Source of the DNA: a virus
Virus record (IMG/VR): IMGVR_UViG_3300044539_000047
Span: 1 to 29,623 of that record
Strand: one strand, 5' to 3'
DNA: 29,623 nt
The notes under the pieces were generated by a model, which worked only from the letters and a program-made list of their open reading frames with translations, was not told the DNA's origin and did not search any database. Shown one piece after another: positions 1 through 29,623 of this stretch (the first letter of the stretch is position 1; every line of letters starts with the position of its first letter). The translations under genes and the position numbers were made by a program.

Positions 1-213
1 ACTACAGCCTCTTATCTATGGCTATGCAGAGAACTGATAAGAATTGTTGGGGGACATAGACCTCACGAACAATGGTATATGGCGAAGATAGCTCCCATAT
101 CACAAAGAGTACCCAAGCTCTTTAATATTCATTCTTTAAAGTACCTTAAAAGGGATAATTATATGTGTTTTTGTGCTTTATATGACCAGTTAAAGTGCAT
201 GAAACGTTACTAA
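1..213 (+). CDS. C-terminal end of an unidentified protein (partial)
   Basis: The first 213 bases are open in frame 1 and give about 70 residues before a TAA stop. The start lies outside the window. An uninterrupted frame of this length in AT-rich DNA, ending 6 bases before the ATG of the next gene, suggests a real gene tail in the same operon. The peptide is basic, with Cys residues near its end (CFCALYDQLKC). I do not recognise a family, and no domain can be named from this fragment. Confidence 0.55.
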   Translation, partial: TTASYLWLCRELIRIVGGHRPHEQWYMAKIAPISQRVPKLFNIHSLKYLKRDNYMCFCALYDQLKCMKRY

Positions 214-219
214 AAAATT

Positions 220-474
220 ATGCAAAAGCACATCAAAGTTTATATGAATTATTATGGATATGAAATATCTGATTTTATACCATGTGAGGCATGTGGTGCT
301 AAATCGAATGACATCCATCATATTGTTTTTAGGTCTAAGTTTGGCAAAAAGACAAAAGACCAACAAGACGCAATTGAAAACTTAATTGCACTATGTAGAG
401 AATGCCACAACAAAGCACACGACAATAAACTCACTAAAGAATGGTTAACGGAATTGCATACATCAAACCTTTAA
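220..474 (+). CDS. HNH endonuclease
   Basis: A small 84-residue HNH nuclease. The zinc-binding and catalytic pattern is visible: CEAC at residues 22-25, DIHH at 31-34, N54, then CREC at 59-62 followed by H63 and H67. Such HNH proteins are metal-dependent DNA nicking or cleaving enzymes. When encoded beside the terminase genes they are known in several phages (HK97 type) to assist DNA packaging or cos cleavage. Here it lies about 350 bases upstream of the small terminase and overlaps the RusA-like gene by 34 bases, so a packaging role is plausible. A free-standing homing-type nuclease is the alternative. The family call is firm; the role is inferred. Confidence 0.85.
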   Translation: MQKHIKVYMNYYGYEISDFIPCEACGAKSNDIHHIVFRSKFGKKTKDQQDAIENLIALCRECHNKAHDNKLTKEWLTELHTSNL

Positions 475-773
475 GCGTAAACAAAGCATGGCAAGGGAAA
501 AGATTTAAGTCTCCAGAGTACAAAGTTTATGAGAAACAAATGCTTTTGACTCTAAAGCCAATGCAACTGCCAGAGCCGCCATATCAAATTGACTTTGAGT
601 TCGGATTCAGCAACAAAGCATCGGACATAGACAATCCCATGAAACCATTTTTGGATATATTGCAAAAAAAGTATAATTTTGATGACGCAGAAGTCTATAA
701 AATAGTGATAGTGAAGACAATAGTTGCCAAAGGTAGCGAGTTTATAAAGTTCGAAATCAAATCACTAAGGTAA
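441..773 (+). CDS. rusA: RusA-like Holliday junction resolvase
   Basis: The 110-residue product fits the RusA family in length and pattern. The N-terminal segment SVNKAWQGKRFKSPEY (12-27) corresponds to the substrate-binding strand. The acidic metal-binding residues lie in SDIDNPMKPFLDIL (D62, D64, N65, K68, D72) and in the FDD at 80-82. RusA enzymes are dimers that cleave four-way DNA junctions symmetrically, resolving recombination or branched packaging intermediates. The start at 441 sits inside the HNH gene and gives the expected short N-terminus. Placement just before the terminase suggests debranching of concatemers before packaging; that role is inferred. Confidence 0.85.
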   Translation: MVNGIAYIKPLSVNKAWQGKRFKSPEYKVYEKQMLLTLKPMQLPEPPYQIDFEFGFSNKASDIDNPMKPFLDILQKKYNFDDAEVYKIVIVKTIVAKGSEFIKFEIKSLR

Positions 774-822
774 ACGGCTGAATTTAAGTAAATTATATCA
801 TTCAAATTTCACATTAATTGTC
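774..822 (+). promoter_or_regulatory. Possible promoter/operator region before the terminase genes
   Basis: The 49-base gap holds a perfect inverted repeat AATTTA-AG-TAAATT at 781-794 and a TAATTG at 815-820, two bases before the terminase ATG. The latter resembles a shortened form of the Bacteroidota TAnnTTTG element in the same near-leaderless position seen before three other late genes. No terminator is visible. The match is weak, so this is only a candidate. Confidence 0.3.
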
Positions 823-1215
823 ATGAACATAAAAATAAGCGACAAAGAGTTTTTAGCAATACTGAGAGAGAACGCAGGACTATTTTCGAGGACTGCAAAA
901 GCTATTGAAAAGCAATTCAAAATTGATTACACGAGGCAAGCGGTCAGAGAGAGAGCATTAAAATTTCCAGAGGAACTAATTGACATCCGAGAACAAAACA
1001 TTGATGTGGCCGAAGATGGATTGTTTAGTCTTATGAAGTCAGACAATGACAATGTAAAGATGCGAGCAATCGAATTATATTTGAAAACCATTGGCAAAGC
1101 CAGAGGATATGTCGAAAAGGTCGAGCAACAAATTACTGGGGGCATGGACAACACATTAGAAATAAAGATTGTTAAAACCGAGTTCCCGATAAGGTCAACA
1201 GAAAACGATGTTTGA
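823..1215 (+). CDS. terS: Terminase small subunit
   Basis: A 130-residue protein with an N-terminal helix-turn-helix-like half (roughly residues 5-50) and a helical oligomerisation segment containing DNVKMRAIELYLKTIGKARG (75-94). That segment has the style of small terminases from Bacteroidota phages. The small subunit forms a ring, recognises the packaging site and regulates the large subunit. The gene ends 8 bases inside the terminase large subunit gene, the standard pairing. Family recognition rests on pattern and position rather than on catalytic residues. Confidence 0.75.
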   Translation: MNIKISDKEFLAILRENAGLFSRTAKAIEKQFKIDYTRQAVRERALKFPEELIDIREQNIDVAEDGLFSLMKSDNDNVKMRAIELYLKTIGKARGYVEKVEQQITGGMDNTLEIKIVKTEFPIRSTENDV

Positions 1216-2341
1216 AACAACTGAGTTATTTGAAGCTAATATAACGGCCGAGACTAAAATCATAATCAATCAAGGCGGGACATGGTCTGGAAAAACCTAT
1301 TCTATTTTGCAGGCGCTTGCCTATTTTGCATTGACAGACCCAAACTCACTAATCACAATCGTTGGTCAAGACATCCCGAATCTTAAAGCGGGAGCGCTCA
1401 GAGACTTTCAAAATATCATTTCAGACAATCCAATTGTTGACGCCCAGATTAGCGACTATAATAAATCCGACAGAATTTACAAGTTTGTTAATGGCTCAAT
1501 GATTGAGTTTAAGTCTTATGATAATTCGCAGGATGCAAAGTCTGGAAAGCGAGACTATTTGTTTTTAAACGAGGCAAATGGAATTGACAGACAGATTGCA
1601 AAGCAACTATTGCTAAGAACAAAGAAAAAAGCATTCATTGACTTTAATCCAGACGCAGAGTTCTGGGTGCATGAAGACTATTTGAACAATCCGACCGCAA
1701 AGTTTATTTATTCCGACCATAGAAACAATCCCTTTGTCCCGAATGAGAACAGAGCCGAAATTGAGGCGCTTAAAGACATCGACATTGAATTGTGGAAAGT
1801 CTATGCAAGGGGAATAACGGGACGCATTGAGGGGCTTATTTATCGCAATTGGACGATAGGAAATTCATTCCCAGAGGTTGATTATGTTTACGGCTTAGAC
1901 TTTGGATATAACCACCCCACGACACTGGTGAAATGTGGATGGGACGAAAACAAATTCTATTTAGAAGAGGTCATTTATGAAAGCGGATTGACAACGGCTG
2001 ACTTAATAGAGAAAATGCAGAAATTAAACATTGGACAAAAAGAAATATTTGCGGATGCTGCCAGACCAGACACAATCGAGGAACTTTATAGAGCGGGATT
2101 TAACGTCTTTAGCGCAGATAAATCGGTTAAAGATGGGATTAACACACTAAAGGCAAAGCCAATTGTTTTGGTTGACTCTCCAAATGGAGTCAAAGAGTTC
2201 AAAACGTATAAATGGAAAACAGATAAGAACGGCAAAGCAATTGACGAGCCAGTCAAGTTCAATGATGACTTTTGCGATGCTGCCAGATACGGCATTTTTA
2301 ACGGCACAAAATCCCACACAAAAAAAATATCATGGTTTTAG
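1208..2341 (+). CDS. terL: Terminase large subunit (packaging ATPase-nuclease)
   Basis: A 377-residue DNA-packaging motor. The ATPase half shows a Walker A motif GGTWSGKT (23-30) and a Walker B motif DYLFLNEA (116-123) with catalytic Glu122. The RNase H-like nuclease half shows VYGLDFGYNHPTT (D231), FADAARPD (D283) and DDFCDAARY near the C-terminus (D357). This layout fits the PBSX/Terminase_3 group, and the length is at the short end for large terminases. It docks on the portal, pumps DNA into proheads and cuts the concatemer. It overlaps the small subunit gene by 8 bases and the next gene by 10. Unusually, the portal is not next to it but about 17 kb downstream. Confidence 0.95.
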   Translation: MFETTELFEANITAETKIIINQGGTWSGKTYSILQALAYFALTDPNSLITIVGQDIPNLKAGALRDFQNIISDNPIVDAQISDYNKSDRIYKFVNGSMIEFKSYDNSQDAKSGKRDYLFLNEANGIDRQIAKQLLLRTKKKAFIDFNPDAEFWVHEDYLNNPTAKFIYSDHRNNPFVPNENRAEIEALKDIDIELWKVYARGITGRIEGLIYRNWTIGNSFPEVDYVYGLDFGYNHPTTLVKCGWDENKFYLEEVIYESGLTTADLIEKMQKLNIGQKEIFADAARPDTIEELYRAGFNVFSADKSVKDGINTLKAKPIVLVDSPNGVKEFKTYKWKTDKNGKAIDEPVKFNDDFCDAARYGIFNGTKSHTKKISWF

Positions 2342-3066
2342 TTAACATCGACAAAGAATACCAATTCCCTACGCAATTGGACGAAATAACATTGAGGCAT
2401 TTTATCGACTTGCAAAACTTGTTGCATGAGGAAAAATACAACGAAGCGGTCATGCTTATGTCTGGAATCAGTGAGGACATTTACGACAAAATTAGTTTGA
2501 ACGGCAAATTGGAATTAACTGGGTTGGCTCAGATGTTAGTCAATGGCGAGATTCTTATGGTTGGCGAGCGATTAGATTTATACGAAATTATGGCTTGTCC
2601 TATTGGACAATTTGAAGACTGGAAAGCAACCATTGCAGAGTTTAAAGATTGCGAGTGGAAAGCATTGCCATTTTTATGCTTGTTAGAAACTGGCGAGTAT
2701 AACTATGACACCAGAACAAACAAGCGCTATTTAGAATATCTAAACTTGCCCGCATCTGTTGCACTTTTTTACCAAAACAAAGTGAATGAGCAATTTGCAG
2801 ATGTTCACAATAAATTCTTACCTTTGTTTGAAAGCGAATTAGAGGACATTCAATTAGAAGCGGGAGTTCAAAGTCTTAATCAGTTTGGCGGTTATGGCAC
2901 ATTGGTGCAATTGGCAGATGGGATTTACAAAGACATTGAGGCAGTGAGCAAAACAAGCGTTGCGGAGGCATACACTTTTTTAACTTACAAGAAGATTGAA
3001 AGAACATATTTGCAGAACTTAGAAAAATTGAGACGTGAACAAATTAATCGAAATATTCAAGACTAA
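2332..3066 (+). CDS. Unknown structural/assembly protein, possibly tail assembly chaperone-like
   Basis: A 244-residue, acidic and largely helical protein with no signal peptide or membrane segment. It begins with EYQFPTQLDEITLRHFIDLQ, a phrase resembling the N-termini of small phage assembly proteins that precede tail genes in Bacteroidota phages. I cannot assign a named family with confidence. It overlaps the large terminase by 10 bases and the next gene by 32, so it is translated as part of the packaging-tail operon. A tail assembly chaperone or a head-tail joining factor are the options suggested by context. Confidence 0.5.
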   Translation: MVLVNIDKEYQFPTQLDEITLRHFIDLQNLLHEEKYNEAVMLMSGISEDIYDKISLNGKLELTGLAQMLVNGEILMVGERLDLYEIMACPIGQFEDWKATIAEFKDCEWKALPFLCLLETGEYNYDTRTNKRYLEYLNLPASVALFYQNKVNEQFADVHNKFLPLFESELEDIQLEAGVQSLNQFGGYGTLVQLADGIYKDIEAVSKTSVAEAYTFLTYKKIERTYLQNLEKLRREQINRNIQD

Positions 3067-3478
3067 AGCCGAGCAGACTTATGCTTTCGGCAATGGAACG
3101 TTTAATGAATTGAACGCCCAGTCGAATATAAAATATCCGCTAATCTGGATGCTATTCCCTTTGAGTGTAACAAACAACTCGACAAATAACATTATTGTGT
3201 CGCAGACTTATTCGTTTAGTTTACAATTTATCACATCGGGGTCGCTTAAGGATAAACAATCCCAAATGAATAACCATTTCGACCAATTGAATAAAATCAT
3301 GGTTGGATATATTCAGTCAATGCAAATTGAGAACGAAGATTTGGAAAGGGATGCAATGACATTTGGGCAAGCAACAATGATTAATAAAAAGCAGGACAAT
3401 GTTCATTATGGTTGGTCGGTTGCGGTATCGGTAACGTTGCCAATTGATTCAAGTTTGTGTTGTGATTTATTCGCATGA
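3035..3478 (+). CDS. Probable tail terminator/completion protein
   Basis: A 147-residue protein starting at a GTG codon; no ATG fits early enough, and the reading frame begins inside the previous gene. It contains YPLIWMLFPLS, a hydrophobic strand, and ends in a beta-rich segment GWSVAVSVTLPIDSSLCCDL. Small mixed alpha/beta proteins in this position, before an HK97 gp10-like gene, are often tail-terminator or head-tail joining proteins. No diagnostic motif is present, so this is a context-led call. Confidence 0.45.
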   Translation: MNKLIEIFKTKAEQTYAFGNGTFNELNAQSNIKYPLIWMLFPLSVTNNSTNNIIVSQTYSFSLQFITSGSLKDKQSQMNNHFDQLNKIMVGYIQSMQIENEDLERDAMTFGQATMINKKQDNVHYGWSVAVSVTLPIDSSLCCDLFA

Positions 3479-3936
3479 TAGATTTAACGAACACACTGGC
3501 GGAATTTAACAAGCTAAACGAGGCGCTTGTTGAGGCACTTGGCAAAGCAGGTTCATTGGCTGACTCGCATGAAGTTGTTTTGACTGCTGAAAATACCAGA
3601 AGTCAAGTTGCTATCATGGCAAATGATTATTGGTATTGGCAAAATTATGGCAGAGGGATTACAAAAGAGGGGAACGACCCTGCATTGGTTAGACCAAAGA
3701 TTGATGAGTGGGTTAAAAAATTACCAGACTGGTACGCAAAAGATAAAAAAGACGGCTCAAAGGGCAAGAAATTAACAAAGGATGAGCAAGCGTTTTTGGT
3801 TACGAGAAAAATACATCGAGAGGGATATAAGGGGAATTTTTATGCAGATAAAACATGTCCACTATTTGAAGACGCAATAAACAAAGCAGTTTTAGAGGAC
3901 ATACAAAACTATTTTAACAATGAGTTTAACAATTGA
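3475..3936 (+). CDS. HK97 gp10-like tail completion/neck protein
   Basis: The 153-residue product shows the usual pattern of HK97 gp10-like proteins: a helical N-terminus, then YWYWQNYGRGI, RPKIDEWVKKLPD, and near the end LVTRKIHREGYKGNFYAD. Members sit at the head-tail interface or complete the tail. It overlaps the previous gene by 4 bases (ATGA) and the next by 17. The family assignment comes from the motif order read by eye; a structural comparison would settle whether it is neck or tail completion. Confidence 0.6.
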   Translation: MIDLTNTLAEFNKLNEALVEALGKAGSLADSHEVVLTAENTRSQVAIMANDYWYWQNYGRGITKEGNDPALVRPKIDEWVKKLPDWYAKDKKDGSKGKKLTKDEQAFLVTRKIHREGYKGNFYADKTCPLFEDAINKAVLEDIQNYFNNEFNN

Positions 3937-4585
3937 AGTTGAGCCGTCAGTAAATACGGCCGTTTATAATCCAGTGCGATTCGAGTTTAACTCGGACGTT
4001 ACGTCTGACTATACAATCGGAGCAGAAACTGAGGGGGGTGATGGCTTTGTAAACAACAATGGCTATGTGCAAATTGATTTAAGTGCACCACATGGTTTAT
4101 TAGTTGGCGATTTCATTAAGATTTCACAAAATTCGGGCGTTGAGGCATACAATGGCGTTTGGCTTGTTACGTCTGTCGTTGGCGATAGCTTTACAATCAA
4201 TGCTCCTTATGTTAGTGCAGGCGATGGAAATAATATTTGGTATTATAAATATCTAAGAAACTACAATGCAGTGATTCGAGTATTTGGATTTAACTATTGC
4301 GACAATGGATTCGAGGAAATTGCAAAAATTACTTTAAAGCCAACGTTTGTTTTGGGCTACTGCTATTTCATTATTGATATTGCTGACATCTTAAAGGATT
4401 ACAACTCTGAGTGCAACGTGGTTACAGATGTAATTTCTGGCGACTTGTTTCCTTTAATTAGTCCGCCAATTATCCAGAACAATTTAAAATCATATATTAG
4501 ATATTACATTTCTTATGCTGAGGGATTCGACAATCCAGTTGGAAACGAGGCTCAGTATGAAGAGACAACACCAAGCGACTTATAA
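3920..4585 (+). CDS. Tail structural protein, N-terminal part of a probably split gene
   Basis: A 221-residue, beta-rich protein. It starts with a VYNPVRFEFNSD segment and then has an inserted module PHGLLVGDFIKISQNSG...YNGVWLVTSVVGDSFTI (roughly 58-95), typical of tail-tip or receptor-binding beta domains. The gene ends at TAA 4583-4585. The following gene begins one codon later in the same reading frame, so the two may be halves of one ancestral protein. In similar phages I would expect these two regions to be joined, but that comparison is from memory. Function is inferred from context. Confidence 0.6.
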   Translation: MSLTIEVEPSVNTAVYNPVRFEFNSDVTSDYTIGAETEGGDGFVNNNGYVQIDLSAPHGLLVGDFIKISQNSGVEAYNGVWLVTSVVGDSFTINAPYVSAGDGNNIWYYKYLRNYNAVIRVFGFNYCDNGFEEIAKITLKPTFVLGYCYFIIDIADILKDYNSECNVVTDVISGDLFPLISPPIIQNNLKSYIRYYISYAEGFDNPVGNEAQYEETTPSDL

Positions 4586-4588
4586 GAT

Positions 4589-5392
4589 ATGCCAACAGAA
4601 TATTATACATCAAACGCAGCGTTGCAATATAACGTAACAAATGATTTAACAGACTACATGTTAAACGATACTGGCGTAACTGGCAAGAAGTTTTTAACAG
4701 AAGCGCCATTGACTAAGATAATGCCAGAGAATGAATTGTCTGCGCTTTATTTTCTTTGTAACGATGGCAACTTTATTGCATCTGCTCAATATACTTATTA
4801 TGATGTTGATGGCAATACATTAGGACAAACAAGCAATGCTTTATATCCAACATTAACACTTTATCACAATGCCATCCCAGTTAATTGGATTGGTGCAGAC
4901 CCTGCGGCGGTTAAAATGAGAGTCAGAATTATAAGAACTGCGGGCGGCGTTTCAATAACTGAGGAGCGTTTTTATATTAGAGACCAGAATCTTTATTGCA
5001 ACGAGAAACAAGTCAACTGGTTAAACAAGTTGGGCGGATACGATAGTTTTATGTTCACTGCGGGTCAAGAAACTGCAATCAATGTGAGACGTGAAATACC
5101 AATTGAATTCAGTATGGCGACAAACTTTGAGTCTCCAAACAGAATCAATGGCTATCGCTCGCATTCGTCTATTGAGTCGCTAAGTTTAGCAACCAGAGTT
5201 AACACCAAAGAAACGGCAAATTGGTTAAAAAGAGAATTGATTGACTCGATTGATGTTTACGTTGTTAACGATTTAACCTATGTGCCAGTGAATGTGAAAA
5301 ATTCGTCTGTTGCTTACGATACATTTTCAAAAGATTTTATCGTGAAATTTGAATTTGAGTATGCATTCCCAATTAACATCCAAACACGATAG
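4589..5392 (+). CDS. Tail structural protein, C-terminal part of a probably split gene
   Basis: A 267-residue protein in the same frame as the gene before it, separated by TAA plus one GAT codon. It contains KKFLTEAPLTKIMPENE and a well-spaced WLNKLGGYDSFMFT segment near residue 143, a phrase I associate with tail-tip proteins of Bacteroidota phages. Beta-strand content is high and there is no membrane segment. It may be made by re-initiation or, if the stop is leaky, as part of a longer product. The next gene starts immediately after its stop, which supports coupled translation. Confidence 0.6.
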   Translation: MPTEYYTSNAALQYNVTNDLTDYMLNDTGVTGKKFLTEAPLTKIMPENELSALYFLCNDGNFIASAQYTYYDVDGNTLGQTSNALYPTLTLYHNAIPVNWIGADPAAVKMRVRIIRTAGGVSITEERFYIRDQNLYCNEKQVNWLNKLGGYDSFMFTAGQETAINVRREIPIEFSMATNFESPNRINGYRSHSSIESLSLATRVNTKETANWLKRELIDSIDVYVVNDLTYVPVNVKNSSVAYDTFSKDFIVKFEFEYAFPINIQTR

Positions 5393-7591
5393 ATGGAATA
5401 TACTGAAATCATAATTGACGATTTATACCAATTGGAATTGGGCGACAAAGCCATTTTAATTCCGATGACTTATGAATTGATTGACATTAAAGATTTAAAC
5501 AGACGTTCTGGTTCTAAGACAAAAACGATTGTTATTCCCAGAACGAAGCAGAATGACAAAATATTTGGATTTGCTTTCAATATCAATGCAAAAAACGCTT
5601 TTGATAAATACACTCAGAGAAAAATTCGCATCCAAAAAAATAGTCAAGTATTATTTAATGGCCTTTGTGTGCTTACAGAGGTAACAAATGAGACCATTTC
5701 GTTTTATGCCTTTGCTGAGTTAAGCAAATTAAAAGAGGTATTTGGGACAAGGTCTATAAATGATTTGAATCTGGATGACTTAGACCATACCTATGACGCA
5801 ACAATCTTTGACACATGGAATGGGAATTATCCTGCGGGCGTTCCAGAGGATTATTTTTATCCATTTATTGACTATGGGCAATTTAATAATAGAAGTCCAT
5901 TAAACAATCCAGAGGAAACAGACGTTTTTATTACAGACGTTTATCCTGCATTATATTTAAAGCGTGCAATTAATCAAATTTGCATTGACAACGGCTATAC
6001 ATTAAAGACAACTTTCTTTGATGACTATAATACAAGCAAATTATTGATTCCATTTAGCAATGAACAATTTATCCATTCAAATAAATATCTAATTAATACA
6101 GATGGCTTTTCTGGGACACGACCAGAAACGTCTCCTTATGCTTTGCCATCGAGTTTAATCCAATATACAATACCAATTACACAAGAAATATCTGACCCAT
6201 TATTTCAATTTGCATCTGACGAGTTTGTTTCAGCAAGTAGTCAATCAGTTGAGGTTAATATTTCTGGCTTTGTGGACACGTTGGGAACTTATGGAGTTCC
6301 AAAAGTATTTGACATTAAACTCCAATACTATAATAGTGGGACGGCTACATGGTCGGATGTAATCGTTAAAGATTATGGACAGATTGCAAATGCAGTTCCT
6401 TTTCAAATTAAAACAAGCATTAATTTATTCACTGGCGATAAACTAAGGTTTGTGGCGACCAGATATGCAGTTAAATCAATTGGCAGTGAGGTTTTAATTT
6501 ATCCAAACGTTTACACCATTTATCCAAAAGACGTTAAGTTAAATATTGCGCAAGGGGAAATTGTGCAAATGTCTCCAAATTTACCAAACATAAAGCAGTC
6601 AGATTTATTTCAATGGTGCTATAAAATGTTTAACTGGGTTATTGTTGTTGACGATAATAAAGGGCAAGTTCAAATAAGCACTTATGATTCATTTTATCAA
6701 AATGGCGGTCAAAAAGACTTTAGTCAAAAATTAAGTTTGACACCAAATGCAACAATCAATTACCAACCGACCAATTTCTCTCGCAAATATGATTTTAGAT
6801 ATAAGCATGACGAAAAAGACTATTGGTTAACCAGATATGATTTAAAACAAACAACCGACCAACCATACAAATATGGGGACGGCCAATATTATTTAACACA
6901 ACAAGGCGAGGCAACATTAATTGGCGAGGTTGGATTCTCTCCGACTATCATTGAAAAATCATGGAATGGCAATGACCCAGACTATATTTATTTGCCGACA
7001 ATGCTCGACATTGCAGAGCCAACAATTTTAAACACTCAGCATGAGCCGAGAATTTTAATAAATGGAGGTCTAACAACGATTGATATTTTATCGGATGGAT
7101 TATATTCTGTTTTAAACGTTGAGGGAGTTGGCAATGTTTCAGATTTACCATTGTGCTATTTCCAGAAAAAAAAATATAACGAGGACGGCATTGACGCATT
7201 TGAATTAAATCTGGCATTTAACACGCCAAATGAGGTTTTAAACATGCCCAAAAATTTAGTTGACACATATTACAAGTCAGCAATTGACTCGCTTTCGGTT
7301 TCTGCGCAAGTTACTGCATATTTTAAATTGAGTAGTAAAGACATTACAGAATTAGATTTTGCAGAACTCTGGTATATTTCGTATTTTAGTGCGATTTTTA
7401 GACTTAACAGAATTGTGGACTATAATCCAAACTCTTTAGGTCTAACAAAGGTTGAATTAATTAACGTTGGCGTCTTAGATAGAACGATTGACACATTTGG
7501 AGCAATAGAACCAGTGGCAGATTTTACATATTTGGACACTGAAATTTTAGAAGATATAATAACTGAAAATAATAACGACATAATAATTTAA
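5393..7591 (+). CDS. Large tail-tip/baseplate hub-like protein
   Basis: At 732 residues this is the second largest protein in the window. The N-terminus has a short segment DIKDLNRRSGSKTKTIVIP (31-49) followed by QNDKIFGFAFNIN, a pattern repeatedly seen in central tail proteins of Bacteroidota phages. The middle holds many beta strands and a segment QSDLFQWCYKMFNWVIVVDD that resembles hub domains. There are no catalytic motifs I can point to. Its place between tail-tip proteins and the fibre suggests a tip hub or fibre-attachment protein. It starts directly after the previous stop codon. Confidence 0.6.
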   Translation: MEYTEIIIDDLYQLELGDKAILIPMTYELIDIKDLNRRSGSKTKTIVIPRTKQNDKIFGFAFNINAKNAFDKYTQRKIRIQKNSQVLFNGLCVLTEVTNETISFYAFAELSKLKEVFGTRSINDLNLDDLDHTYDATIFDTWNGNYPAGVPEDYFYPFIDYGQFNNRSPLNNPEETDVFITDVYPALYLKRAINQICIDNGYTLKTTFFDDYNTSKLLIPFSNEQFIHSNKYLINTDGFSGTRPETSPYALPSSLIQYTIPITQEISDPLFQFASDEFVSASSQSVEVNISGFVDTLGTYGVPKVFDIKLQYYNSGTATWSDVIVKDYGQIANAVPFQIKTSINLFTGDKLRFVATRYAVKSIGSEVLIYPNVYTIYPKDVKLNIAQGEIVQMSPNLPNIKQSDLFQWCYKMFNWVIVVDDNKGQVQISTYDSFYQNGGQKDFSQKLSLTPNATINYQPTNFSRKYDFRYKHDEKDYWLTRYDLKQTTDQPYKYGDGQYYLTQQGEATLIGEVGFSPTIIEKSWNGNDPDYIYLPTMLDIAEPTILNTQHEPRILINGGLTTIDILSDGLYSVLNVEGVGNVSDLPLCYFQKKKYNEDGIDAFELNLAFNTPNEVLNMPKNLVDTYYKSAIDSLSVSAQVTAYFKLSSKDITELDFAELWYISYFSAIFRLNRIVDYNPNSLGLTKVELINVGVLDRTIDTFGAIEPVADFTYLDTEILEDIITENNNDIII

Positions 7592-7597
7592 AAAAAA

Positions 7598-9265
7598 ATG
7601 GCAAAGAAAAAAATAAGCGGACTGCCTGCTGGCAGCGCTCTAAATGGAACTGAGTTAGTGCCTATCGTTCAGACTGGCACAACTAAAAGAATCACAACGC
7701 AGGACATTGCAAATTTAGGCAATGCAAGTGGCGTTGAGGGAACTGGCACAATCAATCGAGTTGCTAAGTTTACCGCAGCTTCAACGATTGGAAACTCTTT
7801 AATCAATGACAATGGGACAAGTGTTTGGACAAATGGCGGGGGCGCAATTGCAAGCAATACTGCTTATGGTCAAAGTGCTTTAACAAGCAATACCACTGGC
7901 ACAGACAACGTAGCTTTTGGACTTTCAGCATTAAACGCTAATTTAATAGGAGCAAGCAACTCTGCTTTTGGACATGAGGCTTTAAAATTATCGACTGGAA
8001 GTTTTAATACTGGAATTGGTAGGCACGCATTGACATCGAACACAACTGGTGCGTCTAATACTGCAATTGGAGTTGGTTCTATGTTTGGCAATGTTGCGGG
8101 TGGAAACAATACGGCAATTGGTCAAAGTGCTTTGCGTTCAAATAATGCAAGCAATAATGTTGCCGTTGGTTTTGAGGCTGCTTTTACAAATGCAAGTGGA
8201 ACTGGACTAACTGCTATTGGATACCAAGCGTTAAGAGTATCAACTGGCAATAACAATACTGCGGTTGGTAATCAATCTTTGTTTGCAAACACAACTGGAG
8301 CGTCAGTAACTGCAATAGGTTATCAATCGTTGCGTCAAAATACAACTGGCTCAAATAATATCGGTTTGGGGGATTCATCTTTGTTTAACAATACAACTGG
8401 TTCGAATAATACTGCATTAGGAACTGGCGCTTTAGCCACATCAACTACGGCTTCAAACAATACCGCAGTTGGTCGCACCGCATTATTATTTAACACCGCA
8501 TCTAACAACACTGCGGTTGGCTTTGAGGCTGCATATACTAACACAAGTGGAACTTTAACCGCAATTGGTTATCAAACATTAAAAGCAAACACCACTGGAA
8601 CAAATAATACCGCAATAGGAGATAGAGCATTAACTGCAAATACAACTGGTATAACAAATACCGCTATTGGTCAAGCTGCATTATTTACAAATATTGTAGG
8701 TAATAACAATACTGCTATTGGAACAAGTGCTTTGTTTGCAAATACAGGGTCTGCAAATACTGCTATTGGTTCAAGTGCTTTGCTAAACAACACCGCAAGT
8801 AATAACACTGCGGTTGGTTTTGAGGCAGCAAGTGGAAATACAAGTGGTAGTTCAATAACTGCAATAGGATATAGAGCGTTAAAAGCAAATACAACTGGCG
8901 GCAGCAATACTGCAATAGGGGATGTTGCATTAACTGCAAATACAACTGGGGCAAACAACACCGCAGTTGGATATTTTTCATTGGCAGGCAGTACAAATGC
9001 AGGTCAAAATACTGCAATTGGATATGGTTCATTTAGTTCAAATACAACTGGTCAAAATAATACTGGAATTGGATATAATGTGCAAACTGGAAACTTTAAT
9101 GGTAGTGTTGTTATTGGTAGAGATGCAGTTGCAACAAATAATAATCAATTTGTTGTTGGAACGGCTGCAATAAATGCAGGTGCGGTAGCAGTAGAAGTAA
9201 ATGCATCTTCAAAGGTTTGGAATGTAATAATTAACGGAGTAGCACAGAAAATATTATTAGCATAA
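7598..9265 (+). CDS. Tail fibre with YadA-like head repeats
   Basis: A 555-residue fibre. The N-terminus ISGLPAGSALNGTELVPIVQ (6-25) is a common attachment segment of Bacteroidota phage fibres. From about residue 85 to 500 the protein is built from degenerate 12-16 residue repeats of the NTAIG/NTAVG type, with NNTAIG, ALxxNTTG and TAIGYQAL recurring. These match the left-handed beta-roll head of trimeric autotransporter adhesins such as YadA. A short C-terminal domain (NQFVVGTAAI...WNVIINGVAQ) may cap or trimerise the fibre. It should bind the host surface. Start at 7598 follows an A-rich leader; the stop overlaps the next ATG (TAATG). Confidence 0.85.
   Translation: MAKKKISGLPAGSALNGTELVPIVQTGTTKRITTQDIANLGNASGVEGTGTINRVAKFTAASTIGNSLINDNGTSVWTNGGGAIASNTAYGQSALTSNTTGTDNVAFGLSALNANLIGASNSAFGHEALKLSTGSFNTGIGRHALTSNTTGASNTAIGVGSMFGNVAGGNNTAIGQSALRSNNASNNVAVGFEAAFTNASGTGLTAIGYQALRVSTGNNNTAVGNQSLFANTTGASVTAIGYQSLRQNTTGSNNIGLGDSSLFNNTTGSNNTALGTGALATSTTASNNTAVGRTALLFNTASNNTAVGFEAAYTNTSGTLTAIGYQTLKANTTGTNNTAIGDRALTANTTGITNTAIGQAALFTNIVGNNNTAIGTSALFANTGSANTAIGSSALLNNTASNNTAVGFEAASGNTSGSSITAIGYRALKANTTGGSNTAIGDVALTANTTGANNTAVGYFSLAGSTNAGQNTAIGYGSFSSNTTGQNNTGIGYNVQTGNFNGSVVIGRDAVATNNNQFVVGTAAINAGAVAVEVNASSKVWNVIINGVAQKILLA
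7850..9120 (+). repeat. Degenerate tandem repeats inside the fibre gene
   Basis: The DNA shows many imperfect short repeats such as AATACTGCAATTGG, CAAATACAACTGG and AATAACACTGCGGTTGG at multiples of three bases. They encode the YadA-like head repeats. The copies diverge at third codon positions, so selection acts on the protein, but recombination between copies could change the repeat number. Confidence 0.8.
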
Positions 9266-9474
9266 TGGAAACAATAGAAATAACACCAGAGCAAATTGCC
9301 CAGAATTATTCTGCGGCAATGGATAGCGTCAACCTTATTGCAGAGTTAAGAACAAAAGAAACTTTGACTGAAGAGGATGAGCAAACAATCCAAAGAAATG
9401 TTGAGCATTTGGAAATTATGTTAGCAAAAGATTATTGGACGAAAGAAGATTTAACACCTTTAAAAATAAAATAA
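9265..9474 (+). CDS. Small acidic protein after the fibre
   Basis: A 69-residue, helical, Glu-rich protein, including ELRTKETLTEEDEQTIQRN and LEIMLAKDYWTKEDL. The ATG overlaps the fibre stop codon and its own stop overlaps the next ATG, so it is translationally coupled. Small genes directly after a fibre are often fibre chaperones or attachment helpers, but no family motif is visible. The function is unknown. Confidence 0.6.
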   Translation: METIEITPEQIAQNYSAAMDSVNLIAELRTKETLTEEDEQTIQRNVEHLEIMLAKDYWTKEDLTPLKIK

Positions 9475-9626
9475 TGGATAACAAGTTAGCAAAACAAATC
9501 GTAAAAGAGGCATTGAATTTGGCAATCGCAAAAGGTTGTTTTAATTTAGCAGAGGTTTCAAGCATCGTGAAAGCAATTGACTTTTTAGATGAGCAACCAG
9601 ATGTGGAATTTGGTAAAGTGGAATAA
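9474..9626 (+). CDS. Small conserved-type phage protein
   Basis: A 50-residue helical protein. I chose ATG 9474, which overlaps the previous stop (TAATG), over an upstream in-frame ATG at 9435 that would sit inside the preceding gene. The core KGCFNLAEVSSIVKAIDFL resembles a short motif common in Bacteroidota phage proteins near tail genes. No membrane segment or catalytic residues are seen. The function is unknown. Confidence 0.55.
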   Translation: MDNKLAKQIVKEALNLAIAKGCFNLAEVSSIVKAIDFLDEQPDVEFGKVE

Positions 9627-9632
9627 TTTAAC

Positions 9633-9654
9633 GGCGGTCGGGAAACTGGCCGCC
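9633..9654 (+). terminator. GC-rich hairpin between fibre genes and tape measure
   Basis: GGCGGTC (9633-9639) pairs with GGCCGCC (9648-9654) across an 8-base loop, with one G-U pair. It is by far the most GC-rich spot nearby. It is followed by ATTTAAAC rather than a run of T, so it may act as a partial terminator, an mRNA stabiliser or a processing site rather than a classical terminator. Confidence 0.4.
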
Positions 9655-9669
9655 ATTTAAACAAAGGAA

Positions 9670-12039
9670 ATGGCAGACGAAAAGTCAATTGTATATAATG
9701 TCGATATTCAGTTCGGGGAACTCCAAAAGAACCAAGAAGAGATTAAAAAAAGGATTTCTGACTTGCGAGAGGAGCAATCGAAGTTAGACGTTTCAACTAA
9801 AGAGAATCAAAAGGCTTTTAGGGATAATAACGCCCAGTTGAAAGCATTAGAGGGGCAATACAAGTTAAACGAGAAATCAATTGGCGATTTATCGAATGCC
9901 GAAAAAGCAAACACAGACACGACCAATTTCAACAATAACTCAATCAAACAAAATCGTGAGTTATTAAAGGAATTGAATGCGGAATATGTTAGAATCCAAA
10001 AGCCAACCAAAGAGCAAACCGATAGGCTAAAGAGTTTAACAGATACTTTAAAGGCGCAGGAATCTGCAATCGGAGACAACCGCAGAAATGTGGGTAATTA
10101 TTCAGACTCATTTAAGGGATTGATTGGTCAATTCCCTGCATTGCAAAATGGATTAACTGGAGTGGGCAATGGATTCAAAGCATTAGCCGCAGGAAACCCA
10201 TTTAGTTTAATTTTGATGGCAGTTACGCCATTAATTCAATCATTTTTAAAATTAGAGCCAGTAACAAACGCAATTAGCGGAGTTTTTGAGGGACTAAGTG
10301 CGACAATCACAACCATTTCGTCATCGGTTAAAAACTTTTTTGATTTGGTAAGTTCTGGCGGGGGCATATTCGATTCGTTTTCGAACGCATTTGGGAATTT
10401 AGGTTCTAACATTGCATCCGCAGCCGCAGAGGGTTATAACTTAGTGCAGGCATTGGATGACTTAGAAGACGCAGAACGTGCAAACCAAGCGACACTGGCG
10501 CAAACAAATAGGGATGTGGCTATCTTAATTGCACAGAGTAAAGATAGGACTAAGACAGAGAGAGAGAGAATTGGTATTTTACAAGAAGCAAACAGATTAG
10601 AAGAGGAGCAGTTAAAAAAGGATGAGGCATTAGCAAACAGAAGAGTTGCAATTGCAGCGAAAGCATTATCAAACGCAATTAAAACTGGGCAAGATAGAGA
10701 CACCGCAGAGCAAAGATTGGCAGACGCTCAACAAAAGCGATTTGAAGTACAACAAGCGGCGGGCGTTCAGACAGAAAAAAACCAAGGTCGTATAAATGGA
10801 TTAATTGAGGGCGAAGCGACTATTCGAGAAAAGCAAAAAGAAAAAGAGAAAAAGAATTTAGAAGATAGGGCAAAAGAATTAGAAAAATTTACTGCTAAAA
10901 TTAGAGCGCAATTATCTGAAGAGCAGAAATTGAGAGTTGACGCATTCAATAACGATAAAGTAATTAATGAACTTAACAGAGCGCAAATAGAGGCTAATTT
11001 AAAAGAACAATTTGCAAATAATTTATTAACCAAAGAAAAATACGACGAGGCTTTAAAGCAATCTGAAATAGCTAAGAATAATGAGGAAATTGCACGTCTT
11101 GAGCAATACAATGGAATTGTTGGAGCATTTGACGACCAAATTACTGCGCTAAAGATTACTAATCAAAATTTAGTTACTGACAATAAAATTAAAAACGATG
11201 AGGAGCAAAAACAATTAGACGAGCAAAAATTACAATTTGAATTGGAATTAGCGCAAGTTGAGGCAACAACCTTAGAGGAACAAAGCGCAGCCGAAATTGC
11301 TATTTTGAAAAATAAAAATGCTTTAATCTTAGCGGATACAACTAAAACAGAAGAGCAAAAGAAACTTGAAATTGCTAAAAATAATGCTGCAATTGTTTCA
11401 ATTGAGAAAGCAACTGGAAAAGCAAGAATCGAGGCCATAAATGCGGTTGGTCAATCATTCATGGCTTTATCTAAACTATTAGGCGAAAATACAAAAGCGG
11501 GGAAAGCATTGGCAATTGCCTCAACAATTATTAGCACGCTCACATCCGCTCAAAACATTTACGAGTCAACGTCAAAGATTCCATTTATTGGCTCAATTTT
11601 AGCGCCTATCAATGCGGGTATTGCTTTGTTGCAAGGTTACCAAAGAGTGCGAGAGATTAGAGCCGTAGAAGTCCCACAATTCGCAGAGGGGGGATTGATT
11701 GAGGGCTTTGCAAATGGCGGTTTATCTGGCACACGAATTGGCTCTGGAATGGGAATGCCTATTCGCAGAAAAAATGGCGACAACTTATTAGCAACAATTA
11801 AAACTGGAGAGGTTATATTAAATCAAAGACAACAAGCGGCTTTAGGTGGCTCAAATACATTTAAGCGCATTGGAGTCCCTGGATTTGCTAACGGCGGAAT
11901 GATTACACCAGATGCGGCGATTGATAGCAGCATAAACATGGCAGAGGCATTGAGAGGCTTGCAACTTGTAGTAAGTGCAACCGAAATAACAGAAGTTCAA
12001 AACAGACTTAGAGTCATAGAAACAACGACATCACTATAA
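9670..12039 (+). CDS. Tail tape-measure protein
   Basis: A 789-residue protein with the usual architecture. It has a long N-terminal coiled-coil (for example EEIKKRISDLREEQSKL), a hydrophobic segment FSLILMAVTPLIQSFL near 178-193, further charged coiled-coils rich in Gln, Lys and Glu, and a second hydrophobic stretch around ALAIASTIISTL and GSILAPINAGIALLQG. It ends in a Gly-rich region (FAEGGLIEGFANGGLSG, about 672-690, and FANGGMI). Tape measures set tail length and help DNA enter the cell. At about 0.15 nm per residue, 789 residues would fit a tail of roughly 120 nm. No transglycosylase or peptidase motif was noticed. Confidence 0.85.
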   Translation: MADEKSIVYNVDIQFGELQKNQEEIKKRISDLREEQSKLDVSTKENQKAFRDNNAQLKALEGQYKLNEKSIGDLSNAEKANTDTTNFNNNSIKQNRELLKELNAEYVRIQKPTKEQTDRLKSLTDTLKAQESAIGDNRRNVGNYSDSFKGLIGQFPALQNGLTGVGNGFKALAAGNPFSLILMAVTPLIQSFLKLEPVTNAISGVFEGLSATITTISSSVKNFFDLVSSGGGIFDSFSNAFGNLGSNIASAAAEGYNLVQALDDLEDAERANQATLAQTNRDVAILIAQSKDRTKTERERIGILQEANRLEEEQLKKDEALANRRVAIAAKALSNAIKTGQDRDTAEQRLADAQQKRFEVQQAAGVQTEKNQGRINGLIEGEATIREKQKEKEKKNLEDRAKELEKFTAKIRAQLSEEQKLRVDAFNNDKVINELNRAQIEANLKEQFANNLLTKEKYDEALKQSEIAKNNEEIARLEQYNGIVGAFDDQITALKITNQNLVTDNKIKNDEEQKQLDEQKLQFELELAQVEATTLEEQSAAEIAILKNKNALILADTTKTEEQKKLEIAKNNAAIVSIEKATGKARIEAINAVGQSFMALSKLLGENTKAGKALAIASTIISTLTSAQNIYESTSKIPFIGSILAPINAGIALLQGYQRVREIRAVEVPQFAEGGLIEGFANGGLSGTRIGSGMGMPIRRKNGDNLLATIKTGEVILNQRQQAALGGSNTFKRIGVPGFANGGMITPDAAIDSSINMAEALRGLQLVVSATEITEVQNRLRVIETTTSL

Positions 12040-12158
12040 TGGCAAAGGCAAAAGCAACGGCGCAGAAAATAAAAGTAAATTTCGGAAAGCGAAAGACTGG
12101 CAGAGCAGCGAAAGCAAAAAAATTTCAACCAAAAAAATATAAAGGACAAGGCAAATGA
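12039..12158 (+). CDS. Tiny lysine-rich protein
   Basis: A 39-residue protein with 13 Lys and 2 Arg, including KVNFGKRKTGRAAKAKKF and a KYKGQGK C-terminus. The ATG overlaps the tape-measure stop (TAATG) and the stop overlaps the next ATG (ATGA), which argues for a real gene. Similar FGK...K-rich mini-proteins seem to recur after tape-measure genes in related phages, from memory. A nucleic-acid-binding or capsid-internal role is possible, but nothing shows it directly. Confidence 0.65.
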   Translation: MAKAKATAQKIKVNFGKRKTGRAAKAKKFQPKKYKGQGK

Positions 12159-12400
12159 ACATTGAACGTGAATTTTACACCAGAATTGACACCACTTTTG
12201 GCGATTGCAATAATGTGGCCTATCATTTAGCCGAGAAATGTGCGCTAACAACTGGCGACATGGAGCGATATTTGATTCGTTGCGAATATGAAGAGCAAGT
12301 CATTAAGAATAAAAAAAGCAAAATGATTATTTATGCTGACTTAGCAGAGAAATATTGCAAGTCGATTCATTCGGTCATCTATATTGTAAAGAAAATCTAA
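12155..12400 (+). CDS. Small possible DNA-binding protein
   Basis: An 81-residue protein. The C-terminal part MIIYADLAEKYCKSIHSVIYIV has the spacing of a helix-turn-helix (LAEKY...SIHSVIYI), suggesting a small regulator. The N-terminal half contains DCNNVAYHLAEKCALT and acidic and Cys residues. It ends directly before a palindrome and promoter at 12401-12446, so it could control the late genes, but that is an inference from position. It could equally be a minor structural gene. Confidence 0.45.
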   Translation: MNIEREFYTRIDTTFGDCNNVAYHLAEKCALTTGDMERYLIRCEYEEQVIKNKKSKMIIYADLAEKYCKSIHSVIYIVKKI

Positions 12401-12417
12401 TTGTAAAAACTTTACAA
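12401..12417 (+). promoter_or_regulatory. Palindromic operator upstream of the protease promoter
   Basis: TTGTAAA-AAC-TTTACAA is a near-perfect inverted repeat (7 of 8 arm pairs). Its first base lies 38 bases before the TAACTTTG element. An extra TTGTAAA half-site at 12384-12390 lies 17 bases upstream. The same palindrome type occurs at the same distance before the portal promoter, which suggests a shared activator site near position -50 to -30. Confidence 0.55.
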
Positions 12418-12438
12418 AAAGCATATTTCTATTTCCGC

Positions 12439-12446
12439 TAACTTTG
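12439..12446 (+). promoter_or_regulatory. Promoter -7 element (TAACTTTG) before the protease gene
   Basis: TAACTTTG fits the Bacteroidota TAnnTTTG -7 consensus exactly. Only five bases separate it from the ATG at 12452, so the transcript would start at or within a few bases of the start codon. No TTTG -33 box is found at the usual distance; the palindrome at 12401 may replace it. Confidence 0.6.
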
Positions 12447-12451
12447 TTAAC

Positions 12452-13534
12452 ATGGAAATTTATAATTTGCTAATCAATAAGGACATTGGAACTGACAAAG
12501 GCGAACTTTCGGCCGATTACGTTAGGTCTGAAATTTCAAAGGCACAATCACAAGGGTCAAAAGAAATCAAATTGATAATTAACTCACGTGGCGGAAGCGT
12601 TTACGAGGGTTTTTCTATTTACAACGACTTGCAGGACGCAGGTTTAAAAATTACGGCATACATTCATGGTTTTTGTGGCTCAATTGCAACTCTAATTGCA
12701 TCGGCCGCATCTTATGTGGAAATGTCTGAGACTGCTCAGTATATGATTCACAATGCAAGTGGCGGAGCGCAGGGAACTGCTCACGAAATTAAGTCAACGG
12801 CAGAGGCTTTGTCGCAAATCGACACAATACTTGCACAGAATTACGCTAAGAAAACAAAAAAATCAATTGAAGACATCATGTCAATGATGGACAAAACAAC
12901 TTACATGACACCACAACAAGCAAAAGAACTTGGATTCGTGGATGCGGTAAGGATGCCAATTGCAGCATTCGGAAAATTTAACGATAAAATAAAAATGGAT
13001 ACAAATTTCAAAAACAAAATTGCCTCTGCTTTCAAGGCTATTGAAGAGGCATTGACTGGCACAGAGCCAACAAATTTCGTTGAGCCATTGGCAGACGGAA
13101 TGACAATTCTTTATGGAGACGGCGAGTTAGAAGTTGGGAAACCAGTTTATACAGACGAAACCATGACAACTTTTGCACCAGAGGGCGAGCATGCTTTAGC
13201 AACTGGCAAAATCATTATTGTTGACGCAGCAGGCGTAATCGTTGAGATTAGAGAAATCGAAGTTGAGGTTGTTTCTGAGGCAACTAACATGGTTGAGGAA
13301 TTAACTGCACAAGTTGAAACATTAACGGCTGAAATCACTGCTTTAAAAGCAGAGAAAACAACCATTGAAACTGCAAGCGCAGCATTCAAAGCAAAAATGG
13401 ACAAAGAGTTCAAAGCATTAAAGTCATTAGTTGAAACGGCTGAGACTAAAGTAGTAAACGCAGCAGCAGCAAAGGCAGAAGTTAAAAAATCGCCATTTGA
13501 CATCGTTGCAGAAAATATTAAAAAACAATATTAA
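12452..13534 (+). CDS. ClpP-like prohead protease fused to a scaffold-like domain
   Basis: A 360-residue protein. Residues 1-165 form a ClpP-type serine protease. LIINSRGGSVYEG (41-53) is the oxyanion/strand segment, GFCGSIATLIASAA (73-86) carries nucleophile Ser77, and MIHNASGG (98-105) carries His100. The third acid is less clear, with D147 in MMDKTTYMTPQQAKELGFVD as a candidate. The C-terminal third (about 265-345) is a long Ala/Glu/Lys coiled-coil (QVETLTAEITALKAEKTTI), as expected of a scaffold. Such fused protease-scaffolds build the prohead and then remove the scaffold. It sits directly before the major capsid gene, supporting the call. Confidence 0.9.
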   Translation: MEIYNLLINKDIGTDKGELSADYVRSEISKAQSQGSKEIKLIINSRGGSVYEGFSIYNDLQDAGLKITAYIHGFCGSIATLIASAASYVEMSETAQYMIHNASGGAQGTAHEIKSTAEALSQIDTILAQNYAKKTKKSIEDIMSMMDKTTYMTPQQAKELGFVDAVRMPIAAFGKFNDKIKMDTNFKNKIASAFKAIEEALTGTEPTNFVEPLADGMTILYGDGELEVGKPVYTDETMTTFAPEGEHALATGKIIIVDAAGVIVEIREIEVEVVSEATNMVEELTAQVETLTAEITALKAEKTTIETASAAFKAKMDKEFKALKSLVETAETKVVNAAAAKAEVKKSPFDIVAENIKKQY

Positions 13535-13561
13535 TTAAACAAAAAATAAAACAACAAGAAA

Positions 13562-14536
13562 ATGGCAGATGTATTAGACATTAACGTTAGTTGGGCAGGG
13601 CAACAAGCTAACGAGGTTTTAATAAAACCAACGTTTTTAACTCCAGAGTTACAAAACGAATTTCGTATCATTTTAGATATTAAATCAAAAAGACAATTAG
13701 CATTAGACACAATCCTTTCGGGCGTAGTACGTCCCTCAGTTGGTTGCGGTCGTGATAATGCAGGCGATGTAGTTGACATCACTGAGAAATTTATTGAGGT
13801 TTGTGATTTGAAAGTTAACTTAGACCAGTGTGCTAAGAACTTGAAAAACACTTTCATGGAAGAGTTTTTGAGAACTGGTAACGAGGCTCAAAACTTAGAG
13901 GGCACAATCGTAGAAAACTACATTATCGAGAAAGTAACAAACGCAGTGCGTTTAGACGTTTACGATATTGCATGGTTTGGCGATGAGAACTCAACAAATG
14001 ACACTTTAGCTTCATGTACTGGTATCTGGACTCGCTTAATTGCAGGTGCAAATGCTTATGATGTTGAAAGAGTAGCGATTGCATCGACTTTAGGCGATTG
14101 CACTGCATTAGATACATTACGTTCAATGTACGAAATTGCACCAGACATCTTAGACCAAATGCCAGAGGGCGACAAATATTTTGCATTAACAAGAGAGTTA
14201 TATGACAATTATTTGACTTGTCGTGAGGATGCTTGTTGTGGCGATAAATCATGGGACATGGTTGAAGCAGGTGCAAGAATGTTAATGTTCAGAGGCATTC
14301 CAGTTTACAAGAAATCACGTTGGTCTCAAGTAATCAATGCTAACAACTTGAATAGCAAACACAGAGCGGTTTACACATACAGAGAGAATTTAGTGATTGG
14401 TACAGATGCAATTTCTGACACAAACACTTTAGATTTCTTTTATGATAAAAGAGACAAAATGAATTACATCGATGCTGAGTTCAAAATGGGAACTCAATAC
14501 ATCTATGGCGATTTATCAGTTATTGCATTATCATAA
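13562..14536 (+). CDS. Major capsid protein
   Basis: A 324-residue protein in the HK97-type size range, immediately downstream of the protease-scaffold. It has an N-terminal extended segment, helical spine-like parts (NEFRIILDIKSKRQLAL, MEEFLRTGNEAQNLEG) and a C-terminal beta region (YIDAEFKMGTQYIYGDLSVI). It carries eight Cys, including VGCGRD, VCDLKV, DQCAKN, SCTG, DCTAL and CREDACCGD, unusual for an intracellular capsid protein. Capsid identity comes from order, length and general layout, not from a catalytic motif. The 27-base leader is A-rich and lacks a Shine-Dalgarno sequence. Confidence 0.8.
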   Translation: MADVLDINVSWAGQQANEVLIKPTFLTPELQNEFRIILDIKSKRQLALDTILSGVVRPSVGCGRDNAGDVVDITEKFIEVCDLKVNLDQCAKNLKNTFMEEFLRTGNEAQNLEGTIVENYIIEKVTNAVRLDVYDIAWFGDENSTNDTLASCTGIWTRLIAGANAYDVERVAIASTLGDCTALDTLRSMYEIAPDILDQMPEGDKYFALTRELYDNYLTCREDACCGDKSWDMVEAGARMLMFRGIPVYKKSRWSQVINANNLNSKHRAVYTYRENLVIGTDAISDTNTLDFFYDKRDKMNYIDAEFKMGTQYIYGDLSVIALS

Positions 14537-14552
14537 TTTTAACTTAAAAAAA

Positions 14553-14558
14553 AAGGAG
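14553..14558 (+). promoter_or_regulatory. Strong Shine-Dalgarno sequence
   Basis: AAGGAG lies 8 bases before ATG 14567. This is the only textbook Shine-Dalgarno sequence I noticed in the window; most other starts are preceded only by A-rich DNA or overlap the previous stop. It fixes the start of the following structural gene and suggests high translation. Confidence 0.7.
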
Positions 14559-14566
14559 ACAATATC

Positions 14567-15133
14567 ATGCCATGTGGAATAGTTAGTGGATTAGCTTGTG
14601 CGACTTGCGAAGATTTGCAGTCGGTAGGCGGAATAAAAGCCAAAAACATTTACGTGGGTTCACTATCGGATTTGACCGATAGTGGATTCACGACAGATAG
14701 CGAGAACGTTGTTACTGCAATCGGTTTACAACCATACAACTATCTTTACAAGTTCTGCGCAAAAACAAAAAGCGCAGGTGCAAGTCAAGAATTAGTTACT
14801 GGCGAAAACAATATCAAATCGTTTACACAAACGATTACTGGTAAATTTCAGCAACAAACACAAGACGCTAAAAATGTTTGGGATAATTTAAAATTGATTG
14901 ACGATTTATTCGTTGTAGTTGAAAAGACAAATGGTACATTTGAATTGTATGGAATGTCAGCAGGATTAGAAATCACTGCGCTTACAAAAGCGACTGGAGT
15001 TTTAATTGGCGATGACAATGCGTTCAATATTACTTTGTCTCAACCAATGGGCGGAGAGTCAGAATTAGCACCAGATTTCTTTGTAACAAGCTACCAAGCT
15101 ACAAAGGCTTACTTAGAAAGCAGAATTGCTTAA
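14567..15133 (+). CDS. Probable major tail (tube) protein
   Basis: A 188-residue protein. It starts MPCGIVSGLACATCEDLQSV followed by GGIKAKNIYVGSL, a Cys-containing opening I associate with tail or structural proteins of Bacteroidota phages. The rest is beta-rich, with DLFVVVEKTNGTFELYGMSAG and a later GVLIGDDNAFNITLSQPMGGE, the strand-turn-strand style of tail-tube subunits. The strong Shine-Dalgarno sequence, its place after the capsid gene and the terminator after it fit an abundant virion protein. A capsid decoration protein is the alternative. Confidence 0.6.
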   Translation: MPCGIVSGLACATCEDLQSVGGIKAKNIYVGSLSDLTDSGFTTDSENVVTAIGLQPYNYLYKFCAKTKSAGASQELVTGENNIKSFTQTITGKFQQQTQDAKNVWDNLKLIDDLFVVVEKTNGTFELYGMSAGLEITALTKATGVLIGDDNAFNITLSQPMGGESELAPDFFVTSYQATKAYLESRIA

Positions 15134-15154
15134 TTAATTTTATTAAAAATGTTT

Positions 15155-15195
15155 AGAGGGGCGATGTGGTTAACCATGTCGCCCCTCTTTTTTTT
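15155..15195 (+). terminator. Strong rho-independent terminator
   Basis: AGAGGGGCGATGTGG (15155-15169) pairs with 15174-15188 across a TTAA loop: 15 pairs in RNA, including two adjacent G-U pairs. Eight T follow (15188-15195). It closes the protease-capsid-tail tube unit. Because the stem ends only a few bases before the TATATTTG element, terminator and next promoter are back to back. Confidence 0.92.
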
Positions 15196-15207
15196 GTGAA
15201 ATATTAC

Positions 15208-15215
15208 TATATTTG
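15208..15215 (+). promoter_or_regulatory. Promoter -7 element (TATATTTG) of the glycan cassette
   Basis: TATATTTG matches TAnnTTTG exactly and lies four bases before ATG 15220, so the mRNA should be leaderless. The -33 region overlaps the terminator's T-run and right arm, and no clean TTTG is present at 19 bases. This gives the glycosyltransferase cassette its own transcription start. Confidence 0.6.
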
Positions 15216-15219
15216 CCTT

Positions 15220-15396
15220 ATGACAATACCAGAAATCAAAATTTATGTGAGTGCGCAAGGCGGACAAGCAATGAACAGAAAGGACATCGTCTGGAATTTA
15301 ATATTTGACATGTACAAAAGGTCAACTGGGAATAGATTATCGACTGGATGTGGGTCGTGTTACAAAAGAGCATACAGATGGCTTCAAAATCAGTAA
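15220..15396 (+). CDS. Small Cys-motif protein, first gene of the glycan cassette
   Basis: A 58-residue protein. I chose ATG 15220 because the in-frame ATG at 15166 lies in the terminator hairpin and upstream of the promoter element. The C-terminal segment STGCGSCYKRAYRWLQNQ has a CxxC pair and resembles small proteins common in Bacteroidota phages, of unknown role. It overlaps the next gene by 19 bases. Confidence 0.6.
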   Translation: MTIPEIKIYVSAQGGQAMNRKDIVWNLIFDMYKRSTGNRLSTGCGSCYKRAYRWLQNQ

Positions 15397-16055
15397 TTTA
15401 TCAAATATACTTTGATGACAAAACAAAGAAATATGTCAGTCCAAACGCAATTGGATATGACAATTCTATTTATGAGGGCAAACCATTTCAGCCTGCGTTT
15501 GAAAACCACGTCATCCGAGAATTAATCGAGCAAGGCAAGCATAAAGAGGCCGAATACTTTGGCGTTTTTTCGTGGCAGTTTGAATCAAAGAACTCATATT
15601 GGCTTAAAAACTTAGAGGCAGACGTCAAAGATGCTGACATTTATACGTTTTATCGCTTGCACACCCAACCAAATGTCTGGCGAGTTGCTGAGAATTGGCA
15701 TTCTGGTATTATTGAAACGGCTCAATATATCTTTAATCAATTTAATGGCTTAAAAATAGACCGATTGCAGACTCCGACCATTTATCAAAATGCCCACGTT
15801 ACACGCTCTGAGATTTACGAAGAGTTTGTTTGCACATGGTTAATCCCTTTAATGGATATAATGTCTCAGAGCGAAGATAAATGGCTACAAAATAGATTAT
15901 ATACAGACACTAAATATAAGTGGGGGCGATTTTCAGCCGAAAAAATAAAGGCAATCACTGGCGTTGAATATTATCCGATGCACACGTTTATTTGTGAGCG
16001 TTTTTTCTCGACATTTTGTGCAACTAAAAACTTTAAAATCAAACATTTATGCTAA
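15378..16055 (+). CDS. Glycosyltransferase-cluster protein of unknown family
   Basis: A 225-residue protein starting at ATG 15378 (MASKSVIYQIYFDD); an upstream in-frame ATG lies deeper in the previous gene. The phrases VIYQIYFDDKTKKYV, YFGVFSWQFESK and, near the end, MHTFICERFFSTF resemble poorly characterised proteins found in polysaccharide biosynthesis clusters. No DxD or Rossmann motif is clear. It is followed by four further GT-like genes, so a role in glycan transfer or recognition is likely but unproven. Confidence 0.5.
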   Translation: MASKSVIYQIYFDDKTKKYVSPNAIGYDNSIYEGKPFQPAFENHVIRELIEQGKHKEAEYFGVFSWQFESKNSYWLKNLEADVKDADIYTFYRLHTQPNVWRVAENWHSGIIETAQYIFNQFNGLKIDRLQTPTIYQNAHVTRSEIYEEFVCTWLIPLMDIMSQSEDKWLQNRLYTDTKYKWGRFSAEKIKAITGVEYYPMHTFICERFFSTFCATKNFKIKHLC

Positions 16056-16828
16056 AAGTAAAATTGACGAGCAATTATGCTACGTCTGAAGTATTGGCAA
16101 GCGAGGTCATGCGACAATTTGCACCAAAAAAAGAGGTCAAACCATTTAAGTTTACCAATTCAAATGACTATGATTTGCTATTTATATTCAATGACACAAT
16201 TGAAAAGATAAAAGACCCTGCAAAAACCTTTGCGTTTGCACAAGAACCGAGTTGGTCGGCAAATTATAAGGATTGGACTGGGCAAGTGGCTGAGTTTATT
16301 GCGCCAGTGAATAACCAATTGCCATTGATGTTTAATTGGAGTGGCTTAGACTATGAAGATGCAATAAATTTGAAGTCTGAAAAGACTAAAAAATGTAGTT
16401 TTATAGTGGCCAAACAAGAACCGAGAGAGGGAACGTTGTATGGATTTAGAAACGAATTGGTTGAAAAGATATTAGCATCGGATTTGGACATTGATATTTA
16501 CGGCAAAGGTTGGGACATTAAGGATGCCAGATATAAAGGCGAATTAAAAGAAAAAAAAGATGGTTTAATTGATTACCACACGTCTATTTGCATTGAAAAT
16601 TCAATTGAAGATTATTATGTAACTGAGAAATTTTGGGATATTGTCATTTGCAATGCGTTTCCGATACCTTATTCGGCCATTGCTGAGAATACAATGCAAC
16701 GTTTAGAGGCTATTATTTCGCTTGCAAGCATGGGCGATTCAGAAAAACTTGTTGAAGAGCAAAAAGAATACTATTTTAGCGACTTAAATATATATAATTA
16801 TATAAAAACCAAATGCCAATCTGCATAA
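16049..16828 (+). CDS. GT10-like (fucosyltransferase family) glycosyltransferase
   Basis: A 259-residue protein. The C-terminal half carries the conserved alpha-1,3-fucosyltransferase signature: IDIYGKGW (148-155), then YHTSICIENSIEDYYVTEKF (176-195) and NAFPIPYS (202-209). In GT10 enzymes this region binds GDP-fucose. The N-terminal half (FAFAQEPSWS...FNWSGLDYED) would be the acceptor domain. There is no signal peptide, so it acts in the cytoplasm. It overlaps neighbours by 7 and 16 bases. Substrate cannot be read from sequence; fucose is the family default. Confidence 0.8.
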   Translation: MLKVKLTSNYATSEVLASEVMRQFAPKKEVKPFKFTNSNDYDLLFIFNDTIEKIKDPAKTFAFAQEPSWSANYKDWTGQVAEFIAPVNNQLPLMFNWSGLDYEDAINLKSEKTKKCSFIVAKQEPREGTLYGFRNELVEKILASDLDIDIYGKGWDIKDARYKGELKEKKDGLIDYHTSICIENSIEDYYVTEKFWDIVICNAFPIPYSAIAENTMQRLEAIISLASMGDSEKLVEEQKEYYFSDLNIYNYIKTKCQSA

Positions 16829-17466
16829 CTTTCGGGACAAAGGATTACCAACAAGCAATCGATAAATTGCATAAATCCATGAGCAGATTTATGTACACTA
16901 AAACATTTAACGAGAAGAGTGTTGAAATGCTTTTTGATGCTTACCCAGAGCATCTATATTCGTCTCGGGGTTATGGTTGGTGGCTTTGGAAACCTTATTT
17001 AATAGATTACATTTTGAGCATCATTGACGAGGGCGAATATGTCATGTATCTGGACTCAACAATTGAATGCCTAAAAAATCCAAATGACTTAATCAAAGAG
17101 GGCGAAAATATAAAGCTATTTCATAACGGCCAAAGACACATTGATTGGTGCAAGTCTGAGACATATTACGACATGGGCGTTGTTTGCATGCCAGACCAAA
17201 TGCAAGCGAATGCAGCAATCCAAATTTATAGAAACACACCAGAGACCAGAGCGTTTGTGCAGGAATATTTTAACCTTTGCTCAAATCTTATGCTTGTCAA
17301 TGATGAGTGCAATCCAGATTATCAATTGAGCGGATTTAAGGCTCATAGACACGACCAAAGTATTTTAACAAACTTAGCGGTCAAATACAATATTAAATTG
17401 AATACATCGCCATGCCAATGGGGTATGGGGGCAAATGCTTACTTTAACCATCATAGAATAATATGA
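16813..17466 (+). CDS. GT-A-like glycosyltransferase
   Basis: A 217-residue protein. RGYGWWLWKPYLIDYIL (52-68) followed by GEYVMYLDST (74-83) matches a group of bacterial nucleotide-sugar transferases in which the aspartate-containing strand binds metal and sugar nucleotide. A later HDQSILTNLAVKYNI segment is also typical of that group. The cytoplasmic protein overlaps the GT10 gene by 16 bases and the next gene by 4. Donor and acceptor are unknown. Confidence 0.7.
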   Translation: MPICITFGTKDYQQAIDKLHKSMSRFMYTKTFNEKSVEMLFDAYPEHLYSSRGYGWWLWKPYLIDYILSIIDEGEYVMYLDSTIECLKNPNDLIKEGENIKLFHNGQRHIDWCKSETYYDMGVVCMPDQMQANAAIQIYRNTPETRAFVQEYFNLCSNLMLVNDECNPDYQLSGFKAHRHDQSILTNLAVKYNIKLNTSPCQWGMGANAYFNHHRII

Positions 17467-17636
17467 ACATTTATAAAATCATTCTGGCATTAATCGTTTT
17501 AATGTCATATAACAAAATTTACAAAAAAGACTGGAGTTTCTTTAAAGAATACGGCGGCTCTCGAATTTATTACACAAAAACGATTATAACAATTCTAATT
17601 GAGTTGGGTATTTTCTTAATTATTTATATGGCATGA
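17463..17636 (+). CDS. Small membrane protein
   Basis: A 57-residue protein with two hydrophobic segments (YKIILALIVLM at 4-14 and TIITILIELGIFLIIYM at 40-56) separated by a basic, aromatic linker KIYKKDWSFFKEYGGSRIYY. Starts and stops overlap neighbours by 4 bases on both sides (ATGA), which supports translation. It may tether cassette enzymes to the membrane or modify host envelope; this is conjecture. Confidence 0.6.
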   Translation: MNIYKIILALIVLMSYNKIYKKDWSFFKEYGGSRIYYTKTIITILIELGIFLIIYMA

Positions 17637-17812
17637 AAATTAAAGGCGTATTAAAAAAAGACGATGACGGCCTATACATGGAGGTTGTCAAAAAAATGTA
17701 TCTAAATGATTACATTATGAATGTCGAGCAGGCAAATAAATTAAATAAAATAATCGGTAAAAAAATTACAATAGAATATGAAAACATTAGTCCAGTTGGC
17801 GATAAACAATAA
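17633..17812 (+). CDS. Small hypothetical protein
   Basis: A 59-residue, charged, soluble protein beginning MKIKGVLKKDDDGLYMEVV. It overlaps the preceding gene by 4 bases and the methyltransferase gene by 35. It has no motif that I recognise. Clean coupling to the upstream gene and the lack of any other reading frame covering this stretch support it as real. Confidence 0.55.
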   Translation: MKIKGVLKKDDDGLYMEVVKKMYLNDYIMNVEQANKLNKIIGKKITIEYENISPVGDKQ

Positions 17813-18305
17813 GGCTCAACAAAAACCATTAGAATTTGAAGAGTTATTGCATGCGCTAAACTCAATGAAAAGCAAAAAGATTGCAGTCGAAATTGGCAGC
17901 TATGACGGCGGATGCTTACATGCTTACAAAGGATTGTTTGACAAAGTCATTTCGATTGATATTGCTCAACGTTCAAACATTGATGGCGTGGATTATTTAA
18001 TTGGCGACTCTAAAGAATTAAAAGCTGAGTTAATCAAAGCACTGGGCAATAGCAATGCAAAGATTGATTTCCTTATGATTGATGGCGACCATACTTATGA
18101 GGGAGTCAAAGCAGATTTCGAATTGTATTCTAAGTTTGTGCGTAAAGGCGGAGTGATTGCATTCCATGACATCATTGACACGCCATTGCATAGGGAATTG
18201 TTTTGTCGAGTGGATAAGTTCTGGAATGAAATTAAAGACGGCAAAGAGCATGACGAATTTATTGAGGGTTCTGACTGGGGCGGAATTGGAATTTTATGGA
18301 TATAA
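17778..18305 (+). CDS. Class I SAM-dependent methyltransferase
   Basis: A 175-residue protein. VEIGSYDGG (37-45) is the SAM-binding motif I, SIDIAQ (59-64) supplies the acidic residue for the ribose, IDGDHTYEGV (101-110) is the metal/substrate motif and FHDI (129-132) follows. This order fits the Methyltransf_24/CmcI-type group, often found in glycan clusters where it methylates sugars or small molecules. A DNA methyltransferase motif (DPPY/NPPF) is absent. The context between glycosyltransferases points to sugar O-methylation, an inference. Confidence 0.85.
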   Translation: MKTLVQLAINNKAQQKPLEFEELLHALNSMKSKKIAVEIGSYDGGCLHAYKGLFDKVISIDIAQRSNIDGVDYLIGDSKELKAELIKALGNSNAKIDFLMIDGDHTYEGVKADFELYSKFVRKGGVIAFHDIIDTPLHRELFCRVDKFWNEIKDGKEHDEFIEGSDWGGIGILWI

Positions 18306-18907
18306 TTATAACTTGTAAAGATAGATTGCTGCATTTAAAAAAGTGCATTGCAACTATTAAAGATAAATCAAAGATATTCGTTGTATGTTACGGCGATGAA
18401 ATGGCATATAGATATTGCCAACAGAATGAAATCCGCTCATGCTTGACGGCCGCAAAAGACTTTCATTTATCAAAGGCCAGAAACTTGGGGGTTGCTGAAA
18501 CTAACGAGGAATGGATTTTCTTTTGCGATGCGGACACCTTATTAGACCCGACATTTTTTGATAATTTAGATTTAAAAGACGGCAATTATTACACTGGCGA
18601 ACCAGATTGCTCTGGGAATTGTATCGTTAAACGCTCAGATTTTATGGGTTATGACGAAAATATTAAAGGCTATGGCGGAGAGGATTCCGATTTATATATT
18701 TCTTTGAGCAGAATCGGCATTCAAAAAAACTATATTGGACGAATGAAATACATCCCACATTCGGATTTTGATAGGACAAAGAATTATGGCAACAATAAGA
18801 AGTGGGAGCAACAAAAGAAAAACATTATCTATTTAATGTCAAAGCATCCTCATGAATTTATATTTCCACAATACGTTCCAAATGAAATGAAAACACTTTT
18901 TGTATGA
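18296..18907 (+). CDS. GT-A glycosyltransferase (GT2/GT7-like)
   Basis: A 203-residue enzyme. It opens MDIIITCKDRLLHL, the usual nucleotide-binding start of GT2-like folds, and carries LSKARNLGV (58-66) and the metal-binding DAD in IFFCDADTLLDP (75-85). GYGGEDSDL (125-133) is the acceptor/catalytic motif of galactosyltransferase-type C-terminal domains. The protein is soluble. It overlaps the methyltransferase by 10 bases and the next gene by 4. Sugar specificity is unknown. Confidence 0.85.
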   Translation: MDIIITCKDRLLHLKKCIATIKDKSKIFVVCYGDEMAYRYCQQNEIRSCLTAAKDFHLSKARNLGVAETNEEWIFFCDADTLLDPTFFDNLDLKDGNYYTGEPDCSGNCIVKRSDFMGYDENIKGYGGEDSDLYISLSRIGIQKNYIGRMKYIPHSDFDRTKNYGNNKKWEQQKKNIIYLMSKHPHEFIFPQYVPNEMKTLFV

Positions 18908-19179
18908 TATACAACTCAATTGTAATTGCTTTGCTATGCTTTGGCTTTTATCGGTCAACAAGGCATGGAAATATTTTATATTTTATCCAAAGATTTGCGG
19001 ATAAATTACCAAAGATATTTGGAAAGCCGATTTGCTTGTGTTTGACTTGCATGGCCTCACTGCATACATTGGTTTGGCATCCGCTTTTGTTCGGGATGAG
19101 CGTTGACATTATTCCAACAATATTAATTGTGGCCTCATTCAATTACTTTATTGATTTAATAGTTTCGAATTATGAATAA
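18904..19179 (+). CDS. Small membrane protein with a Cys motif
   Basis: A 91-residue protein with hydrophobic segments near residues 4-15 and 60-85 and a central FGKPICLCLTCMASLHTLVW. The CxCxxC-M-A-S pattern resembles DUF1360-like membrane proteins (C-x2-C then small residues and an aromatic) seen in phages and bacteria. The function is unknown. It is coupled to both flanking glycosyltransferase genes (overlaps of 4 and 8 bases), so it probably belongs to the same pathway. Confidence 0.65.
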   Translation: MIYNSIVIALLCFGFYRSTRHGNILYFIQRFADKLPKIFGKPICLCLTCMASLHTLVWHPLLFGMSVDIIPTILIVASFNYFIDLIVSNYE

Positions 19180-19897
19180 ACTGGCAGGCATTTGGAATGT
19201 TTGGGATGGCGATGAGCATTTAAAACGTTCGATTGAGTTAATCAAACCACATTTGGACGTTGTTATTGTTGTTTACCAGAATGTAAGCAACTCTGGCGAA
19301 TTATATGAGCCAACTTTGCCACATGAATTGATTGATTTAACAAATTTTTATATTCCTGCGCTTACGCAAACTGCTCAATGGAATGAAACTATCAAACGAA
19401 ATATAGGTTTGCAAACTGCAAAGAGCGTTGGTTGCACACATTTTATTCAAATGGATTGCGATGAGATGTATTTTAGTGAGGATTTTGAGCGAGCAAAGGA
19501 GCAAGTTTACGTTGAGCAACTGGATGCAAGCTATTGCAGACTAAAAACATACTATAAATATCCGACTAAACAACTATCGCCAGACGAAGACTATTTCGTT
19601 CCTTTTATTCATAAAATTCACAAAGAAACAATCATGTGTTTCGATAAAAAATATCCTGCGTTTGCAGACCCAACAAGACGCACCAATACTTACGCCAAAC
19701 ATAAGCAAATTGAGTGGCTTAGAATGCACCACTATTCGTTTGTGCGCAACAATATAGAGCGCAAGTTGAGAAATTCGTCATCGTCAAGCGCATTTGATGG
19801 GCAATATGACATTTGGAAACGATTTGATGACACTGGCGAAATGATACATTTCAAAGATTATAAGACAATTGACGTAGCAAACTACTTTGATTTGTAA
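19172..19897 (+). CDS. Glycosyltransferase-like protein
   Basis: A 241-residue protein that starts MNKLAGIWNVWDGDEHLKRS, typical of GT2/GT92-like enzymes. It has QWNETIKRNIGLQTA (69-83) and the metal-binding strand HFIQMDCDEMY (90-100, D95/D97). A later WLRMHHYSFVR segment may bind acceptor. It is the last gene of the cassette; a palindrome overlaps its stop codon and the portal promoter follows. Substrate is unknown. Confidence 0.75.
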   Translation: MNKLAGIWNVWDGDEHLKRSIELIKPHLDVVIVVYQNVSNSGELYEPTLPHELIDLTNFYIPALTQTAQWNETIKRNIGLQTAKSVGCTHFIQMDCDEMYFSEDFERAKEQVYVEQLDASYCRLKTYYKYPTKQLSPDEDYFVPFIHKIHKETIMCFDKKYPAFADPTRRTNTYAKHKQIEWLRMHHYSFVRNNIERKLRNSSSSSAFDGQYDIWKRFDDTGEMIHFKDYKTIDVANYFDL

Positions 19898-19908
19898 ATA
19901 TATTGCAA
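19892..19908 (+). promoter_or_regulatory. Palindromic operator upstream of the portal promoter
   Basis: TTGTAAATATATTGCAA is an imperfect inverted repeat of the same TTGTAA-N5-TTrCAA form as at 12401. Its first base again lies exactly 38 bases before the TAnnTTTG element. It overlaps the last codons of the preceding gene. Confidence 0.5.
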
Positions 19909-19929
19909 ATATTAATTTAAAATAAAAAG

Positions 19930-19937
19930 TAAATTTG
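19930..19937 (+). promoter_or_regulatory. Promoter -7 element (TAAATTTG) before the portal gene
   Basis: TAAATTTG fits TAnnTTTG exactly and lies five bases before ATG 19943, so the mRNA would have almost no leader. The surrounding 45-base gap is AT-rich and lacks a TTTG at the usual -33 distance; a TTG at 19903-19905 is 24 bases away. Confidence 0.6.
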
Positions 19938-19942
19938 TAAAA

Positions 19943-21376
19943 ATGGAACTAACTCAAATTTCGGACAATTATTTCATGTTTTCGGCCAAAGCGCCTGCGG
20001 ATTTATCTGTTTTTAATCAAACAGATGACACTGCAAACAAAATTGTGCGCTATGGTAAAGACAATAACTTTCCGCAGGAACTAATCAAAGCAGTCCAATC
20101 GTCTCCAATCGCAAATGCTTGTGTTGAAACACACGCAAAATTTTTGTATGGGGATGGATTATATTTTGAAACTCCGACTGGAGAGGAAACAGATTTCTCA
20201 AAAAGATTAAAAGAAATTTTCAACGAGTCAGTTTACCAGAGAATCTGTTATGACATGGCTTATTTTGAATCTTTAGGTCTTATCATGAAATGGGATTTGA
20301 ATGGTTATTTAAAAAGTGTTAAGTCGCAGGATTTTTCGACCATTCGTTTAGGTATTCCAAACAAAGATTTTGAAATAACATTCGCAAAGTTGTCAAGTAA
20401 CTGGCAACAAGAAACAAAAGACAGAAGATACAAAGCCGTTCCGATTGACTTATATAATGACATCGAAACAAAGGCTAAAATTTCAAATTTCAGTGAGAAT
20501 TCTTTATATGAAGATTTCAGCAAATGGAATGGAACGTTGAAGTATATTCGCAGATATAAGCCTGGCCAAGTGTATTATTCGCAGCCAAAATATGCGTCTG
20601 CTTTGAAATGGATTTATGCCGATGGCCAGATTCAAAATTTCCATGCAAACAACGTTGACAATTCGTTTGCGCCTGCATTCATAGTTTATGTGCCATACAA
20701 ATTGACTGGCGAGGACGAGAATGGTAAGGACATGAAAGAATCGTTGAGAGAATACATTGCAGACAGATTAACTGGCGCAGACAATGGCGGTAAATTTGCG
20801 ATTTTAGATGGCTCATCAAAAGAGGGGTCAATCCAAATCATTCCATTTAGTCAGAGTACGTCTCACGAAATGTACATCACACTTTCTAATTTAATTAGAG
20901 ACCACATTGCAACTGCATTTCAAGTTCCATCTATATTGGCAGGCATTCAAGTTTCTGGCAAATTAGGAACTGCAAAAGAAATAGCAGATTCGTCAATATA
21001 TTACCAGAATGCAGTCATAAAACATGACCAAAATTTGTTAATGTACGAAATGAATGCACTGGCTAAATTAATGGATGGCTATGATGGCACAACTATTAGT
21101 GTGAGCAACTCAATTCCATTGGCATTTGTTGCGGAATCATTTGCAAGCGCATTCACAGAAGAGGAAATTAGAGAGGCATTTGGTTACGGCGCTAAAGAAG
21201 TCAAATTGAATACTGCGGCAAACAATATCATTGATAATATTAACGCATTATCGCCATTGGTTGCAAATAAAGTATTGGAGTCAATGTCTGAGGCAGAGAT
21301 AAGAAGTTTAGCGGGATTGATTGGTGCGAAACCAACGTCTACGCCAGTTGTTACACCTATTAATCCAGTAAAATAA
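19943..21376 (+). CDS. Portal protein
   Basis: A 477-residue protein with portal traits. These are an N-terminal stretch VRYGKDNNFPQELIKAVQSS, a clip/stem-like region SPIANACVETHAKFLYGDGL (35-54), the NLIRDHIATAFQVPSILAGI segment (316-335) typical of phage portals, and a Gln/Asn-rich helical C-terminus followed by a Pro/Thr tail (TSTPVVTPINPVK). Portals form the dodecameric ring for DNA entry. The gene is far from the terminase, after the glycan cassette, with its own promoter. Its stop overlaps the next ATG (TAATG). Confidence 0.85.
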   Translation: MELTQISDNYFMFSAKAPADLSVFNQTDDTANKIVRYGKDNNFPQELIKAVQSSPIANACVETHAKFLYGDGLYFETPTGEETDFSKRLKEIFNESVYQRICYDMAYFESLGLIMKWDLNGYLKSVKSQDFSTIRLGIPNKDFEITFAKLSSNWQQETKDRRYKAVPIDLYNDIETKAKISNFSENSLYEDFSKWNGTLKYIRRYKPGQVYYSQPKYASALKWIYADGQIQNFHANNVDNSFAPAFIVYVPYKLTGEDENGKDMKESLREYIADRLTGADNGGKFAILDGSSKEGSIQIIPFSQSTSHEMYITLSNLIRDHIATAFQVPSILAGIQVSGKLGTAKEIADSSIYYQNAVIKHDQNLLMYEMNALAKLMDGYDGTTISVSNSIPLAFVAESFASAFTEEEIREAFGYGAKEVKLNTAANNIIDNINALSPLVANKVLESMSEAEIRSLAGLIGAKPTSTPVVTPINPVK

Positions 21377-21876
21377 TGGCTTGTTGCGGTTGTCAATTCA
21401 TAACACAAACAGATTTTTATGGCATTGTGCCGCTTTCAAGAAACGTTGAGAGCGAAGACATTGAAATTGCCATTAAGAACGCACAAATAACATATATTAA
21501 TCAATTGCTTTGTCAAGATTTATTTGACGAGTTATGTCAACAAATAACAGACGAAGACATTAGCGTTGCAAATGAGGAATTATTGTGCTATTTAAAAAAG
21601 GTGCATGTTTGCTATGCGTTTGGAGACTTTTTGTTTTTCCATCCAGTGCAAGTTACAAAGGAAAGCGTTGTCAGAAAAGTAACAGACGAATCTGAGTTTG
21701 TTGACTTTGACACCAACGAAAAGCAAGCAAATTATTGGAGACAGATTGGCAAAAACTATGCGAGAGAAATGTTTGAATGGCTAAAGCTAAACGAAAATTT
21801 GAATCCATTATACGACCAAACATCGTGCAATAACTGCGATGAGACTAAAAATTTAGAAAACTGGGGAATATGCTAA
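21376..21876 (+). CDS. Head-tail connector/adaptor-like protein
   Basis: A 166-residue protein that starts MACCGCQFITQTDFYGIVPL and ends in CNNCDETKNLENWGIC. The helical middle, SEDIEIAIKNAQITYINQLL and KKVHVCYAFGDFLFFH, is of the kind seen in head-completion adaptors, and it follows the portal directly. Cysteine pairs at both ends could bind metal or form a disulfide. No definite family motif is recognised. Confidence 0.6.
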   Translation: MACCGCQFITQTDFYGIVPLSRNVESEDIEIAIKNAQITYINQLLCQDLFDELCQQITDEDISVANEELLCYLKKVHVCYAFGDFLFFHPVQVTKESVVRKVTDESEFVDFDTNEKQANYWRQIGKNYAREMFEWLKLNENLNPLYDQTSCNNCDETKNLENWGIC

Positions 21877-22217
21877 CAATATATCAAAATACAACGAGCG
21901 AAATAAGTATTTCATTGCCGAGCGTGCATGATTACTATTTATTTGTGTTTATTAAAGATGGTATTATTGAAAAAAGCATATACGAAACAATCCCATGCGA
22001 TGACTTTTGTTTTGTTTTAATTGAAGACATTGAGTTGGGTATTTGGGATATTAATATTTTTGGACAAGCGAGTCCAACAAATTTAGACCCTGCATTGGCA
22101 ACGTTCCTTTATGACAATGACGTTGAAGTTAAGGTCAATTATAGTGATTATATAGTTACTCAGAAATGCGATTTTATTGTAACTGAGGACAATGATTTTT
22201 TAATGACAGAGTGGTAG
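21870..22217 (+). CDS. Structural protein, paralogue A of a tandem pair
   Basis: A 115-residue beta-rich protein. The core DYYLFVFIKDG...LGIWDINIFGQASPTNLDPALAT aligns by eye with the following protein's FYLFQFTRNNG...TGFWSLKVYGQSDYSNLNPANAT. The pair is therefore a recent or ancient tandem duplication. Such GxW...YGQ...NLxP proteins recur in Bacteroidota phages near head-tail genes; the function is unknown. Its C-terminus has an extra repeat, TQKCDFIVTEDNDFLMTEW, absent from the partner. Confidence 0.65.
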   Translation: MLTIYQNTTSEISISLPSVHDYYLFVFIKDGIIEKSIYETIPCDDFCFVLIEDIELGIWDINIFGQASPTNLDPALATFLYDNDVEVKVNYSDYIVTQKCDFIVTEDNDFLMTEW

Positions 22218-22507
22218 TCATTGACGCAAATATCGACACTAAAGTAACTCTATTTTTAGAGGAATCATTTAGCTTTTATTTATTCCAATTTACAAGGAAT
22301 AATGGATGCGATGAATTTATTGACGTATTCACTGCGGTCGAATGCGATTTTTATTCATTCATTGTGAATGTGGATTTGCCAACTGGGTTTTGGAGTTTGA
22401 AAGTTTATGGACAAAGCGATTATTCGAACTTAAATCCCGCAAATGCAACTTTAGTATTTGAGGACATGGCCAGAATAATCAATGCAGCAGATGAGTGTTT
22501 ATTATGA
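22211..22507 (+). CDS. Structural protein, paralogue B of a tandem pair
   Basis: A 98-residue protein starting at GTG 22211, which overlaps the previous stop. Aligning its start with the first paralogue supports this codon, since no ATG is available nearby. It shares the YLFxF, G-x-W, YGQ and NLxPAxAT positions with its neighbour but lacks the C-terminal extension. Two diverged copies may form a heteromeric ring or adopt different sites in the virion. Confidence 0.6.
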   Translation: MVVIDANIDTKVTLFLEESFSFYLFQFTRNNGCDEFIDVFTAVECDFYSFIVNVDLPTGFWSLKVYGQSDYSNLNPANATLVFEDMARIINAADECLL

Positions 22508-22878
22508 GAAATTGGATTGTTAAAAGTTTAGATGTTATTATTATTTATTTAGTTACCTATTTTGCTCCGACTTTCTCGGTCATGATGGGTATTAGCTTTC
22601 TGGTGCTAATTGATTTTATCACTGGCATGGTTGCCGCTCATAAAAGAGGCGAAGCGATTACAAGCCGTAAAATGAGGCCAACCATTACCAAAGGAATGGG
22701 ATACATGTTTGCAATCTTAGCAGGACATATTTTCCAAAGACATTTTTTGCCAACTATTGAGGTCATGAAGATTGTTTCGGGTTTAATTGCGTTTATCGAG
22801 TTAAAGTCTCTGGACGAAAACCTAAAGGACATGACTGGCAAAAGTCTATTCAAGCAATTTTTCAAAGAGGGTAAATAA
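22504..22878 (+). CDS. Holin
   Basis: A 124-residue membrane protein starting at ATG 22504 (ATGA overlap with the previous stop); an in-frame ATG nine bases upstream is less likely. It has hydrophobic segments at about 8-24, 27-45, 64-78 and 87-99, and the phrase LIDFITGMVAAHKRGEAITSRKM, a hallmark of toxin-secretion/phage lysis holins (holin 4 type). It precedes the endolysin and its stop overlaps that gene by one base. It would form membrane lesions that release the endolysin. Confidence 0.85.
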   Translation: MRNWIVKSLDVIIIYLVTYFAPTFSVMMGISFLVLIDFITGMVAAHKRGEAITSRKMRPTITKGMGYMFAILAGHIFQRHFLPTIEVMKIVSGLIAFIELKSLDENLKDMTGKSLFKQFFKEGK

Positions 22879-23477
22879 TGAATTTAGCAAAACTGAAAGG
22901 GCATGTCCCAGACTCGGTCATTGCTCAGATTCCATTCATTCAAAGTAATTACAAAGTAAATACATTGTTAAGGCTTTCGCATTTTTTGGCTCAGTGTGGC
23001 CATGAGTCGGCCAATTTCAGAGCAGTCAAAGAAAATTTAAACTATTCGGCTGAGGGATTAAACAAAACATTCAAAAAATACTTTCTAACTTTAGAGTCTG
23101 CCAAAGATTATGCAAGGCAACCAGAGCGAATTGCGTCAAAGGTTTACGCCAATAGAATGGGCAATGGAAATGAAGCGTCAAAAGATGGGTTTAAATATTT
23201 AGGGAGAGGATTTATTCAACTAACTGGCAAGGCTAACTATTTAGAGTTTGACAAAAGCGTTTCCGAAGATATAATGGCCAATCCAGAATTGGTCGCAACC
23301 AAATATCCATTGGCATCGGCCGCATGGTTCTGGAATAAAAATGGATTGAATGAAATTGCAGACAAAGGCGCAACCGATGCGGTTGTAAAATCAATCACTA
23401 AGCGTGTAAATGGCGGCACAATTGGTCTCGAAGATAGGATTCAGCATTTCAATGAGTTCTATTCGTTGCTTGGCTAA
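22878..23477 (+). CDS. Endolysin, GH19 (chitinase-like) muramidase
   Basis: A 199-residue enzyme in the GH19 fold. FLAQCGHESANF (37-48) holds catalytic Glu43, with Glu52 in KENLNYSAEGL as a candidate second acid. YLGRGFIQLTGKANY (107-121) and ITKRVNGG (173-180) are the substrate cleft motifs. The length matches phage GH19 lysins with no extra binding domain and no signal peptide, so it depends on the holin for release. Phage GH19 enzymes cut the glycan backbone of peptidoglycan. Confidence 0.9.
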   Translation: MNLAKLKGHVPDSVIAQIPFIQSNYKVNTLLRLSHFLAQCGHESANFRAVKENLNYSAEGLNKTFKKYFLTLESAKDYARQPERIASKVYANRMGNGNEASKDGFKYLGRGFIQLTGKANYLEFDKSVSEDIMANPELVATKYPLASAAWFWNKNGLNEIADKGATDAVVKSITKRVNGGTIGLEDRIQHFNEFYSLLG

Positions 23478-23507
23478 TTTGTTGTTGTTAAAATAATTGC
23501 TAATTTG
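23478..23507 (+). promoter_or_regulatory. Promoter before the metallophosphoesterase
   Basis: TTTG at 23478-23481 and TAATTTG at 23501-23507 are separated by 19 bases, close to the Bacteroidota TTTG-N19-TAnnTTTG layout with one base missing in the -7 box. The gene start at 23530 leaves a leader of about 19 bases. This early-type design differs from the leaderless late promoters. Confidence 0.5.
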
Positions 23508-23529
23508 CACAAAATTAGAACCTAAAGAC

Positions 23530-24744
23530 ATGAAATACGAAAAATTTATTGTTGCTAACCTCGATTCATTCGAGAAACTTGGCCGAAATCAAACACATTT
23601 TGCTCAACTATTAAAGGAAAGTTACCCAAAAGAACTTGGCACAACTGGAGTCGAGGGAATCAGAGCAGGCATAAAAGCATTTTTTAGAGACAATCCATTG
23701 CCAAAGATTGAGCAACCAATTGAAAAAGCAAAAGACATTGGCGTTGTCATTCAAGAAGACCGAAAAAACAAAGCATTGGCGGCTCAACTAAATGATGTTA
23801 AAAAGAAAAACGAATATTTGCTGAGTAAATTAGAGGCAACAGAGCAGGCCTATGACGATTTATTAGCTATTAAAGAAAAGAGCGACACTCTGGAAATCAA
23901 ATTTGAGAAATCGAGTGGCTCAAAAAATATGGGGACGCCAATCATTTCATTGTCGGACTGGCATATTGAAGAGAATGTGAGACGTGGGCAAGTAAATGGA
24001 TTCAATGAATACAATTTGAAGATTGCAGAAAAGCGTTCAATTGCTATATTCCAGAACATTGTCAAGTTAATAGACAAAGAGAGCAAAGACGTTCATATTA
24101 AGGACGTTGTTGTTTGGTTGGGTGGCGACTTTATATCTGGATACATTCATGACGAATTGGTTGAGTCAAATAACCTATCGCCATTGCAAGCAATCCGAAT
24201 GGCAAAGCAATTAATCATGAATGGATTTGAGTTTTTATTAAAAAATACCAAAGTCAATTTTATCATACCATGTTCGGTTGGTAATCATGGCAGGAATACA
24301 AAGAAGATGCACATTTCAACGAGTTCGGCAACCAATTACGAGTTTATGATGTATTCGGATTTAAAAGACTTATTCAGAAACGAGAAACGAATGACATTTC
24401 ACATGCCAGAGTCGGACGATTGCTACGTTAAAGTTCTGGGCAAAACGATTAGATTCTTTCATGGCGAGGCGGTCAAATATGGGGGCGGCATTGGCGGGTT
24501 GACGATTCCTTTGATTAAATATTTGTTAAGAAAAGATGAGCAAAGAAAAGCAGATTTCACATGTTTAGGCCATTTCCATCAATTATTCTATCCCACAACC
24601 AGTTGCTGCGTCAATGGGTCATTAATTGGCTTGTCTCCTTATGGACACAAGGCGGGATTTAAGCCAGAAAAGCCTGCGCAAGCATTTACATTATTAGACG
24701 AAAAGAGAGGAATTTCAGTTAAAATTCCGATATTTGCAGAATGA
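23530..24744 (+). CDS. Calcineurin-like metallophosphoesterase
   Basis: A 404-residue protein. I chose ATG 23530 because the in-frame ATG at 23497 overlaps the promoter. Residues 1-130 form a charged region with a helical/coiled-coil (QLNDVKKKNEYLLSKLEATEQ) and a segment suggestive of DNA binding. The catalytic domain shows D143xH145 (LSDWHIEENV), GGD at 198-200, GNH at 251-253, HGE at 311-313 and GHFH at 347-350, the five metal-binding blocks of the family. A DNA exonuclease or phosphatase in replication or host takeover is likely. It forms a unit with the next genes (ATGA overlap). Confidence 0.85.
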   Translation: MKYEKFIVANLDSFEKLGRNQTHFAQLLKESYPKELGTTGVEGIRAGIKAFFRDNPLPKIEQPIEKAKDIGVVIQEDRKNKALAAQLNDVKKKNEYLLSKLEATEQAYDDLLAIKEKSDTLEIKFEKSSGSKNMGTPIISLSDWHIEENVRRGQVNGFNEYNLKIAEKRSIAIFQNIVKLIDKESKDVHIKDVVVWLGGDFISGYIHDELVESNNLSPLQAIRMAKQLIMNGFEFLLKNTKVNFIIPCSVGNHGRNTKKMHISTSSATNYEFMMYSDLKDLFRNEKRMTFHMPESDDCYVKVLGKTIRFFHGEAVKYGGGIGGLTIPLIKYLLRKDEQRKADFTCLGHFHQLFYPTTSCCVNGSLIGLSPYGHKAGFKPEKPAQAFTLLDEKRGISVKIPIFAE

Positions 24745-24959
24745 GCGGCAAACCAGAGAATCCAATTGACGAGGAAATCGAAGACATGGCAGATGAGGAC
24801 ATCTATAAGGAATTATATTTCTTAAAAGAGTTTTTGTGGGAGGTTGAAGAGAACACATTGCTATATTTCCCGAATAAAAAAGTGGAATGGCAAACAGAGT
24901 TAATTAAATTAATAGACCAGAGGTTGAAGTGGTTGAATTTTGAAGATGAGCAAGAATAA
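24741..24959 (+). CDS. Small acidic hypothetical protein
   Basis: A 72-residue, strongly acidic helical protein (NPIDEEIEDMADEDIYKELY near the start). It is coupled to the metallophosphoesterase by an ATGA overlap. A partner or inhibitor role is possible, but no known family is recognised. Confidence 0.6.
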   Translation: MSGKPENPIDEEIEDMADEDIYKELYFLKEFLWEVEENTLLYFPNKKVEWQTELIKLIDQRLKWLNFEDEQE

Positions 24960-25104
24960 AATTTTAGAAAGCATAGAAAAAGAGATTAGCCAATTAGAGG
25001 AAATAATAAAAAAAAGAAAAAAGAAATATAATGAGATTAAGCATACTAATATTGGCAATAATTTTGAGCAGTTGTGGAGTCAAGAAACAAGCGACAAGCG
25101 TTGA
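24946..25104 (+). CDS. Short coiled-coil protein overlapping the spanin gene
   Basis: A 52-residue frame beginning MSKNKILESIEKEISQLEEI and KKRKKKYNE. It overlaps the preceding gene by 14 bases and runs 74 bases into the spanin frame. The first 30 codons fill the only space between the two neighbours and form a plausible amphipathic helix with a basic patch. The overlapped tail has no clear pattern, so it may be a minor gene or chance. Confidence 0.4.
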   Translation: MSKNKILESIEKEISQLEEIIKKRKKKYNEIKHTNIGNNFEQLWSQETSDKR

Positions 25105-25462
25105 GACCGAGACAAAGAGCGAGATTAAGATTGAGACAGAAACAAAGGTCTCAGAGGTTGTCAACGATTCGTCTGTTGTTGTTATATTGGAGACTATTGA
25201 CTTTGAAGTTCACATCGATACGATGGGGCAAATTCAGTCTGCGCCAAAGAAGTTAACCAGACAGATTATTCACAAGCGCAAATTAGCCGTTGTGAGACAC
25301 GAAGAGGTTAAGACTAAACAAGTAGCAGTTGAGCAAAAGAAAGTCGAGCAGAAGTCAAAGCAAGTAGTTAAGGAGAGCGGGACATGGTCTCTCTGGTTAT
25401 TCGGTTTAATTATATTAGTGGCCATTGTGTTATATATAATTTCAAAAATTCGGGTTTTTTAG
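25031..25462 (+). CDS. Probable unimolecular spanin (u-spanin)
   Basis: A 143-residue protein with two opposite anchors. The N-terminus MRLSILILAIILSSC has a lipobox LSSC with Cys15 as the lipidation site, so it should be exported as an outer-membrane lipoprotein. The C-terminus has a transmembrane helix (119-138, LWLFGLIILVAIVLYIISKI) for the inner membrane. The middle is a charged, Thr/Glu/Val- and Lys/Gln-rich segment (30-115). This arrangement defines u-spanins, which fuse both membranes at the last step of lysis. It follows the holin-endolysin genes and precedes a terminator, which agrees with that role. Confidence 0.75.
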   Translation: MRLSILILAIILSSCGVKKQATSVETETKSEIKIETETKVSEVVNDSSVVVILETIDFEVHIDTMGQIQSAPKKLTRQIIHKRKLAVVRHEEVKTKQVAVEQKKVEQKSKQVVKESGTWSLWLFGLIILVAIVLYIISKIRVF

Positions 25463-25484
25463 TTTAGGTTCATAGTTTGGAGAG

Positions 25485-25513
25485 GCCACGCAGAAATGTG
25501 TGGCTTTTTTTTT
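25485..25513 (+). terminator. Rho-independent terminator after the lysis region
   Basis: GCCACGCA (25485-25492) pairs with TGTGTGGC (25497-25504), with one G-U pair, across a GAAA tetraloop. Nine T follow (25505-25513). It separates the late/lysis transcripts from the early-type promoter at 25586. Confidence 0.9.
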
Positions 25514-25528
25514 GCCCTAAAAAGTGGC

Positions 25529-25607
25529 TTTAAATAGTTAAAATTGCAGATTATGAAAAAAAGATTAAAAAAAAATAAAAAAAGTTTTGTTTTTTAAATA
25601 GTTAAAA
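25529..25607 (+). repeat. Pair of 15-bp direct repeats, candidate repressor sites
   Basis: TTTAAATAGTTAAAA occurs at 25529-25543 and 25593-25607. The second copy lies between the TTTG and GATATTTG boxes of the promoter. The core TTTAA-N4-TTAAA is nearly palindromic. A similar TTTAAATGTTTAAA is found in the 27256 promoter, so it looks like a shared operator. Confidence 0.55.
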
Positions 25608-25616
25608 CGATATTTG
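25586..25616 (+). promoter_or_regulatory. Early-type promoter of the right-hand region
   Basis: TTTG at 25586-25589, 19 bases, then GATATTTG at 25609-25616, one mismatch from TAnnTTTG. The first ATG (25648) gives a leader of about 28 bases. The spacer contains one of the 15-bp repeats. No gene lies in the 185-base gap, which otherwise holds only the terminator, the repeat pair and A/T-rich sequence. Confidence 0.6.
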
Positions 25617-25647
25617 AATATCGAATCAAACAAATCGGTGCTAAAAA

Positions 25648-25800
25648 ATGGAAAATATATTAAAATTTACAGGATTAACAGAATTAGAATTTACAAAAAT
25701 TTATACAGATGCAATGAATAAATTAATGAGCATTGGATATAAAGAAACTGAAGCAAGAGCAATAGTAATTAATGGAATTGAAAAATCATTAGGATTATAA
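25648..25800 (+). CDS. Small early protein
   Basis: A 50-residue helical protein (MENILKFTGLTELEFTKIYT then SIGYKETEARAIVINGIEKS). It is the first gene after the early-type promoter. Nothing else covers the stretch and base use matches the neighbours. No family is recognised; first early genes are often host-takeover factors, but that is only analogy. Confidence 0.5.
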   Translation: MENILKFTGLTELEFTKIYTDAMNKLMSIGYKETEARAIVINGIEKSLGL

Positions 25801-25851
25801 AAACCAAAAGGGGCGCAGCATCCATAACTGCAAAATTTAAAACAAAAAAAC

Positions 25852-25983
25852 ATGAACAAGTTAAAAACAAAAAACAAACATTTATCAATTGCAGAAATTG
25901 ACGAGGCCTTGTTGGGTTTCGCAGCATTGATTATTTTTTTCGGTTCTTTTATGGCATTTTTATTTTATTATTTAGGACGATGA
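25852..25983 (+). CDS. Small single-pass membrane protein
   Basis: A 43-residue protein. The N-terminal half is polar and basic (MNKLKTKNKHLSIAEIDEAL), and the C-terminal half is one hydrophobic helix (GFAALIIFFGSFMAFLFYYL). The stop overlaps the next ATG (ATGA). It would sit in the inner membrane with the N-terminus probably inside. The function is unknown. Confidence 0.55.
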   Translation: MNKLKTKNKHLSIAEIDEALLGFAALIIFFGSFMAFLFYYLGR

Positions 25984-26330
25984 GCGAAATCAAACAAGCG
26001 AAAACATTGGCAAGTTTGCCAGTGAATTCAGAATGCGAAATCATTGACGTTGTTGAGAGTGATTCGTCATACATTATTGGTGGCTATTATACCAAAGACG
26101 AAGACGAGGACAAAAGCTATCTGGTAATCACAGAAAATGAATTGGATAAATATTTGGCAGAACATTACATGCTCGAGGAAATAAACACCAACAGACGAAC
26201 TGGCAAATATATTATTATGACAGATGGCGAGGGAGAGAATGCGACATTCATTCCATTAGACCAATTCATTGACGAAAACAAATACGAATTTTTTTATAAT
26301 TTAATTAAGGAAAAAAGTGGTAAATTTTAG
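25980..26330 (+). CDS. Acidic hypothetical protein
   Basis: A 116-residue soluble and acidic protein (KDEDEDKSYLVITENELDKY). It starts in an ATGA overlap and is followed by a GTG-started gene overlapping by 14 bases. Predicted mixed alpha/beta, no catalytic pattern. Unknown function; acidic phage proteins in early operons may be DNA mimics, for which there is no direct evidence here. Confidence 0.55.
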   Translation: MSEIKQAKTLASLPVNSECEIIDVVESDSSYIIGGYYTKDEDEDKSYLVITENELDKYLAEHYMLEEINTNRRTGKYIIMTDGEGENATFIPLDQFIDENKYEFFYNLIKEKSGKF

Positions 26331-26697
26331 GTTAAAAGGAAAAATCGAAGCCAAAGAAAATGGAGTCGATTACATGATTAAGCAATTCGGCAACGAAGTT
26401 ATGGTCTATGCTTTTGAGGGCAAAGAACTTTGCGTGGAAAGTAATTTTATTGAGTTGCGAGAGGCCATGAAATATGTCAGAGAGTATGCAAGAAAAAAAG
26501 CAGGAGACATTTCGAGAACTTACAACCAGACAATTATTGGCAAAATGAAACTGGGCGAAAACTATTCGGTAAAGGAAAACGAAATAAAAAACCAACGCTC
26601 TCTGGTATCTTATTACAGAAAAACAAGGAATAGAGACTTTGAATTTGAGGTCTATTATGACAATGGTAAAAACTTTAAAATTACACGCATAAAATGA
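26317..26697 (+). CDS. Basic hypothetical protein, GTG start
   Basis: A 126-residue, basic protein beginning at GTG 26317; no ATG fits upstream, and the frame overlaps the acidic neighbour by 14 bases. It contains MKYVREYARKKAGDISRTY and ends in a strand DFEFEVYYDNGKNFKITRIK. The charge is opposite to that of the preceding protein, hinting at a pair, but no family was recognised. Confidence 0.5.
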   Translation: MVNFRLKGKIEAKENGVDYMIKQFGNEVMVYAFEGKELCVESNFIELREAMKYVREYARKKAGDISRTYNQTIIGKMKLGENYSVKENEIKNQRSLVSYYRKTRNRDFEFEVYYDNGKNFKITRIK

Positions 26698-27020
26698 TAG
26701 CAACTAACATTGACGCATTTGCGCAAGTATTAAGCAAACAAGGTTTTGTATTAATAGAACGAATCGAAGAGCCATTTATGGCGCATTTTATTAAAGATGA
26801 GTTTGAAATAAAGTTGAACTGGGAGACATTCACATTGCCGAATTGCTACGCTCCGCTTTATTACCCAGACTCAGAAGACCAAGCAATGACATTGCTTGCA
26901 TGTCATGGAATTATTAAATTACCCAGAGACTACAAAAGCGACTCAGAAAAACTAAATTTAATCGTTAAATGTGGCTCATTAGTTAATCAAAGTTTAATCA
27001 ATCAAATAATAAAATCATGA
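26694..27020 (+). CDS. Hypothetical protein
   Basis: A 108-residue protein with an N-terminal helix and a beta core (HFIKDEFEIKLNWETFTLP). It is coupled to both neighbours by 4-base overlaps (ATGA). No motif is recognised. Its position between the early-type promoter and the recombination genes suggests an accessory early role. Confidence 0.5.
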   Translation: MIATNIDAFAQVLSKQGFVLIERIEEPFMAHFIKDEFEIKLNWETFTLPNCYAPLYYPDSEDQAMTLLACHGIIKLPRDYKSDSEKLNLIVKCGSLVNQSLINQIIKS

Positions 27021-27238
27021 AGTTAATCCATACCTATCCACACAGACAAGAAGAGGACGGATGTCCAAAGACAGAAGTTGTTTTCGTTCAATCGACAACT
27101 GGCACAAAGCCAGAGGATGCAAATATCAGTTTAGAACGTTGGGGCAAACATATTCGAGCGCAATTGGGAATCACAGAAAAGAAAGTCATCAATCTGGAGT
27201 TGCGAGACAATTATGAATTGTTTAAAAATATCCGTTAA
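27017..27238 (+). CDS. Small hypothetical protein
   Basis: A 73-residue soluble protein beginning MKLIHTYPHRQEEDGCPKTE. It starts in an ATGA overlap and ends the short gene series before the promoter of the annealing protein. No motif was recognised. Confidence 0.5.
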   Translation: MKLIHTYPHRQEEDGCPKTEVVFVQSTTGTKPEDANISLERWGKHIRAQLGITEKKVINLELRDNYELFKNIR

Positions 27239-27242
27239 AAAA

Positions 27243-27273
27243 TTTGATTAAATACTTTAAATGTTTAAATTTA
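27243..27273 (+). promoter_or_regulatory. Promoter with operator before the recombination genes
   Basis: TTTG at 27243-27246, 19 bases, then TAAATTTA at 27266-27273, a one-base mismatch from TAnnTTTG. TTTAAATGTTTAAA (27256-27269) lies in the spacer and overlaps the -7 box, resembling the repeats at 25529 and 25593. A TTTACAA half-site (27270-27276) also overlaps the -7 box. The leader to ATG 27298 would be about 21 bases. This suggests shared control of two early units. Confidence 0.6.
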
Positions 27274-27297
27274 CAAATCACTTAAAACAAACTAAAA

Positions 27298-27969
27298 ATG
27301 ACAGAACTAATTAATCAACCAACAACAAATGAGATGTCCAATAATGATGGGCAAATCGAAGAGTTTAGAATTAAAATGCAGAATTTCACAAAGCTATTAA
27401 ATTCTAAGCCTAAGCCAGAGCAAGTTCAAAAACATCAAGGCTATGAATATTTACCAATTTCACATATTGAAAAAGAATTGGATAAAATTTATTTTGGATT
27501 AATTCAATACGAAGTAATTTCATATAACCAAATTTTCAATGAAATTTCATGCCATGCCAGAATTAAAGTATTTCATCCAGTAATTAACCAATGGATGCAA
27601 TATGACGGATTAGGCTCTGCGGTTATTCAGCAAGACAAAGATACACCAGTCGCAGACTTTCATTTATACAAAAAAGGGAATGCGTTGCAATTGTCATTAC
27701 CAAAAGCGTATGCAGAAGCAATTAAAAATGCAGCTAAAAAAATTGGAAAAAAGTTTGGCTCTGACTTAAATAGAAAATTTGAGGATGTATATGAGCCAAT
27801 GATTAAAACAGAAAATAAAAAGAAAAAGGTTGCATTAGTTTACGGCTCATTAGGATGGAAACAGATAGTTGAAAAATTGTCTAATAACGAAATCACAATT
27901 GCAGACGTTGAAGCTAAATGCGACATCACAGAAGAGCAGAGAGTAATGTTAATGGACGAAGCTATATGA
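27298..27969 (+). CDS. Single-strand annealing protein (Rad52/Erf/Sak-like)
   Basis: A 223-residue protein. The beta-beta-beta-alpha type core shows YEYLPISHIEKELDKIYFGL (49-68) and, near the end, AEAIKNAAKKIGKKFGSDLNR (139-159), the two helices expected for Rad52-like single-strand annealing proteins. A Lys-rich linker and C-terminal tail follow. These proteins form rings on single-stranded DNA and drive phage recombination. It is coupled by a 4-base overlap to an exonuclease, the usual partner. Erf versus Sak assignment cannot be made by eye. Confidence 0.7.
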   Translation: MTELINQPTTNEMSNNDGQIEEFRIKMQNFTKLLNSKPKPEQVQKHQGYEYLPISHIEKELDKIYFGLIQYEVISYNQIFNEISCHARIKVFHPVINQWMQYDGLGSAVIQQDKDTPVADFHLYKKGNALQLSLPKAYAEAIKNAAKKIGKKFGSDLNRKFEDVYEPMIKTENKKKKVALVYGSLGWKQIVEKLSNNEITIADVEAKCDITEEQRVMLMDEAI

Positions 27970-28586
27970 GACAATTTAAAATAAGATGCTCACAGATTTC
28001 AAAAATCATGGGCAAAGCTAAAAAAGACGGCGAGTTGAGCGCCACATGCAAAACCTATTTGCATGAATGGTATGCCGATGACCATGAGGAATTACATTCT
28101 AAATACACTGAGAAAGGCAAGGCCGTTGAGGCCGATGCCATCCAGTTTATGGCGGAGCAACTTGGTTTCCCATTTGCTGAAAAGAACATTGACATATTTA
28201 ACAATGATTATATTATCGGAGAGCCAGACGTGTTGCCGACAGAAGACATTTGCGTTGACATAAAATGTCCATTTAACCGAAAAACATTTCTTGACAATGT
28301 ATCTGGAATCAATGAGGATTATGAATGGCAAGGTCGTGGTTATTTGGCCGTTACTGGGCGCAAGCAATTTATTCTATTCTATGCGCTTATGAACACGCCT
28401 GCGGATGTTAACTATGGCAGAGAGGTTAAATATGACCACTTGCCAGTTGAGCAACGTTGGCTCGCTTATTCGATTGAGCATTCAGATGAAATCATTGAGC
28501 AGGTTTATGCTAAAGTCATCCAGTGCAGAGAATATCTGGCACAATATCACCAACAAGTAATTAATAAAATTGGTAAAATAAACTAA
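27966..28586 (+). CDS. YqaJ/lambda-type PD-(D/E)XK exonuclease
   Basis: A 206-residue enzyme. I chose ATG 27966, which overlaps the previous stop (ATGA), over an in-frame ATG at 27918. Catalytic residues are visible: Glu55 in KGKAVEADA (51-59), Asp88 in GEPDV, and D98-x-K100 in ICVDIKCPF (95-103), with a WQGRGYLAV segment (121-129). This matches the lambda exonuclease/YqaJ group of 5'-3' double-strand exonucleases. Paired with the annealing protein it makes a two-component recombination (SynExo) system. Confidence 0.85.
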   Translation: MRQFKIRCSQISKIMGKAKKDGELSATCKTYLHEWYADDHEELHSKYTEKGKAVEADAIQFMAEQLGFPFAEKNIDIFNNDYIIGEPDVLPTEDICVDIKCPFNRKTFLDNVSGINEDYEWQGRGYLAVTGRKQFILFYALMNTPADVNYGREVKYDHLPVEQRWLAYSIEHSDEIIEQVYAKVIQCREYLAQYHQQVINKIGKIN

Positions 28587-28592
28587 AAAGCT

Positions 28593-28769
28593 ATGGAATT
28601 AGATAAAAGAGACGAATTAATCAAAGCGCAAAAAGAATTAATCGCAAAACAAGACGAATTGATTGCAGTTCATAAGCAAACTGAATTAATATTGCACAAA
28701 TTAATAGATAATTTAGAAAGGGAATTAAAAATTTATTCTTTAGTGTATGGAAGTTCACATCAAAATTAG
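28593..28769 (+). CDS. Short coiled-coil protein
   Basis: A 58-residue, charged helix-forming peptide (MELDKRDELIKAQKELIAKQ with heptad-like spacing). It follows the exonuclease by six bases and overlaps the repressor gene by 23. It may be a small partner or simply a linker gene. No family was recognised. Confidence 0.45.
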   Translation: MELDKRDELIKAQKELIAKQDELIAVHKQTELILHKLIDNLERELKIYSLVYGSSHQN

Positions 28770-28935
28770 AAACAGACGCATTGAACTCGGCTATAATTCA
28801 GCCGAGCAATTTGCTTTCGACAACAAATTAAATCGCAGCACTTATCAAAGAGTTGAACAAGGTAAAAATATGACTCTGGACACATTGGTTAAGGTTGCGC
28901 AGGCTTTAAAAATTGAATTAAAGGATTTATTATGA
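28747..28935 (+). CDS. Cro/CI-type (XRE) helix-turn-helix regulator
   Basis: A 62-residue protein. The fold is that of single-domain lambda Cro/XRE regulators: KIRNRRIELG, then the HTH NSAEQFAFDNKLNRSTYQRV (17-36), EQGKNMTLDTLVKVAQAL and the IELKDLL end helix. It would bind a short palindromic operator as a dimer. Candidates in this window are the TTTAAATAGTTAAAA and TTGTAAA-type repeats. There is no peptidase domain, so it is not a full CI repressor and does not by itself show temperate growth. Confidence 0.8.
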   Translation: MEVHIKIRNRRIELGYNSAEQFAFDNKLNRSTYQRVEQGKNMTLDTLVKVAQALKIELKDLL

Positions 28936-29045
28936 GAAAATTTACAGATTTTTTAATAGAATTATTGATATTGTGTTCGTTATTGTTTTGTTTTTTTGTT
29001 TTTATTCCTATGGTTGTATCAGTAATCCTGCATTTTATATCATGA
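28932..29045 (+). CDS. Small membrane protein
   Basis: A 37-residue protein with one long hydrophobic helix (FLIELLILCSLLFCFFVFIP). Its ATG overlaps the regulator's stop and its stop overlaps the next ATG (both ATGA), so expression is well supported despite its size. The function is unknown. Confidence 0.55.
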   Translation: MRKFTDFLIELLILCSLLFCFFVFIPMVVSVILHFIS

Positions 29046-29473
29046 AAGCAAAATATATTGGTAAAATTGAGGACGGCCGTCTGAGGATTTTAAATAAAAG
29101 CATGTTTGACGCTCACATTGAATCGCTAAACGGCAAAGAAGTTTCAATTGTTCTGGATAGGAATACAAAAAAACGTTCAAACAACCAGAATGCTTATTAT
29201 CATGGCGTTGTTTTGCCAATAGTTAAAGCGGGATTAATTGACGCAGGCTTTGAAAATTACAGAAACAATGAGCAGGTGCATGATTTATTAAAATTTAGGT
29301 TTTTAAAAACAAACGAAGCCAATGTAAATGGCGAATTTATAGAAAGAATCAAATCAACCAGTGAACTATCGACCAGTCAGTTTATGGATTTTATTGCAGA
29401 AGTGCAGCAATGGGCAACAGAATTTTTAAATGTATATATTCCAGAACCAAACGAAAATTTAGAACTATTATGA
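29042..29473 (+). CDS. NinB-like recombination protein
   Basis: A 143-residue protein. I chose ATG 29042 (ATGA overlap) over an in-frame ATG at 28973 that lies within the small membrane gene. KRSNNQNAYYHGVVLPIVKA (44-63) is a pattern common to NinB-type phage proteins (RSxxQNxxY...). In lambda, NinB acts as a recombination mediator that can replace RecFOR. Its nearness to the annealing protein and exonuclease supports a recombination or replication role. Family assignment is moderate. Confidence 0.55.
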   Translation: MKAKYIGKIEDGRLRILNKSMFDAHIESLNGKEVSIVLDRNTKKRSNNQNAYYHGVVLPIVKAGLIDAGFENYRNNEQVHDLLKFRFLKTNEANVNGEFIERIKSTSELSTSQFMDFIAEVQQWATEFLNVYIPEPNENLELL

Positions 29474-29623
29474 TAGCAAATTTTGAGGAGTTAACCTACC
29501 AAATCACAGAAAATGAAAAGCGATGCGCTAAATTCATTGAGGCAGTATTAAGAAAATACAATAAATTTTATACTAACAAGCAATTGAGAAAGCTAATTTT
29601 TGAACGCTCTGGCAATGAACCAG
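29470..29623 (+). CDS. Partial gene at the right end
   Basis: ATG 29470 overlaps the preceding stop (ATGA). The 51 visible codons start MIANFEELTYQITENEKRCA and contain a basic helix (VLRKYNKFYTNKQLRKLIFE). The frame runs off the window. No family was recognised. Confidence 0.6.
   Translation, partial: MIANFEELTYQITENEKRCAKFIEAVLRKYNKFYTNKQLRKLIFERSGNEP

Follow-up and report, generated by a model that had tools for sequence, protein, structure and literature searches.

Glycosylation of the capsid and tail tube has been described in mycobacteriophages Che8, Corndog and Myrna (Freeman et al., 2023, as described in PMC12363180 and PMC12619734). That system and the cassette reported here are alike in that the glycosyltransferases (GTs) are phage-coded and occur in unrelated phage lineages. 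The cassette differs in comprising several genes, in having conserved edges and a swapped middle, in its occurrence in Bacteroidota phages and in being known from genes alone. The capsid N-glycans of chlorovirus PBCV-1 are made in the cytoplasm and involve a virus-coded fucosyltransferase and a rhamnose O-methyltransferase (PMC7826918). Points of likeness are virus-coded GTs including a fucosyltransferase, O-methylation, a cytoplasmic location (probable in our case) and a core shared by relatives whose outer sugars vary, but PBCV-1 is a giant algal virus with a proven N-glycan, and weak similarity of folds is the only sign of homology to the cassette. The loci for O-antigen and capsule in bacteria (for example, that of Klebsiella WbbM, GT111) also combine conserved flanks with an exchangeable GT interior, and the predicted fold of the cassette enzyme c1 is WbbM-like; unlike these loci, the cassette is small and phage-borne. 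The Gtr seroconversion modules of temperate phages (gtrA-gtrB-gtrC) are, like it, phage GT operons carried as optional cargo, but the cassette is found in a virion gene block and not beside an integrase. Assignment as a Gtr-type module was rejected: there was no Pfam match for GtrA/Gtr, and only two small proteins (c4 and c8) have hydrophobic segments. In the open-access literature we found no description of such a cassette in Bacteroidota phages. Phage glycosylation is thus already known; as far as we found, the cassette with conserved edges and a swapped middle, common to two virion types, is new.

The window (the whole stretch of DNA analysed, 29.6 kb) is a virus record classed as unfinished, with siphophage-type virion genes. 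The gene order is terminase, tail genes, tape measure, protease, capsid-type gene, 188-aa gene, cassette, portal, holin and endolysin (Table 1). The cassette consists of ten ORFs between positions 15220 and 19897, all on the + strand and each overlapping the next by 2 to 47 bases, in agreement with an earlier note on this DNA that had read them as ten coupled genes. That note had also placed the cassette between capsid and portal genes. It does lie before the portal gene, but its left neighbor is the 188-aa gene that follows the capsid gene. The product of this gene is 91 to 92% identical in a lineage with 78% portal identity, and our guess is that it forms the tail tube.

Table 1. Positions of the cassette genes, their flanks and the associated transcription signals in the window.
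Feature	Position	Strand	Evidence or remark
Protease	start 12452		phrog_94, 9.8e-48
Capsid-type gene	13562		weak match
Left flank, 188-aa probable virion protein	14567..15133	+	phrog_19091, 4.9e-10 (PHROG of unknown function)
Intrinsic terminator ending the capsid-side transcript	15155..15188	+	15-bp stem, then T8
TATATTTG, Bacteroidota-type -7 motif (TAnnTTTG)	15208..15215	+	4 bases before first ATG; TAnnTTTG in 12/12 aligned sequences
s58, 58-aa protein with CGSC motif, first cassette gene	15220..15396	+	conserved first gene in window clade and L117-L119
c1, left edge glycosyltransferase, WbbM N-domain (GT111)-like predicted fold	15348..16055	+	AF2 pLDDT 83.9
c2, GT10 (fucosyltransferase family)	16049..16828	+	PF00852, E 1e-8, 35.5 bits (cut-off 23.9)
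c3, probable glycosyltransferase, unnamed family	16813..17466	+	D81 and HRHDQ conserved across 12 divergent members
c4, 57-aa membrane protein	17463..17636	+	KD19 maximum 2.05
c5, 59-aa protein	17633..17812	+	undetected in part of far lineage
c6, SAM methyltransferase (Methyltransf_24)	17778..18305	+	PF13578, 9e-13, 49.4 bits (cut-off 26.3)
c7, GT2 glycosyltransferase	18296..18907	+	PF00535, 1.9e-7, 31.6 bits (cut-off 23.3); PF10111, 1.3e-6, above cut-off
c8, 91-aa membrane protein with invariant GKPICLCLTCM	18904..19179	+	KD19 maximum 2.07
c9, right edge GT-A glycosyltransferase (predicted fold) with DxDE, DPTR and MHH motifs	19172..19897	+	AF2 pLDDT 92.9
TAAATTTG, -7 motif before portal gene	19930..19937	+	invariant in 12/12 aligned sequences including L074
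Portal protein, right flank	19943..21376	+	phrog_11226, 1.6e-32

The terminator hairpin has a folding energy of -28.1 kcal/mol (z = -8.2). All three relatives that were tested retain it, with compensating G-C to A-U substitutions in the stem. It confirms the strong terminator proposed at the left end, and the two -7 motifs support the promoters proposed there and at the portal gene. The motifs are put forward because they are conserved and not because of their number: the window holds 39 TAnnTTTG against 44 expected, which is not significant by count alone. A -33 TTTG at canonical spacing from these motifs was looked for and none was found, and a sigma-70 promoter scan gave no excess over shuffled sequences. 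A third TAnnTTTG is found at 12439-12446, 5 bases before the protease gene, the same distance as at the portal gene.

The earlier note counted about five glycosyltransferase-like proteins. Four are supported and c3 is a probable fifth, because it shows GT-like conserved residues only. c3 had no Pfam or PDB match; a GT8 assignment was considered and is not claimed (one match in 12 members, E 0.12). The single GT10-like protein, the methyltransferase and the two membrane proteins of that count correspond to c2 and c6 (both above the Pfam cut-offs) and to c4 and c8. c6 also gives a weak match to PF04989 (rhamnosyl O-methyltransferase/CmcI, 0.0012) and is probably a sugar O-methyltransferase. Hydrophobic segments were found in c4 and c8 and in none of the five GTs or the methyltransferase. 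Pfam and hydrophobicity analysis of the cassette found no multi-membrane flippase, Gtr-like transferase, Wzx/Wzy-like gene, polymerase or lipid-carrier transferase. These two results suggest that assembly is probably cytoplasmic and takes place directly on a protein.

c1 and c9, taken together with their relatives, were modelled with AF2, and the models support GT-A type folds for both. The predicted c1 fold aligns with WbbM (6u4b) at Z 14.4 over 192 residues (3.6 Å, 16% identity; VIA-align), and the next row has Z 9.1. Foldseek alone gave a best E of 0.055. WbbM is the founding GT111 enzyme (PMC12269835). The GT111/DUF4422 sequence model gave no match to any of the 12 c1 members, even with E values as high as 1 allowed, and c1 is therefore not assigned as a member of that family. 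For c9, the nearest folds are ThuS (Z 14.2) and SunS (Z 13.2), over 162 to 165 residues at 9 to 10% identity (Foldseek 7e-7). SunS and ThuS are peptide S-glycosyltransferases, which put a sugar on a peptide. Other GT2-type enzymes follow close behind (Z 11 to 13), and the fold neighbors also include the cell-envelope GTs WrtF, TarS and RmlT. No name for c1, c3 or c9 came out of PHROGs, NCBIfam or sequence searches of the PDB; the predicted models provide fold-level assignments for two phage protein families that are widespread yet unnamed in the family libraries.

Close relatives were collected by IMG/VR portal and capsid searches, which are independent of the cassette (portals 75 to 100% identical). 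All 19 of the separate contigs that cover the slot (portal identity 75% or higher; several loci belong to one contig and were counted by contig) carry the cassette in the same order. Some members of the far lineage have lost c4 and c5 or carry versions too diverged to recognize. The dN/dS values of the cassette genes are mostly 0.04 to 0.15, like those of portal and capsid; two c5 comparisons are higher and rest on very few changes. Constant presence and purifying selection indicate that the cassette has long been established in this genus and is maintained by selection.

In relatives with 42% portal and 50% capsid identity, a cassette occupies the same slot, with c1 (40%, as in L074) on the left, c9 (48%) on the right and different GTs between them. 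A third group (L117-L120) has the same edges, yet other middles; these loci were found through c9 and are therefore uninformative on frequency. The cassette of L118 includes, at L118:4388-5649, a GDP-mannose 4,6-dehydratase (PF16363, 7e-118) and a cupin-type protein, and with the dehydratase this phage can start making its own deoxy-sugar donor. Six deep outgroups found by capsid or portal searches (L122, L124, L126, L128, L132 and L037) carry no cassette from the left-flank gene to the portal gene, and five of them have a 129- to 131-aa gene in the slot.

The search with c9 also drew in sheath-tailed phages (their tail sheath matches phrog_165 at 3e-77 or better, and their tube phrog_4699), which are distant kin of Flavobacterium columnare phages (sheath 48% identical). 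The bias of this search was avoided by searching with the sheath, independently of GTs, and taking the best 80 loci, among which 51 contigs carry both terminase and sheath. Among these best 80 loci, a GT cassette is found at the terminase-sheath junction in 25 of the 51 contigs (gap 2.8 to 9.2 kb, median 5.9), with c9 in 21 and c1 in 3 of the 25. The other 26 have no GT cassette at the junction, where the gap has a median of 93 bp and is below 430 bp in 23 of them. On the sheath tree, the occupied or empty state needs 7 changes, at least two to three of which are forced by strongly supported branches, indicating that kindred cassettes are gained and lost in sheath-tailed phages. Within the same best 80 loci, 19 of the 25 cassettes have the reverse orientation to the sheath gene, and these are thus not co-transcribed with it. 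At the junction of L212 (L212:2445-9536), the place of a GT cassette is taken by about 7.5 kb of other genes, none of which matches a GT; the spot may therefore take other cargo.

c9 is the most widespread cassette gene; beyond the window clade it occurs in 32 viral loci (L073-L078 and L095-L120). MAGs with Bacteroidota names contain prophage-like copies of the sheath-type cassette (L134 and L137), and the hosts are therefore probably Bacteroidota. In L133, L135 and L138, c9 lies among siphophage-type genes, again in Bacteroidota-named MAGs. The phage collection contained no isolate with the cassette and only remote c9 relatives, in Lak megaphages (28% identity). In one 194-kb viral contig (L114:9234-10759), c9 is present as two genes in tandem, along with a GT10 gene and several genes that resemble nucleotide-sugar dehydratases. 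Relatives of c9 at 28 to 40% identity also lie in bacterial genome contigs of several phyla (L140-L156), often near nucleotide-sugar genes; the c9 family thus exists outside phages too.

We put at about 50% the reading that the cassette is an exchangeable locus for glycan assembly, its edge enzymes conserved and its middle variable, and that its probable role is the cytoplasmic decoration of a virion protein. The soluble GTs (c1, c2, c3, c7 and c9) would act late in infection, draw on host nucleotide sugars, probably including GDP-fucose in the case of c2, and assemble a short oligosaccharide in the cytoplasm, which c6 may cap by O-methylation. The acceptor would most likely be one of the abundant proteins of the virion, such as tail tube, sheath or capsid. 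By its likeness to peptide-acceptor GTs, c9 is the candidate enzyme for the first sugar; c1 could act as a second core enzyme, and c2, c3 and c7, in the variable middle, could decide which type of glycan is made. This reading is supported by the conserved edges around a swapped middle in one slot, the predicted folds of c1 and c9, the Pfam matches of c2, c6 and c7, the dehydratase of L118, the junction cassettes of sheath-tailed phages, the enzymes' lack of hydrophobic segments, the lack of a tyrosine integrase match in 14 siphophage-type records (fragments) and purifying selection like that on virion genes; the mycobacteriophage and chlorovirus systems are precedents for it. The analysis shows the gene content, these folds, the conservation, the edge and middle pattern, the empty and occupied sites and the repeated lodging beside virion genes, whereas we infer the sugar identities, the order of action, the acceptor, the late expression and the presumed benefit (shielding or altered adsorption). 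Cassettes lie beside virion genes in two unrelated particle types; this is no more than suggestive of a virion acceptor, because virion genes fill much of these 30- to 45-kb genomes. Among the targets raised by the earlier note (virion, DNA or host surface), we favor the virion.

The main rival is that the enzymes modify a host envelope glycan (capsule or LPS-like) in the infected or lysogenic cell, causing superinfection exclusion or less sticking of virions to debris. The two membrane proteins and the cellular c9 relatives, with their frequent nucleotide-sugar genes, fit an envelope glycan and count against the virion-protein reading, as do the envelope GTs among the fold neighbors of c9, the 19 of 25 sheath-type cassettes that point away from co-transcription with the sheath gene and the finding that 23 of the 51 sheath-tailed phages (best 80 loci) live without a cassette. 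The WbbM-like, GT10 and GT2 enzymes resemble those of O-antigen and capsule synthesis, and the prophage-like copies in L134 and L137 are consistent with action in a lysogen. We nevertheless regard the envelope as the less likely target: the cassette lacks a Gtr-type flippase, multi-membrane transferase or Wzx/Wzy-like gene, it sits within the virion gene block from terminator to portal, c9 is nearest to peptide-acceptor GTs, and no tyrosine integrase was found in 14 siphophage-type records, which are fragments.

It is improbable that the cassette is recently acquired selfish or neutral cargo with no settled role, inserted at a permissive spot between transcription units. The earlier note had called it a moron-style insertion and proposed a synteny comparison as the way to refute this. 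In the 19 close relatives the cassette is always present, in the same place and with the same promoter motifs, so the insertion idea fails at genus depth; a recent insertion near the window was rejected on this presence, the shared motifs and purifying selection equal to that on virion genes. The idea holds in kind at greater depth, where outgroup slots are empty and interiors are swapped. Like a moron, the cassette has its own terminator and promoter motif, identified by sequence signals only, but absence at the same site is confined to deep outgroups. The empty junctions in 23 of 51 sheath-tailed phages (best 80 loci) and the other cargo in L212 fit a permissive spot, whereas the same end genes recur in distant lineages. 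Glycosylation of a modified base in phage DNA as a defense against restriction, as in T4, is the least probable reading: phage GTs are known as DNA glycosyltransferases (PMC12619734), but no thymidylate synthase/hydroxymethylase match (PF00303) was found in the 14 siphophage-type records (fragments that may be incomplete), no base-making gene was found among the tested right-hand genes of the window, the cassette is not close to replication genes, and GT10 plus an O-methyltransferase fall outside the known pattern.

Extended beyond the window clade, virion decoration becomes a more tentative proposal. Bacteroidota phages of at least two virion types may share an exchangeable 'glycotype' locus, in which the edge GTs (c9, often c1) would lay a core on a virion protein while interior GTs, methyltransferases and sugar-nucleotide enzymes are swapped to give different particle sugar coats, as O-antigen loci do for cells. 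If so, virion sugar coats would be a modular, serotype-like trait of unrelated Bacteroidota phages, beyond a few mycobacteriophages and algal viruses, and there would be named genes to knock out, c9 first. Pairs of phages with an empty or occupied junction would offer a natural set for studying the roles of virion glycans in shielding, adsorption and protection from host enzymes.

Some differences were seen outside the cassette. A 555-aa protein of NTAxGxxAL-type repeats (window 7598-9265) gave no match in a Pfam search and is probably a fibre; in L074 and L122, relatives of it are encoded directly behind the portal region. The portals of L016-L019 are about 45 residues shorter at the C-terminus than the window portal. 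L008, L009, L011 and L015 have about 1.15 kb of additional sequence between holin and endolysin compared with the window. Two neighboring window genes (21870-22217 and 22211-22507) correspond to a single ORF in several relatives, L002, L003 and L019 among them, and are probably a tandem pair that was lost or fused in other relatives.
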